64,000 bases of DNA, taken from contig NZ_CP083560.1 of NCBI RefSeq assembly GCF_025143825.1, forward strand, positions 1,426,001 to 1,490,000, given 5' to 3'. A model generated the notes under the pieces. That model searched no databases. It saw only the letters and a program-made list of their open reading frames with translations, and was not told where the DNA came from. The translations under genes were made by a program, and so were the position numbers. Below are positions 1 to 64,000 of this stretch, in pieces (the first letter of the stretch is position 1; each line of letters begins with the position of its first letter). This DNA is from Sulfitobacter sp. S223. Its GTDB lineage: Bacteria > Pseudomonadota > Alphaproteobacteria > Rhodobacterales > Rhodobacteraceae.

Positions 1-528
1 GGTGGGAAGACTGTCGATGGTTGTGCGGTTGCGCGTGTCCCAATAGGTCTCGATCCCGTCAGGCCCCTTGTCCTGCGCCCATTTGGCCAGCACGTCCCTT
101 TCGCCCGCATAATCAAAGAAGGGGACCGCATAACCACAGCTGGTCTGCAACATGTCCACGGTCATGTCATAGATTTGCCGTGCGCCGGGCGAGGCATCGA
201 ACAGCGCATCGAGCTTCGCAAAGTCGGCATCGCGCGGGTGCAACGTGCGCGCACTTCCATAGGCCCTCATGATCATTGGCCGTGCCTCAAACCCGCACCA
301 CATCAGGGTCATCCGGTTTACCTGCGCCAGATGGCCTGCGGTTTCATTGCCTGATCCGGTCAGATTGCGCCAGATGATCCGGTTCGAACCCAGCACCCGC
401 AGGCTATCCATGCCTTTGGGTGAGATATTGACGCGGCCTTCTGCGGCGGCAGAGCCGCAAAAGAACATGTGCTGCGCTTCGATGAACTTGAGGTGATCGT
501 CTTCTATTCGTTTGAATTGCTTGGCCAT
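1..528 (-). CDS. PNPOx-family flavoprotein, partial (3' end outside window)
   Basis: The first 176 codons of a gene that runs off the left edge. The start (MAKQFKRI) overlaps the glmS stop by one base (TAATG), so it is probably translated as part of the glmU-glmS operon. The sequence has the pyridoxamine 5'-phosphate-oxidase split-barrel look: an early HMFFCGSAAAEGRVNISPKG strand-turn-strand, then NRIIWRNLTGSGNETAGHL, which resembles the flavin-phosphate binding segment of these proteins. Family members bind FMN, F420 or haem and many are uncharacterised oxidoreductases. A true PdxH is unlikely from the sequence, so the substrate is unknown. The family assignment is my reading of sequence pattern; the C-terminus cannot be judged. 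Confidence 0.8.
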   Translation of the reverse strand, partial: MAKQFKRIEDDHLKFIEAQHMFFCGSAAAEGRVNISPKGMDSLRVLGSNRIIWRNLTGSGNETAGHLAQVNRMTLMWCGFEARPMIMRAYGSARTLHPRDADFAKLDALFDASPGARQIYDMTVDMLQTSCGYAVPFFDYAGERDVLAKWAQDKGPDGIETYWDTRNRTTIDSLPT

Positions 529-2348
529 TACTCGACCGTGACCGATTTCGCGAGGTTGCGGGGCTGATCCACATCCGTCCCTTTGGCAACAGCCGTATGA
601 TAGGCAAGCAACTGGGCTGGAATTGCGTAGAGGATCGGCGCAACAGCATCGGAAACATCAGGCATCTCGATGGTGTCCCAGACCCCTTGGTTTGCCTCGT
701 TCAGGCCTTCTCGGTCCGAGACAAGGATCACCTTTCCCTTGCGCGCCATGACTTCCTGCATGTTGCTGACTGTTTTGTCGAAAAGCGCGTCACGCGGGGC
801 CAGAACCACCACAGGCATGTTTTCATCAATCAGGGCGATGGGGCCGTGCTTCAATTCACCTGAAGCATAAGCCTCGGCGTGTATGTAGCTGATTTCTTTT
901 AGTTTAAGCGCCCCTTCATGGGCAAGGGGGTAAAGCGGCCCCCGGCCCAGGAACAATACATCACGGGCATTTGCCAGCTTGCGCGCTGTCTCACGAATAG
1001 AGTCGCTTTGATCCAGTGCTTCGGCCATCAGGGCCGGCAAGCGCCGCAGTTGCGCCAAATGGTCCTGACGCTCTTCCTCGGTGATTGCGCCGCGATCCTT
1101 GGCGGCTTTGAGCGCCAGCAAGAACAGAACGATAAGCTGGCAGGTGAATGCTTTGGTCGAGGCAACGCCGATTTCGACGCCTGCATAAATCGGCATCGCC
1201 AGATCGCTTTCACGTGCGATCGAGCTTTCGGGAACGTTAACCACCGACATGATCTTGTCGGCTTTGCCTTCGCAGTATCGTAGCGCAGCCAGCGTGTCCG
1301 CTGTTTCACCAGACTGGCTGACAAATAACGCAACAGAGCGGGCAGGGATCGGTGGTTCACGATAGCGGAACTCAGAGGCAACATCGACCTCTACCGGCAG
1401 GCGCGCAATTTGTTCAAACCAGTATTTGGCGGTCACGCAGGCCAAATACGCAGTGCCGCAGGCAACCATTGTGATGCGGTCCACGTTTGCAAAATCGATC
1501 TGGGGGTCGGGCAGGCGGATTTCACCTGACTTGCTTAGATAGTGGCCCAAGGCTTCGGCAATAACTGTGGGCTGTTCGGCGATTTCTTTCGCCATAAAGT
1601 GTTTGTGGCCGGCTTTGTCGATCCGGGTGGCGCTGATCTGGATTGTGCGCACTTCGCGGTTCGCAGGTTCGCCCGCAGCATTGAAAATCTCTGCACCCGC
1701 ACGGGTGACAAAGGCATAGTCGCCTTCCTCAAGATAGCTGATGCGGTCGGTCATGGGCGATAGGGCAATCGCGTCCGACCCGACAAACATCTCGCCGTCG
1801 CCATAGCCGATCGCCAGCGGCGAGCCTTTGCGCGCGGCAACGATCAGGTCGTCTTCACCATCGAACAAAAAGGCCAGCGCAAAGGCGCCTTGCAGTTTGC
1901 CCAGTGTCTTTACCGCAGCCTCACGTGCGCCGAGCCCTTCGGACATGAAGTGCTGGGCCAGCATTGCCACGGTTTCAGTATCGGTATCGGTGACCGGTGT
2001 GATACCGTAGGTAGCTAGCTCAACGCGCAATTCACGGAAGTTTTCGATGATCCCGTTATGCACGACAGCGACGGGACCCGAGCGGTGAGGGTGGGCATTT
2101 CCGATATTGGGTTCACCATGGGTGGCCCAGCGGGTGTGGCCGATCCCCGACTTGCCCGCCAGCGGTTCATGTACCAGCAGATCGCCAAGATTAACCAGTT
2201 TGCCGACGGCGCGGCGGCGTTCCAGAACGCCATTGTTTACAGTGGCGATACCTGCACTGTCATAGCCGCGATATTCGAGCCGCTTAAGCGCTTCTACCAG
2301 AATGGGCGCTGCTTCGTGCTTCCCCAGTACCCCTACAATTCCACACAT
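528..2348 (-). CDS. glmS: Glutamine--fructose-6-phosphate aminotransferase (isomerizing)
   Basis: Makes glucosamine-6-phosphate from fructose-6-phosphate and glutamine, the committed step to UDP-GlcNAc for peptidoglycan and lipopolysaccharide; cytosolic. The 606 residues match the usual family length. Seen: N-terminal MCGIVG with Cys2 as the glutaminase nucleophile, GHTRWATHGEPN and HNGIIENF in the glutamine amidotransferase half (about residues 1-220), then two SIS sugar-isomerase domains with SQSGETADT and the conserved C-terminal NLAKSVTVE. It starts one base after the glmU stop, so the two are almost certainly co-translated. I see no glmS ribozyme-like leader, as there is no room for one between the two genes. 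Confidence 0.98.
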   Translation of the reverse strand: MCGIVGVLGKHEAAPILVEALKRLEYRGYDSAGIATVNNGVLERRRAVGKLVNLGDLLVHEPLAGKSGIGHTRWATHGEPNIGNAHPHRSGPVAVVHNGIIENFRELRVELATYGITPVTDTDTETVAMLAQHFMSEGLGAREAAVKTLGKLQGAFALAFLFDGEDDLIVAARKGSPLAIGYGDGEMFVGSDAIALSPMTDRISYLEEGDYAFVTRAGAEIFNAAGEPANREVRTIQISATRIDKAGHKHFMAKEIAEQPTVIAEALGHYLSKSGEIRLPDPQIDFANVDRITMVACGTAYLACVTAKYWFEQIARLPVEVDVASEFRYREPPIPARSVALFVSQSGETADTLAALRYCEGKADKIMSVVNVPESSIARESDLAMPIYAGVEIGVASTKAFTCQLIVLFLLALKAAKDRGAITEEERQDHLAQLRRLPALMAEALDQSDSIRETARKLANARDVLFLGRGPLYPLAHEGALKLKEISYIHAEAYASGELKHGPIALIDENMPVVVLAPRDALFDKTVSNMQEVMARKGKVILVSDREGLNEANQGVWDTIEMPDVSDAVAPILYAIPAQLLAYHTAVAKGTDVDQPRNLAKSVTVE

Positions 2349-2349
2349 A

Positions 2350-3702
2350 TCAGCTGCCCCGCTGCTGTTTGGCCTTTTTGGCCTTCAAAATGTCCATGAG
2401 TTTGCGCGCCATTCCCGGTTTCTCGACCTGCGGTGCGCGCGACAGCGCCAATGCGTCGGGTTCAACGTCCGACGTAATCACCGAACCTGAAGCGGTCATT
2501 GCTCCGTTGCCGATATGCACAGGTGCGACCAGCATGGTGTTCGATCCGATAAAGGCGTTTGCGCCGATATGAGTGTGATGCTTCATCACGCCATCGTAAT
2601 TGCAGGTGATGGTACCTGCGCCGATGTTGGCGCGTGCGCCGACAAAGGCGTCGCCGATATAGCTAAGATGGTTGACCTTGGCACCTTCGGCCACAACAGC
2701 GTTCTTGATTTCGACAAAGTTGCCTACGCGTGTATTTTCTTCCAGTTCGGCACCGGGGCGCAGGCGCGCATAAGGTCCAACAACGGACCCGCGCGACACG
2801 TGGCAGCCCTCCAGATGGCTGAACGCACGAATGTGCACTCCGCTTTCGACCGTGACGCCGGGGCCAAAGACCACGTTCGGCTCAATCAGAGTATCGCGTC
2901 CGATGACAGTGTCGCGGGCAAGGTATACGGTTTCCGGGGCCTGCAGGGTCACGCCGTCTTCCAGCAGGATGGCGCGGGCGCGGGCCTGAAATGCGGCTTC
3001 CGCCTCGGCCAGTTGCGCACGAGAGTTGACTCCCAGTGTTTCAGCTTCGTCGCAGGTGACGGCGGTGGCGCGCAGCCCGCGCGCACGGGCCAGACCAATG
3101 ATGTCCGTAAGGTAGTATTCGCCGGAAGCGTTGTTGTTGTCGACTTCTGAGATCAGGTCGAACAGAAGCGCACTGTCGCACGCAATGACACCGCTGTTGC
3201 ACAGAGTGATCGCGCGCTCTGCCTCGTTCGCGTCTTTGAATTCTATGATCCGCTCAAGGGATTTACCTTCGAGGATCAGGCGGCCGTAGCGTCCCGGATC
3301 GGCGGCCTCAAAGCCAAGCACGACCACATCCACTTCTTGTGCTGCCTGCACCATCCGTTCAAGCGTTTCGGGTGAAACAAAGGGCGTATCACCGTACAGC
3401 ACGATCGCTGTCCCGTCGAAATCAGCAAGCGCGTCTTTCGCCTGATTGACCGCATGCGCGGTGCCAAGCTGTTCGTGCTGGACCACAACGATCGCGGTTT
3501 CGTCAAACGCATGGGCGGCCTTGGTCACCGCTTCGGCCCCGTGACCCGCAACGACAACTGTGTGGGCAGGGTCCAATGTGGCACCTGCCGCAATCGCGTG
3601 AACCAGCATTGGGTCGCCGGCGATGGGGTGTAACACTTTCGGCAGCTCCGAATTCATGCGCGTGCCCTTGCCAGCAGCAAGAATAATCAGGCTGGTATTC
3701 AT
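2350..3702 (-). CDS. glmU: Bifunctional GlcNAc-1-phosphate uridyltransferase / glucosamine-1-phosphate acetyltransferase
   Basis: Acetylates glucosamine-1-phosphate and couples it to UTP to give UDP-GlcNAc. The N-terminal nucleotidyltransferase domain (about 1-225) has LAAGKGTRMNSELPKVLHPI. The C-terminal half is a left-handed beta-helix acetyltransferase with hexapeptide repeats and GAGTITCNYDGVMKHHTHIG. The length of 450 aa is normal. It is the first gene of a minus-strand operon with glmS and a PNPOx-family gene. It is divergent from the HAD phosphatase gene, so the roughly 140 bp between them should hold both promoters. Confidence 0.98.
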   Translation of the reverse strand: MNTSLIILAAGKGTRMNSELPKVLHPIAGDPMLVHAIAAGATLDPAHTVVVAGHGAEAVTKAAHAFDETAIVVVQHEQLGTAHAVNQAKDALADFDGTAIVLYGDTPFVSPETLERMVQAAQEVDVVVLGFEAADPGRYGRLILEGKSLERIIEFKDANEAERAITLCNSGVIACDSALLFDLISEVDNNNASGEYYLTDIIGLARARGLRATAVTCDEAETLGVNSRAQLAEAEAAFQARARAILLEDGVTLQAPETVYLARDTVIGRDTLIEPNVVFGPGVTVESGVHIRAFSHLEGCHVSRGSVVGPYARLRPGAELEENTRVGNFVEIKNAVVAEGAKVNHLSYIGDAFVGARANIGAGTITCNYDGVMKHHTHIGANAFIGSNTMLVAPVHIGNGAMTASGSVITSDVEPDALALSRAPQVEKPGMARKLMDILKAKKAKQQRGS

Positions 3703-3846
3703 CTGTTTTCCGTTCTGCTCTATATTTAAGACTTGTTTACCTCAACTGCTGTCCAGCGCAAGGTAGGTCCGGATCACTTCGGGTTGCGGCTTGCAACAAG
3801 CAGGGGTGCGCGGTAGGCGGAATGTTGCATGATGCGGGGGATTTCG

Positions 3847-4518
3847 ATGAAGACGGTGGTATTCGATCTGGACGGCACGCTTGCCGATACGAGCGGTGAT
3901 TTGATCGCTGCGGCAAATGCGTGTTTTCGCGATATGGGTGCAGGTGATCTGCTTGATCCGGCGACGGATGCAGGGACTGCGCTGCGCGGTGGACGCGCGA
4001 TGTTGCGTCTGGGCATGATCCGTATGGGCCGCGCCGAGGATGATCCACTGATTGACACCTATTACTCTGATCTGTTGAGCCATTATGCCCGTGACATCGA
4101 CACGCATACGCGGCTGTATGATGGTGCGATGGCAGCGGTGGCAGAGCTGAAAACGCGGGGCTATATCGTCGCTATCTGTACCAACAAACCCGAGGGACTT
4201 GCGCGCGAATTGCTTACCCGTCTGGGCGTGCTGGACAGCTTCGCTGCGTTATTAGGCGCTGATACCCTGTCCGTGCGCAAACCCGATCCCGAGCACCTGT
4301 ACGAGACCGCACGTCGCGCAGGCGGCGATCCAGCGCTTTGTGTGCTGGTGGGTGATAGTGACACAGACCGCAACACATCGCGCGCAGCTGGTGTGCCATC
4401 GATCCTCGTGACTTTTGGTCCGTCCGGTGATGATATGGCGGCATTGGCGCCAGAGGCTTTGTTGCATAGCTACGGCGATTTGCCCGATTTGGTCGAGCAG
4501 ATGCTGGGAAAGGTCTAA
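3847..4518 (+). CDS. HAD-superfamily hydrolase, phosphoglycolate phosphatase-like
   Basis: A 223-residue HAD phosphatase. Motif I is FDLDGTLADT right after the start, motif II falls in AICTNKPEG, and motifs III/IV are KPDPEHLYE and VLVGDSDTDRNTSRAAG, with a helical cap between motifs I and II. The arrangement fits phosphoglycolate phosphatase (Gph) and related phosphosugar or nucleotide phosphatases; the substrate cannot be fixed from sequence. I place the start at MKTVVFDLDG because a GGGGG run sits upstream at suitable spacing; in-frame ATGs at 3829 and 3832 would add only six residues. It lies three bases upstream of a DegT-type aminotransferase gene, so co-transcription is likely. Confidence 0.87.
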   Translation: MKTVVFDLDGTLADTSGDLIAAANACFRDMGAGDLLDPATDAGTALRGGRAMLRLGMIRMGRAEDDPLIDTYYSDLLSHYARDIDTHTRLYDGAMAAVAELKTRGYIVAICTNKPEGLARELLTRLGVLDSFAALLGADTLSVRKPDPEHLYETARRAGGDPALCVLVGDSDTDRNTSRAAGVPSILVTFGPSGDDMAALAPEALLHSYGDLPDLVEQMLGKV

Positions 4519-4521
4519 GCG

Positions 4522-5718
4522 TTGGACGAGGTTTTCGGCGGAAGTTTCACACAGCAGGAGCCGATCCCCGAGGCCGGGATTGCGGCGGCAGTGGCGGTGA
4601 TGCGGCACGGACGCCTGCACCGGTATAACACGGTCGGAGACGAGATTGCCGAAACTGTGCTGCTGGAGCAGGAGTTTGCGGCCTATGTCGGCGCGAAATA
4701 TTGCTTGGCGGTGGCATCGGGTGGCTACGCCATGGCGACCGCATTGCGCGCAGTGGGGGTCAAGCCATCTGACCGTGTCTTAACCAATGCCTTCACCCTC
4801 GCGCCTGTGCCGGGCGCGATTGCGGCTGTTGGGGCAGTGCCGGTGTTTGTGGGCGTGACCCGATCGCTTGTGCTTGACCTTGAGGATCTTGCGGCGAAGG
4901 CGGATCAAGGAAGCGTTCTGTTGCTGAGCCACATGCGTGGGCATTTGTGCGACATGGAGCGGTTGATGGAGATTTGCGACGCCGCGGGTATCACTGTCAT
5001 CGAAGACTGCGCCCACACCATGGGGGCCGCCTGGAAGGGCAAGCCTTCGGGAACATGGGGGAAGGTCGGCTGCTATTCGTGTCAGACCTACAAGCACATG
5101 AATTCCGGCGAGGGCGGGCTGTTTGTCACAGATGACGCGGAAGTAGCCGCACGCGCAATCATGTATTCGGGTAGCTATATGCTGTATGAACGCCATCTGG
5201 CCGGGCCGCCAAAGGAGACATTCGAGACAATTCGTTTTGAAACGCCGAATATCTCGGGGCGTATGGACAACCTGCGCGCAGCGATCCTGCGACCGCAACT
5301 CGAAGATTTGGCCACTCAATGTACGCGTTGGAACGAGAGGTATCTGACGCTTGAAACTGGCTTGCGCGGGGCGGCCGGGTTGACGGTGATTGAGCGGCAG
5401 GAGCAGGAAACGTTCGTTGGCTCTTCTATCCAGTTTTTGTTGGAGGACTGGCAGGCGGCAGATGTGCAAATGCTTGTCGGGCGTTGCGCTGCACGCGGCG
5501 TTGAATTGAAGTGGTTCGGGAATGCTGAGCCGGTCGGATTTACCAGCCGCTATGACAGTTGGCGGTATGTTGACGCGCCTGCAATGCCACAAAGCGATCG
5601 CGTGCTTGCAGGTATTATAGACATGCGCGTCCCGCTAACCTTCAGCCTTGACGATTGCGCGATGATCGCACGCATAATTCGCGAAGAGGCGGAAAGGATC
5701 AGCACCCCCGCAACCTGA
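4522..5718 (+). CDS. DegT/DnrJ/EryC1/StrS-family PLP-dependent aminotransferase
   Basis: A 398-residue fold-type I aminotransferase of the sugar-aminotransferase family. Seen: CLAVASGGYAMATALRAVGV at the cofactor phosphate site, VIEDCAHTMGAAWKGK with the Asp that contacts the pyridine nitrogen, and SCQTYKHMNSGEGG with the probable Schiff-base Lys. Members aminate nucleotide-linked keto-sugars or related ketones. There are no sugar-biosynthesis genes next to it, so the substrate is open. Translation appears to start at a TTG three bases after the HAD gene stop, and no nearer upstream ATG fits. The gene ends before a strong hairpin at 5734-5764. Confidence 0.88.
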   Translation: MDEVFGGSFTQQEPIPEAGIAAAVAVMRHGRLHRYNTVGDEIAETVLLEQEFAAYVGAKYCLAVASGGYAMATALRAVGVKPSDRVLTNAFTLAPVPGAIAAVGAVPVFVGVTRSLVLDLEDLAAKADQGSVLLLSHMRGHLCDMERLMEICDAAGITVIEDCAHTMGAAWKGKPSGTWGKVGCYSCQTYKHMNSGEGGLFVTDDAEVAARAIMYSGSYMLYERHLAGPPKETFETIRFETPNISGRMDNLRAAILRPQLEDLATQCTRWNERYLTLETGLRGAAGLTVIERQEQETFVGSSIQFLLEDWQAADVQMLVGRCAARGVELKWFGNAEPVGFTSRYDSWRYVDAPAMPQSDRVLAGIIDMRVPLTFSLDDCAMIARIIREEAERISTPAT

Positions 5719-5733
5719 CCCGCCGGAGCGCTG

Positions 5734-5764
5734 GCGCGCACGACATGTTTTATGTCGCGCGCGC
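5734..5764. terminator. Hairpin between convergent genes, probable bidirectional terminator
   Basis: A 13-position stem (left arm GCGCGCACGACAT, one mismatch) closes a GTTTT loop. It sits between the DegT gene stop (5718) and the stop of the convergent PNPOx gene (5800). There is no long T-run on either side, so termination is inferred from stem strength and location only. Confidence 0.55.
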
Positions 5765-5799
5765 GGCCATGTTGCAGTCAGCAATGTGGGTGAGGGGGC

Positions 5800-6267
5800 T
5801 TAGAAACGTAGGGTGCCATGTTCGCCCATATCGGGTTTGCTACCGCCAAGGTTTGCCTTTGCGATCTCGTAGAAGAATGACAATGCTCCGCCTGTGCTCC
5901 AGACTTCGGCTTCGCTCAGGTCCATTCGGATAAGCTCCAAATCGTCATCCTGCTTGCCGTCTTCAAACCATGCAGCGGCGATAATCGACCATAATTCTTC
6001 AAGCTTGGCCGGATCGTTCACACTGTGCACTTTGCCGTCGATGCGCGCATAAATGTGGGCGTCATTGTCTGAAACGATGTACTGAGCGGTTGAGCCACCA
6101 GCCGCGGCTTTTCCCAGATCGGTGCCCTTGGCAGTGATGAACCACAAGGCGCGGTGTTCTGCGTCAACGTAATGCGTCATCGGGGCGGCAGGCGCGTTTT
6201 GCGCGCTTAGCATGCCAGTACGGGAATCGCTGAGACGGTCCCAGAAGGTTTGATTGAGGTCTGCCAT
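5800..6267 (-). CDS. General-stress-protein-26-like PNPOx-family protein
   Basis: A 155-residue single-domain split-barrel flavoprotein of the type annotated as general stress protein 26 / pyridoxamine 5'-phosphate oxidase family. Seen: FWDRLSDSRTGMLSAQ at the N-terminus, ALWFITAKGTDLGK and HIYARIDGKVHSVNDPAKLEELW in the barrel, and a C-terminal helix preceded by VWSTGGALSFF. Family members bind FMN or FAD and are often stress-induced, but the reaction is not known. An AAGGAG lies six bases before the ATG. It is divergent from the leucine-catabolism operon and convergent with the aminotransferase gene. Confidence 0.85.
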   Translation of the reverse strand: MADLNQTFWDRLSDSRTGMLSAQNAPAAPMTHYVDAEHRALWFITAKGTDLGKAAAGGSTAQYIVSDNDAHIYARIDGKVHSVNDPAKLEELWSIIAAAWFEDGKQDDDLELIRMDLSEAEVWSTGGALSFFYEIAKANLGGSKPDMGEHGTLRF

Positions 6268-6339
6268 GGGAGGCTCCTTTTTAAACGCGTTGCTTGTATC
6301 GCTTTCTCAACCCGCCTGAAGGCGGACGAGTTCCAAAGC

Positions 6340-6382
6340 TTGACGCAGGGGGTGTGTTCTGTCAGTAATGAACAAGCGTTCA
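6340..6382 (+). promoter_or_regulatory. Candidate promoter and operator of the leucine/isovalerate operon
   Basis: TTGACG at 6340-6345 and AGTAAT at 6364-6369 are 18 bases apart and precede ivd (start 6410). An inverted repeat TGAAC-N4-GTTCA at 6369-6382 covers the expected transcription start, a typical repressor position. The half-sites and 4-base spacing recall TetR-type fatty-acid regulators, but no regulator gene is adjacent. Seen by eye only; the promoter assignment is an inference. Confidence 0.4.
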
Positions 6383-6409
6383 ATAAATCCGGATCGAGGG
6401 AGAAGTTCC

Positions 6410-7573
6410 ATGTTCAACGCCACCATGCAGTTTGATCTAGGCGAAGACGTCAATGCTTTGCGAGAGACGGTACACCGTTGGGCGCAAGAGCGGGTGCGCC
6501 CTATGGCTCAAAGCATAGACTCTGAAAATATGTTCCCTGCCGACTTGTGGCAGGAGATGGGCAGCCTTGGCTTGTTAGGTATGACCGTTGACGAAAAGTG
6601 GGGTGGTACCGGAATGGGCTATCTCGCGCATACTGTCGCGGTAGAAGAGGTCGCGCGGGCAAGCGCATCTGTCTCGCTGTCTTACGGCGCGCATTCCAAC
6701 CTGTGTGTGAACCAGATCAGCCTGAACGGCACGGATGAGCAGCGCGCGAAATTCCTGCCCAAGCTGTGCTCGGGTGAGCATGTCGGCGCGCTGGCGATGT
6801 CAGAGACCAGCGCCGGTTCCGACGTTGTTTCGATGAAATTGAGCGCTGAAAAGCGCAATGACCACTACCGTCTGAGCGGCAACAAATACTGGATCACCAA
6901 TGGCTGTGATGCAGAAACGCTGGTTGTCTATGCCAAAACGGACAAAGATGCAGGCTCCAAGGGGATTACCGCATTCTTGATCGAGAAGAGCATGAAGGGT
7001 TTCACCACCAGTCAGCATTTCGACAAGCTCGGTATGCGTGGTTCGAACACTGCCGAGCTGATCTTTGACGACTGCGAAGTCCCGTTCGAGAATGTGTTGG
7101 GCGAAGAAGGCAGGGGCGTGCGCGTCTTGATGTCTGGCCTCGACTACGAACGCGTCGTGTTGGCTGGGATCGGTTTGGGGCTTATGGCGGCTTGCCTTGA
7201 TGAAATTATGCCCTATATGGCCGAACGAAAACAGTTCGGACAGCCAGTCGGTAGCTTCCAGCTGATGCAGGGTAAAATGGCGGATATGTACACGGCCATG
7301 AACTCGGCCCGCGCTTATGTATACGAAGTTGCCAAATCTTGTGATCGCGGCGAGGTGACCCGTGCAGATGCAGCCGCGTGCTGTCTTTATGCGTCCGAGC
7401 AGGCGATGGTGCAGGCGCACCAAGCGGTGCAGGCGATGGGCGGGGCAGGGTATTTGTCTGACAACCCAGTTGCCCGCATCTTCCGAGATGCCAAGCTGAT
7501 GGAAATCGGCGCTGGAACATCGGAAATCCGGCGCATGCTCGTGGGTCGCGAGATGATGGCATCCATGTCATGA
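6410..7573 (+). CDS. ivd: Isovaleryl-CoA dehydrogenase
   Basis: FAD enzyme oxidising isovaleryl-CoA to 3-methylcrotonyl-CoA in leucine breakdown, passing electrons to electron-transfer flavoprotein. 387 aa with the full acyl-CoA dehydrogenase fold: ALAMSETSAGSDVVSM, YWITNG and FDKLGMRGSNTAEL. The catalytic base is predicted as the Glu in LDYERVVLAG, the position characteristic of isovaleryl-CoA dehydrogenases rather than the C-terminal Glu of other family members. The C-terminal GAGTSEIRRMLVGREM is typical. The start was chosen at ATG 6410 behind GAGGGAGA; an upstream ATG at 6368 adds 14 unlikely residues. The stop overlaps the next gene by four bases (ATGA). Downstream mccA, mccB and HMG-CoA lyase support the substrate. 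Confidence 0.95.
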   Translation: MFNATMQFDLGEDVNALRETVHRWAQERVRPMAQSIDSENMFPADLWQEMGSLGLLGMTVDEKWGGTGMGYLAHTVAVEEVARASASVSLSYGAHSNLCVNQISLNGTDEQRAKFLPKLCSGEHVGALAMSETSAGSDVVSMKLSAEKRNDHYRLSGNKYWITNGCDAETLVVYAKTDKDAGSKGITAFLIEKSMKGFTTSQHFDKLGMRGSNTAELIFDDCEVPFENVLGEEGRGVRVLMSGLDYERVVLAGIGLGLMAACLDEIMPYMAERKQFGQPVGSFQLMQGKMADMYTAMNSARAYVYEVAKSCDRGEVTRADAAACCLYASEQAMVQAHQAVQAMGGAGYLSDNPVARIFRDAKLMEIGAGTSEIRRMLVGREMMASMS

Positions 7574-9090
7574 TACAGGCGTTGCCGGGTTTGAATGGAG
7601 AGGGGCGTTGGGACATACCAGCGCGCCTTAACATGGCGCGGCAATGTTTGGCTGGCGATCCTGATGCGCTGGCGGTGATTGATTTGACAGGACCCATGCG
7701 CCGCGATGTGAGTGTTGCTGCGCTGGACGACATGGTGGACGGCATTGCCCGCGCGCTGATGGCGCGCGTAAAGGCGGGTGACCGCGTCGGTGTGTTGTTG
7801 AGCCAGAGCCCGTGGTGTGTCGCCTCTCATCTGGCAATCTGGAAAATCGGCGCGATTTCAGTGCCTTTGTTCAAACTTTTTAAACACGATGCGCTGGCTT
7901 CAAGGGTTGGAGATAGCGGCGTCGAAATCGTTCTCACCGATGTCGAAGGGGCGTCTTTGTTGGGTGATCTGGCAGAGCCTTGGCTGGCCGAAGACATCGG
8001 CATAGCAGGCCCCCAAGTGCCGTTCGCGGATACCTGCCCGGAGGATCCGGCTGTCTTGATCTATACATCAGGCACAACGGGCACACCTAAGGGCGCATTG
8101 CATGGCCACCGTATATTAACCGGCCATTTGCCCGGTGTCGCGATAAGCCATGATTATCTGGGCCAAGATGGCGATTGTCTTTGGACGCCCGCTGACTGGG
8201 CATGGATTGGCGGGTTGTTCGATGTGGCTATGCCTGCGCTGGCGCTGGGCGTGCCTGTGGTTGCGGCACGAATGGCGAAATTTGATGTGAATGAATGCGC
8301 GCGGATCATCGCTGCCGGCGATGTGCGCAACGTGTTTTTCCCGCCCACTGCGTTGCGGATGCTCAAGGCGCAGGGTGCGACAATTGACGGGCTCCGGTCG
8401 GTCGCAAGCGGAGGAGAGCCGTTGGGCGCGCAGATGCTGGCATGGGGTCGCGACGCGCTGGGTGTGCAAATAAATGAATTCTACGGCCAGACCGAATGCA
8501 ATATGGTCGCCAGCAGCTGCGGCGCGGCGTTCGACGCTCGGGCGGGCTGTATTGGCAAGCCGGTTCCGGGGTTCGAGATTGCGGTGCTGGATGGCGACAC
8601 GCCTACGCAGAGTGAGGGCGATGTAGCGGTGAAGCGCGGGGCGGCTTCGATGATGTTGCGCTATTGGAACCGGCCCGAGGAGACGGCGGCCAAGTACCGC
8701 GGTGACTGGATGCTGACGGGCGATCGCGGCATCTGGGAAGGCGATTTCCTGCGTTTTGTGGGCCGCGAAGATGATGTGATCACCTCCAGCGGCTACCGTA
8801 TTGGGCCTGCGGAGATCGAGGATTGCTTACTGACCCATCCTGCCGTGGCGACGGTGGGGGTTGTGGGAAAGCCTGACGCGCTGCGGACCGAAGTAGTGAA
8901 GGCGTATGTCGTTGTGAAAAAGGGGGCGCAAGTGGCTGCCCCGGAGCTTCAGGCATGGGTTAAGGAGCGTCTGGCAAGTTATTCTTATCCAAGAGAAATA
9001 GAATTCCTGGATGCCTTACCAATGACGGTCACCGGAAAGGTGATCCGGCGCGAGCTGAAGGCCCGCGCAATGGTGGAGGGCGCAGGTTGA
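7570..9090 (+). CDS. AMP-dependent acyl-CoA synthetase
   Basis: Adenylate-forming enzyme of 506 aa activating a carboxylic acid to its CoA thioester. Seen: the P-loop-like LIYTSGTTGTPKGALHGH (A3), EFYGQTECN (A5), the LTGDRG region (A7), the hinge SSGYRIGPAEIE (A8) and the C-terminal lysine motif MTVTGKVIRREL (A10). Its place directly after ivd, with a four-base overlap, suggests a short or branched acid from branched-chain amino-acid or terpenoid breakdown, or acetoacetate-type activation at the end of the pathway. Sequence alone does not decide the substrate. Confidence 0.87.
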   Translation: MIQALPGLNGEGRWDIPARLNMARQCLAGDPDALAVIDLTGPMRRDVSVAALDDMVDGIARALMARVKAGDRVGVLLSQSPWCVASHLAIWKIGAISVPLFKLFKHDALASRVGDSGVEIVLTDVEGASLLGDLAEPWLAEDIGIAGPQVPFADTCPEDPAVLIYTSGTTGTPKGALHGHRILTGHLPGVAISHDYLGQDGDCLWTPADWAWIGGLFDVAMPALALGVPVVAARMAKFDVNECARIIAAGDVRNVFFPPTALRMLKAQGATIDGLRSVASGGEPLGAQMLAWGRDALGVQINEFYGQTECNMVASSCGAAFDARAGCIGKPVPGFEIAVLDGDTPTQSEGDVAVKRGAASMMLRYWNRPEETAAKYRGDWMLTGDRGIWEGDFLRFVGREDDVITSSGYRIGPAEIEDCLLTHPAVATVGVVGKPDALRTEVVKAYVVVKKGAQVAAPELQAWVKERLASYSYPREIEFLDALPMTVTGKVIRRELKARAMVEGAG

Positions 9091-9530
9091 TGGTGGCTAC
9101 GCGCCAAAGCGGCAGTGACCGGTTCGTTGCAAGGGTTGTAAAGCTGGCGCCCGCCGTCCGCTGGGTTGCAAACTTGTTTCGAGGGCGGTGTCCGGATTGC
9201 CGCAGCGCAATGAGCAGTGCGAAATTGTTTCGGATTAGCTTCTATTCCGGAGAACCGGCTGCATGCCCTGCCTGCGGCGCGCAGTGGGTGGCACGCGACG
9301 GCACCGTCATGCTTCTGAGCAAGTTTTTCTTTGTCGGCGTTCCAATCATTTTAGTCGCAGTGGGCCTAACGGCGTGGGTTTTGGAGCAGATGCCATTTTT
9401 TCAAAACCCCGAACCTGTCGGCCCGAATGATGCGCTCTTGTTTCGTGCGTTTCCTGTTGTGGGCTTTGTCTTTTACGCAGCAGGCGCATTTTTCTTCCGA
9501 CGTCTTCCCCTAAAGAAAGTGGATCAATGA
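9090..9530 (+). CDS. DUF983 family membrane protein with zinc ribbon
   Basis: 146 residues. A zinc-ribbon-like pair CPDC (near residue 35) and CPAC (near residue 60) is followed by two hydrophobic helices (about 80-102 and 120-137). This is the DUF983 pattern, a family of unknown function often found near respiratory genes in alphaproteobacteria. ATG at 9090 overlaps the synthetase stop (TGATG); a TTG one codon earlier is also in frame. The gene overlaps mccB by four bases, so it is locked into the leucine operon by translational coupling. Confidence 0.8.
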
Positions 9531-11131
9531 AACTCTCTTCTCAAGCTCTCCCGTCCTCAGAGGCGTTCAAAAGTAACACTGCCGCCCATCTTGAGGCGCT
9601 GGCACAGGTCCGTGAAGCGGCACAGGCGGCTGCCTTTGGTGGTGGCGAGAAATCGCGCGACCGGCACCTGAGCCGCGGCAAGATGCTGCCGCGAGAGCGC
9701 GTGGCGAACCTGCTTGATCCCGGCAGCCCGTTTCTGGAGGTCGGCGCCGTTGCGGCGCACGGGCTTTACGGCGGTGCTGCCCCTTGTGCGGGTGTGATCG
9801 CGGGGATTGGCACCGTGCAGGGCCACGAAGTCATGGTGGTGTGCAACGATGCAACCGTGAAGGGCGGCACCTATTACCCGATGACGGTCAAGAAACACCT
9901 GCGCGCACAAGAGATTGCCGAAGAGAACAATCTACCGTGCATCTATCTGGTCGACAGCGGTGGTGCGAACCTGCCCAATCAGGATGAAGTCTTTCCCGAC
10001 CGTGACCACTTTGGTCGGATTTTCTATAATCAGGCACGGATGAGCGCAAAGGGCATTCCGCAGATCGCCGTGGTTATGGGATCGTGTACGGCGGGCGGGG
10101 CCTATGTGCCTGCGATGTCGGATGTGACGATCATCGTGAAAGAGCAGGGGACGATCTTCCTTGCTGGTCCTCCTTTGGTAAAGGCCGCAACGGGCGAGGT
10201 TGTCACGGCAGAAGACTTGGGTGGCGGTGATGTCCATACACGCCTGTCTGGTGTTGCTGACTATCTGGCAGAGGATGATGCTCATGCGCTAAGCCTCGCA
10301 CGGCGTGCTGTGGGATATCTGAACCGTGCCAAACCCAGCACCGTGCAGTGGGAAAGCATCGAAGAGCCGGCCTATGACCCGGATGAGATTCTCGGCGTTG
10401 TGCCCGGCGATCTGCGCACGCCCTATGATATCCGCGAAGTGATTGCACGGACTGTTGACGGCAGCCGATTTGACGAATTCAAACCGCGCTTTGGCGAAAC
10501 TCTGGTCACCGGTTTTGCCCACCTTAAAGGGTGTCCTATCGGAATTGTTGCCAACAACGGCGTCCTGTTTTCGGAGGCAGCCCAGAAGGGCGCACATTTC
10601 GTCGAACTTTGCTCGCAACGCGGTATCCCGCTGGTGTTCTTGCAGAATATCACCGGATTTATGGTCGGCCGCAAATACGAGAACGAAGGCATCGCGCGCC
10701 ATGGCGCCAAGATGGTGACAGCAGTGGCTTGTACGAACGTACCCAAGATCACGATGTTGGTTGGCGGCTCTTTCGGGGCGGGCAATTACGGCATGGCAGG
10801 GCGCGCCTATAGCCCGCGTTTCTTGTGGTCTTGGCCAAACTCGCGCATTTCTGTGATGGGGGGCGCGCAAGCGGCGGGCGTTCTGGCCACGGTCAAACGT
10901 GACGCAATCGAGCGGCAGGGCGGCACATGGTCTGCCGAGGAAGAGGCAGCCTTCAAGCAGCCTACGGTGGACATGTTCGAAGAACAGTCTCATCCGCTTT
11001 ATGCCTCCGCGCGGCTTTGGGATGACGGGATCATTGATCCACGTAAAACCCGCGACACGCTGTTCCTCAGCCTGTCCGCAAGCCTGAATGCCCCCATCGA
11101 GCCGACGAAGTTCGGCGTGTTCCGGATGTGA
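9527..11131 (+). CDS. mccB: 3-Methylcrotonyl-CoA carboxylase, carboxyltransferase (beta) subunit
   Basis: Transfers the carboxyl group from biotin to 3-methylcrotonyl-CoA, giving 3-methylglutaconyl-CoA. 534 aa, the usual beta-subunit length, with the two crotonase-like halves. Seen: [16 protein letters not shown], the first oxyanion/CoA region [30 protein letters not shown], and the second-half region [18 protein letters not shown]. The pairing with a biotin-carrying alpha subunit (mccA) and the position after ivd distinguish it from propionyl-CoA carboxylase beta. Confidence 0.95.
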
Positions 11132-11142
11132 GGAGGGAAGAT

Positions 11143-11559
11143 ATGGCCAAGACCTTACAACAGATTATCGACGAAAATCCCGAAGCAGAGACTTTTCGTT
11201 TCGGTGACACGCCAGAGCTCTGCGCAGACATTATCGCTCTGGTGCGCAGCGGCACAAAAACCGCAACCTGCGAAGCGGCTTCTGCCTATGGGGCGGGCGG
11301 CGATGCATGGCCCGAAGTTGGCCGTCGCGATGTTGCGCTTAACTGGGACGGAACGCCTGCCGTCATGATTGAAACGGTCGAGGTAACGACCCGCCGGTTT
11401 GAAGACATGGACGATGAATTCGTTGCTGCGCAGGGTGAGTTCCGCGACCTGGATCACTGGCGCGCAGGTTATGAAGCCTATTTTCGACGTAATGGCGGGT
11501 TCGCCCCAGATATGAAACTGATGTGTGAACGGTTCACCCTGATAGAGGATTACGCATAA
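11143..11559 (+). CDS. ASCH domain protein
   Basis: A 138-residue protein of the ASCH/PUA-like fold. Visible cues are TFRFGDTPELCADIIALVRSGTKTATCEA near the start (the GTKTAT lysine region is the ASCH hallmark), then AVMIETVEVTTRRFEDMDDEF and a closing MKLMCERFTLIED. The family includes RNA-binding proteins and small amidohydrolases such as YqfB; the role here is not known. The start was placed at ATG 11143 behind a near-perfect AGGAGGG; a GTG at 11128 is also in frame. The stop overlaps the mccA start by one base. It lies between the two carboxylase subunits, an unusual position for a supposed RNA-binding protein. Confidence 0.83.
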   Translation: MAKTLQQIIDENPEAETFRFGDTPELCADIIALVRSGTKTATCEAASAYGAGGDAWPEVGRRDVALNWDGTPAVMIETVEVTTRRFEDMDDEFVAAQGEFRDLDHWRAGYEAYFRRNGGFAPDMKLMCERFTLIEDYA

Positions 11560-13502
11560 TGTTCGACACGATCCTGATTGCGAACCGTGGTGAGATTGCT
11601 TGCCGCGTAATGGAAACAGCGCAAGCAATGGGTGTCCGCTGCGTGGCGGTCTACTCTGACGCGGATGCGGCGGCGAAACATGTGGCAATGGCAGACGTCG
11701 GGGTGCATATCGGCGGCTCTGCTCCGGCAGACAGCTATTTGCGCGGCGATGTGATCATTCAGGCGGCCCTTGATACAGGGGCGCAGGCCATCCATCCGGG
11801 CTATGGTTTCCTCAGCGAGAACCCTGATTTTGTAGATGCTGTAGAAGCTGCCGGTCTGGTGTTTATCGGCCCCTCCGCCGATGCGATCCGCGCGATGGGC
11901 CTTAAAGACGCGGCGAAGGCCCTGATGGTTGAGGCCGGTGTGCCGGTCGTTCCGGGCTATCACGGCAAAGATCAATCCGATGATCTTCTGGCAAGCGAGG
12001 CTGACAAGATCGGGTATCCCGTTCTGATCAAGGCGGTGGCAGGCGGCGGCGGCAAGGGCATGCGTCTGGTTGAGCAAGCCTCCGGTTTTGCCGAGGCTTT
12101 GGCCAGTGCACGGTCCGAGGCGAAAACAGCCTTTGGCAATGCCGATGTTCTGGTAGAGAAATTCGTCAGTCAGCCGCGCCATATCGAGGTGCAGGTTTTC
12201 GGGGATGGTAACAGTGCAGTGCATCTGTTTGAACGGGACTGCTCTCTCCAGCGCCGCCACCAGAAGGTGATCGAAGAGGCGCCAGCGCCCGGTATGACCG
12301 CCCAGATGCGCGAAGCGATGGGGCAGGCGGCTGTGCGCGCAGCCGAAGCGATTGGTTACAAGGGCGCCGGTACGGTTGAATTCATCGTTGATGGGTCTGA
12401 CGGGCTGAAGGCCGATGGTTTCTTCTTTATGGAGATGAACACGCGGTTGCAGGTAGAGCATCCTGTGACAGAGGCGATCACCGGCGTGGATCTGGTTGAA
12501 TGGCAGCTGCGGGTCGCTGCAGGTGAAGATCTGCCAAAAGCTCAGGAAGAGCTTGAGATCAGCGGTCACGCATTCGAGGCACGGCTATATGCCGAAGACG
12601 TGCCAAAGGGCTTCTTGCCTGCAACGGGCACGCTGACGCATCTGGCGTTTGATCCTGCCTGCCGCGCCGACAGCGGCGTGCGCGCGGGTGATACCATCAG
12701 CCCGTTCTATGATCCGATGATCGCGAAAGTTATTGTGCATGGACCCACACGCGATGTGGCCTTGGCGCGGTTGCGTCAGGCGCTGGCGCAGTGCGAGGTT
12801 GCAGGCACCGTGACAAACCTTGCGTTTCTGGGCGCATTGGCGGGGCATCAGGGCTTCCGGCGTGGCGAGGTCGATACCGGCCTGATCGCGCGCGACATTG
12901 ATGCGCTGACCACGCCCCCGCAAATCGCGCCGCGGCATGTGGCCTTGGCCGGTATGGCGGCGATGGGCGTGATAGATGCTACGCCGCAGCAGGGCTTCAC
13001 CCTTTGGGAGCCATTGATGCAGCAGATCGTTTTGGAATGGGCGGGCGAACAGCACACGATCAAATCTGAAATCTTGGGTCTGGATAGCCAGCGTTGGCAC
13101 ATCGGCGAAGAAGTGGTCGAAGCGCAGCGCATTGGCGGCCGTTGGCAGATCGGCGGACTGCCCGCCGCACCAGTGACCGTAGCGGAGGATACCATTACCG
13201 TTTTTGACGGCTATGGCTTGGCGTTTAAAAAGATTGACCCATTGGTTCAGGCAGCAGGCGCGCAAGGGGACGGCAACCTTATCGAGGCGCCGATGCCGGG
13301 TCTGGTGCGCGATGTCTTTGCCAAGGTCGGTCAACGGGTCACTCTTGGGGACCGTCTGGCAATTCTGGAAGCCATGAAAATGGAGCACAGTCTGCTTGCC
13401 GCCCGTGATGGTGTGGTGGCAGAGGTGCTTGCACAGGCTGGTGATCAGGTTGAGGCCGGTGCGGCACTTGTCCGGCTTGAACCCGAGGAAGACGCTGCAT
13501 GA
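11559..13502 (+). CDS. mccA: 3-Methylcrotonyl-CoA carboxylase, biotin-carrying (alpha) subunit
   Basis: Carboxylates biotin with bicarbonate and ATP and carries the carboxybiotin. 647 aa: a biotin carboxylase/ATP-grasp domain (about 1-445, with IANRGEIACRV, AVAGGGGKGMRLV and FMEMNTRLQVEHPVTE), a middle domain, and a C-terminal biotinyl domain (about 570-645) with EAMKMEHSL, whose Lys is the biotinylation site. The stop overlaps the GST gene start by four bases. The biotin ligase encoded at 36912 would modify it. Confidence 0.95.
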   Translation: MFDTILIANRGEIACRVMETAQAMGVRCVAVYSDADAAAKHVAMADVGVHIGGSAPADSYLRGDVIIQAALDTGAQAIHPGYGFLSENPDFVDAVEAAGLVFIGPSADAIRAMGLKDAAKALMVEAGVPVVPGYHGKDQSDDLLASEADKIGYPVLIKAVAGGGGKGMRLVEQASGFAEALASARSEAKTAFGNADVLVEKFVSQPRHIEVQVFGDGNSAVHLFERDCSLQRRHQKVIEEAPAPGMTAQMREAMGQAAVRAAEAIGYKGAGTVEFIVDGSDGLKADGFFFMEMNTRLQVEHPVTEAITGVDLVEWQLRVAAGEDLPKAQEELEISGHAFEARLYAEDVPKGFLPATGTLTHLAFDPACRADSGVRAGDTISPFYDPMIAKVIVHGPTRDVALARLRQALAQCEVAGTVTNLAFLGALAGHQGFRRGEVDTGLIARDIDALTTPPQIAPRHVALAGMAAMGVIDATPQQGFTLWEPLMQQIVLEWAGEQHTIKSEILGLDSQRWHIGEEVVEAQRIGGRWQIGGLPAAPVTVAEDTITVFDGYGLAFKKIDPLVQAAGAQGDGNLIEAPMPGLVRDVFAKVGQRVTLGDRLAILEAMKMEHSLLAARDGVVAEVLAQAGDQVEAGAALVRLEPEEDAA

Positions 13503-14158
13503 TCACGCTGCACCACGTTCCGCAAAGCCGTTCTATGCGCAGTCTGTGGCTGTTGAATGAGCTGGGGATCGATTTCGAGGTGAAAACCTATCCTTTCGAC
13601 AAAAGCCTGCGTGCGCCTGAATATCTTGCAAAAAGTCCGGCAGGGCGGGTGCCGGCGCTTGAAATAGACGGGGACGCGATATTCGAGACTGGGGCGATCA
13701 CCGAAATCCTGTGTGAGCGGTTCTCGCCTGAGGTGTTGGGCCGCCCCGCGGGGCATCCAGAACGCGCGCAATGGCTTATCTGGGTGCACTTCGCGGAAAC
13801 CATCAGCCAGCATGCCGCAGCCTTGACCCAACAGCATGTAGCCCTGCGTGAAGATCACATGCGCAGTCCTATCGTGATGAAGCTGGAAGCCGCGCGGCTG
13901 ATCAAGTGCTATGCCGCGTTAGAGGCGCGTCTGGCAGGGCGCGATTACCTGCTGGATGGCGGTTTTTCTGCCGCTGATGTTTCGGTCGGGCAGGCGGTCT
14001 ATCTGGCGCGCTACTTTGCGCATCTGGACGGGTTTGAGGCGGTCACAGCATGGTACGCGCGGATCACTGAACGTGCAGCTTTCAAGGCCGCTCTTCCTGC
14101 GGAAAACGAGAAGCTGTTTCCAGAGACATTTTTTCCGCCATGGGAGCTATCTGCGTGA
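13499..14158 (+). CDS. Glutathione S-transferase family protein
   Basis: A 219-residue two-domain GST. The N-terminal thioredoxin-like domain starts ITLHHVPQSRSMRSLWLLNELG with a candidate catalytic Ser in the PQSRSMR loop; SPAGRVPALEIDGDAIFETGAITEIL is the glutathione-binding cis-Pro and ESGA-like segment. The helical domain contains YLLDGGFSAADVSVGQAVY. Its role in a leucine operon is not obvious: detoxification of reactive enoyl-CoA intermediates or a glutathione-dependent isomerisation are both guesses. It overlaps mccA by four bases and lies 27 bases before the lyase gene. Confidence 0.88.
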   Translation: MITLHHVPQSRSMRSLWLLNELGIDFEVKTYPFDKSLRAPEYLAKSPAGRVPALEIDGDAIFETGAITEILCERFSPEVLGRPAGHPERAQWLIWVHFAETISQHAAALTQQHVALREDHMRSPIVMKLEAARLIKCYAALEARLAGRDYLLDGGFSAADVSVGQAVYLARYFAHLDGFEAVTAWYARITERAAFKAALPAENEKLFPETFFPPWELSA

Positions 14159-14185
14159 TAGGCTGGAGAAAACAGGGAGGATGCG

Positions 14186-15040
14186 ATGACTTTAGGACGG
14201 TGTGAGATATTCGAGGTCGGCCCGCGTGATGGCCTGCAAAACGAGGCCCGCGAGATTCCGGTAGCCGAAAAAATCGCGTTGGTGAACAAGCTAAGCGAGG
14301 CTGGATTTGCGCGTATCGAATGCGCAAGCTTTGTATCGCCCAAGTGGGTTCCGCAGATGGCGGGGTCGGGTGAGGTGCTGGCGGGGATCACGCGCAAGGA
14401 TGGTGTGCGGTACGCTGCACTGACACCCAATATGCATGGCTACACCGATGCGCTTGCGGCAGGGGCGGATGAAATCGCCGTCTTCGCCAGCGCGTCCGAA
14501 GGGTTTTCGCAAAAGAACATCAATGCGTCGATTGCCGAAAGCATTGAACGCTTTGCGCCCATTCTGGAAGAGGCACGGCACATTGATCTGCCAGTGCGAG
14601 GCTATATTTCTTGCGTTGTGGCGTGCCCCTATGACGGGCCGGTGGCGCCGTCTGCGGTGGCCGATATTGCAGACAAACTGTTTGCGATGGGGTGTTATGA
14701 GATTTCGTTGGGCGATACGATTGGTGCAGGCACGCCAGACAGCATTGCGCGGATGCTTTTGGCTGTGCGCGATGTGGTGCCCGCTGGCCGCCTTGCGGGA
14801 CATTACCATGACACCGGCGGGCGGGCGATTGACAACATCGATGCCAGCCTGTCGCTTGGCCTACGCGTCTTTGATGCGGCGGTGGGCGGTTTGGGCGGTT
14901 GCCCCTACGCGCCGGGTGCTTCCGGCAATGTCGCAACCGAGGCAGTTGCAGCGCATCTGACGGCGCTGGGCTATGAGACGGGTCTTGATCTGGATGTGAT
15001 CAATCAGGCTGCTGACATGGCACGTGCAATGCGCGGATAA
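14186..15040 (+). CDS. Hydroxymethylglutaryl-CoA lyase
   Basis: Splits HMG-CoA into acetyl-CoA and acetoacetate, the last step of leucine degradation. 284 aa TIM barrel of the HMGL-like family. Seen: FEVGPRDGLQNE with catalytic Arg/Asp, ECASFVSPKWVPQMA, the metal-binding HYHDTGGRA, and the lyase signature GGLGGCPYAPGASGN with the catalytic Cys. An AGGGAGG-type ribosome site precedes the ATG. Common symbols are mvaB, hmgL or liuE; I leave the symbol blank because usage varies. Confidence 0.95.
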   Translation: MTLGRCEIFEVGPRDGLQNEAREIPVAEKIALVNKLSEAGFARIECASFVSPKWVPQMAGSGEVLAGITRKDGVRYAALTPNMHGYTDALAAGADEIAVFASASEGFSQKNINASIAESIERFAPILEEARHIDLPVRGYISCVVACPYDGPVAPSAVADIADKLFAMGCYEISLGDTIGAGTPDSIARMLLAVRDVVPAGRLAGHYHDTGGRAIDNIDASLSLGLRVFDAAVGGLGGCPYAPGASGNVATEAVAAHLTALGYETGLDLDVINQAADMARAMRG

Positions 15041-15074
15041 ACAGAATTTTCCAGATTTCCAAAACGAGACGCTG

Positions 15075-15857
15075 ATGTTTGAAACGATAAAGATTGAGAC
15101 CGATGACCGCGGGGTTGCGACGCTAACGCTGGCCCGTGCAGAGAAGCACAATGCGCTGAGCGCGCTGATGCTGGCGGAGCTGACGCAGGCGGCGGCGGAC
15201 CTTGCGTCGGATGAAGCGGTGCGCGTTGTTGTGCTTGCCGCTGCGGGCAAGACGTTTTGCGCGGGCGGTGATCTGGCTTGGATGCAAGAGCAGATGGGCA
15301 TGGATGCGGCCACGCGCGCAGCTGAAGCGGGCAAGCTGGCCACCATGCTAGGGGCGCTCAACCGTCTGCCAAAGCCGCTGATCGGTCGTTTGCACGGCAA
15401 TGCCTTTGGCGGGGGTGTTGGCATGGCTGCGGTCTGTGATGTGGCGGTCGGTGTTGATACGCTGAAAATGGCTCTGACTGAAACAAAGCTTGGCATCATT
15501 CCTGCGACCATCGGGCCATACGTGATTGCGCGCATGGGCGAGGGCCGCGCGCGCCGTGTGTTCATGTCAGGCCGTGTATTCGGTGCGCCCGAGGCGGTGG
15601 AATTGGGTCTGCTATCCCGCGCTGTGCCGGAGGCAGAGCTGGACGCAGCAGTTGAGCGTGAAGTGGTCCCCTATTTGGCCTGTGCGCCCGGTGCTGTGGC
15701 AGCCGCCAAGAAGCTGGCGCAGGATTTGGGCGGCGCTGCGACGGAGGAAGCCGTGGCAATGTCGATTACTGCGCTGGCCGCGCGCTGGGAAACCGAAGAA
15801 GCCGCAGAAGGCATCGGTGCGTTCTTTGAAAAGCGCAAAGCGGCTTGGATCGTATAG
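15075..15857 (+). CDS. Enoyl-CoA hydratase/isomerase family, probable methylglutaconyl-CoA hydratase
   Basis: A 260-residue crotonase-fold enzyme. Seen: AEKHNALSALMLAEL, the oxyanion-hole segments AGKTFCAGGDLAWMQ and GRLHGNAFGGGVGMAAVCD, and ETKLGIIPATIGPYV. Given the neighbours, hydration of 3-methylglutaconyl-CoA to HMG-CoA is the missing step and the likely job; this is inferred from context. The start was chosen at ATG 15075 (MFETIKIETDDRG); an upstream in-frame ATG at 15024 would overlap the lyase gene. It is the last gene of the leucine operon. Confidence 0.88.
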   Translation: MFETIKIETDDRGVATLTLARAEKHNALSALMLAELTQAAADLASDEAVRVVVLAAAGKTFCAGGDLAWMQEQMGMDAATRAAEAGKLATMLGALNRLPKPLIGRLHGNAFGGGVGMAAVCDVAVGVDTLKMALTETKLGIIPATIGPYVIARMGEGRARRVFMSGRVFGAPEAVELGLLSRAVPEAELDAAVEREVVPYLACAPGAVAAAKKLAQDLGGAATEEAVAMSITALAARWETEEAAEGIGAFFEKRKAAWIV

Positions 15858-15995
15858 CGGCCAATCTGAGACAGTGCTGTCTGCGCATATTTCCAATACC
15901 GGTGCGATACCCTAGGATTGGCGGCACAGAACCGCGTGGTTCTGGGTGCAAGTACCTGCAGGTGGCTTTCAGCAGGATCTAGGGAGTATCGCCAT

Positions 15996-17066
15996 ATGGC
16001 CCGTCCAGCCCTGTTTTCGCGGCTTTCGAATAAGATCGAAAAGCTGGTCAAAACCGCGCGGCTGAAGCAATCCATCAAACAGATTCATGGGCCGAAGCAA
16101 TTTGATCTTGCGCCGGACGATGTGGTGGTTGTGGTGATGGTCAAAGATGGTGCGTTCTATCTTGAAGCGTTTTTCAAGCATTACCGCGCCCTGGGTGCCA
16201 AGCATTTTGTTTTCATTGATAACGGCTCAAGCGACAGCACGGTTGCGCAGATAAAGGCGCAGGCGGGGACGGTGATCTTGCGCTCGACGCTGCCCATGAA
16301 GGCCTATGAAAGCGGCTTTCGCCGCCACGGTGCACAGAGCTTTGCGCATAATCACTGGGTTTTATATGCTGATGTGGACGAGCTATTTGATTTCGAGGGC
16401 AGCAAAGATTTGGGTTTGTCCGGTTTGGTGCGTTACTTGACGGGGCAGGGGTACACCGCGCTGATGGCTCAAATGCTTGAGATGTTTCCGGTCGGCAGCA
16501 TCCAGTCTTATGCAAAAACGCGGTTTGCGGATGCTGTGGCTGATTACCAGTATTACGATCTGAGCCGGATCACCCGCTATGACTACAAAGATAAGGCCAT
16601 TGAGTTCTCATATTTCATGGGCACGAATATCACCTCAAACGACACATTGAAGTTTATGTTCGGCGGGGTGCGCCAAAAGATATTTGGAGAGATGTGTTGC
16701 CTGACCAAGCATCCGCTGGTCTTTGTTGATGATGATACTTGGCCAAATCCGCATCCCCATGTGGCCGCACATGTGCGCGTTGCGGATTTCAGCGCAGTTA
16801 TCAGACACTATAAATTCACCGACGATCCCTTTGGGCGTGACCTGCAAACATTGCGCGACGGCATCCTGACCCACGGTGAGAACAAGCTGCGGCTGGACGT
16901 GATCGCCAATACGCCGGACATCTCGTTCTATTCTCAGGATGCCTTGCAGTGGGAAGGGGTCGAGGCGCTATATGACCAGAATTTTTTGGTCCAGTCGCCG
17001 GTATTTGAGGAATTTCTGACGCGTGAGCAGGCGGCAGTTGCTGCGACAAAGGCGGAGAGTAAATGA
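15996..17066 (+). CDS. Glycosyltransferase family 2-like protein (GT-A fold)
   Basis: A 356-residue probable glycosyltransferase. A strand-rich start VVVVMVKDGAFYLEAFFKHY leads to HFVFIDNGSSDSTV and the metal-binding DXD in VLYADVDELFDF. This is the pattern of the family-2 subgroup with a long variable C-terminus. No polysaccharide cluster surrounds it. The start at ATG 15996 follows AGGGAG; an earlier in-frame ATG at 15918 lies in a stretch with a small hairpin and is less likely. A second protein of the same general type is encoded at 41854-42804. Confidence 0.8.
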   Translation: MARPALFSRLSNKIEKLVKTARLKQSIKQIHGPKQFDLAPDDVVVVVMVKDGAFYLEAFFKHYRALGAKHFVFIDNGSSDSTVAQIKAQAGTVILRSTLPMKAYESGFRRHGAQSFAHNHWVLYADVDELFDFEGSKDLGLSGLVRYLTGQGYTALMAQMLEMFPVGSIQSYAKTRFADAVADYQYYDLSRITRYDYKDKAIEFSYFMGTNITSNDTLKFMFGGVRQKIFGEMCCLTKHPLVFVDDDTWPNPHPHVAAHVRVADFSAVIRHYKFTDDPFGRDLQTLRDGILTHGENKLRLDVIANTPDISFYSQDALQWEGVEALYDQNFLVQSPVFEEFLTREQAAVAATKAESK

Positions 17067-17224
17067 TCCCTTTGCGAGCAGTCGGCGAAAAATACGCAAA
17101 TTTGCCCGCGCCATAGACCACCTTTCCCCGCCGCATCCCGTTGACCCCATGACCTTGCAGGGCTAAACCCCTATAAAGCGTTGCGCGGTAGGTTTGCCGC
17201 TGCCATCCGAGAAAGGAGCCACCC

Positions 17225-18718
<1,494 letters not shown>

Positions 18719-18722
<4 letters not shown>

Positions 18723-19945
18723 TGGACGGCACCAAAGGTTTCGAAGACGCCCTGACAGGCGAACAGAAAATCCGCAACTTCAACATCAACTTCGGCCCGC
18801 AGCACCCTGCGGCACACGGCGTTTTGCGTCTGGTGCTTGAGCTGGACGGCGAGATTGTAGAGCGCTGCGATCCGCACATCGGCCTGCTGCACCGTGGCAC
18901 TGAAAAGCTGATGGAAAGCCGCACGTACCTGCAAAACCTGCCGTATTTCGACCGGTTGGATTACGTGGCGCCGATGAACCAAGAGCATGCCTGGTGCTTG
19001 GCGATCGAGCGTCTGACGGGCGTAGAAGTACCCCGCCGCGCAAGCCTGATCCGTGTGCTTTACTCCGAGATCGGCCGTATTCTGTCACACCTTCTGAACG
19101 TCACCACGCAGGCGATGGACGTTGGCGCGCTGACCCCACCGCTGTGGGGCTTTGAAGAGCGCGAAGATCTGATGATCTTTTATGAACGTGCATGTGGCGC
19201 GCGTCTGCACGCGGCGTACTTCCGCCCCGGTGGTGTGCATCAGGATCTGCCTGATGCGCTGATCGACGATATCGAGACTTGGACGCATAAATTCCTGAGC
19301 GGCTTCATGATCGATATCGACACGTTGCTGACAGAAAACCGCATCTTCAAACAGCGCAACGTCGATATCGGTGTTGTGACTGAACAAGACATCTCTGATT
19401 GGGGGTTCTCCGGCGTGATGGTGCGCGGCTCCGGCCTTGCATGGGATCTGCGCCGCTCACAGCCGTACGAATGCTACGACGAATTTGACTTCCAGATACC
19501 TGTTGGCGTGAATGGCGACTGCTATGACCGCTATCTGGTACGCATGGAAGAAATGCGCCAGTCCGCCAGTATCATGTTGCAGGCGATTGAAAAGCTGCGC
19601 GCACCGGAAGGGAAGGGCGATATCCTTGCCCGTGGCAAGATCACGCCGCCCAACCGCACGGATATGAAAACCTCGATGGAAAGCCTGATCCACCACTTCA
19701 AGCTTTACACCGAAGGCTTCCACGTACCTGCCGGTGAAGTTTATGCGGCCGTTGAAGCACCCAAGGGCGAGTTCGGCGTGTATCTTGTTGCCGATGGCTC
19801 CAATAAACCGTACCGCGCCAAGCTGCGCGCGCCGGGCTATTTACACCTGCAAGCGATGGACTATATCGCCAAGGGACACCAGCTGGCTGATGTGGCTGCG
19901 ATCATTGGTACGATGGATATCGTATTTGGTGAGGTAGACCGGTGA
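18719..19945 (+). CDS. nuoD: NADH-quinone oxidoreductase subunit D
   Basis: 49-kDa-type subunit that forms the quinone pocket with NuoB; 408 aa. Seen: [19 protein letters not shown] with the quinone-site His, [13 protein letters not shown], and the C-terminal [19 protein letters not shown]. Two tandem ATG codons are possible starts; the first overlaps the nuoC stop (ATGA). A small extra gene follows before nuoE. Confidence 0.98.
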
Positions 19946-20262
19946 CGGCACAGATGCCTAAACTGCTCGCCGCGCTGGCTCTGGTTTTCTCCCAATTGTC
20001 TTCGCAAGCGGCGCTCGCGGAGACGTCGCTTTCGATTTATGGTATATCTGAAGTGCTTGCCAAGTCTACGAGCACTTCAATGATTGCTCCCGATATGCTT
20101 CTCTCTGCATCTGCTGATGGCGGATATCTGTGCCGATTTGATATTCAAAAAGGCATTTTTGCTCAGGTCGAGCAAGGCGTGGCAATATCACCGGGCTATC
20201 TACCTCGCTGGACATGTTTAAGTGTCCAAGAATTAGAAAAACTTACTATAGGTGGCAACTGA
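19942..20262 (+). CDS. Small secreted protein of unknown function between nuoD and nuoE
   Basis: 106 residues, starting at a GTG that overlaps the nuoD stop (GTGA). It has a signal peptide-like start ([22 protein letters not shown], cleavage probably after an Ala near residue 27), then a mixed polar region with two cysteines (in YLCRFD and RWTCLSV) that could form a periplasmic disulfide. The end overlaps nuoE by one base (TGATG). I do not recognise a family. Base composition near its end is more AT-rich than that of its neighbours. Confidence 0.65.
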
Positions 20263-21521
20263 TGCTACGTAGATTACACCCCGAACAACCCGAAGCATTT
20301 GCCTTTACCCCAGCTAACCAAGCATGGGCAGAAGCGCAGATAACGAAATACCCCGAGGGCCGTCAGGCATCGGCGATCATTCCGTTGTTGTGGCGCGCTC
20401 AGGAGCAAGAGGGCTGGTTGTCACGCCCCGCGATCGAACATGTATCTGAAATGTTGGGTCTGGCATATATTCGCGGACTAGAAGTCGCGACTTTCTACTT
20501 TATGTTCCAGCTTCAACCTGTTGGTTCCGTTGCGCATATTCAGGTTTGCGGCACGACGTCCTGTATGATTTGCGGGGCAGAGGACCTGATCGGTATCTGC
20601 AAAGAAAAGATCGCCCCGAAAGCACACCAGCTTTCAGCGGATGGTAAGTTCTCTTGGGAAGAGGTCGAATGTCTGGGCGCTTGCTCGAACGCACCAATGG
20701 CGCAGATCGGCAAAGACTATTACGAAGATCTGACTGCCGAGCGTTTTACACAGATGTTGGATGAGCTTGCTGAAGGTAAGGTGCCGACACCCGGACCCCA
20801 AAACGGGCGTTATGCGTCGGAGCCACTTGGCGGGCTGACCTCTCTGACCGAATACGACAGCGGCAAGACGCAGTATAATGCCTCCGTACAGCTGGCGTCT
20901 GATATCGGCGATACGGTTAAACGGATCGACGGCACCGAAGTACCACTGCTAGCGCCATGGCAGGGCAAAGCTGCCAATAAAGGCAAAGCGCCCGCAAAGG
21001 CAAAGCGTGATGACATGATGCCGCCGTCCGGTCCGGATGGCGCGCAGGGCGGTCGGACCAAAGCAGAGAAATCTGCCACGCGTTCCGTTGGCGCTGCGTC
21101 TGATCAAGTTTCAGAAGCGGCAGGCGAGGCACCCGAGGCGAAAGCCAAGGCCAAACCCGCCCGTGGCAAGGTTGCGCCTGCACCGAAAACAGACACCAAA
21201 GCGGAATCCGGCAAGGCATCCACAGGTGCCGGTAAGAAGCCACGCACCATGAAAGCACCGCGTAAGTCGGGTGCCGATGACCTCAAGATGATCAAGGGCG
21301 TTGGTCCCAAGCTTGAGACCATGTTGAATACAATGGGCTTTTTCCATTTTGACCAAATCGCAAAATGGGGGCAAGATGAGCTCGCATGGGTTGACCAGAA
21401 CCTTGAGGGGTTCAAAGGCCGCGCGTCGCGCGACAATTGGGTTGATCAGGCGGGCCGGCTTGCGCGGGGGGAAGAAACTGAATTCTCTGCAAGGGCTGGA
21501 AAAGACGGCCGCTATGAATAG
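20262..21521 (+). CDS. nuoE: NADH-quinone oxidoreductase subunit E with C-terminal helix-hairpin-helix extension
   Basis: 24-kDa-type subunit carrying the 2Fe-2S cluster N1a of the NADH-binding arm. The thioredoxin-like part occupies about residues 1-170, with cluster ligands Cys96, Cys101, Cys137 and Cys141 ([18 protein letters not shown]). The total of 419 aa is about twice the usual length. After residue 170 come a conserved spacer, a low-complexity Ala/Lys/Pro linker (about 230-335) and a terminal domain (about 337-410) beginning [18 protein letters not shown]. That resembles the helix-hairpin-helix domain of COG3743, also found appended to other alphaproteobacterial proteins. The same domain ends the next gene product. 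Start ATG at 20262. Confidence 0.95.
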
Positions 21522-21558
21522 CGGCTGACACAGTCCATCTGGGGGATAAAGTAAAGAC

Positions 21559-22551
21559 ATGGCTTTTAAAGAAAAAAATACGGAGTGCCAGAAAACCTGT
21601 TGGTTGGTTGCTGCACTGGCGGGATTGCTTGCGATGGTGTTGCTGTATGCGTTGGCCGATTTCGGCGCGTTTAAGGCGATCTTCACCGGTGCGCTTCTTG
21701 GCTTCATTCTGGGCGTCGTGTTGATGCTGACAATGTGTAGATCGCAAGCATCGACAGGGGCGGAGTCGTCTTCGGTTAAATCTGGTACAACCGTAGGCTT
21801 AACTTCAGCGGACAGCAAAACCGTCGCGAGCTCTGCCACGCAAGCGTCGACAACAACCGCACAGACAACAAGTGCAGGCGCTGCCGCTGCTGCTGCGTCG
21901 GCCGATGTTTCTGCCGCGAAGGAAGACACAGCCAGCCCTGTTGATATTTCTACCGCTGCATCAGACACCTCAGCCCCATCGGGCACAATGGCGCAGGTCA
22001 ATACCACGCCGTCCGCCGCTTTGAGCATGCCAGTCGCCGAACCTTCTGACGTTTCGGACGCGGAGGCAAAGGCTGCGAAAACTACCGCTAAATCCTCTGC
22101 ATCTGACGCAAGCAAAGCCAAAGCTGCGCCAAAAGCGAAACCAGCGGCCAAAGCCAAAGCAGCAACAGCGAAGCCAAAAGCAGCTGCTGCCGCACCGAAA
22201 GCAAAAGCTGCACCTGCGGCACCCAAAGCAAAGGCGGCAGCTGCAGCGAACAAAGCTAAGGCCGCAGCCCCTGCCAGCAAGAAGCCAGAGATGCTGAGCG
22301 CGCCGCGCGCTGAGGGTAAAGATAACCTCAAGCTGATCAGCGGTGTTGGTCCCAAACTGGAGCAGACATTGAACGATCTGGGTGTCTACCATTTCGATCA
22401 GGTCGCAAAATGGAAGAAGAAAGACATCGCGTGGGTCGATGAGAATCTGCGCTTCAAGGGACGGATCGAGCGCGACGACTGGATGTCACAAGCCAAGATT
22501 CTGGCAAAAGGCGGCGAGACCGAATTCTCGGCGCGCAAAAAGAAAACCTGA
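21559..22551 (+). CDS. Membrane-anchored Ala/Lys-rich protein with NuoE-like C-terminal HhH domain
   Basis: 330 residues in three parts. Two hydrophobic helices (about 14-37 and 38-62) come first. A long Ser/Thr/Ala region then grades into Lys-Ala repeats with KAKAA and APKAK units (about 180-255). The terminal domain (about 257-325) has DNLKLISGVGPKLEQTLND, FDQVAKWKKKDIAWVDENL and RIERDDWMSQAKILAKGGETEFSAR, closely matching the end of NuoE. If the helices are in the inner membrane, the basic tail faces the cytoplasm, near where the complex I arm sits. The function is unknown; the HhH fold suggests nucleic-acid or protein binding. The start follows GGGGATAAAGTAAAGAC. Confidence 0.8.
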   Translation: MAFKEKNTECQKTCWLVAALAGLLAMVLLYALADFGAFKAIFTGALLGFILGVVLMLTMCRSQASTGAESSSVKSGTTVGLTSADSKTVASSATQASTTTAQTTSAGAAAAAASADVSAAKEDTASPVDISTAASDTSAPSGTMAQVNTTPSAALSMPVAEPSDVSDAEAKAAKTTAKSSASDASKAKAAPKAKPAAKAKAATAKPKAAAAAPKAKAAPAAPKAKAAAAANKAKAAAPASKKPEMLSAPRAEGKDNLKLISGVGPKLEQTLNDLGVYHFDQVAKWKKKDIAWVDENLRFKGRIERDDWMSQAKILAKGGETEFSARKKKT

Positions 22552-22566
22552 GTTTAGGAGCCGTCC

Positions 22567-22791
22567 GTGGCTAACAACGACGACACACTGTCACGTAACG
22601 GGCGGCGCCTTGCTTTGGTGAGCGTTGTGGGCGCTTTCGCCTTTATGGGGATTGAGTTCGCTGGGGCCACTTACGGGTGGTCAAATCAGACAATGGGCCT
22701 TCTGGAGCTTGGCATTGCGGCCATGTTCTTGTGGGTCTTTATACAAGCATTCAGAATGTGGCGTCAGCGCCAGTCTGAGAAAGACGGATAA
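22567..22791 (+). CDS. DUF5337-like small membrane protein
   Basis: 74 residues starting at GTG 22567 behind AGGAG (22556-22560). Two hydrophobic helices (about 16-36 and 42-62) are flanked by basic RNGRR and WRQRQ, so both ends are probably cytoplasmic. It matches my memory of DUF5337, a Rhodobacterales family located before nuoF. Function unknown. Confidence 0.72.
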
Positions 22792-22796
22792 GCATC

Positions 22797-24089
22797 ATGT
22801 TGCAGGACAAAGACCGGATTTTCACGAATATCTACGGCATGCATGACCGTACCCTCAAGGGTGCGCAGGCGCGTGGCCATTGGGATGGTACGGCGGCAAT
22901 CATCAAGAAAGGCCGCGACTGGATCATCGACGAGATGAAAGCTTCCGGTTTGCGTGGCCGTGGTGGTGCGGGTTTTCCGACTGGTCTGAAATGGTCCTTC
23001 ATGCCGAAAGAAAGCGACGGCCGCCCCAGCTATCTGGTGGTTAACGCCGACGAATCCGAACCCGGCACATGTAAAGACCGTGAGATCATGCGCCACGATC
23101 CGCACACGCTGATCGAGGGCTGCCTGATTGCAAGCTTCGCGATGAATGCGAATGCTTGCTACATCTACATTCGCGGCGAATACATCCGCGAAAAAGAGGC
23201 GCTGCAAAACGCCATCGACGAAGCCTATGAGGCCGGTCTGGTGGGCAAGAACGCCGCAAAATCCGGTTGGGATTTCGACATCTACCTGCACCACGGGGCA
23301 GGGGCATACATCTGCGGTGAAGAGACTGCTTTGCTTGAAAGCCTCGAGGGCAAAAAGGGCATGCCGCGGATGAAACCACCGTTCCCTGCAGGTGCGGGCC
23401 TTTATGGTTGCCCGACAACTGTGAACAACGTAGAAAGCATCGCGGTCGTCCCGACCATCCTACGCCGTGGTGGTGGTTGGTTTGCTGGATTTGGCCGCCC
23501 GAACAACGCAGGCACAAAGCTGTTCGCGATCTCGGGGCATGTGAACAACCCGTGCGTGGTTGAAGAAGCGATGAGCATTTCGTTCGAAGAACTGATTGAA
23601 AAGCACTGCGGCGGTATTCGTGGCGGATGGGACAACCTGAAGGCTGTTATCCCGGGTGGATCGTCTGTTCCGATGATTCCCGGAAAGGAAATGCGCAACG
23701 CGATCATGGATTTCGACTATCTGCGTGAGCAGCGATCGGGCCTTGGAACGGCTGCGGTCATCGTAATGGACCAGTCAACTGATGTGATCAAAGCGATCTG
23801 GCGTCTGGCGAAATTCTACAAGCACGAAAGCTGTGGTCAGTGTACACCCTGCCGCGAAGGCACAGGTTGGATGATGCGTGTGATGGATCGTCTTGTTAAA
23901 GGTGACGCCGATCCCGAAGAGATCGACATGTTGCTTGACGTTACCAAGCAAGTCGAAGGCCATACCATTTGTGCGCTCGGCGATGCGGCTGCTTGGCCTA
24001 TTCAGGGGCTTATCCGTCACTTCCGCGACGAAATTGAAGACCGGATTGCGCACAAGCGTGGCACGGTTTCTCCTGTAGCGGCGGAATAG
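22797..24089 (+). CDS. nuoF: NADH-quinone oxidoreductase subunit F
   Basis: 51-kDa subunit where NADH is oxidised: binds NADH, FMN and 4Fe-4S cluster N3. 430 aa. Seen: [16 protein letters not shown] and [19 protein letters not shown] for FMN and NADH, and the cluster ligands [13 protein letters not shown] plus the distal Cys in [14 protein letters not shown]. Standard length, start at ATG 22797. Five non-complex-I genes separate it from nuoG. Confidence 0.98.
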
Positions 24090-24093
24090 CAGC

Positions 24094-24501
24094 ATGGAAA
24101 TTTTCGCACCCTACGCCCACGCGATTGCAGCACTGGCCCTTTGGGCGCTGCTGGTTTGTGTGCTTTCGATGCTGTCCACAATTGGACGTACGGCAGAGAA
24201 CCGCTGCGATTGCGGGAAGCCCAAGCGGGACTATAGCGACCCTGTCTACCGCCGAGAACGCGCGTTCATGAATGCGGTTGAAGGCGGCGGTCCGTTCATC
24301 GCGGTGACCATTGCGGCCATTCTGGCCGGAGGATCGGTTTTCTGGGTAAACCTCTTTGCATCGCTTTATGTGGTGGCGCGTGTGGCGATGGCCGTGGTCC
24401 ACATCAAGACAGAAAACCAGCCAGCCCGTTCACTCTGCTTTGTGGTGGGCTTGGTCTGCATCATTGCGCTGGCGGTGATTGTCTTGTTCGCGGTTTTCTA
24501 A
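24094..24501 (+). CDS. MAPEG family membrane protein
   Basis: 135 residues with four hydrophobic segments (about 8-30, 66-82, 83-100, 112-134) and the MAPEG-like stretch RRERAFMNAVEGGGPFIAVTI. MAPEG proteins include glutathione-dependent membrane enzymes; this sub-branch has no known substrate. A CDCGK cysteine pair in the first cytoplasmic loop is unusual. Its start lies four bases after the nuoF stop. Confidence 0.78.
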   Translation: MEIFAPYAHAIAALALWALLVCVLSMLSTIGRTAENRCDCGKPKRDYSDPVYRRERAFMNAVEGGGPFIAVTIAAILAGGSVFWVNLFASLYVVARVAMAVVHIKTENQPARSLCFVVGLVCIIALAVIVLFAVF

Positions 24502-24538
24502 GAAACCCGCGCGGAATCTGAAATTCCTTTTATGATCT

Positions 24539-24564
24539 GCTGTGGCCTGTTGTCTGGCCACAGC
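24539..24564 (+). other. Intraoperonic hairpin after the MAPEG gene
   Basis: Perfect 9-bp stem (left arm GCTGTGGCC) with an 8-base loop, in the 138-base gap before the next gene. No T-run follows. It could act in mRNA processing or partial termination inside the nuo transcript. Confidence 0.4.
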
Positions 24565-24639
24565 TACCACGCCAGCAGCGGCTTTGTATGCTTCGGGTTT
24601 CTGGTTTATCACGGTCATGCCTTTTGATGGAGTAGCCGG

Positions 24640-25107
24640 GTGGCGCAGATGCATCTAGCCGAGTTGAACCTCGGTGTTCTCAAACATGACTGGGACGATC
24701 CGCGTGTGCGGGGCTTTGTGGATGGGCTTGATCTGGTCAATCGCGTTGCGAAGCGTTCTCGGGGATTTGTCTGGATGATGGACGGCGAGGCGATGGATGC
24801 CGCGCAGAATGATCCCGATGGTCCATTGGGAGGTAATCCGCGCACCGCAAGCACGCTGTCAGTCTGGGAAGATGTCGCCAGCCTTGAACATTTCGTCTGG
24901 AACACCGTGCACAAACGTTTTTATGACCGCCGCGCGGAATGGTATGACGCGGTCGAAAGTCTGCGATTTGCGATGTGGTGGGTTCCGGTTAACCACCGCC
25001 CTGATATGCATGAGGCGATCACGCGGTTCAGGCACCTTGAGGAACATGGCGACAGTGACATAGCTTTCGGCTGGGACTATGCGACGACGCAGGTCTGTAA
25101 AGAATAG
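24640..25107 (+). CDS. DUF3291 family protein
   Basis: 155 residues resembling DUF3291, a small alpha/beta (dimeric ferredoxin-like) family possibly related to antibiotic monooxygenases. Seen: HLAELNLGVLKHDWDDPRV, DVASLEHFVWNTVHKRFYDRR and AMWWVPVNHRPDMHEA. It starts at GTG 24640 after GGAG. Cytosolic. No reaction is assigned to the family; the position inside the nuo operon is the only functional hint. Confidence 0.78.
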   Translation: MAQMHLAELNLGVLKHDWDDPRVRGFVDGLDLVNRVAKRSRGFVWMMDGEAMDAAQNDPDGPLGGNPRTASTLSVWEDVASLEHFVWNTVHKRFYDRRAEWYDAVESLRFAMWWVPVNHRPDMHEAITRFRHLEEHGDSDIAFGWDYATTQVCKE

Positions 25108-25117
25108 GAGATCGTAC

Positions 25118-25357
25118 ATGGGTTTTGTCCGTAATATCTTGGACGGTCTGCTAAGCTTCGGGGCATTTCTGCTGACGCTTGGCGTGTTTGCCGGGCCTTC
25201 CTGGGCCACTTATCTGGCGGTTTCCGGTGGCTTGGTGACACCTTGGATCTATGTGCTGTTGGTGGGGATGCTCTATGTCGGGCTTAACTTGGCTATTGCG
25301 TTCTTGCGCAAGGCGTTGGACGGAATTTCTCCTTTGCGGGAGCGAAAAAGGGGATAG
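25118..25357 (+). CDS. Small two-helix membrane protein
   Basis: 79 residues with start ATG 25118 behind TAGGAG. Two hydrophobic helices (about 10-34 and 42-64) and a basic C-terminus (PLRERKRG). I do not recognise a family. It is encoded in the nuoF-nuoG interval with other small membrane or exported proteins. Confidence 0.6.
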   Translation: MGFVRNILDGLLSFGAFLLTLGVFAGPSWATYLAVSGGLVTPWIYVLLVGMLYVGLNLAIAFLRKALDGISPLRERKRG

Positions 25358-25447
25358 GCGAAGAAGCACTGGCCCTGTCCGACAATTTCGGCGATAACGG
25401 GCGCAAGTTTGTAAATAACCGCACCAAAGCGTGTGGAGGAGACAGTG

Positions 25448-25780
25448 ATGAAGATTTGGACTGCGCTTGTGGTATGTGCCGGACTGACAGCAGGCTGCAC
25501 ATCATCCGAAGACCGCATCCTGTTTGACGGGCAGTACTTCAACGCAAAATTGCGCAAAGTGGACCGGCAGCTTGATGTCTTCACAGTCACCGTCAAACCA
25601 GTGTCAAAATCTGTGGAAGGGGCTTTGGCCGCTGGCCAGTATGAGGCGATCATCCATTGCGTAAACTACTTCGGATCATCCGATATCGAATGGACAGTCG
25701 GGCCGGACACGCCGACTGAACAGCTCAGCGTCGTGAATGATGTGCTGACATTGCAGGGCCGTTGCCCTAGCTCACGATAG
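25448..25780 (+). CDS. Small lipoprotein of unknown function
   Basis: 110 residues starting at ATG 25448 after GGAGGA. The N-terminus is a clear lipoprotein signal with lipobox LTAGC (Cys near residue 16), so export and lipidation are predicted. The mature part has two further cysteines (IIHCVNYFG and GRCPSSR), as in small periplasmic disulfide domains. Family not recognised. In the nuoF-nuoG interval. Confidence 0.68.
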   Translation: MKIWTALVVCAGLTAGCTSSEDRILFDGQYFNAKLRKVDRQLDVFTVTVKPVSKSVEGALAAGQYEAIIHCVNYFGSSDIEWTVGPDTPTEQLSVVNDVLTLQGRCPSSR

Positions 25781-25892
25781 ACAAAAACCGGTGACGCCTG
25801 ACAAAAGGCGGTGCTGATATTGAATAACAAGGGGACTAACCTGCACATGCAAGCAAGGGCAAAAGCCCATGAAAGCATATGAGGACTGAGTA

Positions 25893-26294
25893 ATGCGTAA
25901 CCTGATCTTAACAATTAGTCTTATTTCACTGTCGGCCGGGATTGCAGCGGCCCAAGGCAACCTGCGTGATGTAAAGTCGATCGATAACGCAGTATTCGAC
26001 GTTGCGGTTGCAGACAAAATCCGGAAAGAATGTCCGGAGATTTCTGCCCGCATTATAAAGGCGCTGACGTTGTATCGTCAGGTGCGCGCAGAGGCGCGAT
26101 CCTTGGGTTTTACCGACGCGCAGATCGAAGAGTATGGCGACTCGGACAAGGAAAAGGCGCGGTTGCGGGCCAAGGGCGATGCATATTTCCGCGCCAACGG
26201 GGTTGTAGCATCTGACCCGCAAAGCTATTGCGCGCTAGGGCGCAAAGAGATTCAAAAATCGAGCCGCATCGGCTCGTTGCTGAGAGAAAAGTGA
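25893..26294 (+). CDS. DUF5333 family periplasmic protein
   Basis: 133 residues with a signal peptide ([18 protein letters not shown]). The mature part contains [18 protein letters not shown] and a closing [20 protein letters not shown]. The two cysteines and the helical pattern match DUF5333, known to me as a Rhodobacterales family of unknown function. A predicted disulfide would join the N- and C-terminal helices. Lies five bases before nuoG. Confidence 0.78.
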
Positions 26295-26298
26295 CATC

Positions 26299-28314
26299 AT
26301 GAGCGATATTCGCAAGATCATCATCGACGGTAAGGAAATCGAAGCCGAGGGCGCTATGACGCTCATTCAGGCGTGTGAGCAGGCAGGCGTGGAAGTTCCG
26401 CGTTTTTGCTACCACGAACGTCTGTCGATCGCCGGTAACTGCCGGATGTGTCTTGTTGAAGTGGTTGGCGGCCCGCCAAAGCCTGCGGCATCCTGCGCGA
26501 TGCAGGTGCGTGATCTGCGCCCGGGCCCCGAAGGCCAGCCGCCCGTTGTGAAAACCAATTCACCCATGGTGAAGAAAGCCCGCGAGGGCGTGATGGAATT
26601 TCTGCTCATCAACCATCCGCTGGATTGCCCGATCTGCGATCAGGGTGGCGAATGCGATCTTCAGGATCAGGCGATGGCCTACGGTGTGGATTTCTCCCGC
26701 TACCGTGAGCCGAAGCGCGCGACAGATGATCTGGATCTTGGCCCGCTGGTCGAAACGCATATGACACGCTGCATCTCTTGCACCCGCTGTGTGCGCTTTA
26801 CCACCGAAGTGGCAGGCATCACGCAGATGGGGCAAACCGGCCGCGGCGAGGATGCAGAAATTACCGCCTATCTGGGCGAAACACTTGATAGCAACCTGCA
26901 GGGTAACATTATTGATCTGTGCCCTGTTGGTGCGTTGGTCTCCAAGCCTTACGCATTCACCGCGCGTCCTTGGGAACTGAGCAAAACAGAATCGATCGAC
27001 GTGATGGATGCCCTTGGTTCCAACATCCGCGTAGATACGAAGGGCCGTGAAGTCATGCGCTTCCTGCCGCGTAACAATGACGGCGTGAACGAAGAATGGA
27101 TTTCCGACAAGACGCGCTTTGTCTGGGACGGTCTGCGCAAACAGCGCCTTGATACTCCTTACATCCGTGAGAACGGCAAGCTGCGTAAAGCCGACTGGCC
27201 CGAAGCGTTGGCAGCTGCTGCTGCTGCGATGAAGGGTAAAAAGCTTGGCGGTCTGGTCGGTGATCTGGCTCCTGTTGAGGCAGCCTTTGCGCTGAAGCAA
27301 TTGATCGAGGGGCAGGGCGGCGTTGTCGAATCCCGCACCGACGGGGCAAAACTGCCCGCCGGTAACCGGTCCGGTTATGTCGGCACTGCCACTATAGAAG
27401 ATATCGATACCTGCGAAGCGATCATGTTGATCGGCACCAATCCTGCTGTTGAAGCGCCTGTTCTGAACGCCCGCATCCGCAAAGCGTGGAGCAAAGGCTG
27501 CGACGTAGGGCTGGTTGGTCCGAAAGTCGATCTGACCTATGAATACAACCACATTGGCGACGCACCACAGGTCATGGATGATCTGCTGAAGCGTGATCAT
27601 TCCGACGTGGCTGAAAAATCTTCGATGATCATCGTCGGCATGGGCGCCTTGGCGCGGGAAGATGGCGCCGCGGTTCTGGCGGCTGCGATGGCTCTTGTTG
27701 AAAGCACAAAGTCCGGTTTCATGGTGTTGCACACTGCCGCGTCCCGTGTCGGCGCAATGGATGTTGGCGCTGTGGCTCCGAACGGCATCACGGATGTGCT
27801 TGAAGCTGACGTGATCTATAACCTTGGTGCAGATGAAGGCGATATTCCAGCCGGTCCGTTCGTTATCTATCAGGGCAGTCATGGTGATCGTGGTGCGCAC
27901 CGCGCAGACATCATCCTGCCAGCCGCCGCCTATACCGAAGAATCAGCATTGTTCGTAAACACAGAAGGCCGTCCGCAGCTGGCCCAACGCGCCAGCTTTG
28001 CACCCGGTCAGGCGAAAGAAAACTGGGCCATCCTGCGCGCCCTTAGCGCCGAGCTGGATGCGGTATTGCCATTTGATTCGATTGCCGCACTGCGTCAGGC
28101 GCTTGTCAAAGCGCATCCACATCTGGGGCAGGTCGATCAGCTGGCGGAAAACACGTGGTCGGTTGAGCCCAAGGGCAAGATTGATTCCGCGCCGTTCTCT
28201 TATGCGATTGCCGATTTCTATCTCTCAAACCCGATTGCACGGGCGTCCAGCCTGATGGCCGAACTTTCGTCCAACGCCAAAGCACGTCGTACGAAGGCTA
28301 TGGCGGCAGAGTGA
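26299..28314 (+). CDS. nuoG: NADH-quinone oxidoreductase subunit G
   Basis: 75-kDa iron-sulfur subunit, 671 aa. The N-terminal 2Fe-2S ferredoxin domain has [20 protein letters not shown] His/Cys 4Fe-4S site is in [19 protein letters not shown], and a second 4Fe-4S site has [10 protein letters not shown] with a distal Cys in [10 protein letters not shown]. The C-terminal molybdopterin-oxidoreductase-like domain is the short mitochondrial/alphaproteobacterial form. Its stop overlaps the following lipoprotein gene (GTGA). Confidence 0.98.
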
Positions 28315-28694
28315 GAAGCATGGGCCTGATCGCTTTGCTGGCGGCTGCCGCTTGCACGCCAGCGATTCCCACAGCCGAAGACTTTATCCCTGAATACAAA
28401 GGGGTAGAGACTGTTTTGCTGGATGGCGATCTGGTGCAGTTTAATGTTGCTATGACGAAGGCTTTGGCGTCAGAAAATGTCGCGGCCTACGCAGAATGTG
28501 CTGCAGCGCAGTATACGTTAATTCGCGGGTATGGTTTTGCACGTCATGTAAGGACAAATGTGGCAATTGAGGGTGGCATTTGGCGTGCCGATGCTGTTTA
28601 CACAATCTCGCCGAGCCTGCCTAAAGGCTTGAAGACTATTGATGCCGAGGTGGTCACGCAAAACTGCCGCGAACAAGGCATTCCTACGGTGTGA
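28311..28694 (+). CDS. Putative lipoprotein between nuoG and nuoH
   Basis: 127 residues from GTG 28311 (overlapping the nuoG stop), or 124 from ATG 28320. The N-terminus [14 protein letters not shown] has a lipobox-like LAAAAC followed by polar residues, so lipidation is likely. The mature part holds a Cys pair (AECAAAQ, TQNCREQ) and an [12 protein letters not shown] strand. No family recognised. Seven bases from nuoH. Confidence 0.65.
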
Positions 28695-28700
28695 GGACCT

Positions 28701-29741
28701 ATGGCTGACTTCTTTTTTAACACCACGCTGGGAGCAATCCTGCTGATCGTCGGACAGATTTTCCTTGTGGTGATTCCATTGCTACTGGCTCTGGCCTTTC
28801 TGATGTATCTTGATCGCAAGATCTGGGCTTCTGTCCAGCTGCGTCGCGGACCGAACGTGGTAGGGGTTTACGGCCTGCTGCAATCGTTTGCGGATTTCGG
28901 CAAATATATCGTCAAGGAAATCGTTGTTCCTGCGGGCGCTGACCGCCCCGTGTTCTTCCTTGCTCCGATGGTAAGCCTTGTGATGGCGCTGGTCGCCTGG
29001 GCGGTGATTCCATTCAATGACGGCTGGGTCCTGTCTGACATCAACGTCGCAATCCTGTTTGTATTCGCTGTGTCCTCATTGGAGGTTTACGGCGTGATCA
29101 TGGGTGGCTGGGCGTCGAACTCCAAGTATCCGTTCCTTGGATCGCTTCGTTCTGCCGCGCAGATGATCTCTTACGAAGTCTCGATCGGCCTGATCATCAT
29201 CGGTGTGATTATCTCGACCGGTTCCATGAACTTTAGCGGTATCGTGGCTGCGCAAGAGGGATCTTACGGCTTGCTGAACTGGTACTGGTTGCCGCACTTC
29301 CCGATGCTGATCCTTTTCTTCATCTCGGCCTTGGCCGAGACAAACCGCCCGCCGTTTGACCTTCCCGAAGCAGAATCAGAACTGGTTGCCGGTTATCAGG
29401 TTGAATACTCATCCACGCCATTCCTGCTGTTCATGATCGGTGAACTGGTCGCTGTCGTTCTGATGTGCGCATTGATCTCGTTGATGTTCTTTGGCGGCTG
29501 GCTGTCTCCAATTCCGGGCCTGCCCGATGGCATCTTCTGGATGATCGCCAAGATGGGCATCGTGTTCTTCTTCTTCTCGCTGATCAAGGCGATCACACCG
29601 CGCTACCGTTATGACCAGTTGATGCGTCTGGGTTGGAAAGTGTTCCTTCCGTTCTCGCTGTTCTGGGTCGTGTTTGTGGCATTTGCCGCGAAATTTGGAT
29701 GGTTCTGGGGCATTTACGCCCGCTGGACCGTAGGGGGCTGA
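28701..29741 (+). CDS. nuoH: NADH-quinone oxidoreductase subunit H
   Basis: ND1-type membrane subunit of 346 aa with about eight helices, linking the quinone site to the proton-pumping arm. Seen: the early helix ending [20 protein letters not shown], and the cytosolic loop [20 protein letters not shown] with acidic residues implicated in quinone coupling. Confidence 0.98.
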
Positions 29742-29742
29742 T

Positions 29743-30231
29743 ATGACCGACTATACACGTCACGCCAAATACTTCCTGTTGCAGGATTTTTATCAAGGCA
29801 TGAAGCTGGGCATCAAATATATGTTCAAGCCGAAGGCGACGATCAACTATCCGCACGAGAAGGGGCCTCTGTCTCCGCGCTTTCGTGGTGAACATGCGCT
29901 GCGTCGGTATGCCAACGGCGAAGAACGTTGCATCGCCTGCAAGCTCTGTGAGGCGGTTTGCCCCGCTCAGGCAATCACGATTGATGCTGAGCCACGTGAG
30001 GACGGCAGCCGCCGCACCACGCGCTATGACATCGACATGACAAAATGTATCTATTGCGGTTTCTGTCAGGAAGCTTGCCCTGTGGATGCGATTGTTGAAG
30101 GGCCAAACTTCGAGTTCTCGACTGAGACACGCGAAGAGCTGTACTATGACAAGGCAAAGCTGCTGGAAAACGGCGACCGTTGGGAAGCCGAGATTGCCCG
30201 CAACCTTGAAATGGATGCACCTTACCGATGA
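29743..30231 (+). CDS. nuoI: NADH-quinone oxidoreductase subunit I
   Basis: TYKY-type subunit of 162 aa with two 4Fe-4S clusters (N6a, N6b). Both ligand sets are visible: [16 protein letters not shown] and [16 protein letters not shown]. The N-terminal amphipathic stretch [13 protein letters not shown] rests on the membrane. It starts one base after nuoH and overlaps the next gene by four bases. Confidence 0.98.
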
Positions 30232-30650
30232 CCGATAAGAACCCTTGGGAAGATATGATGCGGCAGATGCAGGATATGGCTAAGACCTTTCCTGCAATGG
30301 ATGCGTTCACGCCTAAAGGGTTCGAGGCCATGATGGGGTTGATGCCAAAGGACCTGATGGAAACGTTCTTTGGTAACAAGCTTAACCCGGACGGGCTGGA
30401 TGCAAAGACACGGCTTCTGCTGACATTAGCAGGGCTGACGATGCAGGGCGCGCAAAATGATGTGGCCATTCGTCAGACAGTGCGCCATGCCGCAGAGGCT
30501 GGTGCGCATCGCCAACAAATTATCGAGACGATTGGTCAGATGGCCCTCTTTGCGGGATTACCCGCAATGCAGCGTGCCATGGATCTGGCCCAACCTGTGC
30601 TGGACGAGATGTCGGAGCAGGCGGACAAGAACAAGGAAGGTGACGCATGA
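30228..30650 (+). CDS. Carboxymuconolactone-decarboxylase-like protein between nuoI and nuoJ
   Basis: 140 residues. The C-terminal two-thirds (from [20 protein letters not shown] to [19 protein letters not shown]) has the all-helical CMD/AhpD pattern, with a conserved-looking His in ETVRHA-type position ([10 protein letters not shown]). The AhpD redox pair CXXC is absent and the protein contains no cysteine, so a peroxidase role is unlikely. A Met-rich N-terminus ([12 protein letters not shown]) precedes it. Overlaps of four bases with both neighbours tie it to the operon. Confidence 0.75.
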
Positions 30651-31249
30651 GCGTTTTTGCATTCTATCTTTTTGCGGTCAGTGTGATTGCGGGCGGGCTG
30701 TTCACAGTGATCAGCCGCAACCCTGTTCACTCTGTTTTGTGGCTGATCCTGTCGTTCCTGTCAGCGGCGGGGCTTTTCGTTCTGCTTGGTGCTGAATTTG
30801 TCGCGATGCTGCTGATTATTGTGTACGTCGGCGCAGTCGCAGTGCTGTTCTTGTTCGTGGTCATGATGCTGGACGTCGATTTTGCCGAGCTGAAGGCAGA
30901 GATGGCAAAATACATGCCGCTGGCCTTGCTGATTGGCCTCGTGATCCTGATGCAATTCGTAATGGCCTTTGGCGCGTGGGATGCGAATGCGGCGGCTGAA
31001 GGACTGCGGTTGCACGTTACGGATGGCAACGTCATGAACACCGATGCTTTGGGTATGATCCTGTATGATGACTACTTCCTGCTGTTCCAGCTGTCTGGTC
31101 TGATCCTGCTGGTCGCAATGATCGGTGCGATTGTGCTGACACTGCGCCACCGCGGGGACGTCAAACGTCAGGACGTTGTTGCGCAAATGATGCGTGATCC
31201 GGCCAAGGCGATGGAACTGCGCGATGTGAAGCCGGGGCAGGGCCTCTAA
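30647..31249 (+). CDS. nuoJ: NADH-quinone oxidoreductase subunit J
   Basis: ND6-type membrane subunit of 200 aa with five predicted helices and the conserved [20 protein letters not shown] and [21 protein letters not shown] segments. It overlaps the CMD-like gene by four bases. A perfect hairpin begins 11 bases after its stop. Confidence 0.97.
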
Positions 31250-31260
31250 TTAATTGTTGT

Positions 31261-31291
31261 CCGTCCGGTTCCTCTGAGAGGAACCGGACGG
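31261..31291 (+). other. Perfect 14-bp hairpin after nuoJ
   Basis: Left arm CCGTCCGGTTCCTC, loop TGA, right arm its exact complement. The following bases are A-rich (AGAGAAAAAAGAAGG), not T-rich, so classical termination on the + strand is unlikely. Likely roles are an mRNA processing or stabilising structure, or control of the miniprotein start 22 bases downstream. The latter two are inference. Confidence 0.7.
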
Positions 31292-31312
31292 TCAGAGAAA
31301 AAAGAAGGAAGA

Positions 31313-31390
31313 ATGCTGATGTCACGCAATACACTGGTCGTTGCAATTGTGGTCCTGATCATTGTGCTTGGCGGCTATAGCTTCTTGTGA
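31313..31390 (+). CDS. 25-residue single-helix miniprotein between nuoJ and nuoK
   Basis: A short reading frame with AAGGAAG just upstream and ATG at 31313 (or the second Met at 31319). The product has an SRNT head, one hydrophobic helix (LVVAIVVLIIVLGG) and a YSFL end, that is a single transmembrane segment with almost no tail. Signs that it is real: a good ribosome site, an uninterrupted hydrophobic pattern, and a gap of about 210 bases between nuoJ and nuoK that needs explaining. It is too short for routine gene callers. It could be an accessory complex I helix; that is inference. Confidence 0.6.
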   Translation: MLMSRNTLVVAIVVLIIVLGGYSFL

Positions 31391-31459
31391 AATATGCGGC
31401 GCCAGCAAGCCATTGGCGCTAATTGACTATCCCCGTTCGGGGAGAAACTGAGGGACGAC

Positions 31460-31765
31460 ATGATCGGACTGGAACATTACCTGACAGTGGCAGCTACGCT
31501 GTTTGTCATTGGCATCTTTGGCCTCTTTCTGAACCGTAAGAACATCATCATCTTGCTGATGAGCATCGAATTGATGCTGCTGGCGGTGAATATCAATCTG
31601 GTCGCTTTCTCAAGCTTTCTTGGTGATTTGGTGGGGCAGGTTTTCACCCTGTTTGTCCTCACGGTTGCGGCTGCGGAAGCTGCGATCGGTCTGGCCATTC
31701 TGGTCTGTTTCTTCCGGAACCGCGGCACCATCGCCGTGGAAGACGTCAACGTGATGAAGGGCTGA
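31460..31765 (+). CDS. nuoK: NADH-quinone oxidoreductase subunit K
   Basis: ND4L-type subunit, 101 aa, three helices. Seen: the membrane-buried Glu of [16 protein letters not shown] and the second conserved Glu in [14 protein letters not shown], both part of the proton path. AGGGACG precedes the ATG. Confidence 0.98.
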
Positions 31766-31769
31766 GGTC

Positions 31770-33884
31770 ATGGAAATTACACTCCTATTTGCTCCGCTGA
31801 TCTGCTCTTTGCTCTGCGGTTTCGGCTGGAAGATTATTGGCGAATCTGCGGCCTGCTGGATTGCGACAGGCGGCTTGTTCCTGTCCGCGCTGCTTAGCTG
31901 GATCGTTTTCCTCAGCTTTGACGGTACGACCGAGACCATCCAGATCCTTCGCTTTATCGAAAGCGGATCGCTTAGCACTGACTGGGCCATTCGTCTGGAC
32001 CGTTTGACCGCTATTATGCTGATCGTGATCACGACGGTTTCCAGCCTCGTGCACCTCTATTCGATGGGGTACATGGCGCATGATGAGAACTTTGGCGAAG
32101 GTGTGAGCTATAAGCCGCGCTTTTTTGCCTACCTGTCTTTCTTCACCTTCGCGATGCTGATGCTGGTCACCTCTGACAACCTTGTGCAGATGTTCTTTGG
32201 TTGGGAAGGGGTGGGCGTTGCCTCATACCTGCTGATCGGTTTCTACTACAAAAAACCGTCGGCCAATGCGGCCGCCATCAAAGCTTTTGTGGTTAACCGT
32301 GTTGGTGACTTTGGCTTTGCCCTTGGTATTTTTGGTTTGTTCCTTTTGACGGATAGCATCAAGTTTGATGACATCTTTGCTGCCGCGCCGCAGCTGGCGG
32401 AAACAACAGTTCACTTCCTGTGGGCTGACTGGAATGCGGCGAACCTGCTGGCGTTTTTGCTGTTCATCGGTGCGATGGGTAAATCCGCGCAATTGTTCCT
32501 GCACACATGGTTGCCGGACGCGATGGAAGGACCTACGCCCGTGTCCGCGCTGATCCACGCTGCGACGATGGTTACTGCGGGCGTATTCCTTGTATGCCGG
32601 ATGTCACCGTTGATGGAATTTGCACCTGAAACAATGATGTTCGTGACCTTCCTGGGCGCAACCACAGCGTTCGTTGCGGCGACAATCGGTTTGGTCCAGA
32701 CGGACATCAAACGCGTGATCGCCTATTCAACGATGTCACAGCTGGGTTACATGTTCGTTGCCGCTGGTGTTGGCATGTACTCCGCCGCGATGTTCCACTT
32801 GTTCACGCACGCGTTCTTCAAGGCGATGCTTTTTCTCGGCGCCGGTTCGGTCATTCACGCGATGCACCATGAACAGGACATGATGAACTACGGCGGTCTG
32901 CGCAAAAAGATCCCCTATACTTTCTGGGCCATGATGATCGGCACGTTGGCGATCACCGGTTTGGGCATCCCTGTGTGGATCGTCACGCTGGGTGAAATCC
33001 CAATCGGTTTCGCGGGCTTCCAGTCCAAGGATGCCATCGTTGAAAGCGCCTATGCAGCCGGTTCCATGTACGGTTTCTGGATGCTGGTCATTGCGGCTCT
33101 GTTCACCAGTTTCTACAGCTGGCGCCTGATGTTCCTGACGTTCTATGGCAAACCCCGTGGCGACAAGCACACGCACGAGCACGCGCATGAAAGCCCGATG
33201 GTCATGTTGATACCACTAGGTGTTCTGGCCATGGGTGCGATGCTGGCTGGTATGGTTTGGTATAGCTCTTTCTTCGGTCACACCGATCAGGTCGCGAAAT
33301 TCTATGGTATTCCCTATGCCGAAGAGGGCGCGGCTGGTGAGCCCAAAGTTGACGGTGCAGAGACATCTCACGGCGAGGCCGAGGGTGATCATGGCACGGC
33401 CGAGCATCACTATGCCTTCGCAGGCCAGCCGGGTGAGGGTGCGCTTTATATCGCGCCGGACAACACGCTGCTCGATGATGCGCATAAGGTTCCTTACTGG
33501 GTGAAAACATCTCCCTTCATTGCGATGTTGATCGGTTTCGCCTTTGCTTACCTGTTCTACATCAAAAACCCGTCACTGCCGGGCCGACTGGCCGAGAACC
33601 AGAAGCACCTGTATTTGTTCCTCAAGAACAAATGGTACTTTGACGAGCTTTACGATTTCATCTTTGTTCAGCCTGCCAAAGCGATTGGCCGCTTCCTGTG
33701 GAAGCGCGGCGATGGAAACGTGATCGATGGCGGCCTGAACGGGCTGGCTATGGGGATCATTCCCTTCTTCACCCGCCTCGCCGGTAAGGCGCAGTCCGGA
33801 TATATCTTTACCTATGCCTTCGCCATGGTGATCGGGATCGCGATCCTTATTACCTGGATGACGATGACCGGAGGAGCGAACTGA
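31770..33884 (+). CDS. nuoL: NADH-quinone oxidoreductase subunit L
   Basis: ND5-type antiporter-like subunit with the long lateral helix; 704 aa. Seen: [20 protein letters not shown] with the key Glu, [20 protein letters not shown] and [14 protein letters not shown]. Unusual is an acidic/histidine-rich hydrophilic region: [13 protein letters not shown] near residue 470 and [18 protein letters not shown] near residue 540. The stop overlaps the nuoM start by one base. Confidence 0.98.
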
Positions 33885-35446
33885 TGGAAAATAACCTTTT
33901 GTCCATCGTCACGTTTATGCCAGCCTTTGCGGCCCTGATCCTCGCGGTATTCCTGCGCGGTGAGGACCCTGCGGCGCAGCGCAACGCTAAGTGGCTTGCC
34001 CTGATTACGACAACCGTGACCTTTATCGTATCGATCTTCGTGTATCTTGAGTTCGATCCCTCCAACACGGGTTTCCAGATGGTGGATGAGGCGGAGTGGC
34101 TGCTTGGCCTGAACTACCGTCTTGGCGTCGATGGCATCTCGATCCTGTTCGTGATGCTGACCACCTTCATGATGCCGCTGGTGATTGCCGCATCTTGGGA
34201 TGTGTCTACCCGCGTCAAAGAATACATGATCGCTTTCTTGGTTCTTGAAACCTTGATGATCGGTGTCTTTGTCTCGCTTGATTTGGTCCTCTTCTACGTA
34301 TTCTTTGAGGCGAGCCTGATCCCGATGTTCCTGATCATCGGCATTTGGGGGGGGGCAAACCGCATTTATGCAAGCTTTAAGTTCTTCCTCTATACCTTCT
34401 TTGGCTCCGTATTGATGCTGGTTGCGATGGTGGCAATGTTTGCGGATGCCGGTACAACCTGTATCGGTGGCTGCACCGTGAGCCTGCTCACACATGAGTT
34501 CGGCTCCGAGACGTTCAGCATTATGGGCTTCCAGATTGTTGGCGGCATGCAGACTCTGATGTTCCTTGCGTTCTTCGCAAGCTTCGCGGTGAAAATGCCG
34601 ATGTGGCCAGTGCACACTTGGTTGCCTGACGCACACGTTCAGGCGCCAACAGCGGGTTCCGTTGTTCTGGCTGCGATCCTGCTGAAAATGGGTGGCTACG
34701 GTTTCCTGCGGTTCTCTCTGCCGATGTTCCCGGTCGGGTCCGAAGTTGTCGGCCCGCTGATCTTGTGGATGTCCGCGATTGCGATTGTGTACACCTCGCT
34801 GGTGGCGCTGGTGCAGGAAGATATGAAAAAGCTGATTGCTTATTCATCGGTTGCACACATGGGCTTTGTGACGATGGGCATCTTTGCGACCAACCAACAA
34901 GGTCTGGACGGCGCTATTTTCCAGATGATCAGCCACGGATTTATCTCTGGTGCCTTGTTCCTGAGCGTTGGCGTCATCTATGACCGTATGCACACCCGAG
35001 AGATCGACGCCTACGGCGGTCTTGTGAACCGGATGCCTGTATATGCGCTGCTGTTTATGCTGTTTACGATGGCAAACGTTGGCCTTCCGGGCACATCGGG
35101 TTTCGTCGGAGAATTCCTGACGTTGATGGCGGTTTTCCAGGTGAACACTTGGGTCGCGGCTGTTGCAACGACTGGTGTGATTTTCTCGGCGGCTTATGCG
35201 CTTTGGCTTTACCGCCGGGTCGTCATGGGGGACCTGATCAAGGAAAGCCTCAAAGGCATCACGGATATGACCTCTCGCGAGAAATGGATTTTTGCGCCGC
35301 TGGTTGTGATGACACTGTTGCTTGGTGTCTACCCTGCGCTGATCCTTGATACGATCGGGCCGTCGGTTACGGCGTTGGTTGAACAATACGATACGGCTGT
35401 GGCCGCGGTGCAAACCGTGACCGAAGCAGCCCAAGCCCACAATTGA
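33884..35446 (+). CDS. nuoM: NADH-quinone oxidoreductase subunit M
   Basis: ND4-type antiporter-like proton-pumping subunit, 520 aa, about 14 helices. Seen: [20 protein letters not shown] with the conserved Glu, [20 protein letters not shown] with Lys and His of the pumping channel, and [11 protein letters not shown]. Ten bases from nuoN. Confidence 0.98.
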
Positions 35447-35456
35447 GGCGATAGAC

Positions 35457-36896
35457 ATGACGAATGATATCCTCCAGATCCTGCCCGAAACCATCCTTGC
35501 TGGTACAGCCATAGCTGGTCTTATGGCAGGCGCTTATGGCGGTAAGGACGCGATTGCGCGTCCGCTGCTTTGGGCCATCGCCGCAGTGATGGTGGTTTTG
35601 GCGCTGATGGTTTCGGCCAGTTCGTCCACCACGGTGGAATCGTTCAACGGCATGTTCATCAATGATGGCTTTGCCCGTTTCGCCAAGATTGTGATCCTGA
35701 TTTCGGCTGCCTGTGTGCTGGTGATGTCCGAAGGGTATATGAAAACACGCGGTTTGCTGCGGTTCGAGTATCCTATTCTGGTAGCGCTGAGCGCGGTTGG
35801 TATGATGGTAATGGTGTCCGCAGGTGATCTGATGGCGCTGTACATGGGATTGGAGCTTCAGTCGCTTGCGCTGTACGTCGTCGCCTCCTTGCGCCGGGAC
35901 AGTGTGAAATCGACAGAAGCCGGCCTGAAATATTTCGTACTCGGCGCGCTGTCTTCGGGTCTGCTTCTTTACGGGGCATCCTTGGTTTACGGATATGCTG
36001 GCACCACGCTGTTCTCTGGTATTATCACCACAGCACAGTCCGGTGAGACTTCTGTTGGTCTGCTGTTTGGTATCGTGTTCCTGATCTCTGGTATGGCGTT
36101 CAAGGTATCTGCGGTTCCTTTCCACATGTGGACACCTGACGTCTACGAAGGCTCGCCGACGCCTGTCACAGCATTCTTTGCGACAGCGCCAAAAGTGGCT
36201 GCGATGGCCCTGTTTGCGCGTGTCTTGCATGATGCCTTTGGTAACGCAGTCAGCGACTGGAGCCAGATCGTGGCGCTGTTGTCAGTTTTGTCCATGTTCC
36301 TTGGTGCCGTGGCTGCCATTGGTCAGACCAACATCAAACGTCTGATGGCATTTTCTTCGATTGCGCACATGGGCTACGCCCTCATGGGTGTTGCTGCGGG
36401 GACTGCCTTTGGTGTGCAGGCAATGTTGGTCTATATGGCGATCTACGTCACAATGAACATCGGCGTCTTTGCCTTCATTCTGTTGATGGAAAAAGATGGC
36501 GCACCTGTCGTCGATATATCCTCCCTGAACATGTACTCAAAAAACCACCCTGGCCGCGCCTTTGCGTTGCTGGTGTTGCTGTTCAGCCTGGCAGGTGTTC
36601 CGCCGTTCCTGGGCTTCTTCGGTAAGCTTTATGTGCTGCGCGCGGCATATGAGGGTGGTCTGGCTTGGCTGGCGATTGCGGGTGTTATCGCCTCGGTGAT
36701 CGGTGCGTTTTACTATCTGCGGATCGTGTTTTTCATGTACTTCGGTGAAGATAAATCCGACGCGCTTGACCAGAATCGTGGCGGGCTTTTGGGGGGCTTC
36801 CTGATCGCCTCTGCCGTCATCATGGTTGTTGGTATCATCAACATGTTCGGCGTCGAGGGTGCAGCAGCATTGGCGGCGGCGACGCTTGTTCAATAA
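35457..36896 (+). CDS. nuoN: NADH-quinone oxidoreductase subunit N
   Basis: ND2-type antiporter-like subunit, 479 aa, the last complex I gene. Seen: [39 protein letters not shown] and [16 protein letters not shown]. The next gene (birA) starts 15 bases later, so read-through transcription into birA-coaX-rnj is likely. Confidence 0.98.
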
Positions 36897-36911
36897 GCGC
36901 TGCGCTGACTG

Positions 36912-37646
36912 ATGGCCGATTGGCCTCACGGATATACACGGCATGTCTTTGACACGCTGGATTCCACTCTTTCGGAGGCCGCGCGTATCGCGCCCGGCCT
37001 CCAAGGCCCTGCATGGATACTCGCCCAAGAGCAGACCGCCGCACGTGGGCGTCGCGGGCGGGCATGGTCCACGCCAAGGGGTAACTTCGCCGGAACACTG
37101 ATCATGCGGATGAATGGCAGCCCCGCCGACGCTGCCTTGCACAGTTTTGTCGCCAGTCTAGCGCTGTATGAGGCCTTCGTAGAAGTCACAGGGAAAGCTG
37201 ATGCTTTCGCGCTCAAATGGCCCAATGATGTGCTTCTCAATGGCGGTAAGGTGGCAGGTATCCTGCTTGAAACTCTCGGGGCTAATCTGGTGATCGGGAT
37301 CGGCGTCAATCTGGCCCATGCACCTACGCCCGAGCAAGTCGAACAGGGCGCTGTGACGCCTGTCAGCGTTATTGAGGAAACAGGGGTTAGCGTTGCGCCT
37401 GAAGCCTTCCTTGATGCCGTGGCAGCCGCCTTTGCGCGGCTGGAGGCGCAATTTGTCATCTATGGCTTTTCGCCGATCCGCACGGCATGGCTATCTCATG
37501 CGGCGCGCATCGGCGAAGTTGTAACGGCGCGTACCATGCGGGATGAAACAGTTGGCGTCTTTGAAGATGTCGATGCATCAGGTAATCTGATTTTGCGGAC
37601 CCCGAAAGGTGCTGTGTCTATCACGGCTGCGGATGTCTATTTTTAA
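36912..37646 (+). CDS. birA: Biotin--[acetyl-CoA-carboxylase] ligase
   Basis: Attaches biotin to carboxylase carrier domains via biotinyl-AMP. 244 aa, catalytic and C-terminal domains only: there is no N-terminal DNA-binding domain, so this is a non-regulatory (group I) ligase. Seen: TAARGRRGRAWSTPRGNF, the biotin/ATP loop, and LKWPNDVLLNGGKVAGILLE with the catalytic Lys. The mccA product in this window is a likely substrate. Confidence 0.95.
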   Translation: MADWPHGYTRHVFDTLDSTLSEAARIAPGLQGPAWILAQEQTAARGRRGRAWSTPRGNFAGTLIMRMNGSPADAALHSFVASLALYEAFVEVTGKADAFALKWPNDVLLNGGKVAGILLETLGANLVIGIGVNLAHAPTPEQVEQGAVTPVSVIEETGVSVAPEAFLDAVAAAFARLEAQFVIYGFSPIRTAWLSHAARIGEVVTARTMRDETVGVFEDVDASGNLILRTPKGAVSITAADVYF

Positions 37647-37664
37647 CCCTCAGGAGGGTATCCC

Positions 37665-38444
37665 ATGCTCTTGGCGATTGATTGCGGCAATACAAACACC
37701 GTGTTTTCCATTTGGGACGGGTCCGAGTTTATTGCCACATGGCGCACAGCGACGGATTGGAAGCGCACGGCGGATCAGTACTATGTCTGGCTCAGCACGC
37801 TGATGAAACTTCAGGGGATTGAGGCTGACATCACGGATGTGATTGTGTCTTCAACGGTGCCTCGGGTTGTGTTCAATCTGCGCGTCCTTGCAGACCGGTA
37901 TTTCAACACCCGTCCCTATGTTGTGGGAAAGCCTGAATGCGCTTTGCCTGTGGATGTGCGTGTGGATGCAGGAACGGCTGTCGGGCCGGACCGCCTTGTA
38001 AATACGGTTGCGGGATACGATCTATATGGTGGTGACCTGATCGTTGTGGATTTTGGCACGGCAACGACGTTCGATGTGGTGGCTGCTGACGGCGCTTACG
38101 TTGGTGGGGTTATTGCCCCCGGCGTGAACCTGAGCCTTGAGGCGTTGCACAACGCAGCCGCTGCTTTGCCGCATATCGACATTAGCCAGCCAGCCCAGGT
38201 TGTTGGCACCAATACTGTGACCTGTATGCAATCGGGGGTTTTTTGGGGTTATATCGGCCTCGTGCGTGAGATATGTGCGCGGATAAAGGCGGAGCGCGGG
38301 CGCGACATGCGCGTCATCTCCACCGGCGGGCTCGCGCCGCTGTTTCAGCAGGCCGAGGCCCTCTTTGACGAATATCAAGATGAACTGACAATGCACGGCC
38401 TGACCGTGATACATAAATACAATAAGGAATTAGCGACTCAATGA
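37665..38444 (+). CDS. coaX: Type III pantothenate kinase
   Basis: First step of CoA synthesis: phosphorylates pantothenate. 259 aa of the ASKHA fold. Seen: the phosphate loop DCGNTNTVFSIWDG, GPDRLVNTVAGYDL, VVDFGTATTFDVV and ISTGGLAPL. The type III enzyme is insensitive to CoA feedback and needs a monovalent cation (family knowledge). AGGAGG lies upstream; the stop overlaps the RNase J start (ATGA). Confidence 0.96.
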   Translation: MLLAIDCGNTNTVFSIWDGSEFIATWRTATDWKRTADQYYVWLSTLMKLQGIEADITDVIVSSTVPRVVFNLRVLADRYFNTRPYVVGKPECALPVDVRVDAGTAVGPDRLVNTVAGYDLYGGDLIVVDFGTATTFDVVAADGAYVGGVIAPGVNLSLEALHNAAAALPHIDISQPAQVVGTNTVTCMQSGVFWGYIGLVREICARIKAERGRDMRVISTGGLAPLFQQAEALFDEYQDELTMHGLTVIHKYNKELATQ

Positions 38445-40108
38445 GCAGCGAAAGATTGATCTACCTTCCCCTTGGCGGGGCGGGTGAAATTGGCATGAAC
38501 GCCTATGTTTACGGCTACGGAAAACCCGATAAAGAACGGCTGATTGTCGTAGATATCGGTGTTGCGTTCCCGGACATGGACACAAGCCCGGGTGTGGACC
38601 TGATTATCGCGGACATCGACTGGCTCGTGCAGCGCAAGGATCGCATCGAAGCGGTCTTTGTCACCCATGCGCACGAAGACCACGTGGGCGGTATCGCCCA
38701 TACCTATGACCGTTTGCAAGCGCCGATCTATGCGCGCAAGTTCACGGCCAATATCACAAAACGCAAGATGTCCGAATACAACCATCCCGATGACGCGGTA
38801 CGGATCGTCGGAACCTTCCCGCATCAGGTTGATGCAGGGCCTTTCAAGGTTGGCTTTCAACCGATCTCACATTCGATTCCCGAAAGTTCGGCCTTGGTGA
38901 TAGATACACCCGTGGGCCGCATCGTGCATTCGGGCGATTTCAAAGTGGATCTGACACCAGGTGTCGGAGAGCCGTTTGATCCCGCCGCGTTCGAAGCGAT
39001 TGCGAAGGATGGCATCAAGGCGCTGATCTGTGACAGCACAAATGTGTTCAGCCAAAGCCCTGGCCGCTCCGAAGCGACGTTGCCCGAAGCGATCACCGAA
39101 CTGGTGCAAGGCGCATCCGGCATGGTTGTGGCCACAACATTCGCCTCAAACGTGGCGCGAGTGAAAACGCTTGCCGTTGCGGGGCAGAAGGCCGGCCGTT
39201 CGGTTGTGCTATTGGGCCGTGCCATGAAGCGGATGATCGAGGCATCTGTTGAAACCGGTGTGTTGACGGACTTCCCGCCGACCATCAGCCCCGAACAGGC
39301 CCGCGATGTACCGCGTGAAAACCTGCTGCTGCTTGTTACCGGCAGTCAGGGTGAACGGCGCGCAGCCTCTGCGCAGTTGGCGCGCGGTAAATACATGGGC
39401 TTGCAGATGAAAGAAGGGGACATGTTCCTCTTTTCCTCCAAGACCATTCCTGGAAACGAGCGTGGCGTGATCCGCATCATCAACCAGTTCTCTGAAATGG
39501 GTGTGGATGTGGTTGACGACAGCTCGGGTAAGTATCACGTGTCCGGCCACGCAAACCGTCCTGACATCGAAACGCTCCATGACGTGCTTAAGCCGCAGGT
39601 CGTGATCCCGATGCACGGCGAACACCGCCACCTGCGTGAGCACGTCAAGGTGTCCGAGGGTAAAGGCTATAAGGGCGTTCTGGCTGTAAACGGCATGATG
39701 ATTGATCTGTCTGGCAACGAGCCGAGAGTAGCAGAGTATATTGAGACTGGCCGCACTTATATCGATGGTTCTGTCCAGATTGGCGCGCTTGACGGCGTGG
39801 TACGTGACCGCATTCGTATGGCGCTCAATGGGCATATGACCGTCACCGTTCTTATGGATGAGCAGGACGAACCTTTGGGTGATCCGTGGGTCGATACGAT
39901 GGGTCTGCCAGATACAGGGATCAGCGACGCACCGTTGATCGATGTGGTTGAACAGGACCTCAGCCAGTGGCTGGGTCGGGCAGGGGCCAAAACCTTGCGT
40001 GATGATAAGGCACTTGATGAAGGTCTGCGCAAAGTTGCGCGCCAGTCTGCACAAAACGAGATTGGCAAGAAGCCTGAGGTAACTGTGGTGGTCAGCCGTC
40101 TGAGCTGA
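38441..40108 (+). CDS. rnj: Ribonuclease J
   Basis: Metallo-beta-lactamase/beta-CASP nuclease with endo- and 5'-exonuclease activity in RNA turnover. 555 aa. Zinc-site motif VTHAHEDHVGG, then HSIPESSALVIDTPVG, VHSGDFKVDLTP, and the beta-CASP HVSGHAN plus IPMHGEHRHLREH. In alphaproteobacteria one RNase J is the norm. It is the last gene before the terminator at 40135. Confidence 0.95.
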   Translation: MSSERLIYLPLGGAGEIGMNAYVYGYGKPDKERLIVVDIGVAFPDMDTSPGVDLIIADIDWLVQRKDRIEAVFVTHAHEDHVGGIAHTYDRLQAPIYARKFTANITKRKMSEYNHPDDAVRIVGTFPHQVDAGPFKVGFQPISHSIPESSALVIDTPVGRIVHSGDFKVDLTPGVGEPFDPAAFEAIAKDGIKALICDSTNVFSQSPGRSEATLPEAITELVQGASGMVVATTFASNVARVKTLAVAGQKAGRSVVLLGRAMKRMIEASVETGVLTDFPPTISPEQARDVPRENLLLLVTGSQGERRAASAQLARGKYMGLQMKEGDMFLFSSKTIPGNERGVIRIINQFSEMGVDVVDDSSGKYHVSGHANRPDIETLHDVLKPQVVIPMHGEHRHLREHVKVSEGKGYKGVLAVNGMMIDLSGNEPRVAEYIETGRTYIDGSVQIGALDGVVRDRIRMALNGHMTVTVLMDEQDEPLGDPWVDTMGLPDTGISDAPLIDVVEQDLSQWLGRAGAKTLRDDKALDEGLRKVARQSAQNEIGKKPEVTVVVSRLS

Positions 40109-40134
40109 TCCTCAACTAGCCTCTGCTAGATACA

Positions 40135-40165
40135 AAAAAGCCCCGCAGTTTCTGCGGGGCTTTTT
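40135..40165. terminator. Bidirectional rho-independent terminator
   Basis: AAAAAGCCCCGCAG, loop TTT, exact complementary arm ending in TTTTT. The A-run on one side and T-run on the other give a full intrinsic terminator in both directions. It serves rnj (+) and the helicase gene (-), whose stop is at 40188. Confidence 0.93.
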
Positions 40166-40187
40166 CTATTTCTACATTTGGTTGGGC

Positions 40188-41729
40188 TTAGTCTTTGGGA
40201 CGGTCCGCAAAGCTTAGCTCGATGAACGTCGGGGTGTGATCCCCAAGCCCGACAACCTTGTTGCCGCCACCACGGTTGTCATCACGGCGATCGTTGTTGC
40301 GTGTGTTTCCGCCACGTGACCGCGAACTGCGGCGTTCCGAGCTTTCTGGCTTTTGCTCTTCTTTGGGCGCTTCGGCCTTCTTTTCGGGGGCTGGTGGTGT
40401 ATCAGCTTTCTTCGCCGCAACAGGTTCATCCGCTTTTTCTGGCGCAGCTTTTGATTCTACCGGTTTAGGCGTTTCGCTGGTTTTGCGGCTGCGCGAGCGG
40501 GTGCGCTTTGGCTTTTCCTTCGTAGCGGCCTCTTTGGGCTCTTCGCTTGGCTTCTCGGTTTTCTCTGGCGATGCTTTGACGCCAAGCGGATTTTCCAGAC
40601 GCGGTATTTCCTTCTGGACGAGGCGTTCAACGTCTTCCAGGTTCTTTTCGTCGCGCGGCACGCAGATCATGATGGCTTTGCCATCGCGTCCTGCGCGGCC
40701 CGTACGACCAATGCGGTGCACATAGTCTTCGGCATGGCTTGGCACATCAAAGTTGAATACGTGGCTTACCGAAGGCACATCCAAACCGCGTGCGGCCACG
40801 TCAGAGGCGACAAGGAAGCGCAGATCGCCTGCGCGGAACCCGTCAAGTGTGCGCGTGCGCTGGCTCTGGTCCAGATCGCCGTGGATCGGCGCAGCATCAA
40901 GGCCGTATTTCTTCAAAGACTTGGCAACAGCGTCCACGTCCATCTTCCGGTTACAGAAAATGATGGCGTTTGTGCATTTATCGCCCTCGGCTTCGATCAG
41001 CGCACGCAGCAGTGCCCGCTTTTCGGTTGCTTCGCGGTCTTTGCGGGAGGCTTTGAACATCACCACGCCCTGCGTGATGTTTTCGGATGTCGTGGCCTGA
41101 CGGGCCATTTCGATCCGCTCAGGGTTGCTGAGGAAGGTGTTGGTGATCCGTTCGATCTCTGGCGCCATGGTCGCCGAGAAGAACAGCGTTTGGCGGGTAA
41201 AGGGAGTCAGGCCGAAGATGCGTTCGATATCGGGGATGAAGCCCATGTCGAGCATCCGGTCGGCTTCGTCGACGACCATGACCTTCACGTCTGTCAGGAT
41301 CAGTTTGCCACGCTCGTGGTGGTCAAGCAAACGACCGGGAGTGGCGATCAGAACGTCCACGCCTTTGTCGATCAGCTTGTCCTGCTCCTTGAACGAAACG
41401 CCACCGATCAGCAACGCTTTTGTCAGCTTGAGGTGTTTGGCGTAGGTGTCGAAGTTTTCGGCAACCTGTGCAGCTAGTTCGCGGGTTGGGCACAGCACAA
41501 GGCTGCGCGGCATACGCGCACGGGCGCGGCCACGGGCGAGCAGGGTAATCATCGGCAGAACGAAGCTGGCGGTTTTGCCGGTCCCCGTTTGTGCGATGCC
41601 CAATACGTCACGCCCCAAAAGAGCAGGGGGGATGGCGCCGGCCTGAATCGGTGTCGGGCTGTCATAGCCCGCTTCTTCGATGGCTTTGAGCACCTTGGTG
41701 TTCAGGTTCAGATCAGTAAATTTTGTCAT
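40188..41729 (-). CDS. DEAD-box RNA helicase (RhlE-like)
   Basis: ATP-dependent RNA helicase, 513 aa. Core motifs: AQTGTGKTASF (I), PTRELAAQ (Ia), VVDEADRMLDMGF (II), FFSATM (III), VASDVAARGLDVPSV and HRIGRTGRAGRDG (V, VI). The core ends near residue 375. The tail (about 380-513) is a low-complexity Lys/Glu/Pro region followed by an Arg/Ser/Gly/Asn-rich stretch (SERRSSRSRGGN), of the kind that binds RNA or drives assembly. RhlE is the nearest name by overall look. Convergent with rnj. Confidence 0.92.
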   Translation of the reverse strand: MTKFTDLNLNTKVLKAIEEAGYDSPTPIQAGAIPPALLGRDVLGIAQTGTGKTASFVLPMITLLARGRARARMPRSLVLCPTRELAAQVAENFDTYAKHLKLTKALLIGGVSFKEQDKLIDKGVDVLIATPGRLLDHHERGKLILTDVKVMVVDEADRMLDMGFIPDIERIFGLTPFTRQTLFFSATMAPEIERITNTFLSNPERIEMARQATTSENITQGVVMFKASRKDREATEKRALLRALIEAEGDKCTNAIIFCNRKMDVDAVAKSLKKYGLDAAPIHGDLDQSQRTRTLDGFRAGDLRFLVASDVAARGLDVPSVSHVFNFDVPSHAEDYVHRIGRTGRAGRDGKAIMICVPRDEKNLEDVERLVQKEIPRLENPLGVKASPEKTEKPSEEPKEAATKEKPKRTRSRSRKTSETPKPVESKAAPEKADEPVAAKKADTPPAPEKKAEAPKEEQKPESSERRSSRSRGGNTRNNDRRDDNRGGGNKVVGLGDHTPTFIELSFADRPKD

Positions 41730-41853
41730 GTGTATCCGTTAATTGCGGACACTCACTTGGCCCGCGGCAGCGTCTACGTCAGCCGGCATGGCCCAAAGGG
41801 CGGCATTCGCCGCGACATATCTGAGAAGCGCATACCAACTTGTGAGCGAAGCG

Positions 41854-42804
41854 TCAAATATTTGCGAAGTCTGGGAAATGTTTGGCCAAATCTGTGTCGA
41901 ATTGGAACGTCATGCGGTGCAGGTATCCGTGGCTATCCAGGCGTTCGCGCAGGGACGGTGTGTCGGCGCAAACTTCATCGAAAAAATGACGTAAGCCTGC
42001 CTCGCCGTCTTCTTCCTGAATAAGAGTGAACAGTTCGTGCGTGGTGATGCCACCCCTTTCGCGGCTTCGCGCGGGGCCCAAATCCGCACGATATGACCCT
42101 TCGCGGAAGCGGTAGGCGAAATGGCTGGACCAGCTATCCCAATCGGTCGCGTGAAAATGGGCAAGCTGGATATCGGGCATTTCGACGTGGTCGGGGTTGG
42201 TTTCGCCGTTCAGAAAGGCGTTGTGGATGCGAAACTTGATCCCTTCAATGCCGGTGCGGACGAAAATCTTGCCTGCAATATGGCTCAGAAATCCGCCTTT
42301 GAGGTGCTCACCAAAGGTCGGGTACAGGGACGCGACCGTCGCCTCGCGGTGGCGACCGGCAGGAATGAAGGTTTTAAAGGCGGCATCCTTTTGAGGGTCA
42401 CCGCCCGCCAATAGCTCCATCGGCCGCGCGCGCGCACATTGGACGGTGTCGGGCAGGGCCGAAAGGTGGGCCGAGATCTGTCCGGCGCTGACAAGAAACT
42501 CGTCCACATCAATATGGATAAGCCAGTCAACCTCCTGCGCCTTACGGTAAGCGCGGGTGGCATTAAAGGTCTGGCGCGGCTGGTGCATATCGGGCCGGGA
42601 CCCGTTGTGGCGCTTCCAGTATCCTTCATCGCAGCGAACGACGCGGCATTTTGGGTGGTTCCGCAATGCCTCCTGCGCCTCCGGATTTGCGACATCCAGA
42701 TAAATGTAGATACGGTGCGCACCCAATTGGAGATGGTAGGAAGCAAAGCGCAGGATCGTGGCCGTGTCGGCCTTGATCGTGGCGACTATGCCCCAAGTGG
42801 CCAT
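41854..42804 (-). CDS. Glycosyltransferase family 2-like protein
   Basis: A 316-residue probable GT-A enzyme. The opening GIVATIKADTATILRFASYHLQLGAHRIYIY and the DXD in LIHIDVDEFLVSAG match the same subgroup as the gene at 15996. The middle region has HIAGKIFVRTGIEGIKFRIHN and the end is rich in charged residues. Target unknown; no sugar-nucleotide genes are nearby. Its start lies one base after the prfC stop, so it is probably transcribed with prfC. Confidence 0.78.
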   Translation of the reverse strand: MATWGIVATIKADTATILRFASYHLQLGAHRIYIYLDVANPEAQEALRNHPKCRVVRCDEGYWKRHNGSRPDMHQPRQTFNATRAYRKAQEVDWLIHIDVDEFLVSAGQISAHLSALPDTVQCARARPMELLAGGDPQKDAAFKTFIPAGRHREATVASLYPTFGEHLKGGFLSHIAGKIFVRTGIEGIKFRIHNAFLNGETNPDHVEMPDIQLAHFHATDWDSWSSHFAYRFREGSYRADLGPARSRERGGITTHELFTLIQEEDGEAGLRHFFDEVCADTPSLRERLDSHGYLHRMTFQFDTDLAKHFPDFANI

Positions 42805-42805
42805 G

Positions 42806-44425
42806 CTAGACCATCATCTCTTTGGTGGCTGTCAGTTTGACGTCCGGATAGTCGCGATCGACGCGGTCAATGTCCCACTGAAGGCGCGTCAGGTAAACCA
42901 CATCGCCGTCATGGTCATGGGCGATATGTTGTTTGTTCGCTTCCATGAACTTGTCCACTGCCGCTTTCGGTCCGTTTACCCACCGTGCAGAGGTGAACTG
43001 TGATTGTTCAAAGCGCACGGGAAGCCCGTATTCCAGCTCAATCCGGCTGGCGAGCACTTCGAATTGCAGTTGCCCCACAACGCCAACAACAAAGCCGGAG
43101 CCGATAGAGGGTTTGAACACCTTTGCAGCGCCTTCTTCGGCAAACTGCATGAGCGCCTTTTCCAAGTGTTTGGATTTGAGCGGATCACCCGCGCGCACAC
43201 CTTGCAGCAATTCGGGCGCAAAAGAGGGGATGCCAGTGACGCGCAGCGCTTCGCCTTCTGTCAGCGTATCACCAATGCGCAGTTGGCCGTGGTTCGGGAT
43301 ACCGATGATGTCGCCTGCCCATGCTTCCTCTGCAAGTTCGCGGTCGGCGGCCAGAAACATCACCGGGCTGGCGATGGTCATCACCTTCTTGGTCCGCACA
43401 TGGGTGAGTTTCATACCCCGCTCAAAATGCCCTGAGGCAAGCCGGACGAAGGCAACGCGGTCGCGGTGCTTGGGGTCCATGTTGGCCTGTACCTTGAATA
43501 CAAAGCCTGTCACGTTCTTTTCCTCTGGCAGGATCTGGCGTGGCTCGGCTTTTTGGATTTGCGGTTCCGGGCCGAACATGGCGATGCCGTCCATCAGTTC
43601 CTTGACGCCAAAGCTGTTGATGGCAGAGCCGAACCAAATCGGGGTAAGTGATCCTTCGGCCATCAGTTCGGGATCAAGCGGTGGCATAAGCTCACGCACC
43701 ATCTCAAGGTCTTCCTTGAGCTTCTCCAATAGGTCGGCTGGAACATGTTCTGCCAGTTTCGGATCATCCAGACCTTCGATCTTGATGCTTTCCGAAACCT
43801 TGTTGCGGTCTGCCCGGTCCATCAGCTCCAACCGGTCGCGCAGGATGTCATAGCAGCCGACGAAATCGCGGCCCACACCGATGGGCCAACTGGCAGGGGT
43901 CACATCAATCGCAAGGTTTTGCTGGATTTCGTCGATAATCTCAAAGACGTCGCGGCTTTCGCGATCCATCTTGTTACAAAAGGTCAGGATCGGCAGGTCG
44001 CGCATCCGGCAGACCTCGAACAGCTTTTGGGTCTGGCTTTCCACACCTTTCGCACCGTCGATCACCATCACGGCAGCATCCACCGCCGTCAGCGTACGGT
44101 AGGTGTCTTCCGAGAAATCGGAGTGGCCGGGTGTGTCCACCAGATTGAACCGGTAATTCTTGTCGTGGCCCTGATAATCAAACGACATGGCCGAGGCCGA
44201 GACGGAAATGCCGCGGTCTTTCTCCATCGCCATAAAGTCAGAGCGGGTGCGCCGTGCCTCACCTTTTGCGCGAACTTGGCCCGCCATCTGGATCGCACCA
44301 CCGAACAACAGGAACTTTTCCGTCAGTGTGGTCTTGCCGGCGTCAGGGTGGCTGATGATCGCAAAGGTACGCCGCCGCGCGATTTCTGCAGGAAGTTCAG
44401 GGCGATTATTTTGATTGTCCAGCAT
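42806..44425 (-). CDS. prfC: Peptide chain release factor 3
   Basis: Translational GTPase that recycles RF1/RF2 after termination. 539 aa. GTPase motifs: SHPDAGKTTLTEK (G1), ISVSASAMSF (G2 region), DTPGHSDFSEDTYRT (G3) and CNKMDRES (G4). The C-terminal part has QLQFEVLASRIELEYGLPV. Length and motifs separate it from EF-G. Confidence 0.97.
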   Translation of the reverse strand: MLDNQNNRPELPAEIARRRTFAIISHPDAGKTTLTEKFLLFGGAIQMAGQVRAKGEARRTRSDFMAMEKDRGISVSASAMSFDYQGHDKNYRFNLVDTPGHSDFSEDTYRTLTAVDAAVMVIDGAKGVESQTQKLFEVCRMRDLPILTFCNKMDRESRDVFEIIDEIQQNLAIDVTPASWPIGVGRDFVGCYDILRDRLELMDRADRNKVSESIKIEGLDDPKLAEHVPADLLEKLKEDLEMVRELMPPLDPELMAEGSLTPIWFGSAINSFGVKELMDGIAMFGPEPQIQKAEPRQILPEEKNVTGFVFKVQANMDPKHRDRVAFVRLASGHFERGMKLTHVRTKKVMTIASPVMFLAADRELAEEAWAGDIIGIPNHGQLRIGDTLTEGEALRVTGIPSFAPELLQGVRAGDPLKSKHLEKALMQFAEEGAAKVFKPSIGSGFVVGVVGQLQFEVLASRIELEYGLPVRFEQSQFTSARWVNGPKAAVDKFMEANKQHIAHDHDGDVVYLTRLQWDIDRVDRDYPDVKLTATKEMMV

Positions 44426-44526
44426 GTTACGGCGTGTTCCTGATGTGATTTCGGGGGCGGCTTAATGACAAGCCGCGCTCGGCGTTTGGGCGCTACACAT
44501 ACCCTAGATACGCGTCAAGGCAAGCC

Positions 44527-45537
44527 TCAGCGCCCGGAAGCTTTTTTGAGAAGATCGGCCGCGTCCGGACGCTTTAGCAATCCTTCGTTAACATCCAGTC
44601 CCGCGTGCGGCAGGTCGGAGTGACCGGGTACGTGCCGCCCAAGTCTTTCCGAAAGATCGTGCGGAAGAACGGGGCGGGTCCTGCTGTCGATCAGCATGGA
44701 TTCCGCTGCAATACCTTCGGCATATATGATCTGGTGGCTGTCGAACAAAAGTTGAAAATAGTCGACGAACCCGCCCTCTGAGACTTTGACAGTTGTGCCA
44801 TTCACCAAATGTCGTGCTTTCACCAAAAGCTCTGCGCGGCCGGCGCCCAATTCATCGGTGCGTTGATAGATAAAGAGCCGGTGATCGGGGCTGACCAGCA
44901 GGTCTTCGCTGTTGTTTAACGTACCTGCAGCGATGCGGATGGGCGCAAATTCCCCTACTGCACGGGTGGTTGAGCTGCCAATCCAGCGCAATGTTTGCAC
45001 ACCGTCATCACGCGTGAGGATACGATCCCCGATTTTGAGGTCTTCGACGGGGCACTGTGCGCCGGATGCCAGCGTGATGTGGGTGCCACGGGTAAAACTA
45101 ACACAAGCGACCTGCGCGAATTTCGTATGGGCTGTCTCGTGGTCTATCCCGACAAGGCGATATTCGACATTGGATACAAGCGCAGTAAAAGGTAGCAGGT
45201 AGACCTGCGCCACATCCCCAAGCTCATCTACCTCGACCAGCAACAAGGCATCATTGATGCTGCTGTCGGGCGACATAAATGTCAGCGCACTATCGAGGTG
45301 GACCACCGCACCGGGGGTGCCGATTTTTGTATCTAACCCAATGGAAAAGCTGGCATCGTCGCGCGCAATCAGCGACAGGCGCGCAGGCTCTGCGCCAAAT
45401 TCCAGCTCATATACATCGTCAAGAATAAGCTCGCTTGCGAAAGACAGCAGATCACCCATGTTGGCGCCATCCGTCGCGCGGAACTGATCAGCGACAAATA
45501 CTGGAACGCTTTGGGATGAAAGGGAGCCTGTGGACAT
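44527..45537 (-). CDS. Hint (hedgehog/intein) domain protein
   Basis: 336 aa. The N-terminal half is a beta-rich region of unknown type, possibly a short secretion or adhesin module. A Hint domain follows at about residues 145-290: Cys145 in ACVSFTRGTHI, then CPVEDLKIGDRILTRDDG, LRWIG and VSPDHRLFI. This type is abundant in roseobacters, usually at the end of RTX-like or secreted proteins. The Cys that would begin self-splicing or cleavage is present. The intein C-terminal His-Asn is not seen, so autoprocessing without splicing, as in hedgehog, is the more likely activity. The start at 45537 is chosen over an upstream ATG at 45660. Confidence 0.82.
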   Translation of the reverse strand: MSTGSLSSQSVPVFVADQFRATDGANMGDLLSFASELILDDVYELEFGAEPARLSLIARDDASFSIGLDTKIGTPGAVVHLDSALTFMSPDSSINDALLLVEVDELGDVAQVYLLPFTALVSNVEYRLVGIDHETAHTKFAQVACVSFTRGTHITLASGAQCPVEDLKIGDRILTRDDGVQTLRWIGSSTTRAVGEFAPIRIAAGTLNNSEDLLVSPDHRLFIYQRTDELGAGRAELLVKARHLVNGTTVKVSEGGFVDYFQLLFDSHQIIYAEGIAAESMLIDSRTRPVLPHDLSERLGRHVPGHSDLPHAGLDVNEGLLKRPDAADLLKKASGR

Positions 45538-45675
45538 ATGAGAGCCTTTTTGACCTCTGGTTTTATGTTTCGGTACATTAGAATTGTGGCAGCGTGCGGT
45601 CAATCTGGCGGTGTTTTGCTGGCACACCTTTGCGGGCTGCGATAGCACAGACACAGACATTCAGGGAGAGAGCAT

Positions 45676-46455
45676 ATGGATCTTGGGATCAAGGGCAAAA
45701 AAGCACTGGTTTGTGCATCGTCGAAAGGATTGGGGCTGGGCTGTGCCGAGAATCTGGCAGCAGCAGGCGTTGACCTCATTATGAATGCGCGCGGCGCAGA
45801 GGCGCTTGAGGCTGCTGCAGAGCGGCTGCGTAAAAAGTACGGGGTGAATATCACGACGGTCGTCGCCGATGTGGCTACACAAGAGGGGCAGGCGGCTGTA
45901 ATTGAAGCCGCGCAAGGCGTTGATATTCTGGTTAATAACGCTGGTGGACCACCTCCCGGTATGTGGACGGATTGGGACCGCGAAGATTTTATTAAAGCGC
46001 TGGATGCCAACATGCTGGCGCCCATCGCGCTGATCAAAGCGCTGGTGCCTGCGATGATGGAAAAGGGCTGGGGACGTGTGGTCAACATCACGTCGCAATC
46101 GGTGCGTGCGCCTATCGGTGTGCTGGGGCTGAGCAACTCTGCGCGCACGGGCCTGACAGGATACGTGGCGGGAACCAGCCGTCAGGTGGCGGGCAAGGGT
46201 GTGACAATCAACAATCTGTTGCCCGGCATCCATGCGACCGACCGCGCTGATGCTTTGGACGGTGCAGTTGTTGCCGCGCGCAATATCTCGCTTGAGGATG
46301 CGCGCGCCGAACGCGCGGCGGGTATTCCAGCGGGCCGGTATGGCACGGCGGATGAATTCGGCGCTGCCTGCGCCTTTTTGTGTTCGCAACATGCCGGCTT
46401 TATCGTGGGGCAGTCGATCCTGCTCGACGGTGGTGCGACGAACCTAACCATGTAA
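45676..46455 (+). CDS. SDR family oxidoreductase with altered catalytic motif
   Basis: 259-residue Rossmann protein of the short-chain dehydrogenase type. The nucleotide motif ASSKGLGLGCAENLA and NNAGGPPPGMW (the NNAG element) are intact. The usual Tyr-X3-Lys active site is replaced: the segment after VVNITSQSVRAP reads LSNSARTGLTGY, with Asn/Ser and Arg in the Tyr and Lys positions. This matches a recognised divergent group often annotated 3-oxoacyl-ACP reductase. The substrate is unknown and a reductase role should not be assumed. GGGAGAG precedes the ATG; the stop overlaps the next start by one base (TAATG). Confidence 0.85.
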   Translation: MDLGIKGKKALVCASSKGLGLGCAENLAAAGVDLIMNARGAEALEAAAERLRKKYGVNITTVVADVATQEGQAAVIEAAQGVDILVNNAGGPPPGMWTDWDREDFIKALDANMLAPIALIKALVPAMMEKGWGRVVNITSQSVRAPIGVLGLSNSARTGLTGYVAGTSRQVAGKGVTINNLLPGIHATDRADALDGAVVAARNISLEDARAERAAGIPAGRYGTADEFGAACAFLCSQHAGFIVGQSILLDGGATNLTM

Positions 46456-47576
46456 TGGTGGGAAAAACCCTGTTGAAAGACCAGCTGTTCAACGCCGAAA
46501 GCGTTGGGCAGCTGGCAGCAGAATACGCCGCTGCGCTACCTGATTTCGACGCGGATCGCTTCGTGACAGAGGCGTTGTCCGGATTTGCGGAGCGTGAGTT
46601 GATGGCGCGCATGGCCTGGATGGCGGATTGTCTCGAAGGCCAATTGGCAGCAGACTTTCCGACCATGGCTGCGCAACTGCAAGCGGCCCTGCCACCGCGG
46701 CTTGACCCTTCACAAACCGATGACGACTTTGGTCGTTTCATCCACGCGCTTCCGGGTATTCTGGCTGTGCGCCACGGGCTTGAGGATCATCGCCCGCGCG
46801 CAATGGCGCTGCTTTATGAGGCAACGCAGCGATTTTCGATGGAGTTCTACATCCGGCCGTTTCTAAACCGATGGCCCGAAGAGACGCTTGCCGATTTGGC
46901 CGTCTGGGCGCACGACGACAATTATCACGTGCGTCGGCTGGTTAGTGAGGGAACGCGCCCGCGTCTGCCCTGGGCCCAAGGCATCGGATTAGCGCCAGAG
47001 CAGACTTTGTCTTTGCTTGATGTGCTTTGCGCAGACCATGCGCGTTTTGTGACCCGTTCGGTTGCAAATCATCTCAATGACCTAAGCAAGATAGTTCCGG
47101 ATCAGGTGTTGAACCGCCTTGCCATTTGGCGTGACGAAGGCAGGCAAACCGTGAAAGAACTGGACTGGATGAGGCGACATGCACTGCGCAGTTTGATCAA
47201 GCAGGGCCATGGCGGTGCGATGGCGGCACTAGGATATCATGCCGATGTGCCGGTGACCGGCCGGATCATACTCGGACAGAACTGCGTTGCTATAGGCGAA
47301 GCACTCGAATTCGAGGTCGAGCTGATGAGCGAGGCAGACATTCCCGTGCTTGTCGATTACCGGATTGGCTTTGCTCGCACTTCTGGCAAAACTTCTGAGA
47401 AAGTGTTCAAACTCAAGACGGCAAAGATGGCGGCGGACAAACCTTTGAGGCTGGTCAAAAGGCATGTTTTCAAAGCGGCGGCGACAACCTTTACCCTGTA
47501 CGCGGGCGCCCACAGCATCACTGTACAAGTCAATGGCCGTGATGTTGCGACTGCCGCATTTCATTTAATGGACTGA
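46455..47576 (+). CDS. DNA alkylation repair protein (AlkD/AlkC-like)
   Basis: 373 aa, mostly helical HEAT-like repeats: LAVWAHDDNYHVRRLVSEGTRPRLPW is the characteristic segment of the AlkD/AlkC family of DNA glycosylases that remove alkylated bases. The C-terminal 100 residues, starting near VPVTGRIILGQN, are beta-rich and end with TFTLYAGAHSITVQVNGRD. This addition resembles an immunoglobulin-like module seen in AlkC-type proteins. It is translated in overlap with the SDR gene. Enzyme activity is inferred from the family. Confidence 0.8.
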   Translation: MVGKTLLKDQLFNAESVGQLAAEYAAALPDFDADRFVTEALSGFAERELMARMAWMADCLEGQLAADFPTMAAQLQAALPPRLDPSQTDDDFGRFIHALPGILAVRHGLEDHRPRAMALLYEATQRFSMEFYIRPFLNRWPEETLADLAVWAHDDNYHVRRLVSEGTRPRLPWAQGIGLAPEQTLSLLDVLCADHARFVTRSVANHLNDLSKIVPDQVLNRLAIWRDEGRQTVKELDWMRRHALRSLIKQGHGGAMAALGYHADVPVTGRIILGQNCVAIGEALEFEVELMSEADIPVLVDYRIGFARTSGKTSEKVFKLKTAKMAADKPLRLVKRHVFKAAATTFTLYAGAHSITVQVNGRDVATAAFHLMD

Positions 47577-47675
47577 AATGCCCTTCACATATATGACAAC
47601 TCGGCTGATTTGGGATAGCTGGCTGACAGCGGCTGTCGTAACCATATCGCATGTTGTGTTTAAGAGAGTACCGCC

Positions 47676-49031
47676 ATGCATCCCGCTGTTCTGATCGTCG
47701 TATTCGGTTTCATCATTGCCGCCTCGCTACTAGCCGCGCCGCGCCGCGCGAGCGTTGAGGGTTTCTTTGGCGGGCAAAGCGCGCGAGGCAATGCGCCGGG
47801 GCTTTGGGTGCTGGTCCTCAGTCAGGTGACGACGTGGATTTTCGCGCGCAGTCTGATGAATGCCGCGATCCTCGGTTATTATAATGGCATCGCCGGAACG
47901 TTGGCATATGCGGCCTATTATGCGTCCTTCCTGACGGGCGGCTTCATTGTGGACCGCCTGCGCGAAAGCGGCGCTGTGTCGGTGCAGGATTGGCTTGGCG
48001 CGCGGTTTGGAGGGGCAGGTAACGGGTGTTACAACTTCGTAATCGCGCTGCGCTTGTTGTCAGAGGTGTTTGCCAACCTCGTAGTTGTCGGTCTGATCTT
48101 CAACGCGGTACTTGCAGGTAGTGGGACCACCGCGATCTGGATCGTGGCGATGCTGGGGTTGGCCTATTCTGCGTGGGGTGGGCTGAGCGCTGCTTTGCGT
48201 ACCGACGTGGTGCAAATGCTGGTGTTCTTGGCCGTGTTCGGGATCGCATTTGTCGCGCTTGTCACTGCGCCCGCTTTTGATCTGGCTGCTGTTGTCACCG
48301 CCGAGGGGACGGCGGGAAATTACAACGGATGGATTCTTTTGGCGGTGGCCGCACTTCAGGTGTTCAGCTATCCCGCGCATGATCCCGTTATGATGGACCG
48401 TGGTTTCATCGCAGACCGCGCTACGACACGGGCCTCATTTTTGCATGCCTTCTGGATCAGCACGCTGTGTATCATCGGGTTTGGCTTTTTCGGCATTCAG
48501 GCCGCGCTGTCAGGCGCTTCCTATGAAGGAGAGCTGATTGGCACATGGGCAGCGATGTTTCCGTCATGGGTATTTATACTGCTGATGATTTCGCTTCTTG
48601 TCTCGGCGCTGAGCACGCTTGATTCCGCGCTCAGCTCTGCTGCGCGGCTGGTTGTCGAAGAAGGCGGTCTGCCACGTACCTTGCTGGCGGGGCGGTTGGT
48701 AATGGTCGTGTTCATGCTGGCCGGTACGCTGTTGACGCTTTGGGGTAACGCGACGCTTTTTGATGCAGTGGCGGTCAGCGGCACTGCCTCCATGTTTTTA
48801 ACGCCGGTGCTGGTTGTCGGGTTGGTGATGGGGCGGCCCATTGCGCTGTGGGCCTATCTGGTGGCCTTTGGCGCGGCGATGGTTGGTGCGTTCATCTATT
48901 TTGCGCGCAGTTGGGATGCCGTGACACCTTGGCTGTTCGAGGGACACAAATACGAGCAGTTATTGTTGATCTGTGTGGTCGTTCTTGTGACCGGTTTTGC
49001 GGCGGTGCTTGCAGGGGCGCGTCGGCGCTGA
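47676..49031 (+). CDS. Sodium:solute symporter family protein
   Basis: 451 aa with about 13 hydrophobic segments, matching the sodium:solute symporter (SSS) fold; DRGFIADRATTRASF lies in the region after helix 6 and SLLVSALSTLDSALSSAARLVVEEG matches the helix 8-9 region with the conserved Ser pairs near the sodium site. The substrate is not predictable. Inner membrane. The upstream gap has a short inverted repeat (GACAGC-G-GCTGTC at 47625). It is followed closely by an ABC ATPase gene. Confidence 0.87.
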   Translation: MHPAVLIVVFGFIIAASLLAAPRRASVEGFFGGQSARGNAPGLWVLVLSQVTTWIFARSLMNAAILGYYNGIAGTLAYAAYYASFLTGGFIVDRLRESGAVSVQDWLGARFGGAGNGCYNFVIALRLLSEVFANLVVVGLIFNAVLAGSGTTAIWIVAMLGLAYSAWGGLSAALRTDVVQMLVFLAVFGIAFVALVTAPAFDLAAVVTAEGTAGNYNGWILLAVAALQVFSYPAHDPVMMDRGFIADRATTRASFLHAFWISTLCIIGFGFFGIQAALSGASYEGELIGTWAAMFPSWVFILLMISLLVSALSTLDSALSSAARLVVEEGGLPRTLLAGRLVMVVFMLAGTLLTLWGNATLFDAVAVSGTASMFLTPVLVVGLVMGRPIALWAYLVAFGAAMVGAFIYFARSWDAVTPWLFEGHKYEQLLLICVVVLVTGFAAVLAGARRR

Positions 49032-49069
49032 TAGCAGCTATCCGACAGAAATGATCGGATTAGCCAGTC

Positions 49070-50155
49070 ATGCAGCCCAAAACCCCGCGTTTGGAAATTC
49101 GCAACCTGCGCCGCAGCTTTGAAGGCCGCGCCGTTGTTGACGACGTGAGCCTGCAGATCATGCCGGGCCAGGTGACGTGCCTGCTGGGGCCTTCGGGTTG
49201 CGGGAAATCGACGACCCTGCGGATGATCGCGGGCGTTGAAATGCAAGATAGCGGCACCATCCACGTCGACGGCAAGCTGATCTGCGACACGGTCTTTCGT
49301 GTCCCGCCAGAGCGGCGTGAGATCGGGCTTATGTTTCAGGACTTTGCCCTGTTCCCGCACCTGAGCGTGGCGGACAATGTGGGCTACGGTCTGCGCGGCT
49401 CCAAAGCGTCAAAGCGGGCGCGTGTTGAGGAACTGCTGGAACGTGTGGATCTGAAGCGGTTCATCGACGGCTATCCGCATCAACTCTCGGGGGGGGAGCA
49501 ACAACGCGTGGCACTTGCACGTGCGCTGGCCCCGCGTCCGCGCATCATGCTGATGGATGAGCCGTTCTCGGGCCTTGATAACCGGCTGCGTGATGGCATC
49601 CGCGATGAAACCCTAAGCATTCTCAAAGAAGAGGACACAGCCGTTCTGCTGGTCACGCATGAACCTGACGAAGCCATGCGCATGGCCGATGAGATTGCGC
49701 TGATGCGCGATGGGAAGATCGTGCAGCAGGGCGCGCCTTATAATGTCTATACCCGTCCGGTTGATCGCGCTGCGGTCTCGTTCTTTTCGGATGCCAACGT
49801 GCTGCACGCCGATGTGACTGGCGCGCTGGCCCATACGGCTTTCGGCCGCTTTCTGGCGCCCGGCGTGCCTGACGGAACTGCGGTAGATATCGTGTTTCGC
49901 CCACAGCATGTGCGCATTGACTTCGATCGTGCGGGTAAGGGGCCACTGCCTACTGCCGCCGATGGTACGGCTGCCCGCGCGGTGGTTGAGCGGGCGCGCT
50001 TTATGGGCAATGAAAGCCTTGTTGAATTCCGCATGGATCACGACGGCAGCTTGCTTAAGGCGACCGTACCGAATGTGTTTATGCCAAGTGTCGGCACTGT
50101 GATGTGGTTGATGATACGGCGCGATAAGTGCTTCGTCTTCCCAACCGAGAAGTAG
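49070..50155 (+). CDS. ABC transporter ATP-binding protein (FbpC/PotA type), no permease nearby
   Basis: 361 aa. Walker A GPSGCGKSTTL, Q-loop MFQDFALFPHLSV, signature LSGGEQQRVALARAL, Walker B RIMLMDEPFSGLD, H-loop VLLVTHEPDEAM. A C-terminal TOBE-like domain (about 245-355) is of the type found in iron(III), spermidine/putrescine and molybdate importers. No permease or binding-protein gene is adjacent: the upstream gene is a sodium symporter and downstream are two Lin0512 genes. The partner must be elsewhere, or the ATPase works outside a classic importer. Confidence 0.9.
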   Translation: MQPKTPRLEIRNLRRSFEGRAVVDDVSLQIMPGQVTCLLGPSGCGKSTTLRMIAGVEMQDSGTIHVDGKLICDTVFRVPPERREIGLMFQDFALFPHLSVADNVGYGLRGSKASKRARVEELLERVDLKRFIDGYPHQLSGGEQQRVALARALAPRPRIMLMDEPFSGLDNRLRDGIRDETLSILKEEDTAVLLVTHEPDEAMRMADEIALMRDGKIVQQGAPYNVYTRPVDRAAVSFFSDANVLHADVTGALAHTAFGRFLAPGVPDGTAVDIVFRPQHVRIDFDRAGKGPLPTAADGTAARAVVERARFMGNESLVEFRMDHDGSLLKATVPNVFMPSVGTVMWLMIRRDKCFVFPTEK

Positions 50156-50168
50156 AGGAGACAGCGCG

Positions 50169-50516
50169 ATGCAAAAGCTTTTGGTGGAATTCGGAATGGG
50201 CACGTCGCTGCGGCGGGGCGACTATACTCAGGCTGCTAAACGCGCGGTGCAGGATGCGTTGTGGCATAATTCGATCAATTTGGCAGAGCTTTTCGGTTTC
50301 GATAAAGCGGATATGCGCATCACTCTGGATGTGGGTGTGCAAAAGCCCGACGAAGTAGATGCAGAGGCGCTGCGCGCTGTGTTTCCTTACGGGCAAGTGA
50401 CGGTCAATGTCACCAAAGGTGGTCTTGACGTGCCGCGACCAGAGGGCAGCGGAAACCCTACCGTTATGGCAAATGTGGCCTTGTCCGTCGCCTTTGATAT
50501 GGAGAAACGCACATGA
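50169..50516 (+). CDS. Lin0512 family protein, first copy
   Basis: 115 residues of the Lin0512 family (named after a Listeria protein, no known function). The conserved opening KLLVEFGMGTSLRRGDYTQAAKRAVQDALWHNS and the VGVQKPDEVDAEALRAVFPYG core are visible. It starts 13 bases after the ABC gene and overlaps the second copy (ATGA). Cytosolic, alpha/beta. Confidence 0.85.
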   Translation: MQKLLVEFGMGTSLRRGDYTQAAKRAVQDALWHNSINLAELFGFDKADMRITLDVGVQKPDEVDAEALRAVFPYGQVTVNVTKGGLDVPRPEGSGNPTVMANVALSVAFDMEKRT

Positions 50517-50869
50517 CCGAACAGCGGTTGATCATCGAAATGGGCATGGGCAACGATCTGCACGGAATGGACTATACCAAAGCCGCCAAGCGCGCGATTG
50601 AAGACGCGTTCCGGCATTCATCCTTGCCGATTTTTGGCGTGCTTGATCTGCCCCATGACGTAATGCGCGTGCAGGTGACTGTCGCGGTCCAAGACCCCGA
50701 TGCGATCGACCTAGAGGCGCTGCGTGCGACGTTGCCCCGTGGCAAAGCCGACGTACGCGCCGTGCACGGCGGGCTGAATGTGCCAGCAAACGGCGAGACG
50801 ATTGTGGTGGCTCAAGCAAGCGTGGAGGCCTTCTTGCCTGTGCAAAGCGATTGGGTTCTGAAAGACTAG
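50513..50869 (+). CDS. Lin0512 family protein, second copy
   Basis: 118-residue paralogue of the preceding gene: RLIIEMGMGNDLHGMDYTKAAKRAIEDAFRHSS, then VTVAVQDPDAIDLEALRATLPRG. The tandem pair suggests a heterodimer. Its stop and that of the convergent WYL regulator share the palindrome CTAG at 50866-50869. Confidence 0.85.
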   Translation: MTEQRLIIEMGMGNDLHGMDYTKAAKRAIEDAFRHSSLPIFGVLDLPHDVMRVQVTVAVQDPDAIDLEALRATLPRGKADVRAVHGGLNVPANGETIVVAQASVEAFLPVQSDWVLKD

Positions 50870-51531
50870 GGCACATAATCCGCAAGCGTCTTTCCCGCCT
50901 CGTCTGTGAAAAGCTCTGGCAGAGCTTCGGCAGTATTGATGAGATCAAGGCGGAAAACCCGATGTGCGTGGCGCAATTCGCACCATGCAATCAGCGTCCA
51001 TATCCGGTTCCAATACTCCAGATGTAGCGGACGAATGATGCGTGATGTCACATCGCCATCTTTTGACGTATAGGTGATCCGCAGCTTTTGCCGCGCTTTG
51101 ATCGCTGCGCGCAGGGTCGGCATCTGGGCAAACCCGCGTGCGGCATCAGCGAAAGGGGATGCGGCGAACTTCCAGGCATCTGCTTGTGCCACAGCCGTTT
51201 GCGGCAGCACGGCGTCCAGTTTGTCCGCAAGACTGTTGGCGGCCGCCCTCATTTCAGGATCGGCGACTTCGGCAGCAATTGCCAAGCCCAAGTCCAGTGC
51301 CTCCATCTCTGACGGTGTTAATGTCAGGGGGGGCAGGGTGATTGCAGGGCTCAGGCGGTAGCCGGTGCCACGTGTCCCGCTAAGCGGCACACCAGAGGCC
51401 ACAAGTTTCTCCATATCACGGTAGAGGGTGCGCTGGGACACGCCCAAACGCTCAGCAAGAGCCTTGGCGGTATGCAGCTCTCCATCACGCAAAAGCGTGA
51501 GGATATCGAAAAGACGGTCGGCACGGGGCAT
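50866..51531 (-). CDS. HTH-WYL transcriptional regulator (YafY type)
   Basis: 221 aa. N-terminal winged helix of the HTH_11/DeoR-like kind (RLFDILTLLRDGELHTAKALAERLGVSQRTLYRDMEKL), then a WYL domain (about 135-200) with KLRITYTSKDGDVTSRIIRPLHLEYW and RVFRLDLINTAEAL. WYL domains sense ligands or nucleic acids. An inverted repeat lies just before the ATG, and a perfect TATAAT for the minus strand is at 51584-51589. Autoregulation is likely from this layout. Confidence 0.9.
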   Translation of the reverse strand: MPRADRLFDILTLLRDGELHTAKALAERLGVSQRTLYRDMEKLVASGVPLSGTRGTGYRLSPAITLPPLTLTPSEMEALDLGLAIAAEVADPEMRAAANSLADKLDAVLPQTAVAQADAWKFAASPFADAARGFAQMPTLRAAIKARQKLRITYTSKDGDVTSRIIRPLHLEYWNRIWTLIAWCELRHAHRVFRLDLINTAEALPELFTDEAGKTLADYVP

Positions 51532-51534
51532 GCA

Positions 51535-51554
51535 ACTGACATAAACCTGTCAGT
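51535..51554 (-). promoter_or_regulatory. Candidate operator at the start of the WYL regulator gene
   Basis: Inverted repeat ACTGACA-N6-TGTCAGT, beginning four bases upstream of the regulator ATG. Its core CTGACA/TGTCAG also occurs in the palindrome at 59051-59083. Probably the regulator's own binding site (inference). Confidence 0.5.
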
Positions 51555-51705
51555 AGGCATCAGCAAGGCACAAAAAGCCTTTGATTATACGCTCAGCGTG
51601 CCATTCAAAGCCCGTTTCCCGTTTTTGCGCTGCGGCAAGTTTGCTATTCCAGCGGGGACAGTTTCCCGTCTGCGGGCGGGCATGATTCATTCATAGGAGA
51701 AAAAC

Positions 51706-51927
51706 ATGCTGAACAATATTGGATTGCCGGGTCTGCTGCTGATCGCAGTGGTTGTATTGGTGCTTTTTGGTCGGGGCAAAATCTCGTCCTTGATGGGCGA
51801 AGTGGGCAAAGGCATCACGAGCTTCAAAAAAGGCATCAATGAGGGCGAGAAAGAACAGCTGGACGCGCATGCAGACGACGTGGCCGAAATTCCACAGCCC
51901 GAAGTCGAGCCTAAGGACAAGGTGTAA
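51706..51927 (+). CDS. tatA: Sec-independent protein translocase subunit TatA
   Basis: Pore-forming subunit of the twin-arginine translocase. 73 aa: one N-terminal helix ([20 protein letters not shown]), the FGRGK hinge, an amphipathic helix and an acidic tail. TAGGAG sits seven bases before the ATG. First gene of tatABC. Confidence 0.96.
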
Positions 51928-51933
51928 ACGCCC

Positions 51934-52401
51934 ATGTTCGATATTGGCATGACCGAAATGCTGGTGGTGGGGGTTGTGGCGTTGATCGTCGTAGGCCCCA
52001 AGGATCTGCCGGTGATGTTTCGCCGCGTAGGCCAGTTTGTCGGCAAGGCCAAAGGTATGGCGCGTGAGTTTACCAGCGCCATGAACGATGCTGCCGACCA
52101 ATCGGGTGTACGCGAAGTAACCAGCGGGATTAACAAATCGCTTAAAGCGGCGACCAACCCGATTGGCACTGCGATGGATGGCGTGAAGGATGCAGCCAGC
52201 TCTCTGACCAACATCGATCCGGAAAGCGAGACGGGCAAGCTGTCAGCTGAGCGTGCGGAAAATGCGGCGCGTATTCAGGCCAATAGCGCCCGCATGGCCG
52301 CCGAACGCAAAGCACGCGAAGCCAAGGAAGCGTTGGCGAAAGCGGACGAGCTGGAAGCATCGTTGCAAGACAAGCTTGCGGAAAAGAAAGCGGACTCATG
52401 A
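51934..52401 (+). CDS. tatB: Sec-independent protein translocase subunit TatB
   Basis: Part of the Tat substrate receptor with TatC. 155 aa: [26 protein letters not shown] with the conserved Glu in the first helix and the GPKDLP hinge, then a long charged coiled-coil tail. The stop overlaps tatC by four bases. Confidence 0.95.
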
Positions 52402-53330
52402 GCGCCACTGACAATGATATTGACGACAGCGCCGCGCCGCTGATCGAGCATCTGGCCGAGCTGCGTACCCGGCTCATCCGCTCGGTGCTGGCATTTGTGG
52501 TCGGAATGATCATCTGCTTTTCATTCGGCAGCATGATCCTTGATTTCCTGCTGGTCCCGATCGAAAAAACCATGCGCAATCTGGGCAACCCCAATCCTGT
52601 GATGCAGTACACTGCGCCGCAGGAATACTTCTTTACGCTCATCCGCATCTCGATGGTGGGCGGGCTTGCGATCAGCTTTCCGGTGATTGCGAACCAGCTT
52701 TGGCGCTTCGTGGCGCCGGGATTGTATAAAAACGAGAAGAATGCATTTTTGCCATTTCTAGTGGCCTCACCGGTACTGTTCCTGATCGGGGCTGCTTTTG
52801 CGCATTATGTGGTTGTACCGCTTGCGATGCAGTTCTTCTTGGGCTTCTCGGACGCAGCCTCCTACATCTCTGCGCTGATCGTGACGGGGGAGGTGAACAC
52901 CTCTGGCATCGATATTGTTTTTAACGGCAAGGTAAACGAAAGCCTTGATATCACGTTGAAAATGATCGTGGCCTTCGGGTTGTGCTTTCAGCTTCCTGTG
53001 CTGCTGACCTTGATGGGCAAAGCGGGATTGGTGACAGCCGAAGGTCTGGGCAACGTGCGCAAATACGCGGTTGTTGGCATCTTGTTGCTGGCCGCGTTGG
53101 TCACCCCGCCGGACGTTGTGACACAGGTGATCCTGTTTGTTGTGGTCTACGGGCTGTACGAGATTTCGATCTTTCTGGTGAGCCGGGTCGACGCCAAGCG
53201 TGAAAAGCAACTGCGCGAGGATGGCTTTTATGACGACGAAGAAGATGCCGACGCGGATTTCGAGGCGATGGCTGATGAGATGGAGCGTGAAGATTCGATC
53301 GTAGAAGACCAAAAGGACCGCGATCAATGA
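52398..53330 (+). CDS. tatC: Sec-independent protein translocase subunit TatC
   Basis: Six-helix receptor of twin-arginine signal peptides, 310 aa. Seen: [20 protein letters not shown], the signal-peptide site with its conserved Glu, then [24 protein letters not shown]-type [22 protein letters not shown] long acidic C-terminal tail ([23 protein letters not shown]) is typical of alphaproteobacteria. It overlaps the next gene by four bases. Confidence 0.97.
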
Positions 53331-54169
53331 TAGACGATCCTATGGACCGGATTGCAGCGGCGCTGGAGCGAATGTCTCCGGCGCCGCTTGCAGCGCCTGA
53401 TTTCTCTGAAGCATCGGCTTTTGTCTGGCACACTGCGCCTGACCGGCTGGAGCCGGTGGCGAAGGTTTCTCGTGTTGATATCGCTTTGCTGCTGGGGGTG
53501 GAGCGTTCGCGCGATACCTTGCTCACGAACACCGCCCAATTCGCAGCTGGTCTTCCTGCGAACAACGCCTTGCTTTGGGGCGCGCGTGGGATGGGGAAAT
53601 CCAGCCTGGTCAAGGCAGTACACGGCGCACTTCAAGCCGATTTCCCGGCTCTGAAGATGGTTGAGCTGCAACGCGAAGACCTTCCATCCGTGGGGCGGCT
53701 GCTCAACCTGCTGCGTGGATCATCCGAACGGTTTATCCTGTTTTGTGACGATCTTAGCTTTGGTCATGATGACGCGCACTATAAGTCGCTCAAGGCGGTG
53801 CTGGATGGCGGGATCGAAGGGCGGCCTGAGAATGTCGTGCTTTATGCCACTTCGAACCGCCGTCACCTGATGCCCCGCGACATGATCGAAAACGAACGTG
53901 GCTCTGCGATAAATCCTGCTGAGGCGGTGGAAGAGAAAGTCTCGCTTTCGGATCGCTTTGGTCTGTGGCTGGGCTTTCATCCCTGTGATCAGGACCAGTA
54001 TCTGGCGATGATCCGTGGCTATTGCGATGCGCATGGTGTGAAGATCAGCGATGAAGACCTGCGCGCGGAAGCGATTGAATGGCAAGCCACACGCGGCAGC
54101 CGATCAGGTCGGGTTGCATGGCAGTTCTTTACCGATTTGGCCGGGCGCAGAGGCGTGGCATTGTCCTAG
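53327..54169 (+). CDS. DUF815 AAA ATPase
   Basis: 280 aa. P-loop LLWGARGMGKSSLVKAVH, Walker B-like FILFCDDLSFGHDD, and ATSNRRHLMPRDMIENE of the sensor region. These are hallmarks of DUF815, a conserved ATPase next to tat genes in many alphaproteobacteria, role unknown. Translational coupling with tatC suggests a link to translocation, but that is inference from order. Confidence 0.87.
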   Translation: MIDDPMDRIAAALERMSPAPLAAPDFSEASAFVWHTAPDRLEPVAKVSRVDIALLLGVERSRDTLLTNTAQFAAGLPANNALLWGARGMGKSSLVKAVHGALQADFPALKMVELQREDLPSVGRLLNLLRGSSERFILFCDDLSFGHDDAHYKSLKAVLDGGIEGRPENVVLYATSNRRHLMPRDMIENERGSAINPAEAVEEKVSLSDRFGLWLGFHPCDQDQYLAMIRGYCDAHGVKISDEDLRAEAIEWQATRGSRSGRVAWQFFTDLAGRRGVALS

Positions 54170-54255
54170 TACAGCGGGTGTACTGATCGATCCTGATTTG
54201 GCGTTGCGCAGTAAAGTATCTGCAATAAGCAGACCTCGAGAAGGGAACGCACAGC

Positions 54256-54672
54256 ATGATTGCCTATGTTACTGTCGGTGCCGATGACATTGCCCGCGCA
54301 AAACGGTTTTATTCTGCCTTCCTGCCTGCCCTTGATTACGGACTTAAAGAGGGGCCAGAGGGGCTAAGCTATGCGCTGCCCGTACAACCGGGGCAGCATC
54401 CCGTATTGCCGGATTTCTACGTGAAACCAACGTTTAATGGGCAACCCGCCACAGCGGGGAACGGTGCCATGATCGCGTTTGAAGCACGCAGTCAACAGCA
54501 GGTCCGCGAACTTCATTCTGCGGCACTTGCCGCAGGTGGCTACGATGAAGGCCAGCCAGACTTTCGCGCCTCCTATGGCCCTCATTTCTTTGTGTGCTAC
54601 CTGCGCGACCCGCAGGGCAACAAGATCGCACTATTCTCTAACGACCCGACCGAACCGGGACGAGAAGATTGA
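54256..54672 (+). CDS. VOC (glyoxalase/bleomycin-resistance) family protein
   Basis: 138 aa with the paired beta-alpha-beta-beta-beta pattern of VOC proteins: IAYVTVGADDIARAKRFYSAFLPAL at the start and FFVCYLRDPQGNKIALFS at the end, where DPQGN carries the usual late strand. Substrate unknown; possible metal ligands include the acidic residue near the end. AGGGAAC precedes the ATG. Confidence 0.85.
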   Translation: MIAYVTVGADDIARAKRFYSAFLPALDYGLKEGPEGLSYALPVQPGQHPVLPDFYVKPTFNGQPATAGNGAMIAFEARSQQQVRELHSAALAAGGYDEGQPDFRASYGPHFFVCYLRDPQGNKIALFSNDPTEPGRED

Positions 54673-54736
54673 TATAGCCTAAAGGTGCACGGGCATCGCC
54701 TGCAAAGAAAAACAGCGGCGCACCTGCGATCGTAGA

Positions 54737-55996
54737 TTAGTTCAGGAACGGGTTTGGATCGACGCTGTCAAAGCCTTTGCGGACTTCAAAGTGGACGAAT
54801 GAATCATTGCCGCCGCGCAGTTTTGCGATGCTTTGACCGCGCGAGACACTATCGCCCTTGACGACACTGACATCCGTTACGTTTGCATAGACGGTGAGCA
54901 GGTTATCTGGGTGACGTACTACGACGATTGGAACACCGTCGGCGCTTTTGGTGATGGCGGCAACAGTGCCGGCATCGGCCGCTTTGACGGCAGTGCCCGG
55001 CGCGGCCTTGATGTTGATACCTTCGTTTTTACCCTTCGCATATTCGCGAATGATGGTGCCGTTGACCGGACGCACAAGCTTGCCTGTCGCGGCAGGCGCA
55101 GTGGTTTTGCCGACATCAGCCACAGGTTTGCTTGGCGCAGTGGGCTTGGGGGCAGCGGCAGCTACGGTGGTCGCAGTTGTTGCGACAGTCGCAGGCGCAA
55201 CGGCAGGTTTAACCTTTTCGGCAGGCAGCGGTTTTGTCGCTGAAGGAGGTGTGGGCGTTGTGGAGCCTTGGCCTGGCAATGTCGTCGCAACAGCGGCGGT
55301 TTGCGCCGGCGCTGTCCTTGGCGGGTTCTGCGAAGCAACGGGAATCAGGAGGAACTGGCCTTCACGGATTGCAAAGTCAGCGCCAAGCCCGTTCCACGTG
55401 GCCAGATCCTTGACCGGCACAGAATAGAGGCGGGCAACGGTGAATGCGGTTTCTCCGCGCTCTACCTTGTGGCGTGTCGGCTCTTTGCCGGTTTGAGCTT
55501 GCGGTGCGTTGATCGGTGCGAGCGTGGTTGTTTGCACCCCTGGCGTTGCCGGTGCATTGTTGATGGCGTTTCCGGCGACAGAGGAAATATCAACGGGTTT
55601 GATCGGGCCGGTGGACGCTGCGCCCGTGGCGGGGGACGGTTCAGCCACGCGCGTTGGCAATGCAATGATTTCGTCTTTGCGCAGCGTGACTTGCGGGTCA
55701 ATGCCGTTGAACTTTGCCAAGGTAGCGGTATCCACACCAACGCGTCTTGCCACATCTGCCAGCGTGTCACCGCGGCGGGCCACTACAACCTGATAGTTGG
55801 GATAGGAAATGACGCCGCGGTCATCCGGCGTTGGACGAGGGGCAAGGGGCGCTTGCGCTGCATTGGCCGTTGTAAAGCCGCCGCCCAGACCACGCAGATC
55901 GAAATCAAGCGGGTCCGAACATCCTGCAAGAGTGAGACAAGCAGCACCCGCAAGAAGCGAACGCCGCGTGGAAACGCGTATCTTCAGAAAAGTCAT
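54737..55996 (-). CDS. LysM and degenerate M23 lipoprotein, NlpD-like
   Basis: 419 aa exported lipoprotein (signal ending LLAGAACLTLAGC). Two LysM peptidoglycan-binding repeats (VVARRGDTLADVARRVGVD and HKVERGETAFTVARLYSVP), a long Ala/Pro/Thr linker, then a LytM/M23 domain (about 310-419). The zinc ligands look lost: where peptidases have H-X3-D the sequence reads NEGIN, and the late H-X-H is VHFE with only one His. This is the NlpD/EnvC type that activates amidases instead of cutting peptidoglycan. Start chosen at ATG 55996 behind AAGGA; ATG 56020 is an alternative. Downstream of surE-pcm, as for E. coli nlpD. Confidence 0.88.
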   Translation of the reverse strand: MTFLKIRVSTRRSLLAGAACLTLAGCSDPLDFDLRGLGGGFTTANAAQAPLAPRPTPDDRGVISYPNYQVVVARRGDTLADVARRVGVDTATLAKFNGIDPQVTLRKDEIIALPTRVAEPSPATGAASTGPIKPVDISSVAGNAINNAPATPGVQTTTLAPINAPQAQTGKEPTRHKVERGETAFTVARLYSVPVKDLATWNGLGADFAIREGQFLLIPVASQNPPRTAPAQTAAVATTLPGQGSTTPTPPSATKPLPAEKVKPAVAPATVATTATTVAAAAPKPTAPSKPVADVGKTTAPAATGKLVRPVNGTIIREYAKGKNEGINIKAAPGTAVKAADAGTVAAITKSADGVPIVVVRHPDNLLTVYANVTDVSVVKGDSVSRGQSIAKLRGGNDSFVHFEVRKGFDSVDPNPFLN

Positions 55997-56055
55997 CTTG
56001 ATGTCCTTGTCACTGCCCATCTCGTGTCCCCGAGATTTCCGCCTTCTATACCAGA

Positions 56056-56721
56056 TTATGTGTCTTTGCCCAACCCTTCGAGCAATGGAACGAAGCGAAC
56101 TGCGCGCATTTCGTCATATTCCAGCCCTTCGGCGGTTTTCCGCACACGGATCAAGTGCTGAACCGTGTCCGACTGACCTACGGGCAGCACCATTATGCCA
56201 CCTTCCTTAAGTTGGGCGAGCAGGGGGCCGGGCGGGTCCTCGGCTGCGGCCGTCACGATGATCCGGTCAAAGGGGGCCTGTTCGGGCAGGCCATAGCTGC
56301 CGTCGGCTGTGATGGCCGTGATGTTGTTGAGATCAAGCGCGTCAAAGATGCCGCGCGCTTCTTGAACAAGGCGGCGGTGGCGGTCGATCGTATAAACGCG
56401 GCGCGCCAGCTTTGAGAGAATAGCGGCCTGATAGCCCGACCCGGTACCGATCTCTAGCACTTTGTCGCGCGGTGATACTTCAAGCGCTTGGGTCATCAAC
56501 CCGACGACGGAGGGCTGGCTGATGGTCTGGCCACAAGCGATAGGCAGGGGCATGTCTTCGTAGGCGCGCTCTGCGAAAATGCCGCGAATGAACGGGCCAC
56601 GGTCGACGGCCTCCATTGCGCCCAACACCAGCTTGTCTGTTACACCCTTTGACCGCAGGGCGTAGAGAAACTGCATTTTCCTTTGCGCGGTCGTCTCATG
56701 ATCATCGTGGCCGTCGTTCAT
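56056..56721 (-). CDS. pcm: Protein-L-isoaspartate O-methyltransferase
   Basis: Repairs isoaspartyl residues in aged proteins using SAM. 221 aa. Seen: [20 protein letters not shown], the SAM motif [16 protein letters not shown] and [23 protein letters not shown]. It overlaps surE by four bases, a widespread pair in proteobacteria. Confidence 0.96.
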
Positions 56722-57503
56722 GTGTTCAAGTCCGTGAAACTCTCGATGACATCGTGGGCGGTCAAATCAGCGCGCATCGGGGTCACGGATATATACCCTT
56801 CAAGGTTCACGTCTGCGTCTGTGCCGTCGGCAGGAGGCACTTGTTGATCGCCACCCGTGATCCATAGAAACCGTCGCCCGTTCGGGGCATCATGGGGCAG
56901 AGTGGAAAAGTTCACCCCGGGTCTGCGGCCTTGCACTGCTAGACGGATGCCTTTGACGTCCGCAGCGGCCACGGGGGGGAAGTTTACGTTCCAGAAAAGA
57001 CCGTAACCGTTATGACTGCTTTCGTTTTGCGCCAAAATGCGGCGGCAAACATCAGCGCCATGTTCTACAGCAGCCTCGAACGGATTGTCCAAAGTACGGT
57101 TTGCCGGGCCATAATACTGTGACAGCGCAATTGACGGGACGCCCTGCAATGCGCCTTCGATCGCAGCACCAATGGTGCCGGAGTAGAGCGTATTCTCGGC
57201 CGCGTTATTGCCGCGATTGACGCCAGAAAGCACGAGATCAGGGCGGGCATCTTTCATCGGATCATAAAGCGCGCAAAGGATGCAATCGGCGGGGCTGCCT
57301 TCAATCATATAGCGGCGGTCTTCGAGACGGGTGATCAGGGTCGGTTTGGTGTAGTTGATGCAATGGGCCACGCCTGATTGCTCAAACGCGGGCGCAACGA
57401 TCCAGACTTCGCCCTGCGGGCCCGCCAGCGTTGTGGCGATGCCTTCCAGAACCTTTAGCCCCGGTGCATTGATGCCGTCGTCATTGGTGATCAGAATACG
57501 CAT
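56718..57503 (-). CDS. surE: 5'/3'-nucleotidase SurE
   Basis: Metal-dependent nucleoside monophosphatase and stationary-phase protein. 261 aa. The metal site [13 protein letters not shown] opens the sequence, followed by [32 protein letters not shown] and the SITPM-like ISVTPMRAD near the end. Confidence 0.97.
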
Positions 57504-57563
57504 GAAATTGCCCCTTTGCGCCTTGATAGGCGAGGCGCGTCAGACGGGCAAGCGAGGGGGGGC

Positions 57564-58208
57564 TTATTTCTGGAGTATTGCCAGCAAGCGTGCTGCTTCT
57601 GCATGAATATCGGTAAGCGTCGCACGATCTTCGCCCGGGAAGAAACGCGCGCGGGTGGCTGTGGGCAAAGGTTCGGGCGTCAGGATATCCACACGCGGGC
57701 CAATGCGGGCTGTTTCGGCCTGCCAGCTGCGGGCAATCGCAATCTGCGCGCCTTTGGTTGCTCCGTAGCTGCCAAAGAACTTCTCTCCGACAACCGGATC
57801 TTCGAAGAAGACCGCGCGGCCTGCTTCACCCAGCAATGGTGCGACATAGTTGATCAAAGTCGCTGTTGCGGTGATGTTGGACGCGATGGATTTTTCCAGG
57901 TCTTTTGCATCGATATGATCGCTGGGCGTTAGGGGCGCAACATGGATTGCTGTGTGCAGCCATAAATCCAGACCGCCCCAGCGATCATGGATACCACGGC
58001 ACAGCGTCTGCATGGCGGCACTTGTGGTGACATCCATCGGGGCCAATGTGGCGCTGCCGCCCTTGGCCTTGATCCGGTCGTCAAGCTCTTCGAGCGCGCC
58101 AACGGTGCGGCCCACAGCGATGATGTGGTGGGTGGGGGCCAGCGCCTCGGCCAAAGCGGCACCAAGTCCGCGCGAGGCGCCTGTGATCAATGCAGTTTTC
58201 TGTGTCAT
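57564..58208 (-). CDS. SDR family oxidoreductase
   Basis: A 214-residue short-chain dehydrogenase. Cofactor motif ITGASRGLGAALAEAL and active-site Tyr-X3-Lys in SYGATKGAQ; the catalytic Ser is not in its usual place (the strand reads VFFEDPVVGEKF). NADP preference is suggested by the Arg in GASRG and in VGRT. Substrate unknown. Start at ATG 58208 (MTQKTALITG); a longer in-frame start at 58244 is less likely. Confidence 0.85.
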   Translation of the reverse strand: MTQKTALITGASRGLGAALAEALAPTHHIIAVGRTVGALEELDDRIKAKGGSATLAPMDVTTSAAMQTLCRGIHDRWGGLDLWLHTAIHVAPLTPSDHIDAKDLEKSIASNITATATLINYVAPLLGEAGRAVFFEDPVVGEKFFGSYGATKGAQIAIARSWQAETARIGPRVDILTPEPLPTATRARFFPGEDRATLTDIHAEAARLLAILQK

Positions 58209-58265
58209 AGCTAGGCATATGCGCGGGAGAATGCGCAAGGTCAAGGGGGGCCGGACGGAGTGGTT

Positions 58266-58532
58266 TTAGCCGCGCGGCATTTTCATGATCTGCTGCGTGC
58301 CGTTGCGCGACAGGACCAGCTGGTCTGCATCTATCGCCTGAATGATCCCGCCACGAATGGTGTCACCCACAGTCACGGTTTGGGTGTCGCCCTGCGGCAT
58401 TCGGATCAGGGCGCGGGGGGCACCTTGGGTGCCGAAAATCCCGATGAGCGCGATACGGTCCAACTGCACGGCTTGCGTGGCAAGTTGTTCAACCTTCTGC
58501 GGTGTCGGTGTGCCGGCGTCTTGAGTAGACAT
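58266..58532 (-). CDS. Small beta-rich protein resembling PilP/GspC homology region
   Basis: 88 residues. The middle IALIGIFGTQGAPRALIRMPQGDTQTVTVGD and end IIQAIDADQLVLSRNGTQQIMKMP have the pattern of the small beta domain in PilP and GspC (processed glycine-motif loop). There is no signal peptide or membrane helix, so it stands alone in the cytosol unless its start is further upstream. GGAGCAAT precedes the ATG. Conserved role unknown. Confidence 0.65.
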   Translation of the reverse strand: MSTQDAGTPTPQKVEQLATQAVQLDRIALIGIFGTQGAPRALIRMPQGDTQTVTVGDTIRGGIIQAIDADQLVLSRNGTQQIMKMPRG

Positions 58533-58642
58533 GATTGCTCCTTGTTGATGTTTCGCGGGAGCTATCCAGTCTTGGTGTCAGGATGAAGGGTCGTTTGACG
58601 CCCTCGGCAGAGCTTTGCCACAGGATCGGCGGATTGAGGCCG

Positions 58643-59035
58643 TTAACGTTTGAGGTGGTAGGAAAAGGTCAGCCGCGCAAGGTGGTCGATGGCCTGCAAT
58701 GGCAGTGGCCGATCTAGTGCTAGTCGAAGTGCGCGGTTGGTTTCATATTGAAATTCAGTGGGATAGATTTCTTGCATAGTGGCGCTGAGCGTTGTTTTGC
58801 AGTCCACAAAAAGCGCAAGTGTCTGCGGTGCGTTATCCTGCCACATAAGCCGAAGTGTGCTGCCCTGACGCGGGCGAATAGGTCGCCATGCGGGTTGACC
58901 CCATTTCAGGCTCTCGGTCAGAGGTCCCGCACCCGATCCCGCGGCTGCAGCAAGAATCACTGCGCGCATGTCAGTGAAAGCAGCGCGCGCGGGGGCGGGC
59001 CATAGCGATAGGGTTGCAGCAAAAGGATCAGCCAT
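58643..59035 (-). CDS. DUF1801 domain protein
   Basis: 130 residues of the DUF1801/YdhG type (unknown function, SufE- or Bet v1-like fold not certain): WPAPARAAFTDMRAVILAAA, LTESLKWGQPAWRP and LRLMWQDNAPQTLALFVDCK. Start set at ATG 59035. A minus-strand TATACT at 59042-59047 ends only seven bases before this ATG and I see no ribosome site, so the mRNA may be leaderless. A strong palindrome lies just upstream. Confidence 0.78.
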   Translation of the reverse strand: MADPFAATLSLWPAPARAAFTDMRAVILAAAAGSGAGPLTESLKWGQPAWRPIRPRQGSTLRLMWQDNAPQTLALFVDCKTTLSATMQEIYPTEFQYETNRALRLALDRPLPLQAIDHLARLTFSYHLKR

Positions 59036-59050
59036 GTTCACAGTATAGCA

Positions 59051-59083
59051 CAAACTTGCTGACACTTAATGTCAGCAAGTTTG
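59051..59083 (-). promoter_or_regulatory. 14-bp perfect inverted repeat upstream of the DUF1801 gene
   Basis: Half-site CAAACTTGCTGACA and its exact complement, five bases apart. It covers the -35 region relative to TATACT at 59042-59047, as an operator would. It lies 57 bases after the purF stop, so a terminator role is possible, but no T-run follows on the minus strand. Confidence 0.65.
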
Positions 59084-59139
59084 ATATGGTCATGGGCAAT
59101 ATATGGATCTGTCCGACCCTAGAAGGTCAGGGCGGGCCG

Positions 59140-60648
59140 CTATTCAGCGGCAGGCTTCATCACGAACCCGCTTTCGACCTTGTCGGTTGGTGTCACAGGA
59201 TATTCGCCCGAGAAGCAGGCATCACAGTATTGCGGGCAAGATTTATTGCGGCCCTCTGCTTCACCTACCGCACGGTACAGACCGTCCAGCGAAATGAATT
59301 TCAGACTGTCGACGCCGAGATGCTCGCGCATCTCTTCTTCCGACATGGTGGCTGCAAGCAGTTTGTCGCGGTCCGGCGTGTCCACACCGTAGAAGCATGG
59401 CCATGACGTGGGCGGGGACGCGATGCGAAAGTGGACCTCGGCAGCGCCGGCATCAAGAATCATCTCCTTGATTTTGCGGCTGGTCGTGCCTCGGACCACG
59501 GAATCGTCTACCAGAATGATCCGTTTCCCTTCCACCAATGCGCGGTTGACGTTCAGCTTCAGGCGGACACCCATGTTCCGGATGCTCTCGGTCGGTTCAA
59601 TGAATGTTCGGCCCATGTATTGATTGCGGATGATGCCCATAGCGTAGGGAATGCCGCTTTCGAGGCTGAACCCGATTGCGGCAGGGGTGCCGCTGTCGGG
59701 GACAGGGCAAACCATGTCGGCTTCTACCGGGGCCTCTTTGGCCAGTTCGCGGCCAATCGCTTCGCGGGTTTCATAGACCGAACGACCACCAAGAATGCTG
59801 TCAGGGCGGGAGAAGTAAACATGTTCGAAAATGCAGAACTTGGAAGGCTGGCGGCGGAAGGGGAAGTGGCTTTGCACACCCTCTTCGGTGATCACAACCA
59901 TTTCGCCCGGCTCAATCTCACGGACGAAATCGGCACCGACGATATCCAGCGCACAGGTCTCTGAGCTAAGCGCATAGCCGTCGCCGAGTTTGCCAAGCAC
60001 CAATGGGCGCACGCCAAGCGGGTCCCGTACACCGATCAGCTTCGTACGGGTCATGGCAACGATTGAAAACGCCCCCTCAACACGGCGCAATGCGTCTTCC
60101 ATCCGCTCGGGGATGTTGCGCTGCAAGGAACGCGCCATGAGGTGGATGATACATTCACTGTCGCTTGATGACTGAAAAATCGAACCGCGTTCGATCAATT
60201 CGCGGCGGAGCGCATTGGCGTTGGTGATGTTGCCGTTATGCGCAATCGCTGCGCCACCCATGGCGAATTCGCCAAAGAAGGGCTGCACGTCGCGAATAGC
60301 GGTCTGGCCTTTGGTGCCGGCGGTGGAATAGCGCACATGCCCGATGCCTATCGGGCCGGGCAGGGTTTCCATGACTTTTTGGCTGGTAAAGTTATCGCGG
60401 ACGTAACCAAAACGGCGGGCAGATTGGAAACCCACCTCTGGGTCATGGGTGACAATGCCGCCTGCTTCCTGCCCGCGGTGTTGCAACGCATGCAATCCAA
60501 GGGCAACGAAATTGGCTGCATCCGTAACACCGACAACGCCGAAAATCCCGCATTCTTCCTTTAGTTTATCATCATCACCTGCATCGGTCAGGTAAGATGT
60601 GTCAAAGGGATGGGCGGGGGGCATTGTCTTGGGCGGGGTATGGGACAA
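59140..60648 (-). CDS. purF: Amidophosphoribosyltransferase
   Basis: First committed step of purine synthesis: PRPP plus glutamine to phosphoribosylamine. About 502 aa. Seen: LKEECGIFGVVGV with the nucleophilic Cys (residue 33) exposed after propeptide removal, HNGNITNANALRRELIERG, the PRPP loop RIILVDDSVVRGTTSRKIKEM, and cysteines for an Fe-S cluster in PCFYG and SCPQYCDACFSGEYP. So it is the Bacillus-type Fe-S enzyme. I place the start at TTG 60648 because AGGAG lies exactly seven bases upstream; ATG 60624 lacks a ribosome site. Confidence 0.93.
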   Translation of the reverse strand: MSHTPPKTMPPAHPFDTSYLTDAGDDDKLKEECGIFGVVGVTDAANFVALGLHALQHRGQEAGGIVTHDPEVGFQSARRFGYVRDNFTSQKVMETLPGPIGIGHVRYSTAGTKGQTAIRDVQPFFGEFAMGGAAIAHNGNITNANALRRELIERGSIFQSSSDSECIIHLMARSLQRNIPERMEDALRRVEGAFSIVAMTRTKLIGVRDPLGVRPLVLGKLGDGYALSSETCALDIVGADFVREIEPGEMVVITEEGVQSHFPFRRQPSKFCIFEHVYFSRPDSILGGRSVYETREAIGRELAKEAPVEADMVCPVPDSGTPAAIGFSLESGIPYAMGIIRNQYMGRTFIEPTESIRNMGVRLKLNVNRALVEGKRIILVDDSVVRGTTSRKIKEMILDAGAAEVHFRIASPPTSWPCFYGVDTPDRDKLLAATMSEEEMREHLGVDSLKFISLDGLYRAVGEAEGRNKSCPQYCDACFSGEYPVTPTDKVESGFVMKPAAE

Positions 60649-60682
60649 GGGAGCGCTCCTGAGGCCGTCAAGGGATAGGGGT

Positions 60683-60711
60683 GTATTACGAAACTCTGCG
60701 CGCAGAGTCAC
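60683..60711 (-). promoter_or_regulatory. Candidate purF promoter with 16-bp palindrome
   Basis: On the minus strand GTGACT and TAATAC are 17 bases apart. Between them and overlapping the -35 is the perfect palindrome ACTCTGCGCGCAGAGT (60693-60708). The hexamers are weak matches; the palindrome is the solid observation. Confidence 0.45.
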
Positions 60712-60835
60712 GCTGCGATTAAGAGGTTTGTTTTGTCACGTCCAACCATCCGGCAGATATCCGCAAGGACACCCGCCGAGGCATATTTTCAAGCGTTTTA
60801 GAGAGAGAAATTCCCCTGAATACCCCAAGCGCCGA

Positions 60836-61393
60836 TTACTCGGCTGAACAGCTTGAGACGAGCTCTTCGTATTTCCCGGTAATCCAGCCAAGTGCCTGAT
60901 CAGGATCGGAGTTCTGGATGTCATCGGTGAAGCGGCCGAAGACGACCGAAGAGCGGCTTTCATCAACCACAGTGAACTGTTGGCCGGTGATGACAGTGGA
61001 ATAAACAAAAAAGCCGATTGCAACCAGCAAGATACCGCGCGCCACGCCGAAGACAAACCCGAGAGCCTGATCAAAGCCTCCGAGAATCGAGCGTTGAACA
61101 AGCGATGAGAACAAGGGCGTAAAGAGCGATACAATCACAAGGGTAATTGCCAGTACCAGCGTGAAGGCCCCGATGATTGACAGCTCACAGCTGTCGGCAA
61201 GAAATTCACCAATAACCGGTATCTCGCGAACCAAAGGTTCGACTTGGGGTGCGAATAGATAGGCAAGCACTGCTGCTGCAATCCAGCCGACAATGGCCAT
61301 CAGCTCACGTACAAAGCCGCGGCCATAAGCAAGCAGCGCCGACATCACAATGACCAGCGCCACAACGCCGTCAATGATGGTAAAACCTTCCAT
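60836..61393 (-). CDS. cvpA: CvpA family membrane protein
   Basis: 185 aa with four hydrophobic helices (about 1-20, 25-47, 62-85, 102-125) and the opening FTIIDGVVALVIVMSALLAYGRGFVRELMAI typical of CvpA. In E. coli cvpA heads the purF operon; here it also precedes purF, with a 187-base gap. Function in colicin V production or envelope homeostasis (family knowledge). Confidence 0.92.
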   Translation of the reverse strand: MEGFTIIDGVVALVIVMSALLAYGRGFVRELMAIVGWIAAAVLAYLFAPQVEPLVREIPVIGEFLADSCELSIIGAFTLVLAITLVIVSLFTPLFSSLVQRSILGGFDQALGFVFGVARGILLVAIGFFVYSTVITGQQFTVVDESRSSVVFGRFTDDIQNSDPDQALGWITGKYEELVSSCSAE

Positions 61394-61420
61394 GCTCGTC
61401 TTGCCTTTCTTCAGGGCGCG

Positions 61421-62788
61421 TTAACCAGCGCCAAATATTTCACCCACAAACGCCGTCAGGTCGGCCATCGGTCTAAGCGTAATACCCTCAACGCCTACAG
61501 CCTTGCCACCCTTGGGTGCGATTGCGGAGGTAAAACCAAGTTTTTGCGCTTCTTTCAACCTGTTTTCGGTCTGCGTCGCAGGACGTAACGCGCCAGAGAG
61601 GCTAAGCTCCCCAAAAACCACGGTTTCTGCGGGCAAGGCTGCATCCTCGCGTGCGCTCAAAAGCGCGCAGGCAACAGCCAGATCGGCAGCCGGCTCCGAA
61701 ATCTTCATTCCGCCGGCCACATTGAGATAGACATCCAGCCCTGCGAAGGGAATCCCGCAGCGTGCTTCAAGCACGGCCAAAATCATAGCCAGCCGCCCGC
61801 CGTCCCAGCCGACAACCGTGCGGCGGGCCTGCGAATGGGGCGAGGGGGCCACAAGGGCCTGTATCTCTACCAATACGGGGCGGGTGCCCTCGATACCGGC
61901 GAATACAACAGATCCGGCTGAGGGCGCACCCCGTTCGGACAAGAACAGCGCAGAGGGGTTGGTAACCTCGGCCAATCCGCGGCCAGTCATCTCGAATACA
62001 CCAATTTCATCGGCGGGGCCAAAGCGGTTCTTGACCGAGCGCAAGATGCGGAAGGGGTGGCCGCGTTCCCCTTCGAAGTACAGAACAGTGTCCACCATGT
62101 GTTCAACCACCCGGGGGCCCGCGATCTGGCCCTCTTTGGTGACGTGGCCGACCAGAACAACAGAGGTGCCAGTGCGTTTGGCAAAGGAGGTCAGCTCGTG
62201 ACTAGCGGCGCGCACCTGAGACACGGAACCAGGTGCGCTTTCGACGTTGTCCGCCCACATGGTCTGGATGGAATCGATGATGGCAAGGTCGGGGCGTTCC
62301 TTGTCCAGTGTGGTCAGGATGTCGCGCAGGTTGGTTTCGGCACCCAATTTTACGCTAGCGTCAGACAACCCCAGACGTTGCGCGCGCATGCGCACCTGCG
62401 CCGAGGCTTCCTCACCCGAGATATAGACGACCTTAAGGCCTTTGTTCGCGAAAGCAGCAGCCGCTTGCAGCAACAAGGTTGATTTCCCGATGCCGGGATC
62501 GCCGCCAACCAGAATGGCAGAGGCTGCGACCAGCCCGCCGCCCAAGACGCGGTCGAGTTCACCCAACCCGCTGAGCGTGCGCGGGGGCGGGGCCTCTTCT
62601 GTTGCCAGATCCATCAGCTCCATTGAGGTGCCGCGACGCGCACCCAATGTTTTTGACGGCGGGCCTGCGCTTATGCCCTTATCTTCCTGAATGGTGTTCC
62701 ACTCGCCGCAATTATCGCAGCGGCCTGACCACTTGGGATGTTTCTCGGCGCATTTTGTGCAGGTGAAGGTGGTGGTTGCTTTTGCCAT
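61421..62788 (-). CDS. radA: DNA repair protein RadA
   Basis: RecA-like branch-migration ATPase with a Lon-like domain; 455 aa. Seen: zinc finger CTKCAEKHPKWSGRCDNCGEW, Walker A GGDPGIGKSTLLLQ, the RadA motif KNRFGP, and the C-terminal Lon-protease-like domain (about 270-455) with VAGGMKISEPAADLAVA. The protease Ser-Lys pair is not expected in RadA. Confidence 0.97.
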   Translation of the reverse strand: MAKATTTFTCTKCAEKHPKWSGRCDNCGEWNTIQEDKGISAGPPSKTLGARRGTSMELMDLATEEAPPPRTLSGLGELDRVLGGGLVAASAILVGGDPGIGKSTLLLQAAAAFANKGLKVVYISGEEASAQVRMRAQRLGLSDASVKLGAETNLRDILTTLDKERPDLAIIDSIQTMWADNVESAPGSVSQVRAASHELTSFAKRTGTSVVLVGHVTKEGQIAGPRVVEHMVDTVLYFEGERGHPFRILRSVKNRFGPADEIGVFEMTGRGLAEVTNPSALFLSERGAPSAGSVVFAGIEGTRPVLVEIQALVAPSPHSQARRTVVGWDGGRLAMILAVLEARCGIPFAGLDVYLNVAGGMKISEPAADLAVACALLSAREDAALPAETVVFGELSLSGALRPATQTENRLKEAQKLGFTSAIAPKGGKAVGVEGITLRPMADLTAFVGEIFGAG

Positions 62789-62939
62789 GGCGCGTTAGTG
62801 CCTTGGGCGGCAGTCAGGATCAATGGGAAAAGGTTCTGCCAGGCGTGGATAGGGCAGCGTGATCTTCATCCGCCGCGTGGTTCGTTCAACGGGTTAGAGG
62901 GGCAACGCGATGGAGCACAGGTCGGCTTTGCCGTCGTGA

Positions 62940-63746
62940 TTATTCCGCTGCTTTTGGCAACTCATAAACGCTGTTGTCCAATGCTGTGCTATCAAGAGGC
63001 GTTTTGTCATCCTCTTCGATAGCTGAAACTTGCACGGTCGTTTCGCGGCCCAGTTGTGGCAAAATTTCACTCATTTCCTCAGACAAGCGGGCCAACTGTG
63101 CGGCAGCAACGCTTTCTTCCATCTCTACTTCATGCAGCCAGTGCTTCATCTCGGTTGAAATGGATTTGGCTTGGTCCAGACGGCTGTTAAACTGGCTGAT
63201 CTCTTCCTGACGCTGCTTAAGAAAGTCACGGGCGCGGCCAATCTTTTCGTCCGAGTAGACTTCAGCCAGCTCACGGCTGATGTGGCTCATTTGTGCAGCA
63301 ACCTCAAGTAGGGCAGGCTCAAGCGTGCTTAGGTCTGGGTGGTCGCGCAGATAGGCCAAACGCTCGCGTACGGCGTCGAATTCAGAGCTGAGCTGGAATG
63401 TGCGGCCACGGTCGGCGGCATGCACCGCGCCGTATGCACGGGCGACATCGTCCATCGACATGCTGAAGCGGCGATGTGAATTTTCAAGCTGCATGATGCG
63501 CGCATTGGCTGGCAGGAAAAAACAGATGCCCGCAGCCAGCACTGTCGCCGCGATCTGCACATACATGCCGGCATTCTCAACCGGTGCGCCAGCGTAGCTA
63601 AGCGGTAGGTCGATCCACGCCCAGAAACCCAAGGAAGCCATGATGGTTGCTGTTGTCAATGCAGCAGCACATGCGGCGAAGAAAAATAGCGCCAACCGCT
63701 GCATTAGATACTGAATAAAAAAGCCGACGGCTTTCAAGTTTTGCAT
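62940..63746 (-). CDS. Membrane-anchored coiled-coil protein next to radA
   Basis: 268 residues. Two N-terminal helices (about 13-48 and 62-83) are followed by a long charged helical region with heptad-like repeats (about 88-240; QLENSHRRFSMSMDDVARAYGAV, LKQRQEEISQFNSRLDQAKSI) and an acidic tail. No enzyme motif is seen. I recall proteins of this kind annotated vaguely as DNA repair protein in Rhodobacterales because of radA; I see no basis for that. The 150 bases between it and radA hold nothing I recognise. Confidence 0.72.
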   Translation of the reverse strand: MQNLKAVGFFIQYLMQRLALFFFAACAAALTTATIMASLGFWAWIDLPLSYAGAPVENAGMYVQIAATVLAAGICFFLPANARIMQLENSHRRFSMSMDDVARAYGAVHAADRGRTFQLSSEFDAVRERLAYLRDHPDLSTLEPALLEVAAQMSHISRELAEVYSDEKIGRARDFLKQRQEEISQFNSRLDQAKSISTEMKHWLHEVEMEESVAAAQLARLSEEMSEILPQLGRETTVQVSAIEEDDKTPLDSTALDNSVYELPKAAE

Positions 63747-63883
63747 GACCGATCCTCAGGCGAAAAAATAAGCAAAAATTCGCTTAGTCGAACCGGTTTC
63801 AGAGTAATCCGCTACCATTCGCTTGCAAAGGGAATTTAACCATGAACGCGTCAGATCTGCCGCCATTGTCCCCGTAAAGACAC

Positions 63884-64000
63884 TTAATTCCGTGATCTCG
63901 ATGACAATTGTTGTGTTTTCAAGCTTATGAGCAGGGACGCGATGATGCAAAAGGTAAACAAATAGAGGCCCCACGCGATTTCGATCCGTCCGATGCCGAT
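63884..64000 (-). CDS. C-terminal end of a membrane protein, partial
   Basis: The last 38 codons of a frame that enters from the right edge and stops at 63884. It holds one hydrophobic helix (IAWGLYLFTFCIIASLLISL) with a short basic tail, as at the end of a multi-helix inner-membrane protein. Too little is present to name a family. A competing frame over 63756-63974 is discussed under rejected items. Confidence 0.5.
   Translation of the reverse strand: MGIGRIEIAWGLYLFTFCIIASLLISLKTQQLSSRSRN

Follow-up and report, generated by a model that had tools for sequence, protein, structure and literature searches.

The closest described relative of the protein encoded downstream of nuoE in Sulfitobacter sp. 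S223 is protein-O, a component of the RC-LH1 complex of D. shibae (PDB 8yy9, 8yz2, 9jpb, 9km0). According to the accessible text of its description, the protein-O gene sits between nuoE and nuoF, and its product is a 239-residue subunit with a Cys10-Cys59 disulphide, a C-terminal domain that resembles that of NuoE and a function that the describers call unknown; only the hairpin Met8-Cys59, lodged between RC and LH1, is visible, and its position resembles that of protein-U with an RMSD under 1.8 Å (PMC12079452). Protein-U, or PufY, of the Rhodobacter sphaeroides RC-LH1 is, in the part of the literature available to us, also a small two-helix hairpin between RC and LH1 whose gene lies away from the photosynthesis cluster, but it has 53 residues and no tail. 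The core of the shared-tail observation and the gene order are, as far as the accessible portion of the D. shibae paper goes, already published for that one phototroph. A literature search of titles and abstract openings, with few subscription journals covered, found protein-O in the D. shibae paper only and nothing on O outside phototrophs.

The second relevant system is the Caulobacter phasin PhaH (Salinas 2023), for which a review reports nonspecific DNA binding by the C-terminal end through a helix-hairpin-helix (HhH) domain and the positioning of PHB granules along the nucleoid (PMC13052382).

Architecture of the nuoE-nuoF locus

The window, i.e. the whole 64,000-nucleotide stretch of S223 DNA analysed here, contains nuoE, the gene of a protein-O homologue (O below), a gene for a small DUF5337 protein and nuoF (Table 1). 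Like its D. shibae counterpart, O lies between nuoE and nuoF and has a long linker and a NuoE-like HhH tail; the two-helix hairpin with a Cys10 and Cys59/60 pair appears to be a further common feature. The DUF5337 gene, which in the window stands between O and nuoF, is found at 106 of 118 nuoE-nuoF loci; a kinship of its product with solved chains is not credible, as its two matches, both to designed beta-barrels, reach an E value of 0.014 at best. Unlike D. shibae, the window's own genome (99.99% complete) has no match to Photo_RC (PF00124), and therefore the partner of O must differ from that in D. shibae. For the same reason we file O as a protein-O homologue and not as an RC-LH1 subunit.

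Table 1. Features of the nuoE-nuoF locus in window coordinates
Feature	Position	Strand	Basis
nuoE ORF (long NuoE)	20262-21521	+	ATG 20262, stop 21519-21521, 419 aa
nuoE core, thioredoxin-like [2Fe-2S] subunit, residues 1-235	20262-20966	+	Pfam PF01257 E 2.7e-50, NCBIfam NF009040, 8qby_E alignment
NuoE linker, Ala/Lys/Gly/Pro-rich, net +14	20967-21269	+	composition
NuoE tail, HhH-type domain	21276-21473	+	profile matches and pairwise alignment with O tail; homologous O tail models at pLDDT 91
NuoE C-terminal extension past HhH (ETEFSAR ...)	21474-21518	+	position; ETEFS pattern counts
Gene for protein-O homologue, 330 aa	21559-22551	+	phmmer to 8yy9_O E 3e-32, 9wqv_a E 4.5e-31; nuoE-nuoF position as in D. 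shibae
O two-helix transmembrane hairpin, helices at residues 4-32 and 37-60	21568-21738	+	AF2 model, block pLDDT 93-97 over residues 11-60
Cys10 of covarying pair	21586-21588	+	both/neither/odd 51/23/1 of 75; disulphide in D. shibae protein-O
Cys60 of covarying pair	21736-21738	+	covariation counts, position
O linker, Ala/Ser/Lys-rich, predicted disordered, net +10	21751-22308	+	block pLDDT 46-56 over residues 71-240; composition
O tail, HhH-type domain, from DNLKLISGVGPKLE	22321-22515	+	profile and pairwise matches, AF2 models
O C-terminal extension (ETEFSAR ...), short final helix in model	22516-22548	+	pattern counts, AF2 model
DUF5337, small protein between O and nuoF; neighbour outside the tail pair	22567-22791	+	Pfam PF17272 E 1.9e-16
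nuoF	22797-24089		downstream of DUF5337

An earlier note on this DNA had put NuoE at about twice its normal length. This is a fair description because the tail-less NuoE chain 8qby_E (239 aa), which we take to be from Paracoccus denitrificans, matches only residues 1-234 of the window protein; the Pfam 2Fe-2S_thioredx domain spans residues 24-169. The long NuoE as such is already a known annotation, since the window protein exceeds the curated cut-off of the NCBIfam long-NuoE profile NF009040 (PRK12373, 400 positions; 609.7 bits against 514 over residues 1-416), and it does not differ substantially from that family. The Ala/Lys-rich linkers described for both proteins are borne out by their composition and are basic in the window (Table 1). 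In all four pairwise comparisons with relatives, the linker is the least conserved part of NuoE. The two membrane helices that had been proposed for the next protein are both present at the N-terminus of the AF2 model of O, in which they are followed by a low-confidence middle and a folded tail; modelled by itself, the O tail reaches a pLDDT of 91.

The phmmer matches of O to 8yy9_O and 9wqv_a run mostly through the tail and the linker. In a PDB sequence search, the O tail matched 8yy9_O with an E value of 8.1e-29 over query residues 4-76 of 80 and was also found in 9wqv. As a single sequence, the hairpin alone is only weakly related to 8yy9_O (i-E 0.29), and Cys10 and Cys60 align with the D. 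shibae Cys pair in an alignment of a hand-picked 42 of 76 rows. A hairpin profile matches 8yy9_O, partly by construction because it contains the D. shibae row, and also 9wqv_a (E 8e-4), a match not known to be by construction. Hairpins of the O family are present in PDB entries 8yy9, 9lts and 9wqv, all three of which contain reaction-centre M chains. None of the 12 PDB matches of the hairpin profile at E up to 10 is named protein-U or PufY. The idea that PufY might be a decayed O was also considered; in G045 and G051, where PufX is matched most strongly, the locus has neither a tailed O nor a NuoE tail.

Occurrence of O with and without a reaction centre

Phototrophs were defined as genomes with a PF00124 match, of which there are 83 among 198 genomes of the Rhodobacteraceae. 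NuoE was detected at E 1e-60 in 191 of the 198; the 120 loci taken belong to matched genomes G000 to G125, minus G022 and G102 (contig edge), and the removal of G028 and G098, which have no nuoF in the stretch, left 118 usable nuoE-nuoF loci. A tailed O is encoded at 35 of 46 phototroph loci and at 41 of 72 loci from genomes without Photo_RC (Fisher p 0.048), which on the NuoE+NuoF tree corresponds to 5.3 against 1.4 independent pairs (median p 0.22); for genomes at least 90% complete, the counts are 31/40 and 40/70. These counts are firmer than that for O of any kind (89/118), which relies on a loose hydropathy rule and includes at least one doubtful ORF (G054). Among 80 named loci, which are the best matches of one scan and include many from genera such as Sulfitobacter, Roseovarius and Litoreibacter, 78 have the NuoE tail and 65 have O.

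The notion that O is a photosynthesis gene is ruled out by the frequency of its tailed form in genomes that carry no reaction-centre gene. The RC-LH1 protein-O belongs to a respiratory-operon family that is common in genomes without a reaction centre, and this appears to be new. As O occurs in the window without a reaction centre, its role must be wider than photosynthesis. Apparently new as well are the covariation of Cys10 and Cys60, the presence of a linker motif in both O and NuoE, and the identification of the tail as the most conserved region of O.

When shifts by a few alignment columns are tolerated, Cys10 and Cys60 are both present in 51 of 75 O hairpins and both absent from 23, with a single odd case (74/75 concordant). 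The pair is found in 31 of 40 hairpins from genomes without Photo_RC and in 20 of 35 from phototrophs. Because the two residues covary in the former as they do in the latter, this pattern suggests that a disulphide of the D. shibae type also exists in bacteria that have no reaction centre. The Cys counts, and the Gln counts below, refer to 75 tailed hairpins, to which a later rule adds one (L052). A loss of the Cys pair with PufX (7/19 against 13/16 other phototrophs, p 0.016) was considered and rejected, the association being not significant on the tree (median p 0.25).

A Gln at the start of helix 2 is present in 11 of 35 phototroph hairpins and in none of the 40 others (Fisher 8.5e-5, Bonferroni 0.02 over 239 tests) and is possibly an adaptation to RC-LH1. 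On the tree, its link to phototrophy amounts to 3.8 against 0.0 independent pairs and is not significant (median p 0.125), and a control that used tail columns gave a nearly equal association (Bonferroni 0.05).

These observations bear on the proposal that O is a structural plug or an assembly factor for membrane complexes, in line with the protein-U analogy drawn by its describers, so that the tail would be a bystander and the hairpin all that counts. The protein-U-like position at which the D. shibae hairpin is resolved, the covarying Cys pair, the helix 2 Gln and the existence of a tail-less O that comprises the hairpin and the linker motif are all consistent with such a role, but the Gln signal fades on the tree with a control nearly as strong, O is common where any reaction-centre gene is missing, and in 4/4 comparisons the tail is far better conserved than the hairpin. 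Relative to Sulfitobacter L250, the O tail is 94% identical, equal to the NuoE core, whereas the hairpin is 59% and the linker 37% identical; relative to L255, L257 and L258, the tail retains 83, 68 and 69% identity and the hairpin 48, 23 and 22%, with the NuoE core higher at 87-88%. As dS is at or near saturation in these four pairwise comparisons, only the ranking is meaningful, and in each of them the tail is the best-conserved part of O. We therefore regard a role confined to the hairpin as distinctly unlikely.

The tail domain, its carriers and its inheritance

That NuoE and the next protein end in matching domains, as had been claimed, is confirmed by a single pairwise comparison in which 48 of 78 residues (62%) are identical (100 bits). 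With an E value of 4e-35 this likeness is not due to chance, and the two tails are, by sequence, homologous domains. The 14-residue opening of the NuoE tail is located at 21276-21317 and that of the O tail, DNLKLISGVGPKLE, at 22321-22362. Of the motifs quoted in the earlier note, both openings are correct and ETEFSAR is found in both proteins, but FDQVAKW is the O version only, the NuoE tail reading FDQIAKW. The assignment of both tails to one well-conserved domain family with an HhH-type fold is supported.

The NCBIfam profiles of ribosomal proteins L21 (PRK12278) and S2 (PRK12311) and of phasin PhaH (NF045508) all match the tail stretch of both NuoE and O. At its tail positions, the PhaH profile matches the two tails with E values of 3e-19 and 6e-18. 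As whole proteins, NuoE and O score 74.8 and 62 bits against the NF045508 cut-off of 250, and the tails alone score 70.1 and 65.8 bits, with all matches in the C-terminal part of the profile. NuoE and O thus share with PhaH the C-terminal HhH domain family, as far as the available account of PhaH allows the comparison, but the domain is borne by a granule-binding protein in the one case and by a redox subunit (NuoE) and a membrane hairpin (O) in the other. The Pfam HHH_5 profile (PF14520) scores the tails at 17.6 and 13.3 bits, below its gathering cut-off of 27, and Cdd1 matches only beneath its cut-off.

A Foldseek search with the tail model returned nothing at E 0.001 (best E 0.19). Its first neighbours, all weak, are RadA/Rad51, DNA polymerase iota and NusA AR2, which we take to be HhH-containing, and the best 50 matches listed also include SAM domains and NusA AR2, both presumably protein-binding. 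The net charge of most tails is negative (NuoE 72/93, O 55/76), with class means of -2.3 to -3.5 over the HhH; in the window it is +5 for the O tail and -3 for the NuoE tail. The charge of the linkers is not conserved in relatives (NuoE: 49 positive, 40 negative; O: 29 positive, 45 negative), and the idea of a general basic linker as the DNA binder was rejected on this ground.

Used as a query in its own genome, the O tail recovers itself, the NuoE tail and a third place, in an ORF that we interpret as ribosomal protein L21. The carriers differ in the ETEFS extension past the HhH, which a loose regular expression detects in 51 of 95 NuoE tails and 51 of 76 O tails, but in only 1 of 26 L21 tails and none of 9 third-gene tails. 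Beyond the Rhodobacteraceae, the extension is present on NuoE-like and on some membrane-anchored proteins. Among 240 Alphaproteobacteria genomes drawn from the class, 21 carry the tail domain at E 1e-6, three of them in the window's own family. By eye, the carriers in this draw are NuoE-like proteins, including some from other families that have the same tail and extension (L222, L224), L21, and several proteins with an N-terminal hydrophobic helix, some of which look like coiled coils; this range fits the tail as a general adaptor.

Another shared element is the linker motif LPGQ.ELA.RKGTW.Y (consensus VKPSxxLPGQxELAxRKGxWxYE), carried by O at 28 and by NuoE at 8 of the 118 loci. D. shibae has it in both proteins, whereas it was not found in NuoE or O of the window. 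At 7 of the 8 loci with a NuoE motif, O has the motif as well (p 1.5e-4; on the tree 4.3 against 0.0 independent pairs, median p 0.125). In some genomes O consists of the hairpin and the motif only, with no HhH, and in one (G078) NuoE likewise terminates in the motif. A motif profile gave 57 matches in 44 of the 198 genomes at E 1e-5, many of them by construction. A by-eye comparison with the places of NuoE puts all but two within about 2 kb of nuoE, save a match in G133, on a contig that has two tail copies and no NuoE-core match. The two exceptions are G035 C1:1424288, the N-terminus of a protein read as an ABC-type ATPase, and G176 C4:210596.

A further possibility is that the tail is mobile and nearly neutral, passed by recombination from one Ala/Lys-rich C-terminus to another without serving complex I in any dedicated way. 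Its presence on NuoE, O and L21 in one genome, on further proteins in other families and in the phasin and S2 profiles would agree with this, as would the frequent changes on the tree (17 for the NuoE tail and 27 for the O tail). The conservation of the tail sequence, the recurrence of the same tail and extension on NuoE-like proteins of other alphaproteobacterial families, and the near-exclusive location of the linker motif beside nuoE argue in the opposite direction and make this explanation highly improbable.

The earlier note had further proposed that the two tails form a matched pair, and the family does not support this. At the 118 loci, both tails are present at 65, the NuoE tail alone at 28, the O tail alone at 11 and neither at 14; the association in the raw counts (Fisher p 0.02) disappears on the tree, where independent pairs that change the same way number 2.8 against 2.7 that do not, so strict co-occurrence was rejected. 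Mirror-tree coupling between NuoE and O was rejected as unspecific, with a partial r of 0.13 over 65 loci and, in a set of 26 genomes, 0.29 for NuoE-O against 0.39 for NuoE-L21 and 0.32 for O-L21. The NuoE and O tails of the same genome nevertheless resemble each other more closely than would be predicted from sister genomes (excess positive at 42 of 65 loci against 23, mean 0.03, p 0.001 and 0.004; for the 26 genomes, p 0.06 and 0.001), and no such excess exists for either tail relative to L21 (n=26). Gene conversion between the adjacent genes and shared selection would both explain this likeness.

These data are most pertinent to the view that the tails are protein-docking modules for each other, or for one common protein, which keep complex I close to the O-containing membrane complex (RC-LH1 in phototrophs and another elsewhere). 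Such modules could well be acidic domains of HhH type whose structural neighbours include NusA AR2 and SAM domains, and also in keeping with them are an ETEFS extension that, within the Rhodobacteraceae, is frequent on the NuoE and O tails and nearly absent from L21 and third-gene tails, the same-genome likeness and the common linker motif. However, the tails are lost independently, the mirror-tree signal is no stronger than that with L21, gene conversion offers another source of the likeness, the tail is also present on L21 and on other membrane proteins, and the NuoE tail is rarer, not commoner, in phototrophs (30/46 against 63/72 others; Fisher p 0.005, tree median p 0.375). Protein docking is hence a possible but somewhat unlikely account of the tails.

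A possible tether for membrane complexes

The reading that we prefer, at a probability of about 40%, is that O serves as the membrane anchor of a second tail of the NuoE type and that both tails grip one cytoplasmic partner, most likely nucleic acid. The O hairpin would reside in the inner membrane, with its disordered linker and HhH tail, a second copy of that of NuoE, hanging into the cytoplasm. There the NuoE tail would be offered, likewise on a flexible linker, by the NADH-oxidising arm of complex I. Both tails would bind the same partner, probably nucleic acid with no sequence preference, as is reported for the related HhH end of PhaH. The result would be a loose tether of complex I, and of whichever membrane complex the hairpin joins, to the nucleoid (or to RNA). 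The RC-LH1 of phototrophs has taken up the O hairpin, which in bacteria that lack a reaction centre, S223 among them, must have another seat or none.

Nucleic acid appears to be the best-supported ligand of the tails because both match the PhaH tail, which is reported to bind DNA. Of the two kinds of partner suggested earlier, a nucleic acid or another protein, the PhaH relationship favours the former. Besides this match, the homology of the tails, the confidently modelled AF2 domain, its weak Foldseek neighbours that presumably contain HhH motifs, the conservation of the tail and the occurrence of O without Photo_RC are consistent with a tether. Contrary to it are the mostly acidic character of the tails, which is unusual for a general DNA binder, the unconserved linker charge, the presence of putative protein-binding folds among the weak Foldseek matches, and the fact that the tails are not lost together. 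The lower frequency of the NuoE tail in phototrophs does not favour a link to the reaction centre in particular.

A broader formulation is that the membrane energy complexes of Alphaproteobacteria are held to the nucleoid by PhaH-type HhH domains on disordered arms, that of NuoE serving complex I and that of O serving RC-LH1 or another complex. The nuo-specific RKGTW.Y motif would add another docking element common to both proteins in some members of the family, and the protein-O of the reaction centre would have been borrowed from respiration as a tether. We consider this generalization rather doubtful as a whole.

Because O is widespread in genomes without a reaction-centre gene, belongs to a nuo operon and shares its tail with NuoE, the question of what protein-O does moves from photosynthesis to respiration, and an ordinary heterotroph becomes a usable test organism in which the linker motif and the Cys pair are small and concrete targets for mutation. 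If the tails bind protein, they would form part of a dedicated scaffold around complex I; if their ligand is nucleic acid, there would be a physical link between the nucleoid and the complexes of respiration and photosynthesis.

The protein-O hairpin in phototrophs and in solved structures

The PDB entries 9lts and 9ltv each contain a 76-residue chain named 'Protein LRC', which matches the N-terminal two-helix membrane hairpin of D. shibae protein-O and is accompanied by the reaction-centre M chain; a literature search by the two codes found nothing on 'Protein LRC'. Within the hairpin of O, the protein-O homologue encoded between nuoE and nuoF, the pair Cys10 and Cys60 is rarer in phototrophs (genomes with a PF00124 match) that bear PufX than in the others (7/19 versus 13/16, p 0.016), and this scarcity is not significant on the NuoE+NuoF tree.

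Small and antisense frames of the nuo operon

The small protein DUF5337 was found in 106 of the 118 usable nuoE-nuoF gaps, and comparison with solved structures yielded no credible relative. Four of the eight extra small frames of the operon belong, by Pfam, to the MAPEG, DUF3291, DUF5333 and carboxymuconolactone decarboxylase families; the Pfam search returned no match at E 0.001 for the other four. The long antisense frame is probably a by-product of the composition of the nuoE and O genes.

Small and antisense open reading frames in the window
Feature	Position	Strand	Description
DUF5337	22567-22791		small protein, two hydrophobic stretches
Extra ORF 1	19942-20262
Extra ORF 2	24094-24501
Extra ORF 3	24640-25107
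Extra ORF 4	25079-25357
Extra ORF 5	25433-25780
Extra ORF 6	25893-26294
Extra ORF 7	28311-28694
Extra ORF 8	30228-30650
Antisense open frame	21111-22355	minus	Ala-rich, 414 aa; antisense to NuoE and O genes

Third tailed frames and the linker motif

In loci L038, L047, L056, L060, L081, L087, L099, L114 and L120, the nuoE-nuoF interval holds a third HhH-tailed ORF that lacks the hairpin; the N-terminus of several of these appeared phasin-like by eye.

The conserved linker motif LPGQ.ELA.RKGTW.Y lies in the nuoE-nuoF interval of L041, L066, L069, L072, L112, L143 and other loci, where NuoE and O carry it, and a profile search found it in tandem in some genomes of the family set (three matches in G097, two each in G002 and G161). 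Away from nuoE, in D. shibae (G035), the motif stands at the N-terminus of an ORF (L189:1432-2433) that by eye looks like an ABC-type ATPase and adjoins an ORF read, also by eye, as dihydropyrimidinase-like.
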